Part shown: in pieces, positions 1-64,000 of the stretch
How the letters are laid out: every line of letters begins with the position of its first letter
Position numbering within the stretch: position 1 is the stretch's first letter
Assembly (NCBI RefSeq): GCF_900215575.1
Contig: NZ_OBEJ01000001.1
Location: 186,001-250,000, forward strand
DNA from: Natronoarchaeum philippinense
Lineage (GTDB): Archaea; Halobacteriota; Halobacteria; Halobacteriales; Natronoarchaeaceae
Length of the DNA: 64,000 bases
Reading direction: 5' to 3'
Made by a program: the position numbers and the translations under genes
Notes under the pieces: generated by a model
Told to the model about the DNA's origin: nothing
Seen by the model: the letters and a program-made list of their open reading frames with translations, nothing else
The model's database searches: none

Positions 1-561
1 CATCCGAACGTCGAGCAGGACGACCAGCAGCGCGCCGACCACGTCGAACACGAGATCCAGCGCGGTGTCGCGCCAGCCGTAGTGGACCAGCACCGGTTCC
101 ACGTCGTACCGGCGTCCCACCTCGCGGGCAACCAGCTCGATCAGCTCCCAGAACACGCCGACGACGAACGTCGCGCCGACGGTCGCCGCGGCGACGAGCC
201 AGCCAGCGGCGGTCGGGGCCGCAACGAGCAACGCGGCGTACAGCAACGCGGCGACGAGCCCGGCCGAGAGCGTGTGCGTCAGCGAATCCCACCACGAGAT
301 CGTGTCGTAGGGGCCCAACATTCCGTAGGAGTGCAACAGCCCCGCCAGCGCGATCCAGAGCGGAAGCGCCGTTCCGAACCGAACGCCCGGCGTACCCGTT
401 GCTGCGAGAAGCAACTCGACGGCCGCCGGAAGCAGCGTCGCGGCCAGCGAGACGAGCGCGTTCACGGCCGCGGCGGCGTCGCCCCGCCGGAGCGCCACGG
501 CGAAGAGCGCGACGATGCCGGCCTGAAGTAGCACTACGCTCACGGATGCGATCCCAGTCAT
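1..561 (-). CDS. DUF2238/YjdF-like membrane protein, partial (3' end outside window)
   Basis: The reading frame is open from an ATG (559-561) to the left edge: 187 codons and no stop, so the C-terminus is missing. The protein is very hydrophobic, with about five or six membrane segments. Two conserved stretches stand out: WWDSLTHTLSAG near residue 95 and VGVFWELIELVARE near residue 140, followed by HYGWRDTALDLVFDVVGALL near the cut. Acidic and His residues inside membrane helices in this order are typical of the DUF2238 (YjdF) family, whose function is unknown. The next gene rightwards is on the same strand, 139 bases away. Family assignment is from memory of the motif pattern; no role can be given. 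Confidence 0.75.
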   Translation of the reverse strand, partial: MTGIASVSVVLLQAGIVALFAVALRRGDAAAAVNALVSLAATLLPAAVELLLAATGTPGVRFGTALPLWIALAGLLHSYGMLGPYDTISWWDSLTHTLSAGLVAALLYAALLVAAPTAAGWLVAAATVGATFVVGVFWELIELVAREVGRRYDVEPVLVHYGWRDTALDLVFDVVGALLVVLLDVRM

Positions 562-700
562 CGGTTCCTCGCTTCATCAGCGACCACTCCCGGGAACGAT
601 ATGGCTCTTTGGTGCGCACGCTGTGCTTCGGCGTCGCCCCGCCCGTCAGCGAGGACGAGGTGGGCTTCGGTCAGGGACGTGGACTGGCGACGGCCGACGC

Positions 701-1900
701 TCACCCCGTCCCGGCGTCGGTCCGGTCTCGCTCGGGCGGCACGTCTTCTTGCCGGTCGGCGACGCTCTCGGCGTACTCGTCGAGCGTGTGTTCCGGTTCG
801 ATCTCGGCGCGCTCCCGGTCCGGTCCGACTAGAACGGGGAGGATCATCCGGACGAACGCCACGATGAACAGCATCAGGAACGGCCCGAGGAAGATCCCCG
901 ACCAGCCAAACAGCGGCGGGCCGAACAGGTACGCGAACATCACCAGCCCGGTGTTGAGCATGCGGCCCGAGAGGTACGGCCGGATGTACGTCCGGACGAG
1001 GTTGTCGAACGCGACGATCATGACCGCGAGGAACACGAGCGGGAACCAGACCAGTTGCGGGTCGGTCGTCGCCGCCTGCGCCCCGAGAATGGCGGCGATG
1101 GTGACGTAGACGACCGATCGTCCCACCAGCGGGACGAGCGTGAACAGGCCGGTGACGACGGCGAACAACACCGCCGAGGGGATGGCGAGTCCGCCCGGGG
1201 CAAAGAGGTTAAACACCGTATAGACGATCGCCGAGAGGATGATGACCGCGAAGATCGTCATCGTGTAGCCGAAGTACACCGAACCCAGCCCCCGATCGAC
1301 GGTCGAGAGGTAGTCGACCGCTAGACTGTCCTCACCGAACACGTTCGTCTCGAACCAGTCCGCGATGTCGCGGGCGCTGATCAGCAGGAAAAACGCGATC
1401 AGCAGCGCGATAAAGAGATTGAAAAGCGTCGCGCCAACCGCGCCGAGCGCTCCGCCAACCGAGCCGATCAGCGTCTGGACCGACGGCTCTTGGATCAGCA
1501 CCAGCGTCGTGTCGTACACCTCTGACGGCGTGTTCGGGAGATCAGAGACCTGCACCGGCAACTGCGCGAGGATCCTATCGGCGGGAAGATTTGCGACCGT
1601 CCGCACCAGTTGGCCGAGTGCGACCAGCAGGATCGCGCCGATCATCGTGACGATCGGGACGACGAACAAGAACAGCGTCAGCGCCGCGGCGAGGCTCCGC
1701 GAGGCGATCCGTTCTTCGAGTCGCGCGGTGACCGGCCGCGCGACGTAGTAGACGAACAGTCCGAACACGAGCCACGGCAGGTACGCACGGACGACAAGCC
1801 CGAGCACTCCCAACAGCACGACGCCTAACAGCCACCATCCGAGGCGTTCGCGCCCCGCCCAGATCCGGACATCTCGAACCGATGAGTCTGTCTCGTCCAT
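701..1900 (-). CDS. AI-2E family transporter (PerM-like permease)
   Basis: The 399-residue protein has a short charged N-terminus and about eight hydrophobic segments, with the usual AI-2E layout: two N-terminal helices, a long amphipathic stretch (about residues 70-140), then paired helices ending in LFGWSGIFLGPFLMLFIVAF. Family members export or take up small molecules, and some run as Na+/H+ antiporters; the substrate here is unknown. The C-terminal 45 residues are acidic and cytosolic. The ATG at 1900 is preferred over an in-frame GTG at 1915 because a TATA-like TTAATG lies at 1924-1929, which puts the transcription start at about 1900 and makes the mRNA leaderless. Confidence 0.9.
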   Translation of the reverse strand: MDETDSSVRDVRIWAGRERLGWWLLGVVLLGVLGLVVRAYLPWLVFGLFVYYVARPVTARLEERIASRSLAAALTLFLFVVPIVTMIGAILLVALGQLVRTVANLPADRILAQLPVQVSDLPNTPSEVYDTTLVLIQEPSVQTLIGSVGGALGAVGATLFNLFIALLIAFFLLISARDIADWFETNVFGEDSLAVDYLSTVDRGLGSVYFGYTMTIFAVIILSAIVYTVFNLFAPGGLAIPSAVLFAVVTGLFTLVPLVGRSVVYVTIAAILGAQAATTDPQLVWFPLVFLAVMIVAFDNLVRTYIRPYLSGRMLNTGLVMFAYLFGPPLFGWSGIFLGPFLMLFIVAFVRMILPVLVGPDRERAEIEPEHTLDEYAESVADRQEDVPPERDRTDAGTG

Positions 1901-1923
1901 GCGGAAAGCTACCACTTCAGCGG

Positions 1924-1929
1924 CATTAA
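1924..1929 (-). promoter_or_regulatory. TATA-like box of the AI-2E transporter gene
   Basis: TTAATG on the minus strand, centred about 26 bases from the ATG at 1900. This is the archaeal distance between TATA box and transcription start, and implies a leaderless transcript. Confidence 0.5.
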
Positions 1930-2011
1930 CCGAAGTTCATCGTTCGGCTGAGCTTTCGGTAAACGGAGACATTTCGCGCCGCGAAGAGGATCTAGCTCGG
2001 AGGTGGGTCGT

Positions 2012-2233
2012 TCAGTCCGAGTCGGTGGACTGACGCTTTTCGGTGACTTCCTTGACGCGGGACTCGACGCCGACGCGTTTCTCGCCGATCGTCGCGCCGA
2101 TCAGACCGCCCAGTGCCGCCCCGCTGCTCGCGGCGTTTCGGCTGACTAACCCGCCCAACGCAGCGCCGATGGCGGCGCCGACTGCGGCGTGGCGCGCTCG
2201 ACTCAACGCACGTTTGAGACTTGGGAGCTCCAT
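2012..2233 (-). CDS. Small glycine-zipper protein
   Basis: A 73-residue protein with a basic N-terminus (MELPSLKRALSRARH), a Gly/Ala-rich central segment of GxxxG spacing (AAIGAALGGL, then GAALGGLIGATIG) and an acidic, polar tail. The centre could form a helical hairpin in or on the membrane. A TATA-like TTTATT at 2258-2263 puts the transcription start on the ATG. Proteins of this kind are common in haloarchaea and have no known role. Confidence 0.75.
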   Translation of the reverse strand: MELPSLKRALSRARHAAVGAAIGAALGGLVSRNAASSGAALGGLIGATIGEKRVGVESRVKEVTEKRQSTDSD

Positions 2234-2257
2234 ACCGCTATGTTCGGCGTTGTAACG

Positions 2258-2263
2258 AATAAA
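2258..2263 (-). promoter_or_regulatory. TATA-like box of the glycine-zipper gene
   Basis: TTTATT on the minus strand, centre 27 bases upstream of the ATG at 2233; it supports leaderless expression of this small gene as a real transcription unit. Confidence 0.55.
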
Positions 2264-2347
2264 CGTACCCCCGAACCGACCTGTTCTCGCTGGTGCAAGT
2301 CAGAACGGGCCGGAAACGACCGATCCACTCGTCACGGCCACGCGGCG

Positions 2348-3721
2348 TCACGCCCCCGCGTCGGCGCGTTCGGCCATCATCGAGGCGGCGGTGTCGGCCC
2401 AGTCGCCCCACCGGAATCCCGCGGCAGCGACGAGCGCCCACCACGCGTAACAGAGGATCATTCCGGCGTAGACACCGGCGAGACCGAATCCCAGCGTGAC
2501 GCCGGCGACGTACGAAAAGCCGAGCATGAAGCCGAACGTCCCGCTGAAGTTGGCGTAAAACGGCGTCCGGGTGTCGCCAGCGCCGCGCAGGCTCCCCGCG
2601 AACGGGAAGAAGACGCCGAAGGAAAGCATCGAGACGCCGAACACCCGTGCGAAGGTTGCGGCGTACTGGCGGGTGGCGGCGTCGCTGGTGAACACGCCAG
2701 CCAGCGGGTCGGCGCCCACGACGAGGACGCCGCCCGCGGCGCCAAGCGTCAGGACGCTAAGGGCGGCGATCGCACGGCCGGCGAAGCGGGCGCCCTCGGC
2801 GTCGCCCTCGCCCAAGGACTGGCCGACGACGATGCTCGCGGCGACGTTGTACGACCGGTACAGCGGCCCGGCGAGTTGCTGGTAGATCCGCCGGCCGATG
2901 TGGTAGCCGGCGTTCACGTCGGTGCCGAACGTGAGCAGGAGGGCGTTGAACGGGAAGTTCGCAACCGACGTGCTCATCCCCTCCGCGAAGTTCGGCAGGC
3001 TCACCGCGACGAGTTGGCGGGTGATCGTGCGATCGGCCGGTCGCCGCAAGATGGGGTCGGTCTGGGCGCTGAGAAACGCCAGCCCGAACGCGGCGGCCTC
3101 GAACGTCCGGCTGACGGCGGTCGCCACGCCGACGCCGACGACGCCAAGTTCCGGCAGCGCGCCGATGCCGAGTCCCAGTCCGACGGTGCCGGCGATGTTG
3201 AGCGCGTTCACGCCGACGTTGACGAGCATCGGCGTCCGCGTGTCGCCGGTCCCCTGCAACGATCGGGCGCCGACCAGTCCGACGATGCGCATCGGCGCCG
3301 CCGCGAACACGATCGCCAGATAGGTCCCGCCCATCTCGACGACCGCGGGCTTGGCGCCAAGCAGCGCGATCAACGGCCGCGCGGCGACGAGGCCGACGGC
3401 GACCAGCGGGAGGCCGACGAGAAATCCGATCAGCAACGCCTGCGTGATCGCCTGATCGCGGGTGTCGACATCGCCCCGGCCGGTGTCCTGACTCGACAGC
3501 GCGATGGCGCCCGAGCCCAACCCGAGCCCGGCGCGCAGGGGGACTTGCGCGTACAGATCGGCGAGTCCGACCGCGGCGACGGCGGCCGGCGAGAACAGCC
3601 CCGTGACGATCACGTCGACCGTCCGCATCAGCGTGTTGAACGTCTGCTGGACGGCGATCGGCCACGACAGCGCGATCGTCCGTCGCCAGAGCGCCAGCAC
3701 GCGCTGCCGGAGGCCGTCCAT
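2348..3721 (-). CDS. MATE family efflux transporter
   Basis: The 457-residue protein matches the usual length and twelve-helix plan of MATE (multidrug and toxic compound extrusion) antiporters, which export cationic compounds against Na+ or H+. The two halves are recognisable: the first begins with ALSWPIAVQQTFNTLMRTVD and contains LGSGAIALSSQDTGRGD; the second begins near residue 230 with SLPNFAEGMSTSVANFPFN and contains FFPFAGSLRGAGDTRTPFYA, the counterpart of LVGARSLQGTGDTRTPMLVN in the first half. This internal duplication is diagnostic. The drug or metabolite exported cannot be read from the sequence. Confidence 0.93.
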   Translation of the reverse strand: MDGLRQRVLALWRRTIALSWPIAVQQTFNTLMRTVDVIVTGLFSPAAVAAVGLADLYAQVPLRAGLGLGSGAIALSSQDTGRGDVDTRDQAITQALLIGFLVGLPLVAVGLVAARPLIALLGAKPAVVEMGGTYLAIVFAAAPMRIVGLVGARSLQGTGDTRTPMLVNVGVNALNIAGTVGLGLGIGALPELGVVGVGVATAVSRTFEAAAFGLAFLSAQTDPILRRPADRTITRQLVAVSLPNFAEGMSTSVANFPFNALLLTFGTDVNAGYHIGRRIYQQLAGPLYRSYNVAASIVVGQSLGEGDAEGARFAGRAIAALSVLTLGAAGGVLVVGADPLAGVFTSDAATRQYAATFARVFGVSMLSFGVFFPFAGSLRGAGDTRTPFYANFSGTFGFMLGFSYVAGVTLGFGLAGVYAGMILCYAWWALVAAAGFRWGDWADTAASMMAERADAGA

Positions 3722-3808
3722 ACAACGCCGAAAGTCGAATCCACGAATGAGCCTGACGGTCGCGGACGCGCTGGCTGGATCTCGGCTCGGCGACCCGTGG
3801 GGCCGCTT

Positions 3809-4195
3809 TCAGACGATCCCGCGAGCCAGCGATCCCAGCAGCGGCAAGCCAACGGCGGCGCCGACGGTGACGTAGACGATCGGGCGCATCTCGGGGACCA
3901 GCAGGGCGGCGTCGCCGATCGAGACGGCGAACGCGACCAGCACGAGGACGCCGAACGCCAGCGCGTATGCGACCCCGCGCCGGATGCTGGGCGCGACCAG
4001 CGCGACCAGCGCGCCGGCTGCCACGAGCCCGAGCCAGTGGAGCCACGCGAGCACCAGTCCCAGCGCGGCCGCCCCAGCGAGCGCGACGGCGTGGGATCGC
4101 CGCTGCGTCCGCGCCAGATCTAGGGTTTCGCGCAATCGGTCGGCGGCGTCGGTCGAATTCGATTTGCTGCCACCACTTGCGTCGCGCTGGCTCAT
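3809..4195 (-). CDS. Conserved small membrane protein
   Basis: A 128-residue protein with a soluble, Ser-rich N-terminus of about 35 residues (with a short amphipathic stretch DRLRETLDLARTQRR) and then four hydrophobic segments. I do not recognise the family. Its start codon overlaps the stop of the penicillin-acylase-type gene upstream (4192-4195, ATGA), so the two are translationally coupled and probably act together or at the same membrane. Confidence 0.75.
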   Translation of the reverse strand: MSQRDASGGSKSNSTDAADRLRETLDLARTQRRSHAVALAGAAALGLVLAWLHWLGLVAAGALVALVAPSIRRGVAYALAFGVLVLVAFAVSIGDAALLVPEMRPIVYVTVGAAVGLPLLGSLARGIV

Positions 4196-6669
4196 GAGGA
4201 CTCACCCTCAAACGTCACGGTCTCGCCGGCGTCGATCGTCCGGTCCATCGGCTTCTGGTCGTTGTCGAGCCAGCGTTCGAACTGGTCGTCGTAGTGCTCA
4301 GAGAAGTAATCGCCCGAGTTCCCGCCGGGCAGGATCGCCGTCGCGTCGCCGCCCGGTTCGACGACCATGCGCCAACTGGAGCCGACGGCCGAGTCGACGC
4401 GGTAGTTCTTGACCGTCGCCGGCGAGCCGTCGGCCGGGAGCGTGTCGTAGTTGAGAAACGGCGCCTGCGCGCCGAAGGGGTGGTCGATCGCCCGCGTCGA
4501 GTTCCAGTCGCCGTAGACCGACCAGCCCTCGTCGTCGATCTCGTCGAGCGCGTCGCCAAGCGCGGCGATCATCGTCTCGGCGCGAGAGCGATCGTCGTAC
4601 AGCGCGCTGTCGGCCGACAGCGTGGCGAGCACCCAGTCGTTGGGGTAGTACGACTCGCCGAGATCGGCGTCGGAAAACGTCGGCTCGACGGTGCGTTCGC
4701 GGAAGTGGTCCATCCACCGGGCGAACACCAGCGCGCCCCGGGAGTCCCGGTCCATCCGGCGGTTCCACTCCGAGAGCGTACTGGCTGCCTCGGTGAGCCG
4801 GTCGTCGGCATCGCCCCGGTTCTCGACCGCTGCGACCAACTCGGGCACGAGCTGGTCGGCGCGCCCGTCGCGCACGTCGCTCTGGAGGTTGCGGTGGAAC
4901 TCGTGATCGATCGCCTCGCCCTCGGCGACGGCGCCGTCGAGGCGCTCGTAGATCCGCCCGCCTCGGTACGGCGTCGCGTAGTCGGCGCCGACGTAGTGGA
5001 GAGGGTCGTCGGCGACGCGCTGGTTGGCCGTCGCCAGCGCGTCCGGGTCGATCGCGTGGGGCTTCTCCTCGAAGGGGACGAAGCCGTCCCACGAGGAGCG
5101 ACCGAACGGCTCGAACCCCTCCCACTCGCCCTCGCCGGCCGAGCCGTCGAAGATCCGGTCGCCCCGGACCTCCTCGCCGTCGATCCGGCGGATCGGGAGC
5201 TTGCCGGTCGCGTAGTACATTGTCCGGCCGTCAGCATCGGCGTACACCAAGTTCTGCGTCGGCAGGTCGAACTTGCGCGTCGACTCTCGGAGGTCCTCCA
5301 GCCCGCCGCTCCGGCCGAATTCCTCGATCGCTATCGTCGTCCGGGTCGCGGTGTGGCCGGTCCACGCGACGCCGACGCGCCGGCCCTCGCGCTCGATCAT
5401 CGGCCCGTGAACGGTCTTTTTTACGTCGAGGGGTCGGTTCTCTCCGCCGGCGACTTCGATTTCGCGCTCCTCGACCTCGAACTCGCGCCACTCGCCGCGG
5501 TAGCGATACCGTTCGCCCGCGTCGTCGACCTCGTAGCGATAGCAATCCAGCACGTCGGCGCCGACGTTGGTAAAGGACCAGACGCCGCTGTCGTTCGCGC
5601 CCGCGATGACGAAGGGGACGCCGGGGAACGTCGCCCCCCGCACGGAGCGCTCGGGCGTCTCGACGTGTTGCTCGTACCACACCGGCGGCGCCATCAACGA
5701 GAGGTGGGGATCGTAGGCAAGCAGTGGGACGCCGCTGTCGGTGTGCTCGCCCGAGACGACCCAACTGTTCGAGCCGACGCCGGTCGGCGTCTCGAACCCC
5801 GAGAGCCACTCGGTCAGATCGGCGTCGATCGGGGCGGAACGCTCGGTCTCGGCCGGCTCGGAATCGCCCGTCTCGGCCGGCTCGGAGCGTTCGGACACGG
5901 CGGCGCTCCCGGCGTCCTGCTCGGCGTCGTCACTGTTGCTGCTCGCCCCGGCGACGCCGCCGACGCCCTCCGTCGACTCCCTGAGGATCGGCACGTCGTG
6001 ATCGAGCCGCTGGGGGTACAGTTCCGCGAGGAGATCCTCGCCGAGTCGATCCCGAAGCAGCGCCCGTCGGAGTTCGACGAAGCTCCCGGTCAGGTCCCAC
6101 GAGATCTGCTTTTCCATCAGCATCGAGTCCGCGGGCGTCCACGGGCGGGGCTCGTAGCCCAGCAGCTCGAACTCCAGTTGGAGCCGCTCGTTCTCGAACG
6201 CCGCGTTGACGCCGTCGACGTACGCCTCGACGAGCGGTGCGACCCGGGTCTCGGAAACGAACTCCCACGTCGCTTCGGCGGCGCCGGCGAAGTCCATCGC
6301 GGCGTAGAACTCGTCGCTCTCGACGGTCGCCTCGCCGGCGACCTCCGAAAGCTGGCCGCGCATCTGGCGGCGCTGAAGGTCGAGTTGGAACCCCCGATCG
6401 AACGCCTGCACGTAGCCGACCGCGAAGTAGGCCGCTCGCTCGTCGTCGGCGTCGACGTGGGGCACGCCGTCGTCGTCGACGTGCAGACTGGCGTCACCGT
6501 AGGGACTCTCGACGCTGTCGGGAAGCGACCGATCGGCGGCGTCCCAAGCGTCGCCAGACAGCGGCGCGAACTGGTCGAGCAATCCCGCGGCCGAGGAAAG
6601 CGAGAGTCCACCGACGCCGGCCGCGAGGGCGCCGGCGAGGACCGCGCGTCGCGTAGTGTTGTCAGTCAA
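4192..6669 (-). CDS. Tat-exported penicillin acylase family Ntn-hydrolase
   Basis: An 825-residue precursor. The N-terminus has a Tat signal (NTTRRAVLAGALAAG then a hydrophobic stretch), so it is exported folded. Penicillin/acyl-homoserine-lactone acylases are processed into alpha and beta subunits; the beta chain starts at the catalytic Ser, seen here in GVGSNSWVVSG near residue 300. Just before it lies an acidic low-complexity stretch (about 240-285, with repeated SEPAET) in the position of the excised spacer peptide. The beta part keeps PHLSLMAPPVWYEQHV, IAGANDSGVWSFTNVGAD and the late GSSWRMVVEPGGD and GGNSGDYFSEHYDDQF blocks. It likely hydrolyses amide bonds of acylated compounds outside the cell. 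The start codon is TTG (6667-6669), supported by a TATA box at 6696-6701. Confidence 0.92.
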   Translation of the reverse strand: MTDNTTRRAVLAGALAAGVGGLSLSSAAGLLDQFAPLSGDAWDAADRSLPDSVESPYGDASLHVDDDGVPHVDADDERAAYFAVGYVQAFDRGFQLDLQRRQMRGQLSEVAGEATVESDEFYAAMDFAGAAEATWEFVSETRVAPLVEAYVDGVNAAFENERLQLEFELLGYEPRPWTPADSMLMEKQISWDLTGSFVELRRALLRDRLGEDLLAELYPQRLDHDVPILRESTEGVGGVAGASSNSDDAEQDAGSAAVSERSEPAETGDSEPAETERSAPIDADLTEWLSGFETPTGVGSNSWVVSGEHTDSGVPLLAYDPHLSLMAPPVWYEQHVETPERSVRGATFPGVPFVIAGANDSGVWSFTNVGADVLDCYRYEVDDAGERYRYRGEWREFEVEEREIEVAGGENRPLDVKKTVHGPMIEREGRRVGVAWTGHTATRTTIAIEEFGRSGGLEDLRESTRKFDLPTQNLVYADADGRTMYYATGKLPIRRIDGEEVRGDRIFDGSAGEGEWEGFEPFGRSSWDGFVPFEEKPHAIDPDALATANQRVADDPLHYVGADYATPYRGGRIYERLDGAVAEGEAIDHEFHRNLQSDVRDGRADQLVPELVAAVENRGDADDRLTEAASTLSEWNRRMDRDSRGALVFARWMDHFRERTVEPTFSDADLGESYYPNDWVLATLSADSALYDDRSRAETMIAALGDALDEIDDEGWSVYGDWNSTRAIDHPFGAQAPFLNYDTLPADGSPATVKNYRVDSAVGSSWRMVVEPGGDATAILPGGNSGDYFSEHYDDQFERWLDNDQKPMDRTIDAGETVTFEGESS

Positions 6670-6695
6670 TACGAAAACGCTGTGGCCAGTTCCTC

Positions 6696-6701
6696 ATTAT
6701 A
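6696..6701 (-). promoter_or_regulatory. TATA box of the penicillin acylase gene; supports a TTG start
   Basis: TATAAT on the minus strand, centred 29 bases upstream of the TTG at 6669. No ATG or GTG lies at the right distance, so a nearly leaderless transcript starting on TTG is the best reading. Confidence 0.5.
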
Positions 6702-6711
6702 ATTGCGGTGA

Positions 6712-7290
6712 TTACTCGCCACGGCCGACCGCCGCGCCGAGCGCACCGCCGACCGAACCGAACGCGAGGGGATAGACGACGCCGGCCAGCAACACGGCGG
6801 TGATCGCGTCGGGACCGATCTGTCCCTCACCGACCGCGTAGCCGAACACGAGAATGCCAAGCACCGCCAGCGGGAGATAGCCCGCGACGACGCCAGCGCC
6901 GGTTCGGGCGCCGTCTGCAGCCGATCGCGCTCCCGAGAACGCGGCCGCTGCGACGCCGGCGCCGAGCAACAGCAGGGGTGGCACCAGAAACAGCAGGGCC
7001 ATCGATCCGCCGTCGGCGTTCGCCACGAAGTTCTGGGTCTGCGTGCCGCCGAAGGTCGGTATCGTCGTCTCGACGAAGTGTGAGTTATAGAAGAGCCACC
7101 CGACCGCCTTCCAGGCGGGGATTGGGTCGCCGCCGAACAGTTCGGCGACGGCGTTGAACCCCGAGAGGCGCTCCTCGACGGAGCTGCGCATCGAGACGTA
7201 CGTCACGAGATAGCCGCCGAGGTAGGCCGCGACGCCGGTCAGCGCTCCGATCCCGATCGTCCGCCCGTCCGTTCGATCTGTGTAGCTCAC
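6712..7290 (-). CDS. Conserved haloarchaeal membrane protein (DUF7978-like)
   Basis: 192 residues from a GTG at 7290. The frame stays open far upstream but that extension is Arg-rich shadow sequence. A CTATTTG box at 7313-7319 places the transcription start at the GTG. There are about five membrane segments; the stretch between helices 1 and 2 carries SSVEERLSGFNAVAELFGGD and AWKAVGWLFYNSHFVETT, which I recall as conserved in a haloarchaeal family without known function (numbered DUF7978 from memory). The last helix is followed by only a few residues (GRGE). It is divergent from the 7405 gene. Confidence 0.75.
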   Translation of the reverse strand: MSYTDRTDGRTIGIGALTGVAAYLGGYLVTYVSMRSSVEERLSGFNAVAELFGGDPIPAWKAVGWLFYNSHFVETTIPTFGGTQTQNFVANADGGSMALLFLVPPLLLLGAGVAAAAFSGARSAADGARTGAGVVAGYLPLAVLGILVFGYAVGEGQIGPDAITAVLLAGVVYPLAFGSVGGALGAAVGRGE

Positions 7291-7312
7291 ACAGTGGCCT
7301 GTCCCACCGGCG

Positions 7313-7319
7313 TCAAATA
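7313..7319 (-). promoter_or_regulatory. TATA-like box fixing the GTG start at 7290
   Basis: CTATTTG on the minus strand, centred 26 bases from the GTG at 7290. It excludes the longer upstream extension of the reading frame. Confidence 0.5.
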
Positions 7320-7375
7320 GTTGGCGGCCTCTCTGTCCCCCGCAGCGGCGTCTCGGCGCCGATCCGACGCGCCGA

Positions 7376-7380
7376 TTTAT
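7376..7380 (+). promoter_or_regulatory. TATA-like box fixing the ATG start at 7405
   Basis: TTTAT at 7376-7380 lies 26-27 bases upstream of the ATG at 7405, so the mRNA should be leaderless. Only about 55 bases separate it from the divergent promoter at 7313. Confidence 0.5.
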
Positions 7381-7404
7381 CGGCTTGCGTGGCGTACTTC
7401 CCGT

Positions 7405-8295
7405 ATGATTCTCCCACTGCGTCCCGCGCCGTCGAAGCGACGCTGGGTCGCCGTCGGCGTCCTCGCGGCGCTGGCCGGCGTCGTGGTCGTCGCCGCACGA
7501 CGGGCTCGGAACGTCCCGCCCGCGCGCTCGCGGCTGCTCGAGAGCGAGCGCGCGCACGTTCGGGCCGACCGCCGGTTCGATCCCGACGACGTTGCCGACC
7601 TCCCCGACCCGGTGCGCCGGTACTTCGAAGCGGCGATCGAGCCGGGCTGTCCCGTTGTCCGCACCGCCCGGATCGAACAGCGTGGTGAGTTCCGCCTCGG
7701 CGACGCGTCGTCGCCGTGGAAGCGCTTGAGCGCCGTCCAGCACGTCACGACCGACCCGCCGGGGTTCGTCTGGGACGCCACGGTTCGGCTGGCACCGCTC
7801 GTTCCCGTCCGTGTCGTCGACGCCTACGTCGACGGCCGGGGCTCACTTCGCGCCCGGATCGGGTCGCTACTCACCGTTGCCGAGCCAGAGCCGTCGCCGG
7901 AACTCGATGCCGGCGAACTCCAGCGCTACCTCGCCGAGGCGGTCTGGTATCCGACCGCCTTGCTTCCCGCCGACGGCGTCTCGTGGGAAGCGCTCGACGA
8001 TCGCTCGGCTCGCGCGACACTCACCCACCGCGAGACGACGGTCTCGCTCACCTTCCATTTCGGCGACGACGACCTCGTCGAGCGCGTCGTCGCCGAGGAC
8101 CGCCCGCGTGCGGTCGACGACGGCTTCGAGCCGACCCGATGGATCGGGCAGTTCAGAGAGTACGAGTCACGGAACGGTCTTTGCGTTCCAACCGAGGCCG
8201 AGGTCGCGTGGACGCTCCCCGACGGCGAGCTGCCGTACTGGCGCGCCCAGATCACGGCGGTCGAGCACTCGCCGCTCGCTGACGCCCCACAGTAA
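7405..8295 (+). CDS. DUF6544/DUF6920-like protein with one N-terminal membrane helix
   Basis: 296 residues. A basic start (PAPSKRRW) precedes one membrane helix (WVAVGVLAALAGVVVVAARR), then a soluble domain. The domain has the family hallmarks LPDPVRRYFEAAI, QHVTTDPPGFVWDA and a C-terminal WTLPDGELPYWRAQIT. These proteins are common in bacteria and haloarchaea and have no assigned reaction; the fold may bind a lipid or other hydrophobic ligand, which is speculation. The stop TAA overlaps the ATG of the next frame (TAATG), so the small zinc-ribbon gene behind it is likely co-translated. Family number from memory. Confidence 0.8.
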   Translation: MILPLRPAPSKRRWVAVGVLAALAGVVVVAARRARNVPPARSRLLESERAHVRADRRFDPDDVADLPDPVRRYFEAAIEPGCPVVRTARIEQRGEFRLGDASSPWKRLSAVQHVTTDPPGFVWDATVRLAPLVPVRVVDAYVDGRGSLRARIGSLLTVAEPEPSPELDAGELQRYLAEAVWYPTALLPADGVSWEALDDRSARATLTHRETTVSLTFHFGDDDLVERVVAEDRPRAVDDGFEPTRWIGQFREYESRNGLCVPTEAEVAWTLPDGELPYWRAQITAVEHSPLADAPQ

Positions 8296-8507
8296 TGAGG
8301 TGTCGCGTTGCACACGCCCATATGGCACATACGCCAGAAGAACCCACGCGGTACGTCTGCACGGGCTGTCAGTCGGTATTCGCTGGAACCGCTCACTCCG
8401 AAAACGGGAGCCATTCCTTCGAGGCGCCCGCCGAGTGTGCGGCCTGTGGCGCGTCGTCGTTCGTCGAGTTCGCCCACTGGACCCACGAGTCCGCGAGCCA
8501 GTCGTAG
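8295..8507 (+). CDS. Small zinc-ribbon protein
   Basis: 70 residues from the ATG that overlaps the preceding stop, or 61 from the ATG at 8322 (MAHTPEEPTRYVC), which looks more natural as an N-terminus. Two CxxC knuckles (YVCTGCQ and ECAACGASS), 29 residues apart, would bind one zinc ion. Haloarchaea encode many such small zinc-finger proteins, some of which affect motility or biofilm formation; nothing here points to a partner apart from the upstream gene. Confidence 0.7.
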   Translation: MRCRVAHAHMAHTPEEPTRYVCTGCQSVFAGTAHSENGSHSFEAPAECAACGASSFVEFAHWTHESASQS

Positions 8508-8633
8508 GGCCCGCACTCGCCGTCGGTAGCGGCGTCCGGACGCCGCGGTCGCCGCGGCGCCGACGCAGGACCACCGCAGCGCCAGCGCCGCGAGTAGGCA
8601 ACCATTAGTTTACCCGGGTCCGTACGCCCGGTC

Positions 8634-9017
8634 ATGCCAGAGACGACGCTCGTGTACGACGACGACTGTGGCTTCTGTACGTGGTGGGCCGACTTCGTCG
8701 ACCGACGCTCGGACGTTCGAGCCGTCGGCTTCATGGACTTGACCGACGACCTGCAGGATCGGCTTCCCGACGACTACGAGGAGTGTGCTCACCTCGTCAC
8801 CGACGAGACGGTCTACTCCTGTGGCGCCGCGATGGAACAGGCGTTCGTTCGCACCGACGTTCCCGACGAACTCGCCGATCTGGTCGAGTTCGCTCGCCAG
8901 TTCGATGACTACCGCCGACTCCGAGAGAGCGTCTACGAGTCGATCGCTGACAACCGCGAGACGGCCGGGAAGGTGATGTCGAAGACGCCGCCGGCGCGGC
9001 GCGACGACGGCGACTGA
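8634..9017 (+). CDS. DCC-family (DUF393) thiol-disulfide oxidoreductase-like protein
   Basis: 127 residues beginning with LVYDDDCGFCTWWADFVDRR, the DCGxC signature of the DUF393/DCC family, a thioredoxin-like group with a CxxC-type site close to the N-terminus. A second paired element (TDETVYSCGAAMEQAF) matches the family's GxxAI region. The redox partner is unknown. An AT-rich TTTA at 8609-8612 sits 25 bases before the ATG, consistent with leaderless expression. The epimerase gene downstream is on the other strand and ends 7 bases away. Confidence 0.85.
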   Translation: MPETTLVYDDDCGFCTWWADFVDRRSDVRAVGFMDLTDDLQDRLPDDYEECAHLVTDETVYSCGAAMEQAFVRTDVPDELADLVEFARQFDDYRRLRESVYESIADNRETAGKVMSKTPPARRDDGD

Positions 9018-9023
9018 TCGGTC

Positions 9024-10094
9024 TCAGGCCCGCGCGTCCGATCCGATCTCCGGGTGCCCGCGGACGAATCGGGCCATCGCCTCGACGTAGCTCTCGAACG
9101 GCGGCGGCGCGATGCCGGTGCCGGCCAAGTGTTCCCGCGCCCGCGGCCCGACGTACCGGGTCGGGTGATCGAAGTAGTCGAGCACTGCGGGCTCGATCCC
9201 CGTCCACCGGCGAACTGGCTGCCAAGCCAGCGCGCGCTTGACCGGCCTCTTGGGTGCCGGCACCGAGAGGACGCGGGTCCCCGCTGCCGCGGCCAGCGCG
9301 TCGGTCATCTCAGCGACGGTCGGGGGGTTCGGATCGCAGAGCTGGTAGACCTCTCCTTCCGAGGCTTCCAGCGCGCTCAGGTGGTCGATGGCGTCGACGA
9401 CGTAGTCCCGCGGGACGACGTTGATCTCGCAGTCGCCGGCGCCCGGCGGACGCGGGAGCGCAGCGACGCCGGGCTGGTCGAGCAGGAACTTGAGAAGGTA
9501 GTAGGGCCCATCGTACTTCTCGGTCCGCCCGGTCTCGCTGTCGCCGACGACGATCGCCGGCCGGTAGATGGTCGCTGGAATCCCCGCCGCCATCCGCTCC
9601 TGGACTGCAACTTCGGCTTCGAACTTCGTCGCCTCGTAGTGGTTGTTGAACGTCTGGCCCACATCCAGATCGTCCTCCGCGAAGACGCCGTCGTGACGGC
9701 CGCTGACGTAACAGGTGCTCACGTAGTGGAGGCGCTGGAGATCGTCGAATCCTTCGACGAAGTCGAGAACGTGCTCGGTGCCGTCGACGTTGACCGCCTC
9801 GCCGACGGCACGGGAGACGCCCAGATCGTAGACCGCCGCGAGGTGAAACGCCTCGGTGCATTCCGATTGTAGTTCGGTTCGATCGTCGGCGTCGAGCCCG
9901 AGATCCGACTCGGTGATGTCGCCCTCGTAGAGGCGGATTTCGTCGTCTTCACCGGCGAGCTCGGCGGCCCGGCGCCCGGCCTCCTCGCGGTACTTGGGCT
10001 GGACGAGACACGCGACGCGACGGTCACGGTCGAGCAGGCGCTCGATCAGCGCCGAGCCGAGAAAGCCGGGGAATCCGGTCAGGAAGACGGTCAC
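9024..10094 (-). CDS. NAD-dependent epimerase/dehydratase (extended SDR)
   Basis: 356 residues. The Rossmann motif GFPGFLGSALIERLL is at the very N-terminus, followed by the acidic loop (EGDITESDLGLD), FHLAAVYD, a conserved STCYVSG, and YEATKFEAE with the catalytic Tyr and Lys. The NHYEATKFEAE / YRPAIVVGDSETG layout resembles the thioester-reductase (male-sterility) branch of extended SDRs, so it could reduce an acyl substrate rather than epimerise a sugar. The GTG start overlaps the stop of the aldehyde dehydrogenase upstream (10091-10094, GTGA), so the two form an operon, and an aldehyde intermediate shared between them is plausible. Confidence 0.85.
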   Translation of the reverse strand: MTVFLTGFPGFLGSALIERLLDRDRRVACLVQPKYREEAGRRAAELAGEDDEIRLYEGDITESDLGLDADDRTELQSECTEAFHLAAVYDLGVSRAVGEAVNVDGTEHVLDFVEGFDDLQRLHYVSTCYVSGRHDGVFAEDDLDVGQTFNNHYEATKFEAEVAVQERMAAGIPATIYRPAIVVGDSETGRTEKYDGPYYLLKFLLDQPGVAALPRPPGAGDCEINVVPRDYVVDAIDHLSALEASEGEVYQLCDPNPPTVAEMTDALAAAAGTRVLSVPAPKRPVKRALAWQPVRRWTGIEPAVLDYFDHPTRYVGPRAREHLAGTGIAPPPFESYVEAMARFVRGHPEIGSDARA

Positions 10095-11683
10095 GAGCGC
10101 CACCCCAGTAGGTCGGTCCAAGTGCGGGCACGCCGTAGCTCGCTCAGCCGCTTCCAGCCTCGCAGGACCGGGACGAGCGCGCTCGCCCAGACGCGATCGG
10201 GTAGCGGCCCGGGCGCGATCGGCGCGACTCGCTGGGTTGCGACAGTCTGGGCTTCCGTGTACTTGGTCAGCCCCACGTCGCCGTGCCGGCGGCCGATTCC
10301 CGAGTCACCCATCCCGCCCATCGGCGCGTCGACCGAAGCCCACGCCGCGACGTACCCCTCGTTGACGTTGACGGTGCCACACTCGATGCGCTCGGCGACG
10401 CGCTCGCCGCGATCGGGATCGCCGGTCCAGACCGACGCGTTCAGGCCGTACTCCGAGTCGTTCGCGCGCTCGACGGCCTCGTCGACGCTCTCGACCTCGT
10501 AGACGGCGACGGCCGGCCCGAACGTCTCCTCGTCGAAGGCGACCATCTCAGGCGTGACGCCGGTCAGCACCGTCGGCTCGTAGCAGTACGGCCCCACGTC
10601 CGGCCGGGCGCGCCCGCCGGCCAGCACGTCGGCGCCCTTCTCGACGGCGTCCTCGACGTGCGACTGCACTTTGTCGAGCTGCGCTTGGGACTGCATCGAC
10701 CCCACGTCGGCACCGTAGCCGATCTCGGCGCCGAGCGAGAGCCCTCGCGTCGCCGCGACGAAGGCGTCGAGAAAGTCGTCGTACACGTCTTCGTGGACGT
10801 AGAGCCGCTCGGTCGAGATACAAAGCTGGCCGGCGTTGGCGAAGCAGGCCCGGACGGCGCCCTCGGCGGCCGACTCGGGGTCGGCGTCGTCGAGGACGAC
10901 CAAGGGGTTCTTGCCGCCGAGTTCCAGCGACGAGGGAAGGAGGTTTCGACCGGCTTGGGCCGCGACCTCGCGGCCGACCTCGGTCGAGCCGGTGAAGCCC
11001 ACGAAGTCGACGGCCTCGATCAGCGGTTCGCCGAGGCGCTCGCCCGGGCCGCTGACGATCTGGAACAGGTCGGCGGGAAGCCCCGCCTCGATCAGCAACT
11101 CCCGGACGAACAGTGCGGTGTAGGTCGTCTCCTCGGCGGGCTTGCAGACGACGGCGTTGCCCGCGAGCAGCGCCGGCAGCGCGTCCGAGATCGTCAGCAC
11201 GACCGGGTAGTTCCACGGCGAGATCAGCCCGACGACGCCGACGGGCTGGCGGTGGACGACCGCCTTGGTGGCGAAGGGGATCCCGCCGGAGCGGCGCTCA
11301 GAGGTCAGCAGCGACGGCGCGACGTTCCCGTAGTGACGAGCGTTGTTGGCAACGTCCATGACCTCCTCGACGGCGTCGCGCCGGGTCTTGCCCGTTTCGA
11401 GCTGGACGAGATCGAGCACCTCGGCACGCCGATCCAGAAACAGATCGTGGAACCGATCGAAGATGTCGACGCGCTCCTCGACCGACCGGTCGGCCCACGC
11501 GGACTGGGCCTCCCGAGCACGTTCGACCGCGGCCGCCACGTCGGCGTCCGTACACGACGGGATCGAGCCGATCGTCTCGCCGATCGCGGGCGCCTCGACC
11601 GGCAGATCCTCGCGCTCTCCCGTCGCGGTGACGCCGTCTCGCAGCGCCCCGAGTCGTTCCGGATCGGTCCACTCGGTGTTCAT
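10091..11683 (-). CDS. NAD(P)-dependent aldehyde dehydrogenase (succinate-semialdehyde dehydrogenase type)
   Basis: 530 residues, starting at the ATG at 11683 (MNTEWTDPERLGALRDG). The family landmarks are in order: SPWNYPVVLTISDALPAL, GFTGSTEVGREVA, the catalytic Glu in LELGGKNPLVV, the nucleophilic Cys in NAGQLCISTERLYVH, and EETFGPAVAVY. The pattern GQLCIS and the length suit the succinate-semialdehyde/broad-range ALDH group. The C-terminus runs about 45 residues past the usual end. A TATA box (11708-11713) gives a leaderless start, back to back with the promoter of the flavoenzyme at 11789. The substrate is not certain. Confidence 0.9.
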   Translation of the reverse strand: MNTEWTDPERLGALRDGVTATGEREDLPVEAPAIGETIGSIPSCTDADVAAAVERAREAQSAWADRSVEERVDIFDRFHDLFLDRRAEVLDLVQLETGKTRRDAVEEVMDVANNARHYGNVAPSLLTSERRSGGIPFATKAVVHRQPVGVVGLISPWNYPVVLTISDALPALLAGNAVVCKPAEETTYTALFVRELLIEAGLPADLFQIVSGPGERLGEPLIEAVDFVGFTGSTEVGREVAAQAGRNLLPSSLELGGKNPLVVLDDADPESAAEGAVRACFANAGQLCISTERLYVHEDVYDDFLDAFVAATRGLSLGAEIGYGADVGSMQSQAQLDKVQSHVEDAVEKGADVLAGGRARPDVGPYCYEPTVLTGVTPEMVAFDEETFGPAVAVYEVESVDEAVERANDSEYGLNASVWTGDPDRGERVAERIECGTVNVNEGYVAAWASVDAPMGGMGDSGIGRRHGDVGLTKYTEAQTVATQRVAPIAPGPLPDRVWASALVPVLRGWKRLSELRRARTWTDLLGWRS

Positions 11684-11707
11684 GCGGACGAATACACTGG
11701 GACGACG

Positions 11708-11713
11708 TTTATA
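11708..11713 (-). promoter_or_regulatory. TATA box of the aldehyde dehydrogenase operon
   Basis: TATAAA on the minus strand, centred 27 bases from the ATG at 11683. Divergent promoter for the gene at 11789 lies 45 bases to the right. Confidence 0.6.
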
Positions 11714-11759
11714 GTTCCCGACGAGTGCAGAGCCGTTCTTCCGACGGAATGGCCGGGGA

Positions 11760-11764
11760 TTTAC
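11760..11764 (+). promoter_or_regulatory. TATA-like box of the flavin disulfide reductase gene
   Basis: TTTAC at 11760-11764, centre 27 bases before the ATG at 11789. It rejects the long upstream extension of this reading frame, which is a shadow of the aldehyde dehydrogenase. Confidence 0.45.
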
Positions 11765-11788
11765 GCCGCCGACGCCGTAGCACCGACC

Positions 11789-13210
11789 ATGCAAGAGTTC
11801 GACCTCGTCGTGATCGGCGGCGGTTCGGGGACTGCAGTCGGGGACGCCGCAGCCGACCGCGGCCAGAGCGTCGCAATCGTCGAACCGGGGCCGCTCGGGG
11901 GCGCCTGCGTCACCCGAGGCTGCGTGCCATCGAAGGGGCTGATCCACCGCGCCGACATCGTCGAGACGATCCGTAGCGCCGGCGAGTTCGGCGTCGACGC
12001 GTCGGTCGACGGCGTCACGTTCGAGGCGATCGTCGAGGAGGTCCACGACACCGTCCACGAGAAGGCCGAGCACATGGAACAGTCGGTCGAAGCGTCCGAC
12101 CGCAAGACGCTGTTCGACGCCGAAGCGAGGTTCGTCGACGAGCGCACCGTCGCGGTCGACGGCGAGAAGCTTCGCGGCGAGCAGGTCGTGATCGCGGCGG
12201 GCGGTCGCCCCTCGACGCCGCCGATCGACGGGCTCGACGCGGTCGATCATCTCACGAGCACCGGCGCGCTGTTCCCCGACGAGCGCCCGGATCGGCTCGT
12301 GATCCTCGGCGGCGGCTACATCGGCGCCGAACTGGGCCACTTCTACGAGGCGATGGGCGTCGACGTGGCGATCGTCGGCCGGAGCGACGCGCTCCTCGAC
12401 CGCGAGGACGACGCCGTCAGCGAAGCCGTGACCACGGCGTTCGAGGAGCGCTGTGACGTGTACACCGGTCACGAGGCGACCGCCGTCGAAGACGACGGCG
12501 AGGAGATCACTGTCACTGCCGAGCGGACGGCCGACGGCGAGACCGTCGAAGTGACCGGCGACGAGTTGCTCCTCGCCACGGGGCGGCGGCCCAACACCGA
12601 CCGGCTCGCGGTCGAGGAAGCCGGGATCAAAACCGATGACGACGGCTTCGTCGAGACCGACGAGTATCTGCGCACGACCGCCGACGGCGTCTGGGCGGTC
12701 GGCGACATCGCCGGGCCGCCGCTGTTCAAGCACGTCGCCGACTACGAGGCCCGCATCGTCGCCGAAAACGCCGTTCTCGGCCGCGAGGAGGCCGTCGATT
12801 ACACCGGCGTCGGCCACGCCGTCTTCACGTCACCGCGCGTCGCAAGCGTCGGCGAGACCGAAGCCGAACTTCGGGATACCGACACGGCCTACGAGTCGGC
12901 CCGCGCCGAGTACGGCGACGTGCCGATGGGGATGGCCGCGAAAGAGGACCGCGGGTTCGTGAAGGTGCTCGCCGCCCCCGACGACGGCGAAATCTTGGGC
13001 TGTCACATCGTCGGCGACGAGGCGCCGACTCTGCTCCACGAGGTGCTCGTCGCCCTACGCAGCGGCTCGGGGACGGTTGCGGACGTAGCAGAAACGATTC
13101 ACGTTCATCCAGCGCTCAACGAAGTCGTACTCGCGGCGTTCGACGAACTCGCAGACGTTCCCTACTCGGGGACGCCCGACTGGAGCGACGTGTCGATGGG
13201 GTCGCGGTAG
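11789..13210 (+). CDS. FAD-dependent pyridine nucleotide-disulfide oxidoreductase (dihydrolipoyl dehydrogenase-like)
   Basis: 473 residues. The FAD-binding motif VVIGGGSGTAVGDAAADRG opens the protein; the redox-active disulfide follows in GGACVTRGCVPSKGLI; the NAD(P) Rossmann motif is ILGGGYIGAELGHFYEAMG; ATGRRPNTD and VWAVGDIAG give the second FAD contact; and the dimer interface ends in HVHPALNEVV, with the His of the His-Glu dyad of dihydrolipoyl dehydrogenase, glutathione reductase and mercuric reductase. No N-terminal metal-binding domain is present. The nearby aldehyde dehydrogenase operon is divergent, not a 2-oxoacid dehydrogenase complex, so the physiological disulfide substrate is open. 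Confidence 0.9.
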   Translation: MQEFDLVVIGGGSGTAVGDAAADRGQSVAIVEPGPLGGACVTRGCVPSKGLIHRADIVETIRSAGEFGVDASVDGVTFEAIVEEVHDTVHEKAEHMEQSVEASDRKTLFDAEARFVDERTVAVDGEKLRGEQVVIAAGGRPSTPPIDGLDAVDHLTSTGALFPDERPDRLVILGGGYIGAELGHFYEAMGVDVAIVGRSDALLDREDDAVSEAVTTAFEERCDVYTGHEATAVEDDGEEITVTAERTADGETVEVTGDELLLATGRRPNTDRLAVEEAGIKTDDDGFVETDEYLRTTADGVWAVGDIAGPPLFKHVADYEARIVAENAVLGREEAVDYTGVGHAVFTSPRVASVGETEAELRDTDTAYESARAEYGDVPMGMAAKEDRGFVKVLAAPDDGEILGCHIVGDEAPTLLHEVLVALRSGSGTVADVAETIHVHPALNEVVLAAFDELADVPYSGTPDWSDVSMGSR

Positions 13211-13225
13211 CGTCCCCTAACGGCG

Positions 13226-15088
13226 CTACCCGAAGAGCCGTTCTCGGAGGCTCCGCTCTCCGGCCTGTTCTGCCAGCAACACCGGGATGTCGGTCCCGTT
13301 GATCACGTCGAAGTACAGCGATTCGGTGACGAGCCTGCTGAGCAGTCCCTCCTCGGTCGCGCCGACGACCAGCAGCGAGTGGTCGGCGGCTTCGCGCGCG
13401 ATCGCGTCTTCCAGATCGCCGCCGTCGTCGACGATCAGCGCCGCGTCCGCCAGTCCGTTCTCAGCCGCCCACTCGGTGAGGAACTGCTCGCCGTCCTCGC
13501 GCTCGCCGGGGCCGTCGACGACGTGGAGCAGGGACACCTCGGCGCCGGTAGTCGTCTGGAGCGCGCGAGCGACATCGGCACTCAGCTCGCAGTTGGGGCC
13601 GCGGCCGACCGGCAACAGGAGCCGCGAGGCGTCGACTCGGTCGCCGTCGAACACGAGGAAGTCGCTGGGAAGCCGCCGCGTAAGCTCGCTCAGCGGGCGC
13701 TCGGCGCGACCCGACGCCCAGAGACGGTTGTCGCCCCAGCTCATCAGGACGAGATCGGCGCTCTCGCGCTCGGCGATGTTGAACAGCTCCTCGAACGACC
13801 GGTGTGACAGCACCGTCGACGTCTGGAAGGGAACGTCGTAGCGCCGGGCGGTTTCGCGGGCGTCGCCGAGCAGTTCGTCGGACTCCTCGACGATGCGCCG
13901 GCGCTGGCTCGCGCCGTAGCCCCGCGGCGAGCCGTCGGGGATCTGGACGACGTGGACGACGTGGACGTTGGCGTCTTCTCGCCCGTTTGCGATCGAACAG
14001 GCGAGTTCGACGAGTTCTGACTCCGTCCGCGGATTTGCGATCGGAACGAGGATGGTGTCGCCCTCCGTTGGGGGCATCTCGCCGGTGTCGATCAGCGGGA
14101 CGTACGAACGCCCGGCGAACCGCCCGAACGCCCACTCTTTGATCGAGAGCTGCCGGTCGGCGCCCTCGAACCGGGCCGATTCGAGCCGGTGCTCGCTCGT
14201 CTGGAAGTAGTTGACGACGGTGACCAACAGGACGCCGCCGAGTGTGTTCCCGAGCAAGACCGGTATCACGAACTCCCACATCCCGACCAGAAACGCCACC
14301 TGTCCGTGCAAGACGAGGTAGACCATCTCGGTAAAGGAGACGACGGAGTGGAACAGGCCGCCGAGCGGAATGGCAAGAAACGCTAGGTAGACGACGGTGA
14401 GCCGAGAAATCGTGTCTCTGGCGGCGTACTCGACCCAGACGACGCCGGCGACGACCAGCCCCGCGAAGGCGGCCTTCGAGAACAGCGACCACCACTCCGT
14501 CTCGACGCCCTCCTGTGCGATCTCGACCGCTGCGACTGACGCCTCGGGCGAGAGGACGCCGCCGTAGGCCAGCGCGAGCGCACCGAGAGCGCCGCCGGTG
14601 AAGTTCCCCGCCAGCACGACGCTCCAGTTCCGGAGCAACGCCGGAACGCTCGCGATCCGCTCGATGGTGAGCGCGACCGGCGGGAGCGTGTTCTCGGTGT
14701 AGAGCTGGTAGCGCCCGATGATGATGTAGATGAACCCGAGCGGGTACAACAGTGCACTCAGCACCGCATCGCCGCCGGTTTTGGCCGTCAGCGACACGTA
14801 CAGCATGAATGTGATCGTGATCGCAAAGCCGGCCGCCAGAGCGCTGAAAAACAGCTCCCGGCTGCCGGACGTGATCTCCTCGTCAGCGGCCGCGACGATC
14901 CGCTGGAACACCTCGTCCGAACTGAAGCGGTCCCTGACGACGGCGCCGACCGCGGGGGCGCCGCTCCGGGAGCGCTCGACCGCCTCTCGAACCGACTCGG
15001 CACCTGCCGGCTCGTCGTCGGACAGTACGGTCGTCTCGGACCCGCGCCGTCCCGCAGGGCCGTCGTCGTGCCGTTCTTGATCAGTCAT
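13226..15088 (-). CDS. Formate/nitrite transporter family channel fused to two C-terminal Usp domains
   Basis: 620 residues in three parts. After an acidic cytosolic tail of about 55 residues comes an FNT channel (about 60-300) with six hydrophobic segments and family landmarks GRYQLYTENTLPP, LAGNFTGGALGALALAYGG, LGGLFHSVVSFTEMVYLV (the central-gate His) and LGNTLGGVLLVTVVNYF. Two universal-stress-protein-like domains follow (about 335-470, starting DTILVPIANPR, and 475-605, starting RLLLPVGRGPN). Neither has a clear ATP-binding GxxGxxG(S/T) loop. The FNT part would pass small monocarboxylates, nitrite or hydrosulfide; the Usp pair probably regulates it from the cytosol. It lies among several stand-alone Usp genes. 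Confidence 0.88.
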   Translation of the reverse strand: MTDQERHDDGPAGRRGSETTVLSDDEPAGAESVREAVERSRSGAPAVGAVVRDRFSSDEVFQRIVAAADEEITSGSRELFFSALAAGFAITITFMLYVSLTAKTGGDAVLSALLYPLGFIYIIIGRYQLYTENTLPPVALTIERIASVPALLRNWSVVLAGNFTGGALGALALAYGGVLSPEASVAAVEIAQEGVETEWWSLFSKAAFAGLVVAGVVWVEYAARDTISRLTVVYLAFLAIPLGGLFHSVVSFTEMVYLVLHGQVAFLVGMWEFVIPVLLGNTLGGVLLVTVVNYFQTSEHRLESARFEGADRQLSIKEWAFGRFAGRSYVPLIDTGEMPPTEGDTILVPIANPRTESELVELACSIANGREDANVHVVHVVQIPDGSPRGYGASQRRRIVEESDELLGDARETARRYDVPFQTSTVLSHRSFEELFNIAERESADLVLMSWGDNRLWASGRAERPLSELTRRLPSDFLVFDGDRVDASRLLLPVGRGPNCELSADVARALQTTTGAEVSLLHVVDGPGEREDGEQFLTEWAAENGLADAALIVDDGGDLEDAIAREAADHSLLVVGATEEGLLSRLVTESLYFDVINGTDIPVLLAEQAGERSLRERLFG

Positions 15089-15233
15089 CGGTTATCGAAC
15101 CGTCGGCCGTCGCCGGACCGAACCGGAGACGAACACCACTCCACTCGTTCATCGCGTTCATGGCCAACGGTTGCGGCGAGGTTGCCAAAAAGTTGCGGGG
15201 CTCGCGCCCGCCGTGGCATCGATCGGCGGACAG

Positions 15234-15683
15234 TCAGCGAACCACCGTCACTGTGACGCCGGCCCGTCGGGCGACTCGCTTTGCGGTCGATCCCAGCAAC
15301 ACGTGCGAGAGCGTGTCGTTGCTGGCCGCGCCGATCACGATCTGGTCCACGTCGCGCTCGTCGGCGTACCGGAGAATCTCCCTGCTCGGATTGCCGAGCT
15401 TGACGACGCTGTCGAACTCGCCGTCGAACTCTTTGGCGTCCTCGCGTAGCTCTTCGTGTAGCTCGTGGGCGTTGTCCCACTGTCGCTCGTACCACTCCGG
15501 CGTGTACGCCGGCACCCCGGACTGTCCGAGCGGCGACTGGAGCCCGGGCGACAGCGGGTCGATGTCGAACGGATCGACGACGGTGATCGCCGTGACGTCG
15601 ACGTCCGGCAGCTTGAAGGCGTATTCCAGCGCGTGGCGCGACTCGTCCGAGCCATCGACCGGAACGAGGACGAGGTCTGTCAT
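15234..15683 (-). CDS. Universal stress protein (UspA family)
   Basis: 149 residues from the ATG at 15683; the upstream extension of the frame is shadow. It starts TDLVLVPVDGSDESRHALEYA, the standard Usp beta1-alpha1 with the ATP-contacting Asp, and ends IVIGAASNDTLSHVLLGSTAKRVARR, where the family's GxxGxxxxxxxxxGS loop is weakened at its first half. A linker of about 25 residues after beta2 (SPGLQSPLGQSGVPAYTPEW) is longer than in most. The gene lies 61 bases downstream of the PiT-like transporter on the same strand and could be co-transcribed with it. Confidence 0.9.
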   Translation of the reverse strand: MTDLVLVPVDGSDESRHALEYAFKLPDVDVTAITVVDPFDIDPLSPGLQSPLGQSGVPAYTPEWYERQWDNAHELHEELREDAKEFDGEFDSVVKLGNPSREILRYADERDVDQIVIGAASNDTLSHVLLGSTAKRVARRAGVTVTVVR

Positions 15684-15744
15684 GTGGCCCGGTACGTGTC
15701 CCCGCGTGATAGCTCTGGGTGGCGAGAGGTGAAGCGCAGTCGGC

Positions 15745-17040
15745 TCAGAGCAACAACTCGAACAGGACGTACGCGCCGATCGCCGACAGCGTCGGGGTGA
15801 GCACCCACAGGAACACGATGCGGCTGGTCGCCGCCGGATCGAACAGGCTCTCGGCGGCCAGCTCGTCGAGGTCTTCCTCGCCGATCGGCGCCACTTCGCC
15901 ACCCTCTTGCTCGATGGACTCGGCGCGCTGCTCGGCTTCGGCTTCCTGCTCGGTTTCGCTGCCAGCGAGGGTGCCGACGGTCGGCCCGCCGGGCGTCTCA
16001 CCCTCCGCTGGCCCCGCTCCGAGCGCCCCCGTCGTCAGTTCGGTCCCGCCATCGTCTGCGGGGCGCGCGGCCTCGGGTTCGACGGCGACGCTTGCGGCCT
16101 CTGCGAGCGTGACCGCGCGGCTGGCCCGCCCCCAGCCCAGTCCGATGATACAACAGGTCGTGCTCACGGCGAGACTCGCAGGGATGCCAAGCTGGGAGAG
16201 CACCGTGATGATCGTCGCGCCGACCGTCGAAACGATCAGCGCCGCCAGAATCGGTAGGTCGGTGATCCCCTCACCGACCGTCGCCAGCGTCCGCCGAGCG
16301 ATCGTGAAGCCGCCGAGTCCGATCGCGCCGATGGCCAGCAAAATGCCCTGCTCGACCGAGATCGACCCGTTGCCCACCAGCGGGGCGACGGCGTTGGCGG
16401 CGTTCGACGCGCCCGCGGAAAATCCCATGTAACAGGCGATCACCAGCACCAGCGCCGAGCCGACGATGTCCCGCGGCGTCGCCCGGTCGTTGAACGTGGG
16501 ACGCGGGAGCGGCCCCGACCGATCCAGTTGGACGAGCGAGTTCTCCAGTCGCGTGAAGGTGAATCGGGCGTCGAGATAGGGGTAGAGATAGCGGCCGATC
16601 ACCATGCCGATCAGGAACGCCAACAGCGGGGCGACGATCCACGCCGAGACGATTCGGAACATGATCGCCTCGTTGAGCGTGCCGGTCGCCAGTCCGAGGC
16701 CGACGATCGCGCCGACGGCCGTCATCGACGTCGACGCCGGGACGCCGTAGAGATTCGAGATCAGCAGCGACGCCCCGGCGAAAAAGAGCACGCCGACGCT
16801 GGTCGCAAGCGTAAACTGGCTCGCCGGGACGATCTGGCTGCTCATCGTGTCGATGACGTTCCGGCCAACGGTCCAACCGCCAAGCAGCGCAAAGCTCGTA
16901 AACAGCGTGGCTGCGGTGACCTTGCCGACGATCCGGCTCCCGACCGCCGGTCCGAAGGCGACGCCCGTCGAGGAGCCGCCGATGTTGTAGCCGACGAACG
17001 CGGCCACGAACAAGCCGACGACGAGTAGCGCAGTTACCAT
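15745..17040 (-). CDS. PiT-like (Pho4 family) inorganic anion permease
   Basis: 431 residues starting MVTALLVVGLFVAAFVGYN. About ten membrane segments in two homologous halves separated by a cytosolic loop (about 190-225), and a long acidic cytosolic loop near the C-terminus (about 320-400) before a final helix. The second half keeps the Pho4 signature as GASNAANAVAPLVG; in the first half the corresponding place reads YNIGGSSTGVAFGPAVG, without the Asp/Asn pair of GANDVAN. It belongs to the inorganic phosphate transporter family, but with one altered half the substrate may differ. A GAATAC box at about 17067 gives a leaderless start at 17040. Confidence 0.85.
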   Translation of the reverse strand: MVTALLVVGLFVAAFVGYNIGGSSTGVAFGPAVGSRIVGKVTAATLFTSFALLGGWTVGRNVIDTMSSQIVPASQFTLATSVGVLFFAGASLLISNLYGVPASTSMTAVGAIVGLGLATGTLNEAIMFRIVSAWIVAPLLAFLIGMVIGRYLYPYLDARFTFTRLENSLVQLDRSGPLPRPTFNDRATPRDIVGSALVLVIACYMGFSAGASNAANAVAPLVGNGSISVEQGILLAIGAIGLGGFTIARRTLATVGEGITDLPILAALIVSTVGATIITVLSQLGIPASLAVSTTCCIIGLGWGRASRAVTLAEAASVAVEPEAARPADDGGTELTTGALGAGPAEGETPGGPTVGTLAGSETEQEAEAEQRAESIEQEGGEVAPIGEEDLDELAAESLFDPAATSRIVFLWVLTPTLSAIGAYVLFELLL

Positions 17041-17206
17041 TCGGATTGGGCTACTACGCCGGCCTACGTATTCTCTCTGGTGGCGGACTGGTTTTACATC
17101 AAATACGTCCTCAGCGCTCACCGGCCGCCACTGGAGACGCCACGGATCGGGACGGCCGAACGTGATCGGGAGAATCGCTTTTCGGCTACCAGCCGTCACA
17201 GCACGT

Positions 17207-17440
17207 ATGAGCCTCGAACCCTCGGAGAGCGGCCCTACCCTCGACGTTCGGGAGATCGACGGCGAGCCCTTCGGCGACATCATGGCGGCCGTCGAGGACC
17301 TCTCGCCCGGCGAAACGCTGACGCTGCTCAACAGCTTCGAGCCCGTGCCGCTGTACGAGGTGCTCGAACGGAAGGGGTACAGCCACGAGACGACGCAACT
17401 CGACGCCGATCTGTGGCGCGTCGAGATCGAGCACGCCTGA
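17207..17440 (+). CDS. DUF2249 family protein
   Basis: 77 residues starting at the ATG at 17207. It contains the DUF2249 core: LDVREIDGEPFGDIMAAVEDL, then SPGETLTLLNSFEPVPLYEVLERKG cut over two elements, and the end LWRVEIEHA. DUF2249 proteins are small, SirA/TusA-like folds often found near respiratory, nitrite-reduction or hemerythrin genes; the exact role is unknown. The Cys of TusA is absent. It converges on the thioredoxin gene 9 bases downstream. Confidence 0.85.
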   Translation: MSLEPSESGPTLDVREIDGEPFGDIMAAVEDLSPGETLTLLNSFEPVPLYEVLERKGYSHETTQLDADLWRVEIEHA

Positions 17441-17449
17441 GCGACCGGC

Positions 17450-17806
17450 CTACTCCTCTCGCCCGACGAACTCGACCAAGCGATCAGTCTCGACGAAGCC
17501 GTCAGCGAGCCGATCGACGAGTTCGCCCTCCGAAAACAGCAACAACAGCGGGACGCTACGTACGTCGTACTCCTCGACCAGCGGCGGGTCGTCCCGCGGG
17601 TTCATCGTCGCCACGACGGCGTCGGACTCGCGGGCGACGTTGCTCAGGATCGGCTCCATCGACTGGCAGATCGAGCAGCCGCTGGTGTAAAACTCCACCA
17701 GCACGAGGTCTTCGGAGGCGACGAGCGCGTCGAGTTCGTCGGCCGTCGAGAGCGGGGCTGGCCGGTCGGGATCGTACTCCGGAACGGCGTCGGTATCGTC
17801 TGTCAT
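17450..17806 (-). CDS. Thioredoxin-family protein
   Basis: 118 residues beginning at the only sensible ATG (17806). The thioredoxin fold is clear: VLVEFYTSGCSICQSMEPIL with an active site CSIC instead of CGPC, then NPRDDPPLVEEYDVRSVPLLLLF with the cis-Pro. An acidic N-terminal stretch of about 20 residues precedes the fold. The gene starts 4 bases after the stop of the thioredoxin-reductase-like gene upstream, so the two form a redox pair in one operon. Confidence 0.88.
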   Translation of the reverse strand: MTDDTDAVPEYDPDRPAPLSTADELDALVASEDLVLVEFYTSGCSICQSMEPILSNVARESDAVVATMNPRDDPPLVEEYDVRSVPLLLLFSEGELVDRLADGFVETDRLVEFVGREE

Positions 17807-17810
17807 GGTA

Positions 17811-18887
17811 TCAGTCGTCGTCGGCTTCGGCTTCGGCGTCGCGGCGCGGTCCGCCGGCGTGGCCCTCGTGTGCGATCGCGGTCTCGACCAGCTCCGGCGA
17901 CATCGCCGGCACCTCGTCCTCGCCGACCGGGCCGCGTTCCTCGATTTCGTCAGTGTCGCGGGGGAACGCCCGGAGATCCATGTTGATAGCGATGCCCGCC
18001 TTCGCGCCCTCGCCCATCGCAACGGGGATCTGGTTGTGCCCCGGCGTCAGGTCGCCGACCGCGTAGACGCCGTCGACGGAGGTGCGGCCGTGGTCGTCGA
18101 CGGCGACGGTGCCGTCGTCCTCGCGCTCCAGTCCGAGACTGTCGGCGAGGTCGGCGTGGTAGTCCGAGCCGTACATCGGGAAGCCCCCGCGGTACTCGCG
18201 GACCTCGCCGTCCTCGAACTCGATGGCCTCCAGCCAGCCGTCGTCGCCGTTCTCGATGCCGGCGACCTCCTCGGTGACCACGTCGACGGGGTGGTTCGAG
18301 AGCATCTCGTCGGTGTCGTCGCTCCACTCGGGTTCGCCGCCGCGAGTCAGCAGATCCACGTCGTCGGTGAAATTCAGCATGATCATCGCCACGTAGGCCG
18401 CCGAGTCGCCGGTGCCCATCACGAACACGGGCTCGTCGACGAACATGTAGGCGTCGCAGTGGAGACACCAGTGGAGCCCGCGCCCGGTTCGCGGGAGCGG
18501 CGGATCAGGCCGAACGTCCGAAAAGCCCGTCGCCAGCACGACGCTGTGTACGTCGACCGTCTCGTCGCCGGTCGTGACGCGAAAGCCGTCGTCCGCACCG
18601 GCGTCGGCGTCCGACAGCGGCTGCACGTCGTCGACGAACCCCTGTCGATACTCGCCGCCGTAGTCTTGGACCTGCTCGATCGCCGTCTGGAGGAACTCGT
18701 TGCCAGTTACGTCCTCCGTGACGCCGATGACGTTGTGGGTGTCCTGCATCATGGCTGCCCGGCCGCCGCCCCGGTTCACCACGAGCGTGTCGAGCCCGAG
18801 CCGAACCGAGTACAGCGCCGTCGTCAGTCCGGCGGGGCCGCCGCCGACTACCGCAACGTCGTAATCGTACGTCTCGTCGGTGTGCAT
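17811..18887 (-). CDS. Thioredoxin reductase-like NAD(P)/FAD oxidoreductase
   Basis: 358 residues. FAD motif DVAVVGGGPAGLTTALYSVR at the N-terminus, a central GLHWCLHCDAYMFVDEPVFV where CLHCD stands for the CATCD of thioredoxin reductase, NAD(P) motif VMGTGDSAAYVAMIM, and VYAVGDLTPGHNQIPVAMGEGAKAG cut across the last FAD contact. The overall length is slightly more than the usual 310-330 because of an acidic tail. It most likely reduces the adjacent thioredoxin (17450). The NAD(P) motif reads GTGDSA rather than GGGDSA. A TTTATC box (18914-18919) supports the start. Confidence 0.87.
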   Translation of the reverse strand: MHTDETYDYDVAVVGGGPAGLTTALYSVRLGLDTLVVNRGGGRAAMMQDTHNVIGVTEDVTGNEFLQTAIEQVQDYGGEYRQGFVDDVQPLSDADAGADDGFRVTTGDETVDVHSVVLATGFSDVRPDPPLPRTGRGLHWCLHCDAYMFVDEPVFVMGTGDSAAYVAMIMLNFTDDVDLLTRGGEPEWSDDTDEMLSNHPVDVVTEEVAGIENGDDGWLEAIEFEDGEVREYRGGFPMYGSDYHADLADSLGLEREDDGTVAVDDHGRTSVDGVYAVGDLTPGHNQIPVAMGEGAKAGIAINMDLRAFPRDTDEIEERGPVGEDEVPAMSPELVETAIAHEGHAGGPRRDAEAEADDD

Positions 18888-18962
18888 TCGACGCCACGTA
18901 GAACGTCCACCCGGATAAAGTACGTCCGGTTGTGCGCGAGCGAGGAAATACTGCTCCGGCGA

Positions 18963-20048
18963 TTACCGATCGTCGCCGTCGAACGTCTCGTCTCCCCCCT
19001 CGCCGTCGGCATCGCGCGCCCCTTCTTCGGCGTCTCGCAGGTCAACGTCGGCGCCGTCCTGTGCTTCGATCTCCTCGCGGATCGACGCGACGAGGTCGTA
19101 CTCCGGCGTCACGCCGCCGAGGACGAACAGGCTGTAGTACCGGAGGTACGTCTGGATCGGCACCTGCACGAGCGTCGTCCCGACGACGAGCACCGAGAGG
19201 GCAAACAGCGTGGCGGCGATCGCCCCGATGGCGAAACCGACGACGTTCAGCCCGAGCACCTGCGCGAACAGGATCGCGCCGCCGAGACCGACGGCCCCGA
19301 AGGGGATCACCAGCACGACGGCGACCGTGACGAACCCGATGCCCGCGACGGTGGCGCCGACGCCACCCAGAATGATTCGTGCGAGCGCGTAGGCGCCGTA
19401 CTGGCGCCACTCGGCGCGCAGCTCGGGCCAGAAGGTGCGCCAGCCGTCGAGGACGCCGATCCCCTCGGCGAGCATGATGGGGACGACGAAGTCGGTCGTC
19501 AATCGCAAGACGAGCCAGAGGGCGATGCCGATCAGCACCAGCGCGGGCGACAGCAAGAGGAGCACGAGGACGAACAGCCCGCCGGTCACGATGGTGAGGC
19601 CGAGCGCGGTCAACGCCGTCGCCAGTACGAGCAGGCCCACGGCGATGCGAAAGAGAAACAGCGACGCGCCGGCGTCGGTGTGCTGGCCGACCCGATCACG
19701 GACGCGTACCTCGCGTTCGCGCGCGATGTCGACGAAGACGAACTCCATCACCGCCGCGACGTATGTCAGCACGACGCCGACGACGAGCGCCACCGCGACG
19801 ACGGCGACGAGTAACTGCAACTGGCCGACAGAGAGCCCATCGCTCACGATCGAGACCGGATCGCCCGGCGCCGCACCGTTGGCGCCGTCGCCGAACGAAA
19901 ACGAGGGGTTGGGCTCGAACGCCGTCGCGCCCGACACGAAAAACGCCACGATAGCGAGCGTGAGCCACCGGCGGAGCGAGAACGGCAGGAGGAGCTTCTT
20001 GCTCGCGGTCAGCGCGTCGTCGAGGGCGGACAGGGCGTGCCAGGGCAT
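18963..20048 (-). CDS. Conserved haloarchaeal multi-spanning membrane protein (DUF7544-like)
   Basis: 361 residues opening MPWHALSALDDALTASKKLL, a start I recognise from a haloarchaeal family (DUF7544 from memory). The first segment FSLRRWLTLAIVAFFVSG is followed by a periplasmic-like Gly/Pro-rich loop and four or five more membrane segments, with an amphipathic stretch VDIAREREVRVRDRVGQH in between, and an acidic C-terminal tail of about 50 residues. The plan (paired helices, a cytosolic amphipathic helix, then more helices) resembles glycerophosphoryl-diester-type membrane domain proteins. No function known. A CTATTC box (20073-20079) gives a leaderless start. Confidence 0.8.
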   Translation of the reverse strand: MPWHALSALDDALTASKKLLLPFSLRRWLTLAIVAFFVSGATAFEPNPSFSFGDGANGAAPGDPVSIVSDGLSVGQLQLLVAVVAVALVVGVVLTYVAAVMEFVFVDIAREREVRVRDRVGQHTDAGASLFLFRIAVGLLVLATALTALGLTIVTGGLFVLVLLLLSPALVLIGIALWLVLRLTTDFVVPIMLAEGIGVLDGWRTFWPELRAEWRQYGAYALARIILGGVGATVAGIGFVTVAVVLVIPFGAVGLGGAILFAQVLGLNVVGFAIGAIAATLFALSVLVVGTTLVQVPIQTYLRYYSLFVLGGVTPEYDLVASIREEIEAQDGADVDLRDAEEGARDADGEGGDETFDGDDR

Positions 20049-20177
20049 AGTGGAGACGACACCGCGACGACACGAATAGGTTGTGCCGGCTCGGCGCGGC
20101 TGACGCCCAACGGGGTCGGCGACCCGTCCGTCGGCGTCGATCCGACGCTTATGTGTGCGCCCGTGGTACGCTCGGAT

Positions 20178-20624
20178 ATGCCGGACACGATCCTCGTTCC
20201 CGTCGACGGCTCGCCGCTATCGTTCGACGCTTTGGAGGTCGCGCTCTCGGAACATACCGACGCCGAGATCATCGCACTACACGTCATCGACCCGACGGAG
20301 CCGGGCTACAGCTACCCGGTCGATCTCGATCCGGATGCCGAGCCGCTCCACGGCTCCGACGAGTGGATGGACCGCGCCCGCGAACTGGAGTCGGACCTGT
20401 TCGAGGACATCGAGTCGACGGCCGACGAGCACGACGCCGCCGTCCAGACCGAGACCAGCGTCGGCGACCCGCGCCGGGTCATCGTCGACTACGCCGAACG
20501 AGAGGGCGTCGACGCCATCGTGATGGGAAGCCACGGCCGCGAGGAGGGCGCCCGAATCCTGCTCGGGAGCGTCACCGAGGCCGTCGCGTTTCGCTCGCCG
20601 GTCCGGGTGACGCTGGTTCGCTAG
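20178..20624 (+). CDS. Universal stress protein (UspA family)
   Basis: 148 residues from the ATG at 20178 (TATA-like CTTATG at about 20150). It starts PDTILVPVDGSPLSFDALEVAL and ends VDAIVMGSHGREEGARILLGSVTEAVAFRS, which keeps the complete G-x2-G-x9-G-S ATP-binding loop. It is thus a likely nucleotide-binding Usp, unlike the Usp at 15234. Divergent from the 18963 membrane protein gene. Confidence 0.92.
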   Translation: MPDTILVPVDGSPLSFDALEVALSEHTDAEIIALHVIDPTEPGYSYPVDLDPDAEPLHGSDEWMDRARELESDLFEDIESTADEHDAAVQTETSVGDPRRVIVDYAEREGVDAIVMGSHGREEGARILLGSVTEAVAFRSPVRVTLVR

Positions 20625-20737
20625 ATCGGGCCGGGCGGCGCTGGTTCGCCAAGCCGGCGGTGTCACCCCCGACTCCGGCGTCTCGCGACGGCCCCACACC
20701 CCGGATATACGGCCCCCGCCGTGGCAGTCTGGAACGT

Positions 20738-21490
20738 ATGCTAGACTTCACCGATCGAGTGGCGATGGTGACGGGTGCGGCGCGGGGGATCGGCAAGGCG
20801 ACCGCGCTGCGGCTGGCCGACCGCGGCGCGGATGTCGTCGTCACCGACGTGGTCGAAGAGCGCGAGGCTGTCGCAGCGGCGGTCGAAGAGCGCGGCCAGT
20901 CCGCGCTGGCGCTGGACGTGGACGTGAGCGACGAGGCCGCGGTCGAAGCCGCCGCCGAGGAGACGATCGAGGAGTTCGGACGGATCGACGCGCTCGTGAA
21001 CAACGCCGGCATCTTCCCCGCAATCGATCTCGCGGAGATGACGGCCGAGGACTGGCAACACGTGATCGACGTGAACCTGACGGGCGCCTTTTACTGCACG
21101 CAGGCCGTGCTTCCGGCGATGCGAGAGCAGGGCTACGGTCGGATCGTCAACGTCTCGTCGGTCTCGGGCGGCCGCGTCGGCTGGGCCGGCAACCTCGCCC
21201 ACTACGCGGCGAGCAAGGCCGGCATGGTCGGGTTTACCCGCAGCGCCGCGCTCGATATCGCCCCCGACGGGGTCACGATCAACGCCGTCGTTCCGGGGAT
21301 GATCGACACCGGCGCCGCACAGCGAGTATCGAGCGACGAGGAGATCGAAGCCGCCGTCGCGTCGATTCCGCTCGGGCGGCAGGGCGACCCCGAGGAGCTT
21401 GCGAACGTCATCGCTTTTCTGGCGTCCGAGGAGTCGAGCTACGTCACCGGCGCGTCGGTGGTCGTCGACGGCGGGATCACGAAGGTGTGA
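20738..21490 (+). CDS. Short-chain dehydrogenase/reductase (FabG-like)
   Basis: 250 residues, the usual classical-SDR length. Cofactor motif VTGAARGIGKATALRLADRG, LVNNAGIFPAI, catalytic Ser in NVSSVSGG, and YAASKAGMVGF with Tyr and Lys, then PGMIDTGAAQ. The acidic Asp after beta2 (VVTDVVEER) favours NAD(H). It may act as a 3-oxoacyl reductase or a sugar/polyol dehydrogenase; the neighbours (Usp and a repeat membrane protein) do not decide this. A GATATA box at 20704-20709 precedes the ATG. Confidence 0.9.
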   Translation: MLDFTDRVAMVTGAARGIGKATALRLADRGADVVVTDVVEEREAVAAAVEERGQSALALDVDVSDEAAVEAAAEETIEEFGRIDALVNNAGIFPAIDLAEMTAEDWQHVIDVNLTGAFYCTQAVLPAMREQGYGRIVNVSSVSGGRVGWAGNLAHYAASKAGMVGFTRSAALDIAPDGVTINAVVPGMIDTGAAQRVSSDEEIEAAVASIPLGRQGDPEELANVIAFLASEESSYVTGASVVVDGGITKV

Positions 21491-21508
21491 GCGGCTTCGA
21501 TGACGCTC

Positions 21509-21973
21509 TTAGAATAGGATGTTTTCGCCACTGTTGACGGCCGGGTAATGCCGATACGTTCGCCTCGGCCCCGACGTTCCCGACGGTCCAGCCGAGGGTC
21601 CGAATTCAGCATCCGTCCCGTTTTGGTATCCGTCATCGTAACCGGCGTCGTAGCCGGCTTCCGTTCCGTTGGCGTAGCCAGCGTCGTAGCCGGCGTTGTA
21701 CCCGCTTTCGTAGCTGATATTGAGGCCCTTGTCAAAGCCCTCACTGTAGCCGCGGTCGTACTCACCTGCGTCAGCGGTGTATGAACCGTACGTGTAGCCG
21801 CCGACGAGGGTGAAGGCCACGAAGATGGCAACTCCGATGACGAATACTTGGTCGATCGATAGGATACGTAGCTCTGCCTGGCTAGCGTTGTACGTGCCGT
21901 ATACGTAGCCGCCGACGAGGGCAACGAGCACGGCGATGGCAGCGCCGAAGACGAATAATAGGTCGATAGACAT
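21509..21973 (-). CDS. Membrane protein with duplicated N-terminus and Gly/Tyr/Asp repeats
   Basis: 154 residues. Two copies of an approximately 40-residue unit stand in tandem: SIDLLFVFGAAIAVLVALVG plus GYVYGTYNA, then SIDQVFVIGVAIFVAFTLVG plus GYTYGSYTA; each is one membrane helix followed by a GY-rich exit. A tail of short repeats of the type GYDAGY/GYANGT (about residues 75-125) follows, and then a Pro/Ser end. The ATG at 21973 is preferred to that at 21985 because the TATA box (22001-22006) puts the transcription start at about 21977, between the two. I do not recognise the family. Confidence 0.75.
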   Translation of the reverse strand: MSIDLLFVFGAAIAVLVALVGGYVYGTYNASQAELRILSIDQVFVIGVAIFVAFTLVGGYTYGSYTADAGEYDRGYSEGFDKGLNISYESGYNAGYDAGYANGTEAGYDAGYDDGYQNGTDAEFGPSAGPSGTSGPRRTYRHYPAVNSGENILF

Positions 21974-22000
21974 GGTATGTAGCATTTATTTACCTATCAG

Positions 22001-22006
22001 TATAAA
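22001..22006 (-). promoter_or_regulatory. TATA box deciding the start of the repeat membrane protein
   Basis: TTTATA on the minus strand. Counting 26-27 bases puts the transcription start at about 21977, downstream of the first ATG (21985) and 4 bases before the second (21973). Confidence 0.6.
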
Positions 22007-22099
22007 ATGACGTGATACAGTAGGTTTCAACAGCGGAAGCTCACTCCACTGACGCCTCCACGTACTTCTGTGATGTCGTGGTAGCCTCGCACGAGCGCC

Positions 22100-22519
22100 A
22101 TGTACGACACGATACTGATCCCGACCGACGGCAGCGACTCCGCCAATCGTGCGATCGAACACGGGCTCTCGCTGGCCCGCGAGTACGATTCGACGATCCA
22201 CACGATGTACGTGGTCGACACGAGCAGGTACGGCGAGCCGGCGCTGAGCAGCGCCGAGATCGTCCTCGACGAACTCGAACAGCGCGGACAGGACCTCACC
22301 GACGACGTGGCAGAGCGCGCCGACAACGACGGCATCGAAACCGTCGGTGAGGTGCGTCACGGTCGCCCGGACGCCGAAATCGTCGGATACGCCGACGCGG
22401 TCGACGCCGACGTGATCGTCATCGGCTTTCAGGGCCACTCCCACCGCCGGCCGAACAACGTCGGCAGCGTCACTGACCGCGTCATCAGGTCGACGGACCG
22501 GCCGGTCTTCATGGTCTGA
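22100..22519 (+). CDS. Universal stress protein (UspA family)
   Basis: 139 residues, starting MYDTILIPTDGSDSANRAIE. The ATP loop region reads VIVIGFQGHSHRRPNNVGSVTDRVIRST: the first Gly pair is altered (GFQGHS) but the GS end is kept. Third of four stand-alone Usp genes in the window. No TATA-like box is obvious at the usual distance. Confidence 0.9.
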   Translation: MYDTILIPTDGSDSANRAIEHGLSLAREYDSTIHTMYVVDTSRYGEPALSSAEIVLDELEQRGQDLTDDVAERADNDGIETVGEVRHGRPDAEIVGYADAVDADVIVIGFQGHSHRRPNNVGSVTDRVIRSTDRPVFMV

Positions 22520-22572
22520 GCGCTCGAAAGCCGGCCTTACCGAGCCGGAGCAGCGCTGACCGCTGCCGGCCG

Positions 22573-22590
22573 AACATGTTCGCAGCGTTC
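22573..22590 (+). promoter_or_regulatory. 18-base element shared with 24357-24374
   Basis: AACATGTTCGCAGCGTTC lies upstream of the multicopper oxidase promoter. The same element, identical at 16 of 18 positions, stands directly upstream of the TATA-like box of the gene at 24402. It begins with the self-complementary AACATGTT. Possible binding site of a shared regulator. Confidence 0.4.
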
Positions 22591-22592
22591 CC

Positions 22593-22609
22593 ACTGGTTG
22601 AGAACCAGT
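22593..22609. promoter_or_regulatory. Inverted repeat upstream of the multicopper oxidase TATA box
   Basis: ACTGGTT-GAG-AACCAGT, perfect 7-base arms with a 3-base centre, ending 8 bases before the TATA box at 22618-22624. The position, just upstream of BRE/TATA, suits an operator or activator site. Confidence 0.45.
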
Positions 22610-22617
22610 TTTCCCCG

Positions 22618-22624
22618 TTATATT
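22618..22624 (+). promoter_or_regulatory. TATA box of the multicopper oxidase gene
   Basis: TTATATT; the expected transcription start is at about 22647, 7 bases before the ATG at 22654. This rejects the in-frame ATG at 22576. Confidence 0.55.
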
Positions 22625-22653
22625 CTGGGTCTTCTTACGTCGAGGTGTACACA

Positions 22654-23784
22654 ATGAGCGACAACATCGGCGCACCCGGATCGGACATTTCGCGGCGCGA
22701 GTTCGTGGCGGCGACCGGCGGCACCGGCGCGCTCGCGCTGGCGGGCTGTACGGCACCGAGTCAGGAATCGTCCCCGCAACTCCAGCAGTCCGAAACTGAT
22801 CTCCCGACGACCAGTCCCCCCGAAGTCGTGCAGGTCGACGAGCAGGGCGGAAGCGTGACGCTCAGTTCCCAGACCGCCGTCCACCAGCCCCACCCCGTCG
22901 AGACGATGGGCGGTCCCGTCGAACTCCCCCGCGTGTGGGCGTTTCAGGCCGACGACCGCGACCCCAGCGTCCCCGGTCCGATCCTCCGGACGACCGAGGG
23001 CAACGACATGGAGGTAACCTTCGACAACACGGACGGCGATATGCCCCACACCGTCCACTTCCACGGCGTCAGCAAGACGTGGGAGAACGACGGCGTCCCG
23101 ACGACGACGGGCATCCGCGTCGATCCCGGCGAGAAACACACCTACGAGATCCCCGCGAACGTCCCCGGAACGCACCTCTATCACTGCCACTACCAAACCC
23201 ACCGTCATATCGATATGGGGATGTACGGCTTCTTCCGCGTCGATCCGGAGGGGTACGAGCCGGCCGACCGAGAGCTGTTCATGACGCTCAAAGACTGGGA
23301 CTCGCGGCTCAACCGCCAGTTCGCCGGCGAGGACGTGAGCTACAGCCCGCGAAACCGCTCCCCTGACGTGTTCACGATCAACGGCAAGTCCGCACCTCGC
23401 ACGCTCCACCCAGAAGACGGCTCGCCGGTGATCGTCTCCGAAGGCGACACCGTCCGTATCCACTTCGCAAACAACGGGTACATGAGCCACCCGATCCACA
23501 CGCACAACCACCGTTTCCGGGTCGTCGAGAAGGACGGCTCGCAGGTCCCCGAGGCCGCCCAGTACGAACAGGACGTGGTCAACATCGCGCCCGCCGAGCG
23601 CAAGACCGTCGAGTTCGAGGCCGACGCCGATCCGGGCATCTACCTGATGCACTGCCACAAGGTCAGCCACGCGATGAACGGGAACTTCTACCCCGGCGGG
23701 ATGGTCGGTGGCATCGTCTACGAGTCCGCGATGGACACCGACATCTTCTCGAAACTGATGAACTACGCCGGCTACGAGGGCTGA
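22654..23784 (+). CDS. Tat-exported two-domain multicopper oxidase (lipoprotein)
   Basis: 376 residues. N-terminus ISRREFVAATGGTGALALAGC has a Tat motif (Arg14-Arg15) and a lipobox Cys (Cys32). Two cupredoxin domains follow. Domain 1 has HTVHFHGVS and HLYHCHYQTHRHIDMGM; domain 2 has HPIHTHNHRF and YLMHCHKVSHAMNGN. The HxxHxH and HCHxxxH pairs supply type 2/3 copper ligands, and a Cys between His residues is present in both domains, so each may also hold a type 1 copper, as in small two-domain laccases and nitrite-reductase relatives. It probably oxidises metal ions or organics at the cell surface. An inverted repeat and TATA box precede it. Confidence 0.9.
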   Translation: MSDNIGAPGSDISRREFVAATGGTGALALAGCTAPSQESSPQLQQSETDLPTTSPPEVVQVDEQGGSVTLSSQTAVHQPHPVETMGGPVELPRVWAFQADDRDPSVPGPILRTTEGNDMEVTFDNTDGDMPHTVHFHGVSKTWENDGVPTTTGIRVDPGEKHTYEIPANVPGTHLYHCHYQTHRHIDMGMYGFFRVDPEGYEPADRELFMTLKDWDSRLNRQFAGEDVSYSPRNRSPDVFTINGKSAPRTLHPEDGSPVIVSEGDTVRIHFANNGYMSHPIHTHNHRFRVVEKDGSQVPEAAQYEQDVVNIAPAERKTVEFEADADPGIYLMHCHKVSHAMNGNFYPGGMVGGIVYESAMDTDIFSKLMNYAGYEG

Positions 23785-23807
23785 TCGACCGGCCCGCCGT
23801 CGCCGTC

Positions 23808-24215
23808 TCAGACGCCGATCGACCGCTCGACGTTCGATTCGACCTCGAAGTGTCGACCACCGCGGGCAACGTCGACGCCGTAGAACAGCAAGGACAGTCC
23901 ACCGATGGTCGAGACGACGAACAGCAGAAGCTCTTCTCCCCCTGCCGATCCCGTGAGGACGACGGGTGCGTAGACCGCCGGTACCGCGACCGCGAACAGG
24001 GCGTAGGAGGCGCCGATGAGGTGCCGCCACGTAACTGTGACAGTGCCGACTGATAGTTCCGCGACGACGCCGGCCAGCAACGCCAACATCCCCGCGACGG
24101 CCATCGCCGGTACGCCCACGCTCGTTGTCAGCGCGGCCGGCCCGAAGACGCCGACGAGCGCCGCCACGAGCACCAGATCGAGGAGTCCAAGATACCGGTA
24201 GCTCGACTGTCGCAT
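23808..24215 (-). CDS. Conserved small membrane protein
   Basis: 135 residues from the ATG at 24215 (an in-frame GTG at 24227 is possible; the AT-rich box at 24240-24246 favours the ATG). Four membrane helices are evident, including GLLDLVLVAALVGVFGPAAL and a late LLLFVVSTIGGLSLLFYGVD. The rest is a short charged tail. It is convergent with the multicopper oxidase gene, ending 23 bases from its stop. No family recognised. Confidence 0.75.
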   Translation of the reverse strand: MRQSSYRYLGLLDLVLVAALVGVFGPAALTTSVGVPAMAVAGMLALLAGVVAELSVGTVTVTWRHLIGASYALFAVAVPAVYAPVVLTGSAGGEELLLFVVSTIGGLSLLFYGVDVARGGRHFEVESNVERSIGV

Positions 24216-24356
24216 ACGATGCCACACGCCCGGTCAGCACAAATAGCTGCTGCAGTGGTGTCCCGACCGGCTCGGTACCGATAGACGGTACAAACTTGCG
24301 GCTACTCCGATACGTACCGACAGTTACTATCCCGATAGGTCTGTACGTGTATAGTT

Positions 24357-24374
24357 AACATGTTCGCAACATTC
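24357..24374 (+). promoter_or_regulatory. 18-base element shared with 22573-22590
   Basis: AACATGTTCGCAACATTC, followed at once by a TATA-like TAATAT (about 24378-24383) and the GTG start at 24402. 16 of 18 bases match the copy upstream of the multicopper oxidase. Confidence 0.4.
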
Positions 24375-24401
24375 TTGTAATATCAATAGCCTCTCCAACC
24401 T

Positions 24402-24878
24402 GTGAGTATTCCCAGATCGGACTCCCGGTCCCTGCCCGTCGATCGCGTCACCAGACTTCGGCGCCGGGTTCTGCCGACTCTCCACCGGATCAAAGAGCCC
24501 CTCGGCGGGTTCGCGGTTTGCACCCTCGATCCGGCCGAGTACGTCGGGACTGTCCCGCGCCCCCTCGACGACGTGCGCGAGGCCCTTCGGCGTATGGAGT
24601 TCGAGCGAGAGCCGATCGCGTCGCTCAAGCGACGCTCCGACGGCCGTCTCTCGGCGGGAAGCTGGGCCCGCCGCGAGTCGCCGCTCGCTGAGAAGCAACT
24701 GCACGTCACTCTCATCCGCGACGCGCCCGGCACCGTCGAACTGTTCGCCCACCGCGAATACTCCTGGCTCACCCACCCGTATCGCCACTACACGTTCGAT
24801 GGGTGGGAACCGGAGGCCGGCGCCGAACGCATGCGCGATCTGCTTGCCGAGCACGACGTGCCGCTACGAATCGAGTAG
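24402..24878 (+). CDS. Conserved haloarchaeal protein of unknown function
   Basis: 158 residues from a GTG. The block HRIKEPLGGFAVCTLDPAEY, then PLDDVREALRRMEFEREPIA, KQLHVTLIRDAPGTVELFAHRE and SWLTHPYRHY are strongly patterned and I recall them as conserved across haloarchaea. It is soluble, basic in its N-terminal half and has no known domain. The GTG lies about 24 bases after a TATA-like box, so the transcript is probably leaderless. It shares an upstream element with the multicopper oxidase gene. Convergent with the DUF2797 gene (1 base between the stops). Confidence 0.8.
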   Translation: MSIPRSDSRSLPVDRVTRLRRRVLPTLHRIKEPLGGFAVCTLDPAEYVGTVPRPLDDVREALRRMEFEREPIASLKRRSDGRLSAGSWARRESPLAEKQLHVTLIRDAPGTVELFAHREYSWLTHPYRHYTFDGWEPEAGAERMRDLLAEHDVPLRIE

Positions 24879-24879
24879 C

Positions 24880-25647
24880 TCATTCCCCGAACGCGCCGAG
24901 ACTCGACTGGAGATTGCGCTCGACCGTCCCCGATTCGAGCTCGTGGCCCACGAGGTCGCGCAGGTCGACCGCGTACGTGCTCCCGCCCGTGTCGAGCACG
25001 AGCACGCGCCCCTTGACTCCCCTGATCGTCCCGGACGCGAGCGTCTCCTCGACGGGCTGGCTCTGCAAGTCGAGTCCGTAGTCGAACTCGAACGTCTCGA
25101 CGTGATCGAGGTCCGCAAGCACCGCTTGCCAGTCGTCGGCGTCGACCGGACGGCCGAGTCCGGCGATCTTCTCGGGTACGCGCACCCGGTCGGTCAGATC
25201 GGCGGCGAGTTCGGCTTCGATCTCGCGGGCGATCCGGCCGTTCGAGACCGTCCGGAGGTGGGCGGCCCGATCGGCGCCCTGCTCGCGCAGGCGGGTGTCG
25301 AGGCGCCACGACCGCGTCACGCCGATTTTGAAAATGTCCGGCGCGAAGGCCGCCAGATACACTGCGTGCTCCTCGTAGCAGTCCATCTCGTCTTTCAGAC
25401 AGGTGCCCGTACAGCGCGCACAGACCCACGTACTCGAATGGGCGTCGCAGTAGGGCGCGTCGGCATCGTCGCAGGGGACGTGCCCGCCGTCGTGGATCGT
25501 CCCCGCGCAGTGGCGGTCGCCGAGGCGGTAGGCGAGTTCGTCGCCCGGTGTCAGCGCCCGCCGTTCGACGCCGCCGTCGCCCTCGGCGAGCAACAGCGCG
25601 GCCTCCTCGTCGGGCGACGCCGCCGTCTCGTAGCCGACCACCTGCAT
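24880..25647 (-). CDS. DUF2797 family Cys-rich protein
   Basis: 255 residues starting MQVVGYETAASPDEEAALLL. A Cys/His-rich centre (about residues 50-95: HCAG, HVPCDD, PYCDAH, WVCARCTGTCLKDEMDCYEEH) should bind one or two zinc ions. Directly after it comes VYLAAFAPDIFKIGVTRSWR and RLREQGAD, whose spacing resembles the core of GIY-YIG nucleases; this resemblance is my inference. The C-terminal third is a small beta-rich domain ending with LVGHELE. DUF2797 has no proven function. Divergent from acsA (25797). Confidence 0.85.
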   Translation of the reverse strand: MQVVGYETAASPDEEAALLLAEGDGGVERRALTPGDELAYRLGDRHCAGTIHDGGHVPCDDADAPYCDAHSSTWVCARCTGTCLKDEMDCYEEHAVYLAAFAPDIFKIGVTRSWRLDTRLREQGADRAAHLRTVSNGRIAREIEAELAADLTDRVRVPEKIAGLGRPVDADDWQAVLADLDHVETFEFDYGLDLQSQPVEETLASGTIRGVKGRVLVLDTGGSTYAVDLRDLVGHELESGTVERNLQSSLGAFGE

Positions 25648-25764
25648 CGCTCGGCGGTAGGCGAGCGCCGGGTAAAGATGCACCGTTCGTCGAAGTGGTA
25701 TCGACGAGCACTCGGCGCGTGACTCGACCCCGAAACCGCCCGCCCCACCCGGATCGGGAGAACA

Positions 25765-25771
25765 CTTATTT
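25765..25771 (+). promoter_or_regulatory. TATA box of the first acetyl-CoA synthetase gene
   Basis: CTTATTT, centred about 29 bases before the ATG at 25797, giving a leader of about 3 bases. Confidence 0.55.
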
Positions 25772-25796
25772 TTCAGCGCGGGGGAGTCCCATGTGA

Positions 25797-27779
25797 ATGA
25801 CTGACAGGTCGGATCTCGAAGCGCGCCTCGATGGCCCCGACCGGATCGCACCGCCTGACGAGTTCGTCCAACAGGCGAACGTCACCGATCCCAACATCTA
25901 CCACGAGTTCGAGCAAAACTGGCCCGAGGTGTGGGAGCGTGCGGCCGACCTGCTCGACTGGGACAGCGAGTGGGACGACGTACTGGTCGCAGAAGACGCC
26001 CCCTTCTACGAGTGGTTCGTCGGCGGCGAGCTGAACGCGTCGTACAACTGCGTCGATCGCCACGTCGAAAACGGTCGCAAGAATCAGGCCGCACTGAAGT
26101 GGGAGGGAAAGCTCAGCGAGACGCGTACGTACACGTATCAGGACCTGTATCGGGAGGTCAACGAGTTCGCCGCCGCGCTGCGTGAGCTGGGCGTCGAGGA
26201 GGGCGACATCGTCACGCTGTACATGCCTGTCGTCCCCGAGCTACCGATCGCCATGCTGGCGTGTGCCCGAATCGGCGCGCCCCACTCGGTCGTGTTCGCC
26301 GGGCTCTCGGGGAAGGCGCTCGGGACGCGCATCGAGCGCTCGGCGTCGGAGTTTCTGGTCACCTGCGACGGCTACTACCGCCGCGGGAACGCCTTTAATC
26401 TCAAGAGCAAGGCCGACGACGCGCTGTTGAAAGTCGACCACGACGTGACCAGCGTCGTCGTCGACCGGCTCGGCGACGCCTTGCCCCACGTCGTCGACGG
26501 CGACTCGCGGGACTACCACGACCTGCTCGCCGAGCACGCCGGCGCTGTCGTCGAACCGGTCGCGCGCGACGCCGAAGACCTGCTGTTTCTGATGTACACC
26601 TCCGGCACGACGGGCGAGCCAAAGGGCGTCGAGCACGCTACGGGTGGCTACCTCGCGCAGGTCGCGTGGACGGCCCAATCCGTGCTGGACCTGACGCCCG
26701 AGGACACGTACTGGTGTTCGGCCGACATCGGGTGGATCACGGGCCACTCCTACATCGTCTACGGCCCACTCGCGCTCGGCACCACGACGATGCTGTACGA
26801 GGGCTCGCCCGACTACCCGGACCGGGATCGCATCTGGGAGATCGTCGAGCGCAACGCCGTCGACGTGTTCTACACCGCCCCAACCGCGATCCGGGCGTTC
26901 ATGAAGTGGGGCGCTGAGTACCCCGAACGCCACGACCTGTCGAGCCTGCGTCTGCTGGGGACGGTCGGCGAGCCGATCAACCCCCGGGCGTGGAAGTGGT
27001 ACTACGAACACGTCGGCGGCGGCGAGTGCCCGATCGTCGACACGTGGTGGCAGACCGAGACCGGCGGCATGATGGTCACGACGCTCCCCGGCGTCGACGA
27101 CATGAAGCCCGGTTCCGCCGGGCCGCCGCTGCCCGGCATCGATACCGAAGTCGTCGACGCCGCTGGCGCGCCGGTCGAGGACGACGCCGCTGGCTACCTC
27201 TCGATCACGCGCCCGTGGCCCGGGATGGTGCGGACGCTCCACGGCGACGACGAGCGCTTCATCGAGGAGTACTGGACTCATCCCGACGAAGCGCCGACGA
27301 GCGACCAGAGCGACGGCGGGTGGCGCTACGACGCCGGCGACGGCGCGATGATCGACGAGGACGGCTACGTCACCGTCCTCGGCCGGATCGACGACGTGCT
27401 GTCGGTCGACGGCCACCGGCTCGGGACGATGGAGGTCGAGTCCTCGATCGTCGACGTCGAGGGCGTCGCCGAGGCCGCGGTGGTCGTCGGCGCCGGCGCG
27501 GGCGGCTCGGACGTGTTCGCCTACGTTAGCACCGAGAGCGGCCGGACCGGAGATCAGGACCTCCGCGAGCAGATCGTCGGCAACGTCGAGCGCGACGTCG
27601 GCGAGTTTGCCGCGCCCGCCCGCATCGTGTTCACCACGGAGCTGCCGAAGACACGCTCGGGCAAGATCATGCGCCGCCTGCTCGAAAGCATCGCGCGCGG
27701 CGAGCCCCTCGGCGACACCAGCGCGCTCCGGAACCCGGAGATCGTCGGTGAGTTGAAGGAGGCCGCTCGTGAGGACTGA
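25797..27779 (+). CDS. acsA: Acetyl-CoA synthetase (AMP-forming)
   Basis: 660 residues, the full family length. It activates acetate (or propionate) to acetyl-CoA via acetyl-AMP in the cytosol. Visible landmarks: the N-terminal ACAS domain (FYEWFVGGELNASYNCVDRH), the P-loop-like YTSGTTGEPKGVEH, DTWWQTETGGMMVT that binds the adenylate, GYVTVLGRIDDVLSVDGHRL at the hinge, and TRSGKIMRRLLESI with the catalytic Lys that is the acetylation site. A close paralogue lies at 30303, with a Bat-type regulator between. Transcript nearly leaderless. Confidence 0.95.
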   Translation: MTDRSDLEARLDGPDRIAPPDEFVQQANVTDPNIYHEFEQNWPEVWERAADLLDWDSEWDDVLVAEDAPFYEWFVGGELNASYNCVDRHVENGRKNQAALKWEGKLSETRTYTYQDLYREVNEFAAALRELGVEEGDIVTLYMPVVPELPIAMLACARIGAPHSVVFAGLSGKALGTRIERSASEFLVTCDGYYRRGNAFNLKSKADDALLKVDHDVTSVVVDRLGDALPHVVDGDSRDYHDLLAEHAGAVVEPVARDAEDLLFLMYTSGTTGEPKGVEHATGGYLAQVAWTAQSVLDLTPEDTYWCSADIGWITGHSYIVYGPLALGTTTMLYEGSPDYPDRDRIWEIVERNAVDVFYTAPTAIRAFMKWGAEYPERHDLSSLRLLGTVGEPINPRAWKWYYEHVGGGECPIVDTWWQTETGGMMVTTLPGVDDMKPGSAGPPLPGIDTEVVDAAGAPVEDDAAGYLSITRPWPGMVRTLHGDDERFIEEYWTHPDEAPTSDQSDGGWRYDAGDGAMIDEDGYVTVLGRIDDVLSVDGHRLGTMEVESSIVDVEGVAEAAVVVGAGAGGSDVFAYVSTESGRTGDQDLREQIVGNVERDVGEFAAPARIVFTTELPKTRSGKIMRRLLESIARGEPLGDTSALRNPEIVGELKEAARED

Positions 27780-27784
27780 GCACG

Positions 27785-27809
27785 GTATTTCGCCATCTTC
27801 TCGAAATAC
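27785..27809. other. Hairpin-forming inverted repeat just after acsA
   Basis: GTATTTCG - 9 bases - CGAAATAC, perfect 8-base arms starting 6 bases after the acsA stop. It may end or stabilise the acsA mRNA; there is no T run behind it, so it is not a typical archaeal terminator. It could also be a protein-binding site upstream of the regulator gene. Confidence 0.4.
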
Positions 27810-27850
27810 GAAACTGGCATTGGGGCATTTCTCGGCCTGTTTGCCCTAAT

Positions 27851-27891
27851 ACGTTCGAGATCTTCGTTCGTATCGACTACGGTGCGAACGT
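27851..27891. promoter_or_regulatory. Inverted repeat abutting the promoter of the Bat-type regulator
   Basis: ACGTTCG (27851-27857) and CGAACGT (27885-27891) are exact reverse complements, 27 bases apart; a further CGTTCG stands at 27865-27870. The right arm touches the TATA-like TTTAAC (27891-27896). Candidate autoregulatory site. Confidence 0.35.
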
Positions 27892-27896
27892 TTAAC
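27891..27896 (+). promoter_or_regulatory. TATA-like box of the Bat-type regulator
   Basis: TTTAAC centred about 29 bases before the ATG at 27923; the leader is about 3 bases. A second in-frame ATG lies at 27932. Confidence 0.45.
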
Positions 27897-27922
27897 TTCC
27901 CACTCTCGAAGTATAGCGAAAG

Positions 27923-30121
27923 ATGGCCGCGATGAAGCGTATCGGTGACGACGCCACGCTGTCGCGGGACGACTACCGCCGACTGGTCGAGCGCGCCGAG
28001 ACCTATCGGAAGGCACTGATCGTGCGCCTGCTCGGCGAGTCGGGCCTTCGCGTCGCCGAGATCACCCGATTGCGACCCGAAGATCTCCGTCCGGCGCCGG
28101 GCGACTCGTCGGGAGCACTGCTCGATGTGCGCACCGCGGAGGGCGAACGGAGCCGCGTCGCCTACGTCTCGGCGGATCTGCGGCGCGCCCTCGATCGGTA
28201 CGTCCGGAGCGACGGCATCGCGGACGACGAGCCCGTGATCGGCGTCTCCGCGCGCCGGGTCCAGATGCTCGTTTCCGAGGCCGCCGACGAAGCCGGTGCG
28301 GACCGCCTCTCGGAGGTCTCTGCGAGCGACCTGCGCTCGTATTTCGCACGCACACTATTGGTCGAGGAAACAGTCGATCCTCGCGTCGTGTTGGCCGCAG
28401 GTGGATGGGAGAGCCTGTCGAGCTTCGACCGCCTGCTCGACGCACCGGGCGAGGCGGCGATCGCCGACGCGCTCGCTGGCGCCGATCACGGCCCCGCTGC
28501 CGCCGGTTCCGGATCGGCGTCGTCCGACCGCTCGTCGCAGTCTCCCGCCCGCGCGACGGAGTTCGACGCCGGCATCGCGCGCTCGCTGTTGGCCGACTCG
28601 GCCGCCCGAGCGCTCGTCCGACTCGATCCCGACGGCTACGTCGAGCGGTGGCTCGACGGCGCCGACGGCGAGGAGCGCGACGATCTCTCAGGACGCCACC
28701 TATCGACCGTCTACGCGGACGATGGCCGGTCCCGCGACCATCTGGACGCCGCTGCGGAGTCGGGCGGTCACGAAGCCGAGGGGTGGCGCTTCGACGCCGA
28801 CGGCGAGCGATTTTGGGCGCGCACCGTGCTGGCGACCCACCGCGAGGATAGCCAACTCTCCGGGTACACGATGGTGCTGTGGGACCACACCGACCGCAAG
28901 CGCCGGGAGGACGAGTTGCGCGAGCGCGCCGAGCGACTGGACCGACGCCGCAACGTCCGCAAGCGGATTCGCTCCGCCGACGAGGCGGTGCTTGCGACCT
29001 CGGATCGCGACGACCTCGAAGCGGCCGTCTGCGACCGACTGGTCGACGGCGAGGAGTACGCCTTCGCGTGGACCGCCACGAGCGACCTCGTCGCCGAGCA
29101 GTCATCCCCGACGGCCCGCGCTGGCATCGAACAAGACGACATCGACGCGCTGATCGAGCGCCTCGACGGCGAGTCGCCGCCGTGGATCGAGGCGATGCGC
29201 GACGACGCCGTGTGTACGGCCGAACTGGACGCCGACCCGGCCGAACTGAACGATGCCCCGATCGCTGCCGGCATCGACGCGCTTGCGGCCGTTCCGCTGT
29301 CTCACCGCGAGACGACCTACGGCGTCCTCGTCGTCGGTACCGACCGGGGCACCCCCGACGACTGGGAGCGCACCGAACTGGCAGAGCTCGGTCGCCGAAT
29401 CGGCCACGCCGTCACCGCGATCCAGCGCCGAACGCTGTTGCTGTCCGACGCCGTCGTCGAACTGGAGTTCTGGTGCCGCGACGAGGCGGCGTTTTTCGTC
29501 GACGCCTCCGACCGGCTGGACTGTACGTTCCGACTCGAATCCATCGTCCCCGTCTCGGCGTCGTCGCTGCTGTTCTACGTCGCCGTCGAGGACGCCCCGC
29601 CGGCCGACGTGTTCGACCACGCGGTCGAGCACCGCGGCGTCGAGGAGGTCCGACTGGTCGAGACCCACGACGACGGCGCGCTGCTGGAGTTCGTCGTCGG
29701 CGGCGACTCGCCGCTGTTGACCCTCACAGCCTACGGCGCAACGATCAGCGAGGCCGTCATCGAATCGGGCGAGGCCCGACTGCTCGCAGAAGTCGCACAG
29801 GACGCCGACCTGCGAGCCGTCGTTGAGGGCGTCCGGACGGCGTTTCCCGACACCGAACTCGTCGGCAAGCACGATGTCGAACGCCCCGTCCGGACGGTTC
29901 GTGAGTTCCGGGAAGGCATCGACGACGAACTGACCGATCGACAGGAGGCGACGCTGCGAGCGGCCTACTACGCGGGCTACTTCGACTGGCCGCGGGGCAG
30001 CACTGCCGAGGAGGTCGCCGACTCGATGGGCGTCTCCTCACCGACGCTGCACAATCATCTTCGGAAGGGCCAGCGCGCACTGCTTGCGACGTTTTTGGAG
30101 GGCTCGGTCGGCGGCGAGTGA
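27923..30121 (+). CDS. Bat-type (bacterio-opsin activator-like) regulator with recombinase-like N-terminus, PAS, GAF and HTH_10
   Basis: 732 residues. Residues about 1-185 resemble the catalytic domain of tyrosine recombinases: GESGLRVAEITRLRPEDLR has the first Arg, and SASDLRSYFARTL the second. The HxxR His is Asp, and no Tyr lies at the nucleophile position (GGWESLSSFDRLLD), so it cannot cut DNA. Then come a PAS domain (about 215-320), a GAF domain (about 345-490), a Bat-like beta domain (about 510-660) and a C-terminal HTH_10 (LTDRQEATLRAAYYAGYFDW ... STAEEVADSMGVSSPTLHNH). It sits between two acetyl-CoA synthetase genes, so control of acetate use is a fair guess. Confidence 0.88.
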   Translation: MAAMKRIGDDATLSRDDYRRLVERAETYRKALIVRLLGESGLRVAEITRLRPEDLRPAPGDSSGALLDVRTAEGERSRVAYVSADLRRALDRYVRSDGIADDEPVIGVSARRVQMLVSEAADEAGADRLSEVSASDLRSYFARTLLVEETVDPRVVLAAGGWESLSSFDRLLDAPGEAAIADALAGADHGPAAAGSGSASSDRSSQSPARATEFDAGIARSLLADSAARALVRLDPDGYVERWLDGADGEERDDLSGRHLSTVYADDGRSRDHLDAAAESGGHEAEGWRFDADGERFWARTVLATHREDSQLSGYTMVLWDHTDRKRREDELRERAERLDRRRNVRKRIRSADEAVLATSDRDDLEAAVCDRLVDGEEYAFAWTATSDLVAEQSSPTARAGIEQDDIDALIERLDGESPPWIEAMRDDAVCTAELDADPAELNDAPIAAGIDALAAVPLSHRETTYGVLVVGTDRGTPDDWERTELAELGRRIGHAVTAIQRRTLLLSDAVVELEFWCRDEAAFFVDASDRLDCTFRLESIVPVSASSLLFYVAVEDAPPADVFDHAVEHRGVEEVRLVETHDDGALLEFVVGGDSPLLTLTAYGATISEAVIESGEARLLAEVAQDADLRAVVEGVRTAFPDTELVGKHDVERPVRTVREFREGIDDELTDRQEATLRAAYYAGYFDWPRGSTAEEVADSMGVSSPTLHNHLRKGQRALLATFLEGSVGGE

Positions 30122-30302
30122 CGACAGTTCGACATCCGGTTTGTCCCGGTGGCTGCCGTCGTCCGTCTCAACCGGTCGTTCTCCTGTCTACGCCGTTATG
30201 AGTCCGAGGCTACTCTCTGTTCGGCGCCGTTGATCGCGCTCGCAGTTTAGTACAGCTAGATGGAGGATTTACCACCAACGTTCCTGATTGATATCTCGTA
30301 AC

Positions 30303-32288
<1,986 letters not shown>

Positions 32289-32308
32289 CCAGACCCCGGA
32301 CTCAGACA

Positions 32309-32779
32309 ATGACATCAGACACAGACACCGACGACGGCGACGCCCCGGTTGCCAGCGACGGCGGCGTCGCCACGCAGGCTGCACAGGACCACCAACGAAC
32401 CGACTATCTCAGCAGCGAAGTGAACCTGCTGAACCCGAGCACGCCGTTCATGCGCGATCACCTCAAGATCGTCTGGACCGGGTTCGTCATCTGGGCCGTC
32501 GTCGTCTTCGGTCCGGTGACCCTGACGCGACTCGCCCCCGGCGTCATGACGACGGAGATGCCGCTGCTCGGCTTCCCGTGGCACTACTTCTTGGTCGCGT
32601 TCGGCGCGCCGACGGGAGCGCTGATACTCTCGCTGTGGTACGCGCGCAAGCGCGACGCGCTCGACGAGAAGTACGGCATCGAACACACGTCCGTCGAGAG
32701 TGCGGGCGACGAAGCCGTCGCGGCGGCCGACGGCGGGCGACCGACCGACGAGCAGTCCGCCGGAGGTGGTGACGAATGA
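32309..32779 (+). CDS. DUF4212 protein, small subunit of an SSS-type symporter
   Basis: 156 residues. A soluble acidic N-terminus (about 50) precedes two membrane helices (KIVWTGFVIWAVVVFGPVTL and a WHYFLVAFGAPTGALILSLW segment) and an acidic tail. In bacteria and archaea DUF4212 proteins are encoded beside, and overlap, a sodium:solute symporter large subunit, as here (ATGA at 32776-32779). Its YARKRDALDEKYGI is the usual end of the domain. It probably assists assembly or gating of the symporter. Confidence 0.9.
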   Translation: MTSDTDTDDGDAPVASDGGVATQAAQDHQRTDYLSSEVNLLNPSTPFMRDHLKIVWTGFVIWAVVVFGPVTLTRLAPGVMTTEMPLLGFPWHYFLVAFGAPTGALILSLWYARKRDALDEKYGIEHTSVESAGDEAVAAADGGRPTDEQSAGGGDE

Positions 32780-34464
32780 CGCTTCCCAGTGCCGTCTTAC
32801 AGACCGGGCTACTGCCGGAGGGGCTGAACGTCTCGTTCAAGCTGCTCCCGGCGATAATCGTGCTCGGGATGTTGCTGCTGTTCTTGGCCATCGGATTCGT
32901 CTTCCGCGTGGCCGACACCGAGAACATGTGGGTCGCCGGCCGTTCGATCGGGAACGTCGAGAACGGGATGGCGATCGGCGCCAACTGGATGTCGGCGGCG
33001 TCATATCTCGGGATGGCGGCGTTGATCGCGCTGTCGGGCTTCTACGGCCTCGCGTTCGTCGTCGGCTGGACGACGGGCTACTTCATCCTGCTCATCTTCA
33101 TGGCCGCCCAGCTCCGCCGGTTCGGCAAGTACACCGCACCGGACTTCGTCGGCGACCGATTCAACTCCGACGGCGCGCGGGCCATCGCGGCGATCACGAC
33201 GTTCCTGATCGGGTTCGTCTACGCCATCGGTCAAGCCCGCGGCATGGGTCTGGTCGGCCTGTACATCTTCGGCGACATCGGCCTCCCCGGCCTCTCGGGG
33301 TACCAGTCGATGGTCGTGTTGATGATGGCGATCACAGTCGGGTACTTGACGATTTCGGGGATGCTGGGCGCGACCAAGAACATGGCCGTCCAGTACGTCA
33401 TCCTCATCGTCGCGTTCCTCGCCGGCCTGTTCGTCACGGGCTTCACGCAGGGGTACTCGACGCTGCTGCCCCAACTCGAGTACGGGATGCTGATCAGCGA
33501 ACTCGGGAACGAGTTCAGCGAGCCGTTCGTCAACGAGCCGTACTACCTCTGGATCGCGACGTGTTTCTCGCTGGTCGTCGGGACCTGCGGGCTGCCACAC
33601 GTCCTCGTGCGATTCTACACGGTCGAGAGCGAGCGCACTGCCCGCTGGTCGACGGTGTGGGGGCTGTTCTTCATCTGCCTGCTGTACTGGAGCGCCCCGG
33701 CGTTCGCGGCGTTCGGTACCGACCTCTACGGCGAACAGGTTGGTGCCGTGTACGCCACTGAGGGCGGCATGACCAGCGCGGCCGGTGACGTGATCGTCGT
33801 GTTGGCGGCCCAGCTCGCCAACCTTCCGCAGTGGTTCGTCGGCCTCATCGCGGCCGGCGGAATCGCCGCGGCGATTGCGACGACCGCCGGACTCTTCATC
33901 GCCGGCTCTTCGGCGATTTCCCACGACATCTATACGAACATTATCAACCCCGAGGCCACCCAGCGCCAGCAAGTGCTGGTCGGTCGCCTGAGCATCATCG
34001 CGCTCGGCGTCATCACGACGCTGGCCGCGCTCGACCCCGCGGCGCCGATCGCCGCGCTGGTGTCGTACGCGTTCTCGCTGGCCGGCGCCGTGCTGTTCCC
34101 GATGTTCTTCCTCGGCATGTGGTGGGAGAACACGAACCGTGCCGGCGCGCTCGCCGGGATGACGACCGGCCTGACGATCTGGACGATTCCGATGATCAAC
34201 GAGGTGCTGCCGAACTACCTCGGCGGCGTCGAGGGGCCGTTCTCGGCGGCGCTCGCCCAGTGGGTGCCCGCGATCGGCTCCGCGCTGATCGCCGTTCCGA
34301 TCGTGTTCGTCGTCACCATCGCCGTCTCGATGGCGACCGAAGAGCCCGACATGGAGACAAAGCGCGTCGTCCGGCAGTGTCACAGCCCCGAACCGATGAG
34401 CCAGCACCGAACCGCCGAAGACGTCGTGGCTACCGACGGCGGTGACGCGCCCGCGGACGACTAA
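32776..34464 (+). CDS. Sodium:solute symporter (SSS family), acetate/monocarboxylate-type
   Basis: 562 residues and about thirteen membrane segments. Family landmarks: AGRSIGNVENGMAIGANWMSAASYLG in the sodium-site helix region, APDFVGDRF, QARGMGLVG, GTCGLPHVLVRFYTV and ISHDIYTNIINPEA. The pair with DUF4212 and the acsA gene upstream mark it as an importer of acetate or a related short acid, in the VC2705/ActP group of the SSS family. The C-terminal 50 residues are acidic and cytosolic. A Usp gene follows 5 bases downstream. Confidence 0.92.
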   Translation: MTLPSAVLQTGLLPEGLNVSFKLLPAIIVLGMLLLFLAIGFVFRVADTENMWVAGRSIGNVENGMAIGANWMSAASYLGMAALIALSGFYGLAFVVGWTTGYFILLIFMAAQLRRFGKYTAPDFVGDRFNSDGARAIAAITTFLIGFVYAIGQARGMGLVGLYIFGDIGLPGLSGYQSMVVLMMAITVGYLTISGMLGATKNMAVQYVILIVAFLAGLFVTGFTQGYSTLLPQLEYGMLISELGNEFSEPFVNEPYYLWIATCFSLVVGTCGLPHVLVRFYTVESERTARWSTVWGLFFICLLYWSAPAFAAFGTDLYGEQVGAVYATEGGMTSAAGDVIVVLAAQLANLPQWFVGLIAAGGIAAAIATTAGLFIAGSSAISHDIYTNIINPEATQRQQVLVGRLSIIALGVITTLAALDPAAPIAALVSYAFSLAGAVLFPMFFLGMWWENTNRAGALAGMTTGLTIWTIPMINEVLPNYLGGVEGPFSAALAQWVPAIGSALIAVPIVFVVTIAVSMATEEPDMETKRVVRQCHSPEPMSQHRTAEDVVATDGGDAPADD

Positions 34465-34469
34465 GACCA

Positions 34470-34931
34470 ATGTACGAGAAAATCCTCATTCCGACCGACG
34501 GCAGCGACACGGCCGAGGTAGCGCTCGATCACGCCCTCGATCTGGCCGAGACCTACGACGCCGAACTCCACTCGCTGTACGTGGTGGATACGGACTCGAT
34601 GAGCCTGAGTCTCGGCCCCGAACAGCTCGATCGGATCGAGCAGGGCAACTGGGGCGAGATGGACGAGGTCCGCGAGCGCGCCGAGTCGGCCACCGGCATC
34701 GTCGCCGACCGCGGCCACGATCGCGGGATCGAGGTCGTCGAACACGTCGCCTCGGGCAAGCCCCACTCGGTGATCGAGGAGTACGCCGAGAGCAACGACA
34801 TCGACCTCGTCGTGATGGGATCCCACGGCCGCTCGGGCGTCCGGCGGGCGCTGCTCGGGAGCGTCACCGAGCGGACGCTCCGCTCGACTGACGTGCCCGT
34901 GATGGTCGTCGAGGCGCGACAGAACGAGTAG
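34470..34931 (+). CDS. Universal stress protein (UspA family)
   Basis: 153 residues, beginning MYEKILIPTDGSDTAEVALD and ending IDLVVMGSHGRSGVRRALLGSVTERTLRST, with the complete ATP-binding G-x2-G-x9-G-S loop. It starts 5 bases after the symporter stop and is thus the last gene of the acetate operon; it may modulate the symporter or synthetase according to ATP level. Confidence 0.92.
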   Translation: MYEKILIPTDGSDTAEVALDHALDLAETYDAELHSLYVVDTDSMSLSLGPEQLDRIEQGNWGEMDEVRERAESATGIVADRGHDRGIEVVEHVASGKPHSVIEEYAESNDIDLVVMGSHGRSGVRRALLGSVTERTLRSTDVPVMVVEARQNE

Positions 34932-34949
34932 CTCGACGAGCCGGAGTGA

Positions 34950-34955
34950 TTTTTT
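34950..34955 (+). terminator. Oligo-T terminator after the acetate operon
   Basis: Six T residues 19 bases after the Usp stop codon, within an otherwise GC-rich context. Runs of T are the usual archaeal termination signal. No hairpin needed or seen. Confidence 0.45.
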
Positions 34956-35004
34956 GGTTATTCGGCGGTGGCCAATCGGTTGTGCGGAGCGTCAGTGAAG
35001 ATGG

Positions 35005-35011
35005 TATATAT
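35005..35011 (+). promoter_or_regulatory. TATA box of the 63-residue membrane protein gene
   Basis: TATATAT, centred 27 bases before the ATG at 35035, giving a leaderless mRNA. Confidence 0.6.
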
Positions 35012-35034
35012 CATAAGCTGCTAAGTGGATAAAT

Positions 35035-35226
35035 ATGAGCGCCTCTACTTCGGATGGGGATTCAGGACCACGTCCGATTGATGTCCTGTTGCCGATGATA
35101 TTCTGTGCGATCTTCGGAGCGTTGCTTTTTGGGGTGCTTGGGGCTTCAGTCGGTGCTGTGTTCGGTGTCGCCCTCGGTGCAATCGTCGGGAGCAGGGAGT
35201 CAGCTACAACTGATGAGAGTACGTAA
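35035..35226 (+). CDS. Small glycine-zipper membrane protein
   Basis: 63 residues: a polar start (about 15), a single long hydrophobic stretch rich in Gly (FGALLFGVLGASVGAVFG, GVALGAIVG) and a short Ser/Thr-rich tail. Two close helices in a hairpin or one long helix are possible. Codon use is more relaxed than in neighbours (several A/T third positions), as in the next two genes. No family recognised. Confidence 0.65.
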   Translation: MSASTSDGDSGPRPIDVLLPMIFCAIFGALLFGVLGASVGAVFGVALGAIVGSRESATTDEST

Positions 35227-35346
35227 TAAATTCACACACTCATACAACGGCAATGTTTCTCGGAAAGTTCCCGGGTCGTCGCAGTCTGGAACACCCTCCG
35301 TCAGACCGCATACGACAGAAGAAACTGAATAATACGTGTGAGAAAG

Positions 35347-35352
35347 ATATAT
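35347..35352 (+). promoter_or_regulatory. TATA box of the two-gene regulator/partner unit
   Basis: ATATAT, 27-28 bases before the ATG at 35378. It serves a leaderless transcript covering 35378-36396. Confidence 0.6.
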
Positions 35353-35377
35353 TCCGTCTCCGTGCGTAGCCGTCGGT

Positions 35378-35953
35378 ATGCAAGATCCGGATTCCGAACT
35401 GACGGCCGACCCTGACGAGCGCGCCGATCGGCCGGATTTCGACGCACTGACGCCGCCCGACGAAGTCGTCCACGGGGACCGGACGCGTGATGATTTCTTT
35501 GACGCCGTGCTCGGACTCGACAGCCCTGCGACGGCCGACGAGGTCGCTGACCTCGCAGGGCGGGGTGTCGACGCCGCGAGAGAGTACCTAGAGTGGTTCG
35601 AGCGAATGGGCATCGTGACGAAAGTCACCGAGTCCCCGTCGACGTACGAGCGAAACCAAGCCTATCTGAACTGGCGACGCGCACAGACGCTCCAGAACGA
35701 TTATTCGACTAACGAACTCGTCGAGTTTTTAGACACAGAAACGACGCGAGCCCAAGCGCTGGCCGAGCAGTTCGATGCCAAAACGCCGGACGCGGTGGCG
35801 CTCTCGAAACGGGCTGCTGACTCCGGACGATCCGTCGAAGACGTGTGGGAGGAGGTCACTGCGTGGCGAACCGCCCGCCGGCGCGTCTCTCTGCTTGAGC
35901 GGGCACTGCGAACCGATTCGGGTGATGCCGCCGATCGACGCACGATCGTATGA
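35378..35953 (+). CDS. Winged-helix-like regulator (DUF7342-like), probable antitoxin/partner of the next gene
   Basis: 191 residues. After an acidic start, residues about 45-95 look like a helix-turn-helix of the ArsR/MarR kind: LDSPATADEVADLAGRGVDA then YLEWFERMGIVTKVTE. The remaining part is helical and charged, with FLDTETTRAQALAEQFDAK and an Arg-rich C-terminal helix. I recall this arrangement as haloarchaeal DUF7342, but am not sure of the number. Its stop overlaps the next start (ATGA at 35950-35953). The lower GC and isolation between two unrelated blocks suggest an accessory, horizontally moving unit. Confidence 0.8.
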   Translation: MQDPDSELTADPDERADRPDFDALTPPDEVVHGDRTRDDFFDAVLGLDSPATADEVADLAGRGVDAAREYLEWFERMGIVTKVTESPSTYERNQAYLNWRRAQTLQNDYSTNELVEFLDTETTRAQALAEQFDAKTPDAVALSKRAADSGRSVEDVWEEVTAWRTARRRVSLLERALRTDSGDAADRRTIV

Positions 35954-36396
35954 ACCGGCGGGAGGACGGCGGCTCGCCTGACGATGGCAGCGGTGCACCG
36001 GTGGATTTCGACCGGCTCGACCGCATCGAGGAGCGACTGGCTACTGACGAGCGTTTCGACCGGATCGAGCGGGAGCCCGAGTTTGCACCCGACCGGTTAG
36101 TTTGCATCTGGGATTCACGGTTCTATCCCAACTCCGTGTCGACAGCACGCGTCGAGATTGTGTGGTTCGAGAACGGCGACTTCTCGATACAGTACCACGA
36201 GGAGCACATCCAGAGCGAATTCGATCATCGATGGGACCGACACCCATCCGATCACAACGCGCGTGATCACATCCATCCCGGACCAGACGCACCGACGCCG
36301 GGCAACGATGCGAGCCACCCTGCTGACTGGCGTGATGTGCTTTCAAACGTGCTCGCTGAAATCGAACGCAGACAGCGCGCCTTTTGGAGCGATTAG
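35950..36396 (+). CDS. Conserved haloarchaeal protein, candidate toxin of a two-gene module
   Basis: 148 residues, coupled to the regulator by a 4-base overlap. The core has APDRLVCIWDSRFYPNSVST, VEIVWFENGDFSIQYHEEH, then a His-rich FDHRWDRHPSDHNARDHIHP and a C-terminal helix WRDVLSNVLAEIERRQRAFW. Proteins of this pattern regularly follow a DUF7342-type gene in haloarchaea, as I recall. The cluster RWDRHP...HNARDHIHPGPDA could be a metal-binding or RNase-type active site; that is inference. The organisation (DNA-binding gene first, small overlapping second gene) is that of many toxin-antitoxin pairs. No experimental support known to me. Confidence 0.75.
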   Translation: MNRREDGGSPDDGSGAPVDFDRLDRIEERLATDERFDRIEREPEFAPDRLVCIWDSRFYPNSVSTARVEIVWFENGDFSIQYHEEHIQSEFDHRWDRHPSDHNARDHIHPGPDAPTPGNDASHPADWRDVLSNVLAEIERRQRAFWSD

Positions 36397-36444
36397 CCCG
36401 CATGGGGCATCGCCCACGCAGTGAACGACACTCACCACCGGCCG

Positions 36445-37227
36445 TCACAACAACTCCTCGACCTCCGCAATCGACTCCAGCACGTGGTCCGGCGTGATCT
36501 CGGCGTCGTCGATGTCCTCTCGATCGGTGACGCCGGTCAGCACCAGCGCGGTCGTCATGCCAGCGCGCTCGCCGAGTGCGATGTCGGTGTCGAGGCGGTC
36601 GCCGACGACCAGCACCGACTCCGGCGGGACGCCGAGTCGTTCCAGCGCGGCGTCGATCGCCGTGTCTGCCGGTTTCCCGAGCACGCGATCGGGCTGGCGT
36701 CCGGTCGCCGCTTCGATCGCGCCGACGATCGCACCCGAGCCGGGGACGAGGTGGTCCTCGACGGGGATCGTCACGTCCGGATCGGTGCTGAGAAACGCCG
36801 CGGAGTCGTCTTCGAGCGCCCACAGCGCTTCGGTGAGCCGGTCGTAGTGGAACTCGCGGTCGATCGATGCCACGACGGCGTCGGCGTCGTCTGGACCGGC
36901 CCCCAGAGCGAGGTCACGTTCGACCAGCAGGTCTTCGAGGCCGGGCTCACCGACAACTAACAGATCGTCTCCGGCGTGGTGTTCGTCGAGATACTCGGCG
37001 GTGACGGTTGCCGCGGTCAGAAATCGTGATGGGTCGATCTCGATGCCGTGGTCGGCCAGCCGATCGGCGTAGTGGTCCCGGCGCTTGGTCGGATTGTTCG
37101 AGAACAACAGCAGATCGAGACCGGCGTCCCGAAGCACGTCGACGGCGTCGGCAGCGCCCGGTATCGACTGGTCGCCCAACACGATCGTTCCGTCTACGTC
37201 CAGTATCGCACCGCGGTACGCACTCAT
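36445..37227 (-). CDS. HAD-superfamily hydrolase, NagD-like phosphatase
   Basis: 260 residues from the ATG at 37227. The four HAD motifs are present: AILDVDGTIVLGD with the nucleophile Asp (motif I), LLLFSNNPTKRRDHY (motif II), the Lys in RVLGKPADTAI (motif III) and VLVVGDRLDTDIALG (motif IV). A large cap domain (about 85-180) between motifs II and III places it in the NagD/4-nitrophenylphosphatase group (class IIA). It dephosphorylates small phosphate esters such as sugar or glycerol phosphates; the substrate is not known. Confidence 0.92.
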   Translation of the reverse strand: MSAYRGAILDVDGTIVLGDQSIPGAADAVDVLRDAGLDLLLFSNNPTKRRDHYADRLADHGIEIDPSRFLTAATVTAEYLDEHHAGDDLLVVGEPGLEDLLVERDLALGAGPDDADAVVASIDREFHYDRLTEALWALEDDSAAFLSTDPDVTIPVEDHLVPGSGAIVGAIEAATGRQPDRVLGKPADTAIDAALERLGVPPESVLVVGDRLDTDIALGERAGMTTALVLTGVTDREDIDDAEITPDHVLESIAEVEELL

Positions 37228-37532
37228 TATCCGTCCTCTCGGCTGCGGTCCGATAACAGTATGGGTGCGGGGGCTGGGTTCCTGTCGGCGCCGCGCCCGC
37301 GCCGTTCTTGCGGATCTATTGCTGCAAAGATCCCGGCTCGCTTCGATCACCGTCTCGTACGTGCCGGCTGGTCTATCATCGATCCGTCCCTGCGGCCAAT
37401 TTTTCTGCGACCGAAACCGTCGTTTCGACGCCGCTCTCTCGGCTTCTCGACGCCGCTGGTTGGACTGCCACCGCGATATAGTCCGTTCGTAGATGACAAG
37501 GCTTATTCTCCGTATGGGACTGGTCCTTGGTG
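37228..37532. other. Divergent intergenic region between the HAD hydrolase and aglB
   Basis: 305 bases without a credible gene. On the plus strand it carries the aglB promoter (CTTATT at 37502-37507). I find no tRNA, repeat or inverted repeat of note; open frames crossing it have Arg/Ser-rich shadow composition. Confidence 0.6.
37502..37507 (+). promoter_or_regulatory. TATA-like box of aglB
   Basis: CTTATT lies 28-29 bases before the ATG at 37533, consistent with a leaderless transcript. In-frame TTG (37527) and GTG (37530) precede the ATG and are not needed. Confidence 0.5.
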
Positions 37533-40364
37533 ATGAGTACGGACACGGAACAGGTCGGCGTCGGATCCACGGAGTCCGTCGTCGATCTCGCCCAGCGTTG
37601 GTATCACGTCCCCGCGCTGGCTGTGATGATGCTGTACATGCTGTGGGTGCGGTTCCAGTCGTACGGCGCTGTCGTCCGGGACAGCGCGGTGTACTTCATT
37701 GGAAACGACGCCTACTACCACTACCGCGAGACGATGTTCGCGGTCAAAAACTGGCTCTCGACGATGCCGTTCGATCCGTGGACGCAGTTCCCCTTCGGCA
37801 CGTCGACGGGTCAGTTCGGGACGCTGTTCGACCAGTTGATCGCCGCCGGCATTCTCGTCCTCGGACTGGGATCGCCCAGCGACCGACAGGCCGCGATCGC
37901 CTTTGCGGTCGCTCCCGCCGTGATCGGCACCCTCTGTGCGGTGCCGGTCTACTACCTCGGCAAGCGCCTGAGCGACCGCCTCGGCGGGCTCTTTGCCGTC
38001 CTCGTGCTGGCGCTGCTGCCCGGGCAGTTCCTGTTGCGCTCGGTCGTCGGCTTCACCGACCACCACGTCGGTGAGGTGCTGTTCCAGACGATCGCAGTGC
38101 TGGCGATGATGGTCGCCGTGACCGTCGCCGAGCGCGAAAAGCCCGTCTTCGAGCAGTTCCGCGACGGCGACTGGGGCGGCCTGCGCGAGACGATCAAGTG
38201 GAGCGCGCTCGCCGGCCTCGCGCTGGCGCTGTACCTCTGGACGTGGCCGCCCGGCGTCGTGCTGGTCGGCGTCTTCGGCGCCTTCTTCGCCGTGGCGCTG
38301 TCGATCGACGTGGTCCACGGTCGCAGCCCCGAACACGTCGCCATCGTCGGCGCGCTCAGTCTCACTATCGGCGCCGTGTTGCTCCTCCCGATGGTCGAGG
38401 CGTTCACCTTCGGCTCCCCGACGACGATGTCGCTGCTCCACGTCTCGCTGGCGCTCGCGGTCGCGCTCGGCTGCGTGTTCCTCGCGTGGCTCGCACGCCA
38501 GTGGGACCAACAGGGCCGCGATCCCCAGAGCTACCCGCTCACCGTCGGCGCGATCGGCGTCGCCGCCATCGTCGTCGGCAGTTTCGTCGTTCCCGGCGTC
38601 GTCGATACGGTCTGGCAACAGATGGAACGCGCACTGTTGCTCGGCCAGTCCGACGCGACGCTGACGATTCAGGAGGCACAGACGACGCTGTCGCAGCCCG
38701 GCGGCGCGATGGCCTTCATGTTCCGGAACTACGGATTCACCTACGTCGTCGCCATCATCGGCTTCGGCTGGATGACGCTCGGTTCGCTGTCGATGCCCGA
38801 CCGCTACCGCTCCGAGCATCTGCTCGTTGCGGTCTGGGCCGTGTTCGTGACGCTGATGGCGCTCTCGCAGGTTCGATTCCACTACTACCTCGCGGCGGTC
38901 GTGGCGGTGCTCAACGCCGTCGCGCTGCGGGGCGTATTCAGTCTGCTCGGCATCCCCTCGTTCGACCGCGCCAAGGAGGTCGAAACGTATCAGGTGCTTG
39001 CGATCGCGGCGGCGATCGTCCTGATCGTGTTCCCGATCGCGGTGTCGTTCGGCGCTGGTGGCGCGACGGCTTACCAGCAGGCCAACGCCCGCCAGCCCGG
39101 GAGCGTGACGACGTGGGACGACAGCCTCGACTGGATGAGCGAGAACACGCCCGAACCCGGTACCTACGGCGGTGCGGACTCCGAGTTCGCCTACTACGGA
39201 AGCTACTCCGAGACGAACGACTACCAGTACCCCGACGGTGCCTACGGCGTCATGTCGTGGTGGGACTACGGCCACTGGATCACCGTCGAGGGCGAACGAC
39301 CCGCGGTCGCCAACCCGTTCCAGCAGGGCGCCCGCACCGCGAGCGCGTTCTTCCAAGCCCAGTCCGAAGAGCGTGCGAACCTGCTGCTAGATGCCCTCCC
39401 CGCCGCACAGGAGACTGACGAGCGGATCGGCGAGATGTCGACGGCCGAACTCCGCGAACTCGTCAACTCGACGAGCGAGCAACAGCAGAGCGAAGACACT
39501 CGGTACGTGATGATCGACGACCAGATGGCCGGCGAGAAGTTCTGGGCAATTACCCAATGGACATCGCCGCCGGATGTTGACGGTATGATGCGCCCCGGTA
39601 CTGGACAGTACGACAATTCGATGATCAGTGAGTTGTACTTCCAAGATGCTAACGGACTAAGCAACTATCGACTTGTTCATGAGAATGAACGCTTCTCCGT
39701 AGTCGGGAATATCCCCACGCGGGGCGGAGGCCAAACGTGGGCTACGAGTGGACCATTCGCTCAAGGCTGGAATGCGACAGGTCAGACTCGACTAAGTCTC
39801 TTGCAATCCGGTCTAAATGCTGATGTTGAGTCAACGGTCAAGACCTACGAGCGCGTCGACGGTGCGACGCTGACGGGCGAGGCCGCGCCGAACCAGACCG
39901 TGATCGCGGCGGTCGAGTTGGAGACCAACGCCAACCGGCCGTTCCTCTACACGCAGTCGGTCCAGACGGGCGAGGACGGCACGTTCTCGATCACCGTGCC
40001 CTACGCGACGAACGACGAACTGGGCCCCGCTGACGGCTACACCGACAGCGCGGTCAACGCGACGACGAGCTACTCCATCGTCGCCGGCGACAACGTCTCC
40101 CGTTCCGACTACCAGCGCGACGGCTGGAACCAGAACGCGAGCATCTCGCTCGAAGGAACGACGAACGTCTCCGAGTCGGCCGTTGTCGACGGCGAGTCGG
40201 TGCAGGTCGACCTCGGCGAGTACGACGGCGGCAACGCCAGCGACGGCGGGAACCAGACCGACGGCTCCGGCTCCGACGCGGACGGCACCGACGGCTCCGG
40301 TTCCGACGGCGGTAACACGACCGCTGACCTCGAACCGGTCGCCCGTCCGGCCCTGAGCGCGTAA
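37533..40364 (+). CDS. aglB: Oligosaccharyltransferase AglB (STT3 family)
   Basis: 943 residues. It transfers the glycan from a dolichol-phosphate carrier to Asn in Asn-X-Ser/Thr sequons of exported proteins, at the outer face of the membrane. Thirteen or so membrane helices occupy residues 20-510; the first external loop has the acidic NDAYYHYRETMF and the TTDHH counterpart is VGFTDHHVGEVLFQ. The catalytic WWDYG motif lies in YGVMSWWDYGHWITVEG near residue 575; the DK/MI-type motif is probably RYVMIDDQM near 660. The C-terminal globular domain ends in a Gly/Ser/Asp-rich tail. Bases from about 39560 to 39840 are clearly poorer in GC than the rest. Confidence 0.95.
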   Translation: MSTDTEQVGVGSTESVVDLAQRWYHVPALAVMMLYMLWVRFQSYGAVVRDSAVYFIGNDAYYHYRETMFAVKNWLSTMPFDPWTQFPFGTSTGQFGTLFDQLIAAGILVLGLGSPSDRQAAIAFAVAPAVIGTLCAVPVYYLGKRLSDRLGGLFAVLVLALLPGQFLLRSVVGFTDHHVGEVLFQTIAVLAMMVAVTVAEREKPVFEQFRDGDWGGLRETIKWSALAGLALALYLWTWPPGVVLVGVFGAFFAVALSIDVVHGRSPEHVAIVGALSLTIGAVLLLPMVEAFTFGSPTTMSLLHVSLALAVALGCVFLAWLARQWDQQGRDPQSYPLTVGAIGVAAIVVGSFVVPGVVDTVWQQMERALLLGQSDATLTIQEAQTTLSQPGGAMAFMFRNYGFTYVVAIIGFGWMTLGSLSMPDRYRSEHLLVAVWAVFVTLMALSQVRFHYYLAAVVAVLNAVALRGVFSLLGIPSFDRAKEVETYQVLAIAAAIVLIVFPIAVSFGAGGATAYQQANARQPGSVTTWDDSLDWMSENTPEPGTYGGADSEFAYYGSYSETNDYQYPDGAYGVMSWWDYGHWITVEGERPAVANPFQQGARTASAFFQAQSEERANLLLDALPAAQETDERIGEMSTAELRELVNSTSEQQQSEDTRYVMIDDQMAGEKFWAITQWTSPPDVDGMMRPGTGQYDNSMISELYFQDANGLSNYRLVHENERFSVVGNIPTRGGGQTWATSGPFAQGWNATGQTRLSLLQSGLNADVESTVKTYERVDGATLTGEAAPNQTVIAAVELETNANRPFLYTQSVQTGEDGTFSITVPYATNDELGPADGYTDSAVNATTSYSIVAGDNVSRSDYQRDGWNQNASISLEGTTNVSESAVVDGESVQVDLGEYDGGNASDGGNQTDGSGSDADGTDGSGSDGGNTTADLEPVARPALSA

Positions 40365-40447
40365 CGACGCCGTAGCCGATCTCTTTTCGGTCGCGGTAGT
40401 CCGACGACAGGAACGGTTTTCCGTTCGCTCGCTCAACACACGAGTAC

Positions 40448-41485
40448 ATGCGACGCTGGCTCTCGATCTACCTCAAGGGCATTTTCATGGGTTCTGCAGA
40501 CATCGTCCCCGGCGTTTCCGGCGGGACGATCGCGCTGATCACCGGCATCTACGAGCGACTCATCGCCGCAATCACGAACGCGGACCCGCGGCTACTCCGC
40601 CACGCGCTGCGGCCGCACGACGCCGAGTCGCGGGCCGCTCTCGCCGACGGGCTCCGCGAGATGGACATCGGCTTCCTGCTCGCGCTCGGCGCCGGCATCG
40701 CCACGGCAATCGTGGGGGCCTCCCAGATCGTCGGTGCGGTCGCCGAGTCCTACCCGGGGCTCACCGCTGCTTTCTTCGTCGGTTTGATCGGCGCCTCAGC
40801 CGTCGTACTGGCCCGGCAGGTGTCGGTCGACGACGCCGAGACGGCGCTGATCGTCGCCGTCGGCATCACGCTCGCGGGGAGCATGGCGTTTCTCGGCGGG
40901 AGTTCGGCGCCCCACGCGCTCCCGCTCGTGTTTCTGGCCGGGATGGTCGCGGTGAGCGCGACGATCCTCCCGGGGGTTTCTGGCGCCTTCTTCCTGCTGG
41001 TGCTCGGCCAGTATTACTTCATGCTCGACGCGCTGACCGCCTTTCTGGACGCGCTCGTCGGGCTGGCGTCCGGCGGCGGCGTCGCGGCGCTGCTCGATTC
41101 CGGCGTCGTCGTCGTGACCTTCTGCTCGGGCGCGCTCGTCGGCGTGCTCTCGATCGCCCACGCGGTCAAGTGGGCGCTCGACCACCACCGGCAGCGGACG
41201 CTCGCTTTTCTCGTGGCGCTGATGATCGGCGGCGTGCTCGTTCCCGGTCGCGACGTTGCGAGCCACGTCACCGAAGCGGGCGGCGGCGCCGCGACCGCCA
41301 GCGCCGCGCTGGCGGCGCTCGCAGTCGCCGGCGTCGGGGCGGCCGCGGTGCTGGCGATCGATCACTACACCGACGATCTGGACTACGCCGAGGACGACGA
41401 CGCGGGCCGCCGCGCTCGCGACGGCGAGGACAACGACTCCCAAGACGATCGCCAGCCGCGGTTTGACGCCGCTTCGGAGGAGTGA
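40448..41485 (+). CDS. DUF368 family polyprenyl-phosphate transporter candidate (PopT-like)
   Basis: 345 residues. The family signature opens the protein: LKGIFMGSADIVPGVSGGTIALITGIYERLI split across the first helix, and again VSATILPGVSGAFFLLVLGQ in the second half. About eight or nine membrane segments follow the inverted-repeat plan of DUF368; the tail is acidic. Bacterial DUF368 proteins (PopT) recycle undecaprenyl phosphate across the membrane. Next to aglB, an archaeal member may return dolichol phosphate after glycan transfer. The gene begins 83 bases after aglB on the same strand. Confidence 0.9.
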   Translation: MRRWLSIYLKGIFMGSADIVPGVSGGTIALITGIYERLIAAITNADPRLLRHALRPHDAESRAALADGLREMDIGFLLALGAGIATAIVGASQIVGAVAESYPGLTAAFFVGLIGASAVVLARQVSVDDAETALIVAVGITLAGSMAFLGGSSAPHALPLVFLAGMVAVSATILPGVSGAFFLLVLGQYYFMLDALTAFLDALVGLASGGGVAALLDSGVVVVTFCSGALVGVLSIAHAVKWALDHHRQRTLAFLVALMIGGVLVPGRDVASHVTEAGGGAATASAALAALAVAGVGAAAVLAIDHYTDDLDYAEDDDAGRRARDGEDNDSQDDRQPRFDAASEE

Positions 41486-41516
41486 GGACAGCCGCGATCT
41501 GACGCCGCGCTGACCG

Positions 41517-42668
41517 CTACAGCCGCGATCGCTGTTCGAGCCGCTCGAACACCAGCGTCGGGAACTGCGGCACGACTCGGGTCGGCGTCCGACCGTTTCC
41601 GCAGTCGCCTTCGATCGCTTTGCGGGACAGCAGCCCGACTTCGGCGAGTTCGTAGAGATATCGCTGGACGGTGCTCGGCGAGAGATCGGTCCGTTCTCCG
41701 ACCGCCTCCGCGGCGTCGCTGATCGGACGCTCGTGTCCGTCGACCCGAAGCAGTTCGGACAGCACGGTCCGCCGGTTTTCCGGCAGCGCGAGCACTTGGC
41801 CGATCTGTGCGCAGTTGTCGGGGACAGCGTCGATGCCCACATCCACGTCGCGCTCGCGGATCCGGTCGGCGCCGTCCCGGTCGGCGCTGATCGCGGCGCC
41901 AAACAGCGCGGCGAGCGCGTCGTGGGCGTCGCCATCGGCCCAGTCGGCGATCCGGCGGGCGTCGTCGTGAGCCAGCGCGCCGTTGGTGAGTCCGTACGAG
42001 CCGCGTTCGGTGAGCAGATCGACCAATGCGTGCGACCGGTAGGCCGGCACCTCGACGGTCCGGCCGTCCCAGTCGTCTCGCGGTTCCTCGCCGACGATCA
42101 CCAGCGCCGTGCCCGCCGCCACCGGTTCCAGCAGCGACCGCACGTCGGCGACGCCGTCGTCGGTCTCCGAGAGATGATCGACGGCGACGACGATGGCGCT
42201 CGAATGCTCTGCGACCACGTCGGCCAAGCGCTCGCGGAGCTCGTCGGTGCCGACGCCACGGCGCGGCACCGGATTGTGGGAGACGGTGTCAAGGATGGCG
42301 TGATAGTACTGGAACTCGCTGTCGGCGCGGCGCGCGTCGACGTAGGCAAACTGCGCCGTGGCATCGCCGCTTCCCCGGGTCGACGTCCAGATCGAGTTGT
42401 CGCTCCGGCCCAAACTCTCGTTGAGTTGGGCGAACAGCGCCGTCAGGATCGCCGATTTCCCGCTGCCCCGCGGGCCACAGACGGCGAGGTCGTCGGGGCA
42501 TTCGCCGTCGAACACCGGGTCGAGCGCATCGAGTATCTGCTCCATGACCGATCCCCGGCCGACCGGTTCCGGGAGGTGGACGGCGGGGTTGAGTGCGCTC
42601 TCGTCGACGACGAGGCCGCCGCTCGTCGTCGTCTCCAGTCGTCGCGCGATGCGCTCGCTGAGTTCCAT
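41517..42668 (-). CDS. Orc1/Cdc6-like AAA+ ATPase with winged helix
   Basis: 383 residues from the ATG at 42668. Cdc6-style start (LPEPVGRGSVMEQILDALDP), Walker A in VCGPRGSGKSAILTALF, Walker B region SSAIVVAVDHLSETDDG where the usual acidic residue after Asp is His, VIVGEEPRDDW in the sensor-1 region (Asn not seen), and VPAYRSHALVDLLTERG in the initiator-type YxxxEL element. The C-terminus (RRTVLSELLRVDG ... LSPSTVQRYLYELAEVGLL) is a winged helix. Haloarchaea carry many Orc1/Cdc6 paralogues; this short divergent one may not be an origin-binding initiator. No origin repeats are visible nearby. Confidence 0.82.
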   Translation of the reverse strand: MELSERIARRLETTTSGGLVVDESALNPAVHLPEPVGRGSVMEQILDALDPVFDGECPDDLAVCGPRGSGKSAILTALFAQLNESLGRSDNSIWTSTRGSGDATAQFAYVDARRADSEFQYYHAILDTVSHNPVPRRGVGTDELRERLADVVAEHSSAIVVAVDHLSETDDGVADVRSLLEPVAAGTALVIVGEEPRDDWDGRTVEVPAYRSHALVDLLTERGSYGLTNGALAHDDARRIADWADGDAHDALAALFGAAISADRDGADRIRERDVDVGIDAVPDNCAQIGQVLALPENRRTVLSELLRVDGHERPISDAAEAVGERTDLSPSTVQRYLYELAEVGLLSRKAIEGDCGNGRTPTRVVPQFPTLVFERLEQRSRL

Positions 42669-42684
42669 CTGGAGGGAGTTGGGA

Positions 42685-44022
42685 TTAGGGGCGTGATGTG
42701 TCTTCCGAGACGAGCGCGGCGTCGAGCACCTCCAGCGGGTGTTTGATCTCGTAGCCCGTCCCGTGGCCCATCTGCATCGCACACGTGGGACACTCCGTCA
42801 TTCCCACGTCGCCCTCGGCCGATTCCATGTGATCGAACATCTCCTCGCCGATCTGCATCGAGAGATCGTACTTCTCGACTTTCCAGCCGTAGGTGCCCGA
42901 GATGCCCGAGCAGGAGTCGCCAACGTCCTCGGCGTCGACGCCGTCGATACGGTCGATCATCTCGATGGCCTGCCCGTCGAGCCCCTGGTTGCGGGCGTGA
43001 CACGGCGCGTGGTAGGCCAGATCGGGGAAGTCGACTTCCGTGCCCTCCAGTTCGCTCGCCAGATCCTCGTGGATCCGGAGGTACTCCAAGGCCTCGTAGG
43101 TGTGTTCGGCAACGTCGTCGATCCCGTGGATGTCGAACAGTTCGGGGTACTCCTGACGCAGCGACAACGAGCAGGAGGTACAGGAGGCGATCACGTCCGC
43201 GCCCTCGCCGATCGCAGCGACGAGGTTCTCGACGTTGGTCTCGGCGTGGCGCCGCGCGTCGTCTAACATCCCGTTGGCGAACATCGGCGTCCCCGAGCAG
43301 CCCTGCTCGGGCACCATGACCTCGTAGCCGAACTCCTCGAAGACCTCCACCATCGCCTTGCCGACCTCGGGGGTGTTGTAGTTCGAGTAACAGCCGTGGA
43401 AGTAGGCCACGCGCTTGTCGGGGTTGTGGACCTGCGCGCCGCCGCGCTCGGTCCACCACTCGCGGAACGTCTGCTCGGCGAACTCGGGGAACTCGCGTTC
43501 GGACGTGACGCCCAAGACCTTCTCGCCGGCCCACTGGGTGACGCTCAGGCCGGTGACGAAGTTGGCCAGCCGAGGAACCTTGCTCGCCAGTCCGGCGAAG
43601 AAGTTGTAGTTCGAGAGGATGCGGTTGCGGACGTACTCCTGTGAGAGCTTGTCCATCTGATTCTCGACGTACTCCCCTCTGGCGGTGTTGTGCATCTGGC
43701 TCAGGGGAACGTCGGAGGGACAGGCGCTGTCACAGCGCATGCAGTTCGAGCATTTATCGATCGAGTCGTCGATGTCTTGGTCCTCTTTGCGCTTGAGGCG
43801 CCACTGTTCGGGCCCTTGGAACTTCGGCCCGGGGAAGTCGTCGTCGACCTCGGCGACCGGGCAGTTCGTATCGCAGGTCGAGCACTTGTAACAGTCGTCG
43901 GAACCGGGACGGAGGTCCATCTCCTCGGTCTCGGGGAACACCTGCACCGGCTCGAACTCGTCGTCGCCGGTCGTCGAGTCGGTCGTCACGTCGAAATCGT
44001 CGGAAGTTTCTGCATCACTCAT
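42685..44022 (-). CDS. glpC: Anaerobic-type glycerol-3-phosphate dehydrogenase subunit C
   Basis: 445 residues. Two [4Fe-4S] sites at the N-terminus: Cys44, 47, 50, 54 (CYKCSTCDTNCP) and Cys91, 94, 97, 101 (CSNCMRCDSACP). Two CCG-type domains follow, with YFHGCYSNYNTPEVGK / PEQGCSGTPMF and IASCTSCSLSLRQEYPELF / YHAPCHARNQGLD / DSCSGISGTYGWK. GlpC anchors the GlpAB dehydrogenase to the membrane and passes its electrons to quinone. The acidic N-terminal 40 residues are typical for haloarchaea. It lies 69 bases after glpB, as the last gene of glpABC. Confidence 0.93.
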   Translation of the reverse strand: MSDAETSDDFDVTTDSTTGDDEFEPVQVFPETEEMDLRPGSDDCYKCSTCDTNCPVAEVDDDFPGPKFQGPEQWRLKRKEDQDIDDSIDKCSNCMRCDSACPSDVPLSQMHNTARGEYVENQMDKLSQEYVRNRILSNYNFFAGLASKVPRLANFVTGLSVTQWAGEKVLGVTSEREFPEFAEQTFREWWTERGGAQVHNPDKRVAYFHGCYSNYNTPEVGKAMVEVFEEFGYEVMVPEQGCSGTPMFANGMLDDARRHAETNVENLVAAIGEGADVIASCTSCSLSLRQEYPELFDIHGIDDVAEHTYEALEYLRIHEDLASELEGTEVDFPDLAYHAPCHARNQGLDGQAIEMIDRIDGVDAEDVGDSCSGISGTYGWKVEKYDLSMQIGEEMFDHMESAEGDVGMTECPTCAMQMGHGTGYEIKHPLEVLDAALVSEDTSRP

Positions 44023-44091
44023 TGGAAATCACCTCGGTGGGCCGACCGCCTGCAACTCGGACGCGACGGCGTCGACCCGCGGTCGTCTGTC

Positions 44092-45390
44092 TCACGCGCG
44101 ATCACCCGCTTCGGAACCGGCGGCGTAGCCCGTCGCCAGCGAGATGCCCGAGCCGGATTTCTCGGCAGCGAAGTCGTAGCCGCCGACGACCGCGCCGGCG
44201 GCCCGGAGGTTCTCGTAAGCCGGTTCGTCGTCGGCGTCGAGCGGCCGGGTCTCGCGGTCGATCGGGACGCCAAAACGCGCGAAGGGGTGGTCGTCGAACG
44301 CGCCCTCCTCGAACCAGTCGTAGCGGTCCTCGGGCTGGGGGACCGGCAAGTCGAAAATCGGCTCGTAGACGCGCTCGCGGTCCGACTGGATGCCTTTCCC
44401 CACGAGCCCGCCGGTGGCGAGCACGTACTGCTCGGCGCGGTAGGGGACCCGGCTGGCGGTGTGCTCGGCGATCACGCGATCGACGCGGTCGCCGTCGGCC
44501 TCGAAGTCGACGACGGGGTTGCCGGTCGTCACGCGCACGCCGGCGTCTTCTAAGGCCTCGAACAGCATATCCGAGAGGCGCATCCCGGGGAGACTTGGCG
44601 GCCCCATCGGCACCTCGAACACCTCGGCGCCGAGCAGGTCCGACAGCGCCTCCCGCACCTCGGCGGGGTGGTCGTCGCCGAGGATCGCGGGGAAGCCGAC
44701 GCGCTCGTGACCGCTGAGACGCTCCTCGACGCGCTCGGCGAGGGCCTGCCGGACCGGCCGCGACCGGCCGTCGACCTCGACGGCGTCGTTCCGATCGAGC
44801 AGGTGTGCGTACCGGGTCAGCTTGGCGTCGTCGCGCAGATCACCGGGGAACTCGATCGTCGCGCCCCGCACGTCGAAGGGGACGCCGGCGGCGCGGAGAT
44901 GATCCGCGGCGACCAGCGCGTCGAACCCCGGCACCGATTTGAAGCCGACGAAGAAGGCGTCGCGGTCGTCGCTGGCAACCCCTGCGGCCGCGCTAGCGGG
45001 ATACCGCGCGGTCGGCTTGACCGCGCCGCCGTGGGTCGGCACCAGCGCGTTGCGGTCGGTGTGGCCGCCGACGTAGGCGTCGCCGACGACATCGTCGAAC
45101 AGGTCCAGCCCCGCTCGGACCGCGCCGGCGCCGACGCGCTCGTAGGGGTGGCCCTCCGGGACTTCCTCGATGGCCTCGAAGGGATCGACGATCGGCTCTG
45201 TTCGGCTCGCATCGTCGTCGGCGTCGGCCGGGTGGTAACCGAGCACGTCGATCAGCCCGCTGGCCTGCCGGAGCGTGCTCTGTTTGTGCGCGATCAGGCG
45301 CACGTCAGCGCCCGTCTCGCGGGCCGCGAGTGCGGACGCGACGGCGGCGACGCCGCCGCCGATCACCAGCACGTCGTTTTCAATTGCCAT
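44092..45390 (-). CDS. glpB: Anaerobic-type glycerol-3-phosphate dehydrogenase subunit B
   Basis: 432 residues from the ATG at 45390. An FAD/NAD-type Rossmann motif ([20 protein letters not shown]) begins it; [17 protein letters not shown] and a run typical of GlpB follow ([20 protein letters not shown]), and [20 protein letters not shown] near the end. GlpB binds FMN or FAD and relays electrons between GlpA and GlpC. Its first 11 bases overlap the 3' end of glpA, so the two are translationally coupled. Confidence 0.92.
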
Positions 45391-47149
45391 GCTCCCCTCC
45401 GTCGACTGGCCGACCGGACCCATCCGTCGCGCGCGACATGCTGTCGCCGGTCCCCTCGCCGCTCGACGCCGCGGCGTCCGGACGCCCGGCGTCGAACGCC
45501 GAGAAGTCGACCGACGTTCCCGTGCGCGCGGGATCGGCGTCGGCGTTGATCGTCGTCGCGTGGAGGGCGTAGTTGAGCATCGCTTGGGAGAGCTGTTCGC
45601 CCCACAGCGCGTGGCGCTCGCCCTTCCAGCGCTCTTGGAACAGTTCGTCGTAGGCGTCCCGCACCGACTGTTCGTCGTAGCGCGGCGAGAGTTCCTGTGC
45701 CATGCCGAGCGAGCAGAAGCCGCCCTGACAGTTGCCCATCGACGCGCGGGTGCGGATCCGGACGGCGTTGAGGTCGGTTCCCGACTGGTCGATCGCGTCC
45801 TGAATTTCCGCGCGGGTGACGCCTTCGCACTCGCAGATCACCGGGTTGGGCTCGCCGATGTCGAGCACTTCTTCGGCGCGACTGCCCAGCCGCTGGGTGC
45901 TCCGGCGGGCGACCGGCGAGCGCAGCCCGAACCGGTCCATAGCGTCTTCGAGTGCCATGGGATCCTCGCTGCCCGGCAGTGGCTCGTCGGCGGTGCGACA
46001 GCGCGCGCGGACGCCGAGCTTCTCGCAGACGTGATCGGAGATCTGTTCGGCCATCATCCGGTAGGTGGTGAACTTCCCGCCGACGATGGAGGACATCCCC
46101 GGCAGGTCGTCGCGCTCGTCGTGGTCCAGCAGGAAGAAATCGCGCGTGATGTCGGTCGGGTCCTCGGTGCCGGTGCCCGGCGGCTCGTACAGCGGCCGGA
46201 CGCCCCAGAACGAGCGCACGGTGCGGGCCTCCGAGAGGATCGGCACCAGTTCGGTGAGCGTGTCGATCATCATGTCGACTTCCCACTGCTCTTCGGGGTA
46301 GTCCTCGGGATCTTCGACCTCCTCGTCGGTCGTTCCGAGGATCGCCGTCGTCTCGTGGGGCACCACGATGTCGGCGTCGCCCTTCGGTCGGCACCGGTTG
46401 ATCACCGTGTCGACCTGCCGGGCGTTCATCACGACCATCACGCCCTTCGAGGGTCGGACCTCGACGTCGACGCCGGCCATCTCCCCCAGTTGGCCGGCCC
46501 ACGCGCCCGTCGCGTTGACGACGTAATCGGCGTGGAACTCCTCGGTCGTCCCCGGCGTGGCGTGCTCGCGCTTGCCCGGCCCGCTCTCGTGGCGGACCTC
46601 GACGCCCGAAACCTCCCCGTCATCGACGAGCACGTCGATCACCTCGGCGTGGGTTTCGATGCGCGCGCCGTGGTTCTCGGCGCTGACCGCGTTGGCGACA
46701 CAGAGGCGGAACGGGTCGATCGCGCCGTCGGGCACGTGTATCGCGCGCTTGATGTCTTTGGCGAGGTAGGGCTCGACTTCTCGGGCCTCCTCGGGTGAAA
46801 GCACCTCCGCGGGAATGTCACACTCCCGACATCCCTCCAGTTTCTCCCGGAAATACTCGTCGCTATCCTCGGGCCGCTGGACGAACAGCCCGCCGGTCAT
46901 CTCGACGCAGTGGCTCGCTATGTCGCGTAAGACTCTGTTTTCCTCGATACATTCCTTGGCGCTGGCTTGGTCCGAGACGGCGTATCGCCCCCCGCTGTGG
47001 AGCAGGCCGTGCATGCGCCCCGTCGTCCCGTGCGTGAGGTTCCCTTTCTCGACGAGGACGACATCGACTCCGCGCATCGCCAAGTCGCGGGCGATGCCAG
47101 TGCCGGTCGACCCACCGCCGATGACGAGGACCTCGGTACTGGTTGGCAT
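45380..47149 (-). CDS. glpA: Anaerobic-type glycerol-3-phosphate dehydrogenase subunit A
   Basis: 589 residues from the ATG at 47149. The FAD motif [20 protein letters not shown] and DAO-family [15 protein letters not shown] are at the N-terminus; [10 protein letters not shown] and [20 protein letters not shown] mark the catalytic domain; the C-terminal BFD-like [2Fe-2S] module has [15 protein letters not shown] and [13 protein letters not shown]. It oxidises sn-glycerol-3-phosphate to dihydroxyacetone phosphate. The last 60 residues are low-complexity. The gene heads glpABC and diverges from glpK across a 255-base control region with a candidate operator at 47185-47213. Confidence 0.94.
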
Positions 47150-47184
47150 TCGTCTTATGTATGGTATAGCCCGTCCCACTTCAC

Positions 47185-47213
47185 TTTACCGCTATTCCGA
47201 GTTATCTGGTAAA
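47185..47213. promoter_or_regulatory. Candidate glycerol-regulon operator on the glpA side
   Basis: TTTACC - 17 bases - GGTAAA (47185-47190 and 47208-47213), exact reverse-complement arms; with flanking C/G they extend to 7 bases. Spacing and sequence match the operator on the glpK side (47328-47356), and both left arms continue into GCTA. It lies between 36 and 64 bases upstream of glpA. Confidence 0.55.
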
Positions 47214-47260
47214 GATCAGACGATCGAACGAAATCTGTTCCTCAAAAAAGAATCGCCCGG

Positions 47261-47266
47261 TATATT
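47261..47266 (-). promoter_or_regulatory. Possible TATA box for glpABC
   Basis: AATATA on the minus strand preceded by CGA, resembling BRE plus TATA. It would give a leader of about 88 bases containing the operator at 47185-47213. A weaker alternative is GATAAC at about 47201-47206, which gives a leader of about 28 bases. Confidence 0.35.
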
Positions 47267-47305
47267 TCGACTACTACCACCGTAAGGAACCCGTTATTGG
47301 AAACA

Positions 47306-47312
47306 TTTATAA
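47306..47312 (+). promoter_or_regulatory. TATA box for glpK
   Basis: TTTATAA; the expected transcription start is at about 47335, inside the operator at 47328-47356, and the leader would be about 70 bases, unusually long for this genome. The box is flanked by AAACAT (47301) and ATGTTT (47325), exact reverse complements. Confidence 0.55.
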
Positions 47313-47327
47313 TGAATGTGGCTTATG

Positions 47328-47356
47328 TTTACTGCTAACGCGCTACTGGCGGTAAA
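47328..47356. promoter_or_regulatory. Candidate glycerol-regulon operator on the glpK side
   Basis: TTTACT - 17 bases - GGTAAA. Together with the flanking bases the arms are GTTTACTGC and GCGGTAAAC, complementary at 8 of 9 positions. It spans the expected transcription start of glpK, where a bound repressor would block initiation. Same architecture as 47185-47213. Confidence 0.55.
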
Positions 47357-47404
47357 CAGTGGCGTGCGACCGGACCACACCGCTCCGGCAGAACCCATCC
47401 AACC

Positions 47405-48943
47405 ATGGCAACCAACACCTACGTCGGCGCCGTCGATCAAGGCACGACCGGCACGCGATTCATGGTGTTCGACCACGGCGGGCAGGTCGTGGCGAACGCC
47501 TACGAGAAGCACGAACAGATCTATCCCGAACCCGGCTGGGTCGAGCACGACCCGCGGGAAATCTGGGAGAACACCAAGGACGTCATCACGCAGGCGCTAG
47601 ATCAGGCTGACATCGAGGCCGACCAGCTCGCCGCGATCGGCGTCACCAACCAGCGCGAGACGACGCTGCTGTGGGACGCCGACACCGGGCGACCGGTCCA
47701 CAACGCCATCGTCTGGCAGGACCGCCGGACGACCGATCGGATCGAACAGCTCCAAGACGAGGGCAAGGCCGACGACGTGCAGGCCAAGACGGGGCTGGAA
47801 CCCGACGCGTACTTCTCGGCGACGAAGGCGGAGTGGCTGCTCGACAACGCCGATCCGATCAAGACCGAGCGAGCCAGACCTGCGGACGTCCGGGAGCGCG
47901 CCGAGGAGGGCGAGATCCTCTTTGGAACGATCGACACGTGGGTGATCTACAATCTGACGGGCAATCACATCACCGACGTGACGAACGCGTCCCGGACGAT
48001 GCTCTTTGACATCCACGACATGGAGTGGGACGACGAGCTCTTAGAGGAGTTCGACGTGCCGCGAGAGATGCTGCCCGAAGTGCGCCCGTCCAGCGACGAG
48101 GACCTGTACGGCCACACCGATGACGACGGGTTCCTCGGCGCCGAAGTTCCCGTTGCGGGCGCGCTGGGCGACCAGCAGGCCGCGCTGTTCGGCCAGACCT
48201 GCTTCGACGCCGGCGACGCGAAGAACACCTACGGGACCGGGTCGTTCTTCCTGATGAACACCGGGAACGAGGCCGTCGAGAGCGAACACGGCCTGCTGAC
48301 GACGGTCGGTTTCCAGCGATCGGGCGAGCCCGTCCAGTACGCGCTGGAGGGTGCGATCTTCATCACCGGCGCCGCGATCGAGTGGCTCGAAGACATGGAC
48401 CTCATCGAGGACGCCGCCGAGACTGCCGAACTCGCGCGCAGCGTCGACTCGACCGACGGCGTCTACTTCGTCCCGGCGTTTACCGGGCTGGGCGCACCCC
48501 ATTGGGACCAGCGCGCACGCGGAACGATCCTCGGGATGACTCGCGGAACCCGCAAGGAACACGTCGTCCGGGCGACCTTAGAGTCGATCGCCTACCAGAC
48601 CCGCGACGTGGCCGAGGCGATGGAGGCCGACAGCGGCATCGACATGCAGTCGCTGCGGGTCGACGGCGGAGCGGTCAAGAACAACTTCCTCTGTCAGCTC
48701 CAGTCCGACATCATCGACACGGACATCGCGCGCCCGCAGGTCGACGAGACCACGGCGCTAGGATCGGCCTACGCCGCCGGGCTCGCCGTGGGCTACTGGG
48801 AGACCGCCGACGAACTCCGCGACAACTGGCAGGTCGACCGCGAGTTCGAGCCAGAGGCCGCCGGCGAGTACGAGGACAAGTACGACCGCTGGTCGGAGGC
48901 CGTCGAGCGCTCACTCGACTGGGCGCGCGACGGAGGTGACTGA
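47405..48943 (+). CDS. glpK: Glycerol kinase
   Basis: 512 residues, the standard FGGY-family length. VGAVDQGTTGTRFMVFDHGG is the first phosphate loop; PHNAIVWQDRRTT-type sequence (HNAIVWQDRRTTDRI), NASRTMLFDIHDMEWD, AGALGDQQAALFGQTCF, NTYGTGSFFLMNTG and FVPAFTGLGAPHWDQRARG follow in order. It phosphorylates glycerol with ATP to sn-glycerol-3-phosphate, the substrate of GlpABC encoded divergently. It is followed after 2 bases by a membrane protein gene, so the two are co-translated. Confidence 0.96.
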   Translation: MATNTYVGAVDQGTTGTRFMVFDHGGQVVANAYEKHEQIYPEPGWVEHDPREIWENTKDVITQALDQADIEADQLAAIGVTNQRETTLLWDADTGRPVHNAIVWQDRRTTDRIEQLQDEGKADDVQAKTGLEPDAYFSATKAEWLLDNADPIKTERARPADVRERAEEGEILFGTIDTWVIYNLTGNHITDVTNASRTMLFDIHDMEWDDELLEEFDVPREMLPEVRPSSDEDLYGHTDDDGFLGAEVPVAGALGDQQAALFGQTCFDAGDAKNTYGTGSFFLMNTGNEAVESEHGLLTTVGFQRSGEPVQYALEGAIFITGAAIEWLEDMDLIEDAAETAELARSVDSTDGVYFVPAFTGLGAPHWDQRARGTILGMTRGTRKEHVVRATLESIAYQTRDVAEAMEADSGIDMQSLRVDGGAVKNNFLCQLQSDIIDTDIARPQVDETTALGSAYAAGLAVGYWETADELRDNWQVDREFEPEAAGEYEDKYDRWSEAVERSLDWARDGGD

Positions 48944-48945
48944 GC

Positions 48946-50010
48946 ATGACGCTGGAACTGGCCGTCATGCAGGTGCCCGTGATCGGCCTCGGCTGGGAGC
49001 ACTTCCTCGTGCTCGTGCTCGCGGCCGCGGCCGGCGGCGCGTTCGGTGCCGCCATCGGCGCGCTGCCTTCGTTCGTCTTCACGGGCTTCGTCGTCCTACT
49101 TGGCGAAGGGCTAGCGGCGCTGGCCGGCGCGGGCTCGGAGTTCACCGAACTCGGCGGTGCAGACTTGGCATCCGGCGTCACCGGCACCATCGGTTTCGGT
49201 CCGGTGACGGGACCCCACGTCGCCTTCGCCGGCGGCGTCGCGGCGACATCGTACGCCGGAATGCGCTACGGCGAGATGGAGCCCGCCGACTGGGATTACC
49301 ACTTCGGGAAGAACATCCTCTACGCGTTCGGTACCAAGCCGGACATCCTCGGTGTGGGTGCCATCTTCGGCGTTCTCGGCATGCTGATCGTCCGGACGTT
49401 CAACGGTCTCGGACTACCGTTCGACACCATCGCCTTCGCCGTGTTCGCTACTGCGCTGCTCGCGCGGCCGGTGTTCGGCTACCCGTTGATCGGCAGTCCG
49501 GCCGGGAGCGGCTACCTCGACATGACGCCGTTCGAGCGCGAAGAAGAACGGGGTGACGGCAGCGGTCGACTCTCGGTCGAGCCGTGGCTCCCCCAGCAGT
49601 ACACGTGGAGCGGCGTCACGACGATCGGCCTCGTCGGCGGCGCGCTGGGCGGCTGGACGTGGATCATGACGGGCAGTATCTTCATGGCCTACGGCATCTC
49701 GGCGGCCAGCCTGCTGTTCCTGAACCTCGGCGTCGAGAACTTCCCAGTCACCCACCACATCACGCTCGGCGGATCGACGTTCGCCGTCGTCGCGGCGGGC
49801 GCGACCGGCAGTGAACTGGCTGTGATGATCGCCGCAATCTTCGGCGGCGTCGTCGGCTCGCTGCTGGCCGAAGTCACACAGCGGATCGCCTACGCCCACT
49901 CGGGCACTCACGTCGACCCGCCCGCGATGTCGATCTTCCTCTACACGCTTGCGATCGGCGTACTCTACCTGATCGGCGTACTGCCCAACTCGGGCTACCT
50001 CGGGCTGTGA
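48946..50010 (+). CDS. Haloarchaeal polytopic membrane protein linked to glpK, probable glycerol uptake component
   Basis: 354 residues, with about nine hydrophobic segments; a soluble loop of about 35 residues (PFEREEERGDGSGRLSVEPW) divides two halves. It does not have the NPA boxes of aquaglyceroporins. TGTIGFGPVTGPHVAFAGGV and NFPVTHHITLGGSTFAVVAAG are the most striking intramembrane blocks, with conserved-looking Pro and His. It follows glpK by 2 bases. I recall that haloarchaeal glycerol operons encode membrane proteins of unproven function beside glpK. A transport role is inferred only from the operon. Confidence 0.85.
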   Translation: MTLELAVMQVPVIGLGWEHFLVLVLAAAAGGAFGAAIGALPSFVFTGFVVLLGEGLAALAGAGSEFTELGGADLASGVTGTIGFGPVTGPHVAFAGGVAATSYAGMRYGEMEPADWDYHFGKNILYAFGTKPDILGVGAIFGVLGMLIVRTFNGLGLPFDTIAFAVFATALLARPVFGYPLIGSPAGSGYLDMTPFEREEERGDGSGRLSVEPWLPQQYTWSGVTTIGLVGGALGGWTWIMTGSIFMAYGISAASLLFLNLGVENFPVTHHITLGGSTFAVVAAGATGSELAVMIAAIFGGVVGSLLAEVTQRIAYAHSGTHVDPPAMSIFLYTLAIGVLYLIGVLPNSGYLGL

Positions 50011-50082
50011 GCACGGGACGCCGACCGCTCCGCTGACGCTTTTCCTCTGTTCGTGCGGTTCGCCCGGTGCCGTTTTCTCCGG

Positions 50083-50553
50083 TCACTGCGCGCCGTCGTC
50101 CGACAGCTCCGCGAGCAACTCCTCGGCGTGGCCCTCGGGATCGACGCCCTCGTAGACCGCCGCAATCTGGCCCGACTCGTCGACGACGTACGTGTTGCGG
50201 AACACGCCGTCGAACGTGTTTCCGAACATGTTCTTCTCGCCGTAGGAGTCGTAGGCGTCTGCGACCTCGCCGGACTCGTCGGACAGCAGCGTGATCGGCA
50301 GGTCGTGTTTTTCGGCGAAACCGGCCAGATCCTCGACCGGATCGTCGCTGATCCCGACGACTGCAACGTCTCGGTCCTCGAATTCCTCGTAGGCGTCCCG
50401 GAAGCTACAGGCCTCGGTGGTACAGCCCGGCGTGTCCGCGCGGGGGTAGAAGTAGACGACGACACGCTGTCCCGCGAACTCCGAAAGAGACCTCGGTTCG
50501 CCGTGCTGGTCTGGCAGTTCGAACTCCGGGGCGTCCGCACCGATTTCGAGCAT
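50083..50553 (-). CDS. Peroxiredoxin (BCP/PrxQ type)
   Basis: 156 residues from the ATG at 50553. LEIGADAPEFELPDQHGEPR starts the fold; the peroxidatic Cys is in YPRADTPGCTTEACSFRDAY, with a second Cys five residues on as the likely resolving residue, which is the PrxQ/BCP type. ISDDPVEDLAGFAEKHDLPI and GVFRNTYVVDESGQI complete the pattern. It reduces hydrogen peroxide and organic peroxides with thioredoxin-type donors. An 18-base perfect palindrome sits over its promoter region (50575-50592). Confidence 0.93.
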   Translation of the reverse strand: MLEIGADAPEFELPDQHGEPRSLSEFAGQRVVVYFYPRADTPGCTTEACSFRDAYEEFEDRDVAVVGISDDPVEDLAGFAEKHDLPITLLSDESGEVADAYDSYGEKNMFGNTFDGVFRNTYVVDESGQIAAVYEGVDPEGHAEELLAELSDDGAQ

Positions 50554-50574
50554 ACCCTCCCCGAGAGCACCGAG

Positions 50575-50592
50575 AGCAAAACCGGTTTTGCT
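50575..50592. promoter_or_regulatory. Perfect 18-base palindrome upstream of the peroxiredoxin gene
   Basis: AGCAAAACCGGTTTTGCT, fully self-complementary, centred about 31 bases upstream of the ATG at 50553. This is where TATA/BRE should lie, so a dimeric regulator binding here could control the gene. A role as an RNA hairpin is less likely because there would be no loop. Confidence 0.5.
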
Positions 50593-50647
50593 TGTCGAGA
50601 TCGAGACGCTGCGGGCGCCGCACTCGACGCCGTAGAGCACTCTCACG

Positions 50648-51226
50648 TCACCGAACCGTGAACGAACCTTCCATCCCGAGCGTCTGGTGGGGCGCACAGA
50701 AGAACTCGTAGTCGCCCGTCGCCTCGAACGTGTGGCTGTGCTCGTTTCCTTCTGCGTAGGTGTCCGACGCCGATCCAGGGGTGCCGTCCCAAGTCGATTC
50801 GTCCGGCTTCGATCGGACTCGAACGTTGTGCCCGCTGGCCCGCCACACCCAGCGCACCGTGTCGCCGCGCTCTATCTCGAACGTCGAGGGCTCGAACCGG
50901 AAGCCGTCGGGGGCGACCTCGACAACGAGATCGGGCTCGGACGGCGAGTCGTCGCTGCTCCCATCGGACGCTCCGCCCGTCTCACCGGGTTCGTCGCCAG
51001 CCTCGTCACCTCCCCCATCGGTCTCGTTCCCGCCGGTCGACGCCGACGGGTCGTCGGTGTCGCCAGCGCCGCCGTCGGAAGTGGGTGCAGCGGACTTGTT
51101 CGCAGGCTCGCCGCCCGGTTCCCACGGGTTCGAGAGACAGCCCGCAAGACTCCCTGCAAGCCCCGTCGCTGCGAGCCGAAGTGCTGTACGTCGGTCGGTC
51201 GTGTCGCCGTCGGTCTGGTCGGTCAT
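50648..51226 (-). CDS. Halocyanin-like blue copper lipoprotein
   Basis: 192 residues. Tat motif and lipobox at the N-terminus (TTDRRTALRLAATGLAGSLAGC, Arg12-Arg13, lipid-modified Cys30), a Gly/Asp/Ser-rich linker of about 65 residues, then a plastocyanin-type domain: VAPDGFRFEPSTFEIERGD, His133 in ASGHNVRV and the C-terminal FFCAPHQTLGM with Cys177, His180 and Met185 as type 1 copper ligands. It is a membrane-tethered one-electron carrier outside the cell. It is the last gene of the four-gene operon and overlaps the preceding gene by 4 bases. Confidence 0.93.
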   Translation of the reverse strand: MTDQTDGDTTDRRTALRLAATGLAGSLAGCLSNPWEPGGEPANKSAAPTSDGGAGDTDDPSASTGGNETDGGGDEAGDEPGETGGASDGSSDDSPSEPDLVVEVAPDGFRFEPSTFEIERGDTVRWVWRASGHNVRVRSKPDESTWDGTPGSASDTYAEGNEHSHTFEATGDYEFFCAPHQTLGMEGSFTVR

Positions 51227-51846
51227 GGATTTCGGGCAGTCGTCGAAGCGGCGTCATCGGTCGGAGTGGCATCGTCAGTTGCAGCCATAGCCGGCGGAGC
51301 CGTGTAGGCGTCCACGAGCAGCGGACCGGCGTGCACGACGCCGGTCAGCAGAAAGATGATGCCGCCAGTCGCCGCCGGAAACACCACCGCGGCGGCCAGC
51401 ACCAGTAGACTCGACGCGCTACCGGCCGCGTACGCCAGCCGGTTTCGGCCGCGGGCGAGGATCGCCGTGAGCGCGAACCCGAGGGCGAACGCCACCATCC
51501 AAGGGTGCCACAGCGCGTAGCGCGCGACCGACCGCGGCGCGACGCCGAGCACCACCGAGAGGTTGACGGCGATTGCGGCGCCGACGAGTCCGGACCAGAC
51601 CCACAGCGGGGGACTGTACCGCACCGCCCGCGACGCGACGGTCAGGCCCACGGCTGCCATCAGCAGCGTCGCCCCGAGCCAGCCCAGCACGATCGCGGTC
51701 GTCCCCGCGACGCCGACCGCGCCGAGGACGACGCCGGGGTTCCACGCGACGTACTGCGTCGCCGCCCAGCCGATCGCGCCCAGCAGCGCCCCGAGAACGA
51801 GAAACGGGCTCGTATCGACGCCGTCGTGGAGGTCGGCGGCGCTCAT
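51223..51846 (-). CDS. Polytopic membrane protein of the transducer/halocyanin operon
   Basis: 207 residues, with six or seven hydrophobic segments and a polar tail rich in Thr/Asp. His residues sit in or near helices (RYALWHPWMVAFALGFAL and LTGVVHAGPLLVDAY), which might ligate haem; this is speculation. No family recognised. It overlaps the genes on both sides by 4 bases (ATGA at 51843-51846 and at 51223-51226), between a ferredoxin-type protein and a halocyanin, so a role in carrying electrons across the membrane is conceivable. Confidence 0.82.
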   Translation of the reverse strand: MSAADLHDGVDTSPFLVLGALLGAIGWAATQYVAWNPGVVLGAVGVAGTTAIVLGWLGATLLMAAVGLTVASRAVRYSPPLWVWSGLVGAAIAVNLSVVLGVAPRSVARYALWHPWMVAFALGFALTAILARGRNRLAYAAGSASSLLVLAAAVVFPAATGGIIFLLTGVVHAGPLLVDAYTAPPAMAATDDATPTDDAASTTARNP

Positions 51847-52688
51847 CGATCGCCCTCCGTGTCGCTCGAAGCCGAAGCGTCGTCTTCGGCGACGTGCTGG
51901 CCGAACACGCCGTCGTGCTTGACGACCGAAACGTCGCCCTGCACGGTCGTCCGGCAAGACAGTCGCAGATCGTCCTCGCCCGAGTGGGGCGGCAGTTCGA
52001 GACGCCGGCGCTCGCGTTCGGAGGGCTCGTCAACGTCGCCACAGACCTCGACTGCGCAGGTCCCACACAGTCCGTTCCCGCCGCAGTTGGCCACTTGCGA
52101 AACGTCGTTGTACGGCGACCGTCCCTCGACCCGGAGCAACACGTCCCGAAGCGTGGCTCCCTCCTCACACGTGATCGCCCGGCCGTCGAACTCGACCGTC
52201 GGCCGGCGCTGAAACGCCGGGCTCTCGCCGACGTACACCATGTCTACCGCGGCGATCAACCAACAGTCCTCGTGCTCGCCCGTCGACTGGCGTTCGAGCA
52301 CGATCTCGTAGGTTCGGTCCTCTCCGTCGGTCGAGCGGGCGAGCACCTTCTGGACAGCCCGATCGCCGTCGGTGTCGATCGGCCCGCGTTCGACGGTGTC
52401 GGCGGCGACCAGCGGGCGGTAGATCGGGTTCGTCATCGCGGCGGCCACGCCCTCGAAGTCGCCGTGGCGGCGTCGAAACGCCGGCGCGGCGAACGCAAAC
52501 AGCGTCCGCAGCACTCGATCCTGTGCTCCCTGTTCGTCCGACGCGTCGGCCGAGTCGGTGCTCCCGATCGTGCTGGTTTGGGCCTCGACAACCTGCTCGG
52601 GCGTCAGCTCCGGGGCTGGCCCTTGTGGGTCATCGTCTGACCCCCCGGCGGCCGCATCGTCCCGAAGTTCGACCCCGTCCTCGGTCAT
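51843..52688 (-). CDS. DUF4864-like domain fused to a plant-type 2Fe-2S ferredoxin domain
   Basis: 281 residues. The first 40 are acidic and disordered. Residues about 55-165 (FAFAAPAFRRRHGDFEGVAA, then MTNPIYRPLVAAD, VLARSTDGEDRTYEIVLERQ, CWLIAAVDMVYVGE) resemble the DUF4864 fold, related to NTF2-like domains. Residues about 170-260 form a [2Fe-2S] ferredoxin: TVEFDGRAITCEEGATLRDV, VANCGGNGLCGTCAVEV and LRLSCRTTVQGDVSV give the C-x4-C-x2-C...C ligand set. A short Ser/Asp tail follows. It starts one base inside the transducer's stop (TGATG). Cytosolic one-electron carrier. Confidence 0.85.
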   Translation of the reverse strand: MTEDGVELRDDAAAGGSDDDPQGPAPELTPEQVVEAQTSTIGSTDSADASDEQGAQDRVLRTLFAFAAPAFRRRHGDFEGVAAAMTNPIYRPLVAADTVERGPIDTDGDRAVQKVLARSTDGEDRTYEIVLERQSTGEHEDCWLIAAVDMVYVGESPAFQRRPTVEFDGRAITCEEGATLRDVLLRVEGRSPYNDVSQVANCGGNGLCGTCAVEVCGDVDEPSERERRRLELPPHSGEDDLRLSCRTTVQGDVSVVKHDGVFGQHVAEDDASASSDTEGDR

Positions 52689-54253
52689 CAGGCGGCACCT
52701 CGTCGTCGCGTCGCATCAGTCGCTTGTCCGACCGTGAACGCGTCGAGGCGCTCGTCGAGATCGTCGGCGGCCGCCGACAACCGTTCGATGCGCCTGTTCA
52801 CCGCGTCGATGGCCGACCGCTGTTCGTGAGTGCGCTCTGCGACCTCGCCCGCCTCCTCGGCGGTTGCTTCGCCGATCTGGCGTACCTGTTCGACCGCGTG
52901 AGCGACCTCTTGGGCGCGGTCGGCTTGCCGGTCGGTCGCGTCGTCGATCTCTTCGACGCCGACTCTCGTGTCCTCGACGGCCGTCTCGACGTCTTCCAGC
53001 GCGTCGAACGCGGTCTCGATCGTCTCGGCACCCCGCTCGACAGCAGTCTCAGTCTCGCGGATGCCAGCCAGCGCCGCCTCGGTCTGTGCCTCCAGCGACT
53101 CGACGAGTCCGTCGATCTCGTCGGCCGCATCGCCGGTGTCGTCCGCGAGCTTCTTGATCCGGCTGCTGATGATGTGGGCGGCATCGCCGCCAGAGGAGCG
53201 TGCGGACTCGATCTGGGCGTTGATGGCGATCTTGTTCGAACGCTTTGCCATCTCGGCGATCCTGTCGGTCGTCTCGCTGATGTCGTCCATCATCTCGTGG
53301 AGCGCGGCCACGTCTGCGACCGACCGATCGGTCTGCTCGCGGATCGCGTCGAGTTCGCCCAGCGCCTCCTCGGCGGCGGCGCCGCCCTCACGGGTCGTCC
53401 GAGCGGCGCGCTCGGACCGCTTCGCAACGGCGTCGGCTTCGCCGGCGATCTCCTCGATGCTGGCCGACAGGTCGCCGGTCGCCGCCGCCGTCCGGTCGAC
53501 CCGCCGATGCTGTTCGGAGACTCCGTCGCTGATCGATTCGGTCGAGGCGACGATATCGGCCGCGGCGGTCCGGGCGCTCTGGACGCTATCGGCGGTCGCG
53601 GTCGCGGCCTCCGAGACGGTCCGGCTGAACGACCGCACCTCGCCGACGAGCCGCTCGGTTCTGTCCATCATCGAGTTGAAGTTAAGCGCCATCGCGTCGA
53701 ACTGGGGGATGTCGGTGTCTTCGTCCATGCGCCGCGTGAGATCCCCGCGCTCGCAGGCCGCGAGCGTCCGCGACTGGGACGTTGCGACCGATGCCAGATC
53801 TCGGTTGAGCGACTCGACCGCGTCGACTTGTGCGTCCAGTTCGTTCCGGAGTTCGGCGACGTTCCACGAGAGTCGGCCGATCTCGTCGTCTCGGTCGATC
53901 TCGAACTCGCCGTCGAAGCGACCGCGCTCGACGACCGCCTGCGTCCGACTGTCCAGCGTTCGGAGCCCGCCGACGATCGACTGACGGACCGCAGCGAGCG
54001 CGAACGCTTCGGTCGTGACGAACACGCCCAACAGCAACACGGCCCCGCCGAAAACGGCGTCCGCTTGTGCCGTCGTCGCCGCCAGCCGCGTCGTCACCCA
54101 CCAGACTGCGCCGGTGAGCAGCAGTAACACTAGCCCGGCGAGTGCGAGGCCGACTGCGAGCAACTGTCCGGTGATACTTGTCCGCGGATCGACTTGCCGT
54201 CTGACTTCAGGAGCCAGATCTCTGGCGAGCGCGCGTGAAAAGGCAACTGGCAT
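52688..54253 (-). CDS. Methyl-accepting chemotaxis-type transducer without ectodomain
   Basis: 521 residues. Two N-terminal membrane helices (about 28-50 and 63-90) are joined by a loop of only about a dozen residues, so there is no extracellular sensor. A HAMP-like region follows (about 90-140 and again 155-185) and then a long helical signalling domain of heptads to about 490. The conserved hairpin tip is divergent: AEMAKRSNKIAINAQIESAR rather than the usual QTNLLALNAAIEAARAGE. It belongs to the Htr/MCP superfamily. It heads an operon with a ferredoxin-type protein, a membrane protein and a halocyanin, which suggests redox or energy sensing. TATA-like box at 54274-54280. Confidence 0.9.
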   Translation of the reverse strand: MPVAFSRALARDLAPEVRRQVDPRTSITGQLLAVGLALAGLVLLLLTGAVWWVTTRLAATTAQADAVFGGAVLLLGVFVTTEAFALAAVRQSIVGGLRTLDSRTQAVVERGRFDGEFEIDRDDEIGRLSWNVAELRNELDAQVDAVESLNRDLASVATSQSRTLAACERGDLTRRMDEDTDIPQFDAMALNFNSMMDRTERLVGEVRSFSRTVSEAATATADSVQSARTAAADIVASTESISDGVSEQHRRVDRTAAATGDLSASIEEIAGEADAVAKRSERAARTTREGGAAAEEALGELDAIREQTDRSVADVAALHEMMDDISETTDRIAEMAKRSNKIAINAQIESARSSGGDAAHIISSRIKKLADDTGDAADEIDGLVESLEAQTEAALAGIRETETAVERGAETIETAFDALEDVETAVEDTRVGVEEIDDATDRQADRAQEVAHAVEQVRQIGEATAEEAGEVAERTHEQRSAIDAVNRRIERLSAAADDLDERLDAFTVGQATDATRRRGAA

Positions 54254-54273
54254 ACGATCGCTGCGTACCTCGC

Positions 54274-54280
54274 ACTAAAG
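54274..54280 (-). promoter_or_regulatory. TATA-like box of the transducer/halocyanin operon
   Basis: CTTTAGT on the minus strand, centred about 25 bases upstream of the ATG at 54253; the four overlapping genes behind it need no further promoter. Confidence 0.5.
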
Positions 54281-54421
54281 AGGATATTTCAGATTCTCTC
54301 CCAAATTCGACGGAACTTCCGCTACATTCCGGGTTCTTGGGATCCCGATCGATCTTGCCTCTGCGCTACGCTGACGTTTGGATGCGCCGCTGTGCGATCG
54401 ATGCGATTCCCGAAAAAGTCC

Positions 54422-55411
54422 TCAGTCGAGCCGTTCAGCGGCGTCGCGCTGGACCAGCGGCTCGACGTTCGTCTCCGGCAGCGTAACCACGTCCTCGGTG
54501 GTCAGCTCGTACTCCCTGTCGTCGACGCCGAGAATCTCGCCCACGTCCTGCGTGATGCGGACCGTCGCGCGGTCGGCGTCCGGTTCGTCGTCGAACGTCG
54601 GGGCGTCCGGCCCTCCATCGCCTGTTGACGCCGCCGAAGCATCGCCGTCTGCCGGCTCATTCACCCCACCGTCGCTCGACGCCGCGTCGGGGCCGTCGTC
54701 GCTCGGGGGCTCGGCTGGCGGTTCGCCGGGATTCGAGGCGTCCGATGTCGATGCGCCGGGTGCTGCGGCGTCTGTCGTGGATCCGTCAGCGGACGCGGGC
54801 GACGCGTCGGACGCCGTCGGCGTGTTGTCGCCGTCGGGGCCGGATCCCATCAGGTCGGCCGCGTTGACCGACGACGCCTCGCCCGTCGGCCGGTCACTCG
54901 GCGGTTCGGGGTCGGCTGGTTGCTCGGCTGCGTCGGGCGACGCGTCGGCGTCGTTCCGGTCTCCCGAAGCGCCGTCGTCGTCGCCTCGCTCCGGCGGGAC
55001 GGCGTCCTCGTCTCCCCCGTCGACCTCGCCGGCCAGCACGTCGAGGACGTGGGCCTTGTTCGTCTCGATCCGGTCGACCAGATCCTCGAACAGATCCTGT
55101 TCCTCGGCGGTCAGGCCCTCGTCGTCGGCGGGCATTCCGGCCGCGGCGATACTGGCGCGCTTGACGAGTTTGCCCATCCGGCGCTCGTAGATCGCTTCGA
55201 CGACTTCCTCGGCCGTCTCGATTTCGTCGGTGAGCCGGCCGACTTCCGGCGAGGAGAAGGGGTCGTCGGCGCGCTCGGCGGCCCGGTCGCGCTCGTCCTT
55301 TAGCTGCTCGACGTAGTCTCCGACATCCGAATAAAACGACTCCCGGAGGTGCTGGAGGCTGTCTTTCTGGCGCTCCTTGCTCTGGACGGATCGAAGGTCG
55401 TCGAGATTCAT
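54422..55411 (-). CDS. gins51: GINS complex subunit Gins51
   Basis: 329 residues. The N-terminal helical A-domain (MNLDDLRSVQSKERQKDSLQ, VGRLTDEIETAEEVVEAIYE, RMGKLVKRASIAAAG, LTAEEQDLFEDLVDRIE) runs to about residue 127; an acidic Gly/Ser/Pro-rich linker of about 150 residues follows; the C-terminal B-domain is the last 50 (VRITQDVGEILGVDDREYEL, TEDVVTLPETNVEPLVQRDA). GINS joins MCM and the Cdc45/RecJ protein in the replicative helicase. A long linker is common in haloarchaea. It overlaps priS by 4 bases, the usual partner gene. Confidence 0.93.
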   Translation of the reverse strand: MNLDDLRSVQSKERQKDSLQHLRESFYSDVGDYVEQLKDERDRAAERADDPFSSPEVGRLTDEIETAEEVVEAIYERRMGKLVKRASIAAAGMPADDEGLTAEEQDLFEDLVDRIETNKAHVLDVLAGEVDGGDEDAVPPERGDDDGASGDRNDADASPDAAEQPADPEPPSDRPTGEASSVNAADLMGSGPDGDNTPTASDASPASADGSTTDAAAPGASTSDASNPGEPPAEPPSDDGPDAASSDGGVNEPADGDASAASTGDGGPDAPTFDDEPDADRATVRITQDVGEILGVDDREYELTTEDVVTLPETNVEPLVQRDAAERLD

Positions 55412-56616
55412 TCTTTCTCCTTTTCGGCGTGGCCGCGGGCCATCAGATAGACGCCCACGTGTTCAGGTACTGTCTGTGCACCCGGCTCGATTGTAAAGCT
55501 ATCGCCACCCAGACTGATCGTCGCGCTGTCCTGTGTCCCGCCCGGCATCTCCTCGGTGCCGGTTACGTCGACGCGGATCTGCTGGCCGACGAACTGCTCG
55601 GTGACGGCGTCGTCGAGCGGCCGGAATCCGGCTAACTCGTCGCGGTCGATCCGCAGCACGCGCAGGCCGGTGCCGCCGTGGAGGCTACCGGGCAAGCGGA
55701 TCAATCGGTTGGTGTCGGTCGTGACCGGCTCGTCGATCGGCGCGCTCTCGGCGTCGAGCACGTCCTCGGCGAGGATGCGCGCGAGTTGGAAGACGGCGGG
55801 ATGCACGTCCACGTTGCCCGCCTCGATCTGCTGGCGGTTGTTCCGCGCCGCGGTCAGCGCGCCACGGGCTTTCCCCTCGCCGATGCCGTCGAACTCCTGC
55901 AGTCGTTCGAGCGCGTCCTCCTCGGGGAGGTCGAGCAACTCGTCGACGAACGTGGTGAGCCGGCGGTGGACGCGTCGACTCCAGCCGCCGTCGGTGACCA
56001 GCGAGCGCTTGTGCGCTGGGCTCGACCGGCCGGCGGTGCCGCCGACGGCTTCCTGTTCGATCAGGTGCTCGAACTCCACGTCGATGCCTCGGACGTAGTC
56101 GACGATCTCGCGGCGCTGTTCGCGGTCCAGTTCGCGGACGCCGTCGTCGCGGACGTGGACGTGATAGCCACGGCCGCCCGAGAACACCACCGTCAGATCC
56201 TCGAAGCCGAAGTCGGTTTCGAGGATGTCGAGCAGGCGGAGCAAGGCGTCCTTACAGGTCGCCAGCATCTCCTCGTAGCTGTCCTCGCTCGGCGTCACGC
56301 CGGGCAGGTGGTCGGCGTCGAGGTCGAACACGAGATCGGAACTGCGCCACCCCTTCGAGCCCATCGTGTCCGAACTCGGATCGTCGTACCGGCCGGCCGA
56401 GAAGTAGACGTGACGCGGGCGTTTGCGCGCCAGAAACTCGTCGAGCGCACCCAGATCGAGCAGCGATTTGTGCCGGACCATCGTCGTGCCGGACCCGGCG
56501 GTCCACGGGATAAAGCCCCACTCTCGGAGGTTTGCGTCCGGCGGCGGCGCTATCGAGGTCCGTCTGTAGTAGTCGCGGAACCTGCCCCGCAGGTACGCTC
56601 GGGTGCGCTCCTCCAT
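55408..56616 (-). CDS. priS: DNA primase small (catalytic) subunit PriS
   Basis: 402 residues from the ATG at 56616 (MEERTRAYLRGRFRDYYRRT); the upstream part of the frame is shadow. The catalytic acidic pair is in SDLVFDLDADHLPG, preceded by VYFSAGRYDDPSSD; the second conserved block is VVFSGGRGYHVHVRD; the C-terminal part contains RLIRLPGSLHGGTGLRV, the Arg/His phosphate-binding motif. PriS makes the RNA/DNA primers for replication with PriL, which is not in this window. It is co-transcribed with gins51. Confidence 0.95.
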   Translation of the reverse strand: MEERTRAYLRGRFRDYYRRTSIAPPPDANLREWGFIPWTAGSGTTMVRHKSLLDLGALDEFLARKRPRHVYFSAGRYDDPSSDTMGSKGWRSSDLVFDLDADHLPGVTPSEDSYEEMLATCKDALLRLLDILETDFGFEDLTVVFSGGRGYHVHVRDDGVRELDREQRREIVDYVRGIDVEFEHLIEQEAVGGTAGRSSPAHKRSLVTDGGWSRRVHRRLTTFVDELLDLPEEDALERLQEFDGIGEGKARGALTAARNNRQQIEAGNVDVHPAVFQLARILAEDVLDAESAPIDEPVTTDTNRLIRLPGSLHGGTGLRVLRIDRDELAGFRPLDDAVTEQFVGQQIRVDVTGTEEMPGGTQDSATISLGGDSFTIEPGAQTVPEHVGVYLMARGHAEKEKE

Positions 56617-56879
56617 CGGATCACTTCGTAGGCATCGGGGGGTCGTTAAGGTAACGCTACAATCCGCACACTGGATCGTGGCTCCGGTATGGCTGACCAT
56701 ACCGCTCGGCAGCTTCTGCAATCGCCCGGTACCAACTGTCATGGCCGTTTGGACGCCGACGGCGGGGTCGATTCGACGCCGTCGAGTAACAAGACGTTAC
56801 CGCCGACGCGTTTCGATCGGCAGCCACCGGCCCGAAGCGCCGTCGAGCAGCCGCTTTCCCACCGCGTCGTTTGGCCCTG

Positions 56880-56885
56880 TATAAC
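56880..56885 (+). promoter_or_regulatory. TATA box of the exported beta-propeller gene
   Basis: TATAAC; the expected transcription start is at about 56909, between the in-frame ATGs at 56902 and 56914, so the second is used with a leader of about 5 bases. The remaining 297-base gap after priS holds nothing else recognisable. Confidence 0.5.
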
Positions 56886-56913
56886 TAACGCTGGACGGTT
56901 CATGTGCCCGGAC

Positions 56914-58455
56914 ATGGGTCAGGGGACGGAGAACGATCGCGGGGCTACCCGCCGGCAGTGGCTGGGCCTACTCGCCGCCGGCGGGATCACCGCGCTGGGG
57001 ACGGCGCTGATCATCACCGGCGTGCAGGTATCGCCGACCACGGGCGACGACAACGAGAGCGAGGGCGACAACGAGACGACGCCGGCGCCGTCGGCGCTGT
57101 CGGTCGCGTGGGACGGCACCTACGGCACCGGGCCGAGCGCGTTCACCGCGGCGGCCAGCCAGCGACGGCTTCCCGAGGCGCCGTCTGCTGGGGGCAATGC
57201 ATCCGCCGGTGGCAACGCCTCGGCAACGAACGCTTCCGCGACCAACGCGAGCGCACAAAACGGGACGCAATCGGATGCGCCCGATGTTGGCGGCCCCGTC
57301 GCAGTCGGCGGCGTCCGGACGACGGAGCAGGGGATGGGACAGGGGTGGTTGCTCGGTGTCGAAGGGCCCGAGTCGACGACGTTCGAGGCGGGGTTTGCGC
57401 CCGGCCGGGCCGGCGACGCGTTCGACGCCGTCGAGAGCGTGATTCCCGCGGGCGACGGCTGGGCGGTCGTCGGCTGGACGCACGACCCGGCCAGCGACGG
57501 TGCCGACGCCGCCGACAGCAAGTACCCTTGGATCGTCAGAGTCGGCCCCGACGGCGACCAGCGCTGGCAGGAGACCTACCCTCGTCCGAACGTCGACTCC
57601 AATCGCGACGTGTTCCACGACGGCGTCCGGACGCCCGACGGCGGCTTTCTGCTGACCGGCGTCACGCTCGGAGAGACGTTCGACGACACCCGGCGCGGCG
57701 ACGGCTGGCTGGCGCGCGTCGACGCACAGGGGCAACTACGTTGGCAGCAGACCTACGCCTCCGGCGGCGCCAACAACGCCGATTGGTCCGACGACGAGCG
57801 ATACGACGCGTTCACGACGATCCGCGCCATCGAGGGGGGCTACCTGCTCGCCGGCGCGTCGACGCCGCAGGGCACCTCCGACACCAACCCCGCTGACGGT
57901 TGGGTCGTTGCAGTCGACAGTTCGGGCGCCCGGCAGTGGTCGTCGACCTACGAGTTCGCCAGCGAGGACGCCGACGCGACCGATCTGTCCATCGCCGACG
58001 TGCGCCCGGCCGGCGACGGCTACCTCGCGGTCGGCACCGCCGGGAGCTACGAGTACATCCGATCGATCCGCGAGAACCAACTCGCCGGCGACGGCTGGAT
58101 CGCCAGGCTGGACGCCGAGGGCGGCGTCAGGTGGAAGCGTACGCTCACCGACGCCGCGCTCCGGACGGCCACGCCGGCCGGCGACGCGGGACGAATCGTG
58201 GCAGGGAGCCGCGCCAGCCAGCCGTGGGTGGGCCTGCTCGGCGCCGACGGCGAACTCATCGAGGAACTGACGCTCCAGACCGTCGACGGCGTCGTCTCGT
58301 CGGCGGCGACCCGCGACGACGGCGCCGTCGTGCTGGCCGGCCGGCGCGACGACGGCGAGACGCCAGTGGCGTTTATTACGCAACTCGCGCCGCCCTCGAA
58401 CGGCTCGACCGGTGGCGACGGGTCGGGCGGTTCCGGAAACGACGGCGGGAACTGA
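56914..58455 (+). CDS. Tat-exported beta-propeller-like protein
   Basis: 513 residues. The N-terminus ATRRQWLGLLAAGGITALGT is a Tat-like signal with a membrane helix. A Asn/Ala/Thr-rich linker with repeats of the type GGNASA and ATNASA (about residues 85-115) carries many N-glycosylation sequons. The rest consists of five or six repeats of about 50-60 residues, each with a GDGWLARVDAQGQLRWQQTY or GDGWIARLDAEGGVRWKRTL type centre and GGFLLTGV/GGYLLAGA before it. This looks like a PQQ/Kelch-type beta-propeller. Ligand or enzyme activity is unknown. AglB (37533) may glycosylate it. Confidence 0.85.
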   Translation: MGQGTENDRGATRRQWLGLLAAGGITALGTALIITGVQVSPTTGDDNESEGDNETTPAPSALSVAWDGTYGTGPSAFTAAASQRRLPEAPSAGGNASAGGNASATNASATNASAQNGTQSDAPDVGGPVAVGGVRTTEQGMGQGWLLGVEGPESTTFEAGFAPGRAGDAFDAVESVIPAGDGWAVVGWTHDPASDGADAADSKYPWIVRVGPDGDQRWQETYPRPNVDSNRDVFHDGVRTPDGGFLLTGVTLGETFDDTRRGDGWLARVDAQGQLRWQQTYASGGANNADWSDDERYDAFTTIRAIEGGYLLAGASTPQGTSDTNPADGWVVAVDSSGARQWSSTYEFASEDADATDLSIADVRPAGDGYLAVGTAGSYEYIRSIRENQLAGDGWIARLDAEGGVRWKRTLTDAALRTATPAGDAGRIVAGSRASQPWVGLLGADGELIEELTLQTVDGVVSSAATRDDGAVVLAGRRDDGETPVAFITQLAPPSNGSTGGDGSGGSGNDGGN

Positions 58456-58510
58456 ACCACGCTTTTGACGACGCCGCGTGGCGTCCGCCGCAGGCCGCCC
58501 ACGGACCAAC

Positions 58511-58516
58511 TTTAAG
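58511..58516 (+). promoter_or_regulatory. TATA-like box of the SDR/LLM operon
   Basis: TTTAAG; the expected transcription start is at about 58540, just before the ATG of a 12-codon frame at 58545 and 40 bases before the SDR start. Confidence 0.5.
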
Positions 58517-58544
58517 ATAGTTCACTGTGTATCGTCGGTTGCGC

Positions 58545-58583
58545 ATGAGTACCACGCCACGCGGGGAGGTCGAGCGCTCGTGA
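58545..58583 (+). other. Short leaderless upstream frame (12 codons) overlapping the SDR start
   Basis: ATG at 58545 begins MSTTPRGEVERS and ends with TGA at 58581-58583, overlapping the GTG start of the SDR (GTGA). The TATA box at 58511 places the transcript start about 4 bases before this ATG. It may couple translation into the SDR or be a chance frame; the next gene also has its own Shine-Dalgarno site. Confidence 0.35.
58565..58570 (+). promoter_or_regulatory. Shine-Dalgarno site for the SDR gene (GTG start)
   Basis: GGAGGT 9 bases before the GTG at 58580. Such a strong site is unusual in this window, where most mRNAs are leaderless, and it supports the GTG as the start. Confidence 0.55.
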
Positions 58584-59353
58584 CGAACAGTCGGTTCACC
58601 ATCGACGGATCGACGGCCGTCGTCACGGGAGCGTCCAGCGGTATCGGGAAGGCGATCGCCGAGCGGTTCGCCGCCGACGGCGCCGACGTAGTCGTCTGCT
58701 CGCGCGAGCAGGACAACGTCGATCCGGTCGCCGAGGCGATCAACGAGCGCGACGGCGGCGAGGCCGTCGCCGTCGAGTGCGACGTGACCGACCGGGACGC
58801 CGTCGACGCGCTCGTCGAGACGACCGTCGAGCGCTTCGGCGGGCTGGACGTGCTCGTCAACAACGCCGGCGCCTCCTTCATGGCGAACTTCGAGGACATC
58901 AGCCCCAACGGCTGGCAGAAGATCGTCGACATCAACCTTACGGGGACGTACCACTGTACCCAAGCCGCCGAAGACGAGCTCAAGGACGGCGGCGGCGTCG
59001 TGATCAACCTCTCCAGCGAGGCCGGCCAAGACGGCGCCCCCTTCATGAGCCACTACGCCGCCGCGAAGGCGGCCGTGATCAACCTCACGACGACGCTTGG
59101 CCACGAGTGGGCCGCCGACGGCGTCCGCGTCAACTGCATCGCGCCGGGCTACGTCGCAACTCCCGGCGTCGCATCGCAGATGGGCGTCACCGCCGAGGAG
59201 ATCGACCGCGCCGAGGTCGACCGCACGATCGGTCTGAGCGAGGAGATCGCAGACATCGCGCAGTTCCTCGCCAGCCCCGCGTCGTCGTATATCGTCGGCG
59301 AAACGATCCGCGCGGCCGGCGCGCCCGACATCATGAAGACGCCGAACTCATGA
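58580..59353 (+). CDS. Short-chain dehydrogenase/reductase
   Basis: 257 residues from a GTG. Cofactor motif VVTGASSGIGKAIAERFAAD, LVNNAGASFMANFEDI, catalytic NLSSEAGQDG and Tyr/Lys in HYAAAKAAVINL, then CIAPGYVATPG. The residue after beta2 is Ser-Arg (VVCSREQDN), which favours NADP(H). It is coupled to the LLM oxidoreductase behind it (ATGA overlap at 59350-59353), so they probably work on one pathway; which one is unknown. Its upstream short frame and Shine-Dalgarno site are listed separately. Confidence 0.9.
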   Translation: MTNSRFTIDGSTAVVTGASSGIGKAIAERFAADGADVVVCSREQDNVDPVAEAINERDGGEAVAVECDVTDRDAVDALVETTVERFGGLDVLVNNAGASFMANFEDISPNGWQKIVDINLTGTYHCTQAAEDELKDGGGVVINLSSEAGQDGAPFMSHYAAAKAAVINLTTTLGHEWAADGVRVNCIAPGYVATPGVASQMGVTAEEIDRAEVDRTIGLSEEIADIAQFLASPASSYIVGETIRAAGAPDIMKTPNS

Positions 59354-60372
59354 CGGGAGCAAACTCGACCGCCGACCGAGAGCTTCACCTGCCCGTGGCC
59401 GCACAGGACGGCGTCGACGCCCTCGCCGGGATGACGAGTCGCGCCGAGGAGCGAGGCTACGAGCGCGCGTGGCTCCCCGAGACGTGGGGCCGGGACGCCG
59501 CCTCGACGCTCGGCGTCGTCGCCGAGCGCACCGAGACGATCGAACTCGGCACCAGCATCGCTAACGTCTACTCGCGCTCGCCAGCGCTACTTGGCCAGAC
59601 CGCGGCGACGCTCCAAGAGATCACCGACGGGCGATTCCGCCTCGGAATCGGACCGAGCGGCCCCGCCGTGATCGAGGGCTGGCACGGCGCCGACTTCGAG
59701 CGCCCGCTCCGGCGCACGCGCGAGACGGTCGATATCATCCGCAAGGTCGTCGGCGGCGAGCCCGTCGAGTACGACGGCGACATCTTCACGCTCTCGGGCT
59801 TTCGGCTTCGCTTCGAGCCGCCCGAGACGCCGCCGCCGATCGACGTGGCCGGACTCGGTCCCAAATCGGTCGAACTCGCCGGGCGATTCGCAGACGGCTG
59901 GCACGCGACGACGTTCACCGCCGAGGGGCTCGAAGAACGACTCGACGACTTGCGTCGAGGCGCCGAACTCGGCGACCGCGACCCGGACGACGTGCGCGTG
60001 ACGCTTTCCCTGCCGGCCTGCGCGCTCGACGATGGCGAAGAGGCCCGTCGGATCACCGCCCAGCATCTGGCCTTCTACGTCGGCGGCATGGGCACGTACT
60101 ACCGGGATTCGCTTGCCAGACAGGGCCACGAGGAGTTGGCGACCGACATCGCGTCGGCGTGGGCCAGCGGCGACCGCGACCGCGCGGTCGATCTCGTCGC
60201 CGAGAACGTGCTCGACGACATGGCGGCCGCCGGGACGCCCGAGCAGGCCCGGGAGCGAGTGGCCGCCTTCGAGTCGATCGACGGGCTCGACGCCGTCGCG
60301 CTGGCGTTCCCGCGGGCGGCCGACCGCGACCAGATCGACGCCACGATCGACGCGCTTGCCCCCGAGGCGTAG
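59350..60372 (+). CDS. LLM-class F420-dependent oxidoreductase (TIGR04024-like)
   Basis: 340 residues. Luciferase-like monooxygenase fold: YERAWLPETWGRDAASTLGV, IELGTSIANVYSRSPALLGQ, ITDGRFRLGIGPSGPAVIEG, DIFTLSGFRLRFEPPETPPP and LAGRFADGWHATTFTAEGLE appear in order. Haloarchaeal members are predicted to use coenzyme F420 (TIGR04024 group from memory). It overlaps the SDR stop by 4 bases. The substrate is unknown; a hydride transfer between F420 and a carbonyl or alkene is the family's usual chemistry. Confidence 0.9.
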   Translation: MTGANSTADRELHLPVAAQDGVDALAGMTSRAEERGYERAWLPETWGRDAASTLGVVAERTETIELGTSIANVYSRSPALLGQTAATLQEITDGRFRLGIGPSGPAVIEGWHGADFERPLRRTRETVDIIRKVVGGEPVEYDGDIFTLSGFRLRFEPPETPPPIDVAGLGPKSVELAGRFADGWHATTFTAEGLEERLDDLRRGAELGDRDPDDVRVTLSLPACALDDGEEARRITAQHLAFYVGGMGTYYRDSLARQGHEELATDIASAWASGDRDRAVDLVAENVLDDMAAAGTPEQARERVAAFESIDGLDAVALAFPRAADRDQIDATIDALAPEA

Positions 60373-60490
60373 TCCGGTTCCCGTCCTTAGGCTGTCCGTC
60401 CGTTTCTGACAGAATACTAATTAATACAACTCCCTATCTGTTGTCGCCGGTTGGAGTTGGTTTATCCTTCTGGAGGCGAACCATACATCC

Positions 60491-61462
60491 ATGCTAGTTG
60501 TCGAGGCGACCGAGTACGGCGACGCAGAGGCGCTCGAAGCGGTCGAGCGCGAGATTCCCGACCCCGGGCCCGAACAGGTCCGAATCGAGATCGAGGCCGC
60601 CGGAATCAACTTCGCTGATATCATGCAGCGCCGGGGCAAGTACCTCGGCGGTCCGGAACCCCCCTACGTCCCCGGCATGGAAGCCGCGGGCCGGATCGAC
60701 GCCACGGGCGATCGGGTCAACTTAAACGAGGGCGACCGCGTCGTCGCCATGGTCGACACCGGCGCCTACGGCGAGTACGTGCTGGCCAACCCCCAATCGC
60801 TGTTCCCGATCCCCGACGGGATGGGCTTCGATGAGGCCGCGGGCTTTCCCGTCCAGTTCCTGACTGCCCACGGCTGTCTGTTCGGTTGGGGTGGCCTCGA
60901 AGAGGGCGAACGCGTGCTGATTCAGGCCGCGAGCGGCGGCGTCGGCACGGCAGCGGTCCAGCTAGCCTCGGCCGCCGGCGCCGAGGTGTTCGGCACCGCG
61001 AGCACCCAAGCAAAACTCGACCGAGCGGCCGACTTGGGCTGTGACCACCCGATCAACTACGTCGAGGAGGACTTCGTCGAGGAGATCGACGAACTGACCG
61101 ACGGTGAGGGCGTTGACCTAGTACTCGACGGCGTCGGCGGCGACGTGTTCCACGACAGCCTCGACGCGTTGGCGCCGTTCGGCCGCGTCGTCACCTACGG
61201 CGCCGCCAGCGGCGACACGGCGTCTGTCGACACCGGCCGACTGCTGTTCGAGAACAAGACCGTGATCGGCTACCACCTCGGCCGCGCGATGCGCCACGAC
61301 CCGGGCCGGGTGCTCGAAGCCGTCCCCGAACTCACCCAACAGCTCACCGACGGCGATCTGGAAGTGATCGTCGGCGAGTCGTTCGCGCTCGAAGACGCCG
61401 CCGAAGCCCACCAGTACATCGAGGATCGCAAGAGCAGCGGGAAAGTCGTCTTACATCCCTGA
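60491..61462 (+). CDS. Quinone oxidoreductase-like MDR-family reductase
   Basis: 323 residues. N-terminal GroES-like fold (VPGMEAAGRIDATGDRVNLN), LTAHGCLFGWGGLEEGERVL, NADP motif LIQAASGGVGTAAVQLASAA, and DLVLDGVGGDVFHDSLDALA near the C-terminus. There are no zinc-binding Cys residues of alcohol dehydrogenases, so it is of the zeta-crystallin/quinone reductase type: NADPH-dependent reduction of quinones or enones. A TTTATCC box at 60461 makes it leaderless and a separate unit from the LLM gene. Confidence 0.92.
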   Translation: MLVVEATEYGDAEALEAVEREIPDPGPEQVRIEIEAAGINFADIMQRRGKYLGGPEPPYVPGMEAAGRIDATGDRVNLNEGDRVVAMVDTGAYGEYVLANPQSLFPIPDGMGFDEAAGFPVQFLTAHGCLFGWGGLEEGERVLIQAASGGVGTAAVQLASAAGAEVFGTASTQAKLDRAADLGCDHPINYVEEDFVEEIDELTDGEGVDLVLDGVGGDVFHDSLDALAPFGRVVTYGAASGDTASVDTGRLLFENKTVIGYHLGRAMRHDPGRVLEAVPELTQQLTDGDLEVIVGESFALEDAAEAHQYIEDRKSSGKVVLHP

Positions 61463-61564
61463 GCGGCGTCGCGTCGCTCGGAATCTGTCTCTCCTCTCTC
61501 ACCCGTCGAGACGCCACAGCGGCATCGCCGCGATAGCTTCTCGCGAAGCGGCGGTCCGACGCCC

Positions 61565-62242
61565 TCAGACCGGCTCGATCTCCTCGCGCCGCCCGTCGAG
61601 CACGTCGAAGCGCTCGCCACGATCTCGTTCGAGCCGATAGAGCAGGCGCCCGGCCCAGCGCAGTTTCTCGGCTTTCATCGGATCGACCGCGGGATCGTCG
61701 AAGTCCCAGCCGAGAAACGTCAGCCGGGCGGCCCCGAGTTCGTCCGCGAGAAACGCCGCCCGGTCGCCGTCGGTGAAGCCGCCGAAGTTCCGGACGTGGT
61801 CGACGGATTCGGCCTGGGTCGTCGGCAGCAGGTAGTCGCCGTCGAACTGCGGGACGTACTCACGTAGTGCGTCGGTGTTGTCGCCGTGGGCGTGGACCGT
61901 CACGGGCGTGCCTGCGCGCGAGAGTTCGACCGCCGTCTCGGGCGCGCCGTCGAGATCTGTCACCATCAGATCGATCTCGACGCCGCGCTCGCCGAGCACT
62001 CGGGCGGCCGTCGACGCGGCGACGACGGCGTCGGCCTCGCGCGCGACCTCGACTTCGGCGTCGAGCGACGGCCCGGCGCCCGCGATGGCGACCGTCGCGC
62101 CGTCGATATCGGCCAGCAGGTCCAGATCGAACGGTCCGGAAAGCTCCGCGAGCACGTCTCTGGCCTGCTCGTCGGCGCCGCTGTCGAACCCGAACGCCTG
62201 CAGAATCGACTCGTAGATCGGACACCAGTCGCTCTCGTTCAC
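61565..62242 (-). CDS. mptE: 6-hydroxymethyl-7,8-dihydropterin pyrophosphokinase MptE (DUF115)
   Basis: 225 residues from a GTG at 62242 (upstream in-frame alternatives would add up to 20 residues; no TATA box decides it). Start NESDWCPIYESILQAFGFD, then DGATVAIAGAGPSLDAEVEV, VVAASTAARVLGERGVEIDL, MVTDLDGAPETAVELSRAG, TVHAHGDNTDALREYV and LTFLGWDFDDPAVDPMKAEK. This is the archaeal enzyme that activates the pterin with ATP before coupling to pABA or a methanopterin-type side chain. It lies behind folP on the same strand, so the two catalyse successive steps of the pathway. Confidence 0.9.
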   Translation of the reverse strand: MNESDWCPIYESILQAFGFDSGADEQARDVLAELSGPFDLDLLADIDGATVAIAGAGPSLDAEVEVAREADAVVAASTAARVLGERGVEIDLMVTDLDGAPETAVELSRAGTPVTVHAHGDNTDALREYVPQFDGDYLLPTTQAESVDHVRNFGGFTDGDRAAFLADELGAARLTFLGWDFDDPAVDPMKAEKLRWAGRLLYRLERDRGERFDVLDGRREEIEPV

Positions 62243-62404
62243 TGTCTCATAAAGACGGAGGCTGTCGAACGATCGCGTCGCTCGACGCTCAGCCGTCTGC
62301 ACAAGCCGCTGATGTGGGCCGGAATGGCACCTCCAAGTACCCCTACCCGAGGTCCCTTCCGGCTTCCATCCGTTCGTTTTCGTGCCTCTGGCATAAGCTT
62401 TCTC

Positions 62405-63625
62405 TTACTGTAGTAGTGTTTCGAGGAGAGATGAGAGATCGTTTTCAGCTGTTTCAGACTCTCTTAGCGATTTGTTGCCCGATTCATCGCCGACCGACGC
62501 CGCCACGCGAGCGAGCGCGGCGGGCGATCCCGAGAGCAGTGTCGCCCGCTCGCCCGGCACCGCCAGCGCGCCGGCCTCGCTCGCCGCGTCGACGAGCCGA
62601 TCCCGTCCGGTGGGATCGAGCCCCTCTACCTCGAACGTACGGGCGGCGACGCCGTCGGAAAGCTCCGCTTCGCCGCCGATTCGGTCGAGATGGCGCCGTG
62701 CTTCGTCCGCCGTCCGAACGTCGAGCTCTGCGACCGTCACGTCGCCGGCCGACGCCGACGCCAGTTCGGGAGCGAACCGGTCGCCGATCAGCGCGGCGTC
62801 TCGGGTCTCGCGCACGTCGTGGGTTCGGATCACGTGGGCGCCGCGCTCGACGGCCATCGCCGTCGCCGCGAGGCTGACCGGCAGGCGCTCGTCGGTGTCT
62901 CGTCCTGCGACCTCGCCGAGGAAGTTCTTCCGGTTGATCGAGACGAGCATCGGCTGGCCGAACCCGCGGAACTCCCGGAGGCGCTCGAACGTCTCGCGGT
63001 CGTGGTCGAGCGTCTTGTGCTCGCTCCAGCCGCCGAAGGCCGGGTCGACGATCGTCTTGTCCGTCAGGCCGTTCTGCCCGAGCGCCTCGTAGAGCCGGTC
63101 GACGTAGTCGGCGCGCTCGGCCCACTCGGAGGACTTGCGCTCGGCCCAATCGACATCCGAGATCGCGCCCGGCCGCGAGAGGTCCGGCGGGCTCGCCATC
63201 TTGGCGACGGCGACATCGTACTCCCGACATATCTCGGGCATCGCCGGGTCGGCGAACCCGCAGATGTCGTTTACCATGTCGAAGCCGGCGTCTAACGCGG
63301 CTTCGGCGACCTCTGCGTACCGCGTTTCGATCGAGAAGACGGCGTCGCCGCTGACGCTCTCGATCGTCTCGACGGCGACGTGGAGCCTGTCGAGTTCCTC
63401 CTCGGCGCTGAGCACGTCGTAGCGCTTGTTCGCGGATTCGAGCCCCACGTCGACGATGTCGGCGCCCTCGTCGATCAGTTCCTCGTCGACGTAGGCTGCG
63501 GCCTCGCCGGGGTCGTCGTAGACGCTCGGGTCGTACGGCGACTCCTCGCTGACGTTTAACACGCCCATGATCCGCGGCGGGTGATCGTCCCCGATGCCCA
63601 GTCCGGCGGCGTCGACGGTTTGCAT
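62405..63625 (-). CDS. folP: Dihydropteroate synthase with C-terminal extension
   Basis: 406 residues from the ATG at 63625. The TIM-barrel core (about 20-290) shows PRIMGVLNVSEESPYDPS, DEGADIVDVGLESANKRYDV, MVNDICGFADPAM, IVDPAFGGWSEHKTLDHD, PMLVSINRKNFLGEVAGRDT and GAHVIRTHDVRETRDAALI, the canonical pterin and pABA binding sites in an archaeal variant (SEES instead of TPDS in the first loop). A C-terminal part of about 115 residues, with VTVAELDVRTADEARRHLDR and ERATLLSGSPAALARVAASV, is additional to bacterial FolP. It joins pterin to pABA. MptE lies downstream. A CTATGG box at 63645-63651 supports the start. Confidence 0.92.
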   Translation of the reverse strand: MQTVDAAGLGIGDDHPPRIMGVLNVSEESPYDPSVYDDPGEAAAYVDEELIDEGADIVDVGLESANKRYDVLSAEEELDRLHVAVETIESVSGDAVFSIETRYAEVAEAALDAGFDMVNDICGFADPAMPEICREYDVAVAKMASPPDLSRPGAISDVDWAERKSSEWAERADYVDRLYEALGQNGLTDKTIVDPAFGGWSEHKTLDHDRETFERLREFRGFGQPMLVSINRKNFLGEVAGRDTDERLPVSLAATAMAVERGAHVIRTHDVRETRDAALIGDRFAPELASASAGDVTVAELDVRTADEARRHLDRIGGEAELSDGVAARTFEVEGLDPTGRDRLVDAASEAGALAVPGERATLLSGSPAALARVAASVGDESGNKSLRESETAENDLSSLLETLLQ

Positions 63626-63816
63626 ACTCTCAGTCTGGGCCCCGACGCCCATAGTCGGTCCGATACGGGAACTCGACGGGGTCGACTGCCAGCCAAGCAA
63701 TCGCTCGATTACATCTGGAGTAGCCGGCCTGATCACCGAACAACGATCGAAGCAACTGGGTAGCAGTTTCGATCACGTATCCGACCGTTCCCGCTTGTGT
63801 CGGCCGTTACGCCGCG

Positions 63817-63826
63817 TTTACTTATT
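63817..63826 (+). promoter_or_regulatory. TATA-like region of the GNAT gene
   Basis: TTTACTTATT, centred about 29 bases before the ATG at 63851 and 85 before the acetyltransferase ATG at 63907. The transcript therefore starts with the short upstream frame. Confidence 0.45.
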
Positions 63827-63850
63827 CCCCGGGGCGGTGCAGAGCAGCGT

Positions 63851-63910
63851 ATGATCGAACGCACTGCTCCCGACCGACGGCGCCGCGGCGTCACGCCGGC
63901 GCGCCGATGA
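63851..63910 (+). other. Short leaderless upstream frame (19 codons) overlapping the GNAT start
   Basis: MIERTAPDRRRRGVTPARR, strongly basic, ends with TGA at 63908-63910 that overlaps the ATG of the acetyltransferase (ATGA). A TATA-like box at 63817-63826 puts the transcript start on this ATG. Either a coupling leader peptide or chance; the same layout occurs at 58545. Confidence 0.35.
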
Positions 63911-64000
63911 GCGTACTGCGAACCGCCGGGTACTCGATCCGGCGCTTTCGCCCCGCGGACCGCGAGTCGGCGCCGAAACTGTTCGAGCGCCTGTCCGGTG
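63907..64000 (+). CDS. GNAT-family acetyltransferase, partial (5' part only)
   Basis: Frame from the ATG at 63907 to the right edge, 31 codons. The start reads GYSIRRFRPADRESAPKLFE, the opening beta strand and helix of many GNAT N-acetyltransferases (xIRxxxxxDxxxxxxLF). The acetyl-CoA binding loop lies beyond the window, so the call rests on a short stretch. Confidence 0.6.
   Translation, partial: MSVLRTAGYSIRRFRPADRESAPKLFERLSG

Follow-up and report, generated by a model that had tools for sequence, protein, structure and literature searches.

Two inverted repeats between the divergent glpA and glpK genes of Natronoarchaeum philippinense appear to be the operators of a dedicated regulator of glycerol catabolism, and the protein most likely to act through them is an Orc1/Cdc6-like protein encoded in the same locus (probability roughly 0.75, judging from sequence comparison). 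Both sites lie in a 64,000-nucleotide stretch of the genome, referred to here as the window. Computation establishes the operator as a conserved site with a set position, located almost exclusively at glp genes and strictly associated with the Orc-like gene. The original prediction had proposed a specific regulator and left it unnamed; the candidate put forward here is the Orc1/Cdc6-like gene with which the glpABC cluster ends.

The glp Locus and Its Two Operators

The gene assignments proposed earlier for this locus, with glpA, glpB and glpC running leftward from 47149 and glpK rightward from 47405, are correct (Table 1). The start of glpA was taken from the sequence as the ATG at 47149. The Orc-like gene begins 16 nt past the glpC stop, directly downstream of glpABC. 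The open reading frame that follows glpK gave no family match in Pfam or NCBIfam and is possibly a glycerol or glycerol-phosphate transporter; a gene for this membrane protein is found near glpK in 106 of 129 haloarchaeal genomes. An undecaprenyl-phosphate translocase-like gene (PF04018; 40448-41485, plus strand) is convergent with the Orc-like gene, and its homologue is present in 19 of the 80 named loci described below.

Table 1. Genes, promoter elements and operators of the glp locus in the window.
Feature	Coordinates	Strand	Sequence or basis
Operator 1, glpA side	47185..47213	.	TTTACCGCTATTCCGAGTTATCTGGTAAA; 29-bp dyad TTTAC-N19-GTAAA
Operator 2, glpK side	47328..47356	.	TTTACTGCTAACGCGCTACTGGCGGTAAA; 29-bp dyad TTTAC-N19-GTAAA
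glpK BRE/TATA	47299..47313	+	GGAAAC ATTTATAAT, full string GGAAACATTTATAAT; textbook BRE/TATA
glpA, anaerobic glycerol-3-phosphate dehydrogenase subunit A	45380..47149	-	TIGR03377, 758 bits, above cut-off
glpB	44092..45390	-	NF003722, 707 bits
glpC	42685..44022	-	NF008369, 593 bits
Candidate regulator, divergent Orc1/Cdc6-family AAA+/winged-helix protein, 383 aa	41517..42668	-	Homology, operator co-occurrence
glpK, glycerol kinase	47405..48943	+	TIGR01311, 721 bits
Uncharacterised membrane-protein-like ORF, immediately 3' of glpK	48946..50010	+	Commonly glp-linked

The two repeats have the same arms and the same spacing, exactly at the positions first reported for them. Counted from the start codons, operator 1 is 36-64 nt upstream of glpA (predicted ATG) and operator 2 is 49-77 nt upstream of glpK. 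The placement of operator 2 over the expected transcription start is borne out by the promoter, as the TATA box of glpK (TTTATAAT) occupies 47306-47313 and the dyad starts 14 nt after it. The left arms were also said to run on into GCTA, which is true of both sites in the window, but GCTA is not strictly conserved in relatives.

Exact matches to TTTACY-N17-GGTAAA in the whole 3.16 Mb genome (11 contigs) are limited to the two glp sites, so that the genome search suggested by the original prediction returned nothing outside the glp promoters. The looser pattern TTTAC-N19-GTAAA likewise matches exactly at these two sites only, and the one-mismatch list for the genome holds no additional exact match. 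A reversed control pattern gave 0 matches in the same 3.16 Mb, as did the operator pattern in shuffled windows.

Conservation and Geometry of the Operator

In a scan of 59 relatives, TTTACY-N17-GGTAAA was found in 20 genomes, with many of the matches beside glpA or glpK. A sample covering the whole order was then used, in which glpK could be located in 129 of 156 genomes and the DNA upstream of glpK was compared in all 129. Among the 99 genomes of this set that bear the Orc-like gene, 45 have TTTAC-N19-GTAAA as an exact match within 450 bp of glpK, and 72 have it when one mismatch is allowed. The remaining spacings between 8 and 27 gave 0-3 matches each upstream of glpK in the same 99 genomes, spacing 24 excepted. 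The peak at spacing 24 was rejected as a second class of motif; it is the repeat TTTACTTTAC, a repeated TTTAC half-site at the glpA copy. The conserved unit is a 29-bp dyad, TTTAC-N19-GTAAA. It is found again in promoters of glpK, glpA or both in genomes from the whole order, and the expected conservation upstream of glp genes in relatives thus holds order-wide.

At glpK the dyad is part of a larger arrangement. The 63 distinct glpK sites share a consensus with gGaAA.aTTTATAATG as its BRE/TATA part, which in longer form reads gGaAA.aTTTATAATGAa.Gtc..TatTG|TTTACtg.tA..gCGgcaccg.caGTAAA. The dyad thus keeps a fixed position relative to the TATA box and lies over the expected start. In relatives, the sites on the glpA side stand a short way before that gene and, read on its strand, are extended to GGTAAAGTAAAG; they showed no conserved TATA box.

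Variation in the dyad is informative as to its symmetry. Halorubrum-type loci have both arms altered together, to TTCAC-N19-GTGAA, in all nine sampled genomes of one genus (g7) and in seven named loci; the arms have thus changed symmetrically, as a two-fold symmetric binder would enforce. A second, weaker dyad is found 52 bp upstream of the main glpK dyad in six Haloarcula loci (L300, L301, L306, L308, L313, L318) and 50 bp upstream of it in f12 genomes, and in both groups it runs into the BRE. Secondary, unlinked copies of glpK in genomes bearing the Orc-like gene are without the operator. Genome G003 (L242:2235-9869) and the matching cluster of G005 have three glpK copies in one cluster, with the operator only at the copy divergent from glpA.

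Specificity for glp Genes

Across 36 genomes bearing the Orc-like gene, 47 of 61 exact matches lie at glp, which leaves 14 elsewhere, against 22 for the reversed control. The 14 genomes examined that do not have the Orc-like gene gave three pattern matches, none at glp (both sets of counts were tallied by hand from the table). Outside glp the pattern is thus no commoner than its reversed control, and the original prediction passes this test as well. A wider central-carbon regulon had also been envisaged and was not found, non-glp matches being at chance level; the regulon looks to be glp-only. Halostella-type matches near a glycosyltransferase gene (L014-L016, L024) were rejected as a target, as they fall inside a conserved coding stretch. 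Matches near a TrmB-like gene (L010) and between glucosidase genes (L019, L020) were likewise set aside, with the non-glp total no higher than the control. The latter are exact TTTACY-N17-GGTAAA sites between tandem alpha-glucosidase-like genes, at L019:1501-1529 and L020:1501-1529, in both sampled genomes of genus g3.

Co-occurrence of the Operator with an Orc-like Gene

A gene for an AAA+/winged-helix protein was noticed between glpA and glpK in some relatives, and its homologue in the window is the candidate regulator of Table 1. Of the 99 genomes with this gene, 96 have it no more than 8 kb from a glpK. Three main arrangements occur, in which the gene follows glpABC, follows glpK or directly precedes glpK. 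Eighty named loci found through the protein, from genera including Halostella, Halorussus, Natrinema, Natronorubrum, Haloarcula, Halorientalis and Halalkalicoccus, contain glpK in 75 cases and an operator beside glpA, glpK or the Orc-like gene in 64.

When the region up to glpA is included, 80 of the 99 genomes that have the gene also have the operator, and 0 of the 30 that do not have the gene (Fisher p = 9.4e-17, which is not a true tally of independent events because the genomes are related). When the operator label was shuffled within families or genera, the observed association was reached 0 times in 20000. It is also seen inside single genera, where the operator is found in 7/7 genomes with the gene vs 0/8 without in g19, and in 4/4 vs 0/3 in g27. 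Part of the co-occurrence could come from the cluster having been inherited as a unit. Shared descent of the glp genes is not the whole explanation, however, because the membrane-protein gene does not bring the operator with it: 16 genomes have this gene near glpK and no Orc-like gene, and none has the operator, whereas seven genomes with the Orc-like gene and no linked membrane gene do have it. The same distribution led us to reject the membrane protein as the factor linked to the operator.

The association is not complete in one direction. Nineteen of the 99 gene-bearing genomes are without an operator of at most one mismatch; nine of these are Halorubrum-type genomes with the symmetric variant, and some others have degenerate dyads. 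No clear dyad was seen in the two f10 genomes with the Orc-like gene, nor in G122, which has the Haloferax-type gene order. In G105 the Orc-like gene is 1.3 Mb from glp; glpK there carries the operator, and no operator that would point to autoregulation was found at the remote gene. Some genomes have second, more divergent Orc-like copies away from glpK (L234-L239), one of which (L234) adjoins a copy of the membrane-protein gene.

A Divergent Orc1/Cdc6 Protein

The Orc-like protein is a member of the Orc1/Cdc6 superfamily, with an AAA+ domain and a winged helix. It scores above the cut-off for AAA_16 and slightly under it for Cdc6_lid (26.0 vs 27), and a profile of 32 homologues has Sulfolobus Cdc6-1 (2qby_A, E = 1.5e-27) as its top match in the PDB. 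A confident AlphaFold2 model (mean pLDDT 89.3) was used for a Foldseek search, in which the top matches were all archaeal Orc1/Cdc6 proteins, several of them solved on DNA.

Several features expected of an initiator are lost. On the initiator model TIGR02928 the protein scores 80.8 bits, below the curated cut-off of 181.3, whereas several further proteins encoded in this genome exceed it with 313-440 bits. In an alignment with six Orc1 proteins of the same genome, the insertion carrying the initiator-specific motif is present in all six and deleted from the glp-linked proteins, in which the sensor-1 Asn is also lost and the sensor-2 Arg is replaced by His. Walker B of the glp-linked proteins is D164-H165, invariant in 32 aligned members and without the catalytic glutamate, while the six Orc1 proteins have DE in five cases and DD in one. 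Most Natrialbaceae homologues (L249-L293; residues 62-72 in the window protein) have Thr at the position of the Walker A Lys. The protein is probably not a replication initiator, because both the initiator-specific motif and the catalytic Walker-B glutamate are missing. In Halorubrum, Lys/Gln of the recognition helix is changed to Arg alongside the changed operator arms; this is seen in one clade plus two MAGs and was not used as evidence.

Proposed Mechanism and Alternative Explanations

Since the operator is found only in genomes with the Orc-like gene, the Orc-like protein is probably the missing switch protein for glycerol. We infer direct binding, binding as a dimer, repression, an inducer and autoregulation. 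A symmetric assembly of two protomers would grip each 29-bp dyad by its two TTTAC half-sites. Bound at glpK, the protein would block RNA polymerase, because the dyad is over the start site and just downstream of the TATA box, and binding near glpA would likely block glpABC together with the Orc-like gene. When glycerol or a product such as glycerol-3-phosphate accumulates, the protein would leave the DNA, and glpABC-orc as well as glpK and the downstream membrane-protein gene could then be transcribed. The regulator would control its own gene, as this gene sits inside the regulated cluster. Conservation at glp promoters, with matches elsewhere no commoner than the control, supports the specific glycerol regulator of the original prediction, and the start-site position is consistent with its probable role in repression. 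More tentatively, the protein may be an Orc1/Cdc6 paralogue turned into a single-locus, metabolite-responsive repressor, which has lost the initiator-specific motif and ATP hydrolysis and whose old nucleotide pocket, with Thr for the Walker A Lys in most Natrialbaceae, might sense glycerol-3-phosphate or a related metabolite.

The same protein could instead activate transcription from the dyad. Activation of DNA-repair genes is known for Sulfolobus Orc1-2 (PMC9738581), and the weaker dyad next to the BRE, 50-52 bp upstream in Haloarcula-type and f12 genomes, would suit such a role. We consider activation unlikely, since the common glpK site is downstream of the TATA box and over the start, where a bound archaeal regulator usually represses, as described for the TrmB family (PMC10817205).

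It is quite improbable that another, unlinked regulator, for example of the TrmB, Lrp or IclR family, binds the dyad while the Orc-like protein is a passenger or otherwise employed. Co-occurrence does not equal binding, other winged-helix regulators of the genome could act as binders, and G105 retains the operator though its Orc-like gene is unlinked. Yet the association is exclusive across 129 genomes and holds both within genera and against another glp-linked gene, and the Orc-like gene stays with glp in three different positions. For Haloarcula, the TrmB motif has been published as a partial palindrome of 19 bp, and glpA is not mentioned in the main text of that paper. TrmB-family sugar regulators of archaea belong to another protein family and have a different motif (19 bp), but they also use palindromes positioned in promoters, with position deciding between activation and repression.

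Haloarchaea have a known carbon regulator in GlpR, a repressor of the DeoR family (PMC12853182), and the genome of the window encodes one strong DeoRC protein (G000:C2:348025). Haloarchaeal and bacterial GlpR share with the proposed system the logic of a local repressor of carbon-use genes. GlpR as the binder was rejected as very improbable, being largely refuted by its distribution: 41 of 80 operator-bearing genomes are without a strong DeoRC match, and several genomes with GlpR but no Orc-like gene have no operator. It is also of a different protein family, and in haloarchaea it is described as a repressor of fructose and glucose genes (PMC12853182). A replication origin located by chance between glpA and glpK, with the dyads as its Orc-binding boxes, is scarcely credible, although origin recognition boxes are the normal targets of Orc1/Cdc6 proteins. 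There are only two copies of the dyad, both locked to promoters, and they are found at glp clusters whichever of the three gene arrangements is present. The Orc-like protein is moreover without the initiator-specific motif and the catalytic Walker-B glutamate, and other Orc1/Cdc6 genes of the genome, at least six, are intact.

Comparison with Known Orc1/Cdc6 Proteins

The nearest precedent for the proposed regulator is Orc1-2 of Saccharolobus islandicus, a non-initiator Orc1/Cdc6 protein that acts as a global transcription regulator of the DNA-damage response (PMC9738581). Both are AAA+/winged-helix proteins of the Orc1/Cdc6 family, and transcriptional regulation, known for Orc1-2, is proposed here for the glp-linked protein. 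Orc1-2 retains the initiator-specific motif and Walker B, and ATP hydrolysis is vital to it (PMC9738581), whereas the glp-linked protein is without both features. Orc1-2 controls hundreds of genes, while the glp-linked protein appears to have one target locus.

In Haloferax volcanii, orc15 (HVO_1537) is listed as a Cdc6/Orc1 replication initiator in a table without functional data (PMC2841640). It is four locus tags before glpK (HVO_1541) and, at 1203 bp, is similar in length to the window gene; a gene order orc, glpABC, glpK is seen in G122. Position and length suggest that orc15 is probably an orthologue of the glp-linked Orc-like gene. A literature search for orc15 with Haloferax, thin on subscription papers, found only the genome paper (PMC2841640).

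Implications

Glycerol is a main carbon source in salt lakes. In Haloferax, the mechanism that activates glycerol metabolism is still not fully understood according to a 2025 paper (PMC12853182). The present result provides a concrete operator and a concrete candidate gene for glycerol control. It is also relevant to the abundance of orc genes in haloarchaea: probably at least one of these paralogues, widespread and annotated as an initiator of replication, regulates metabolic transcription, and inferences about origins and initiators drawn from orc gene counts may therefore need correcting.
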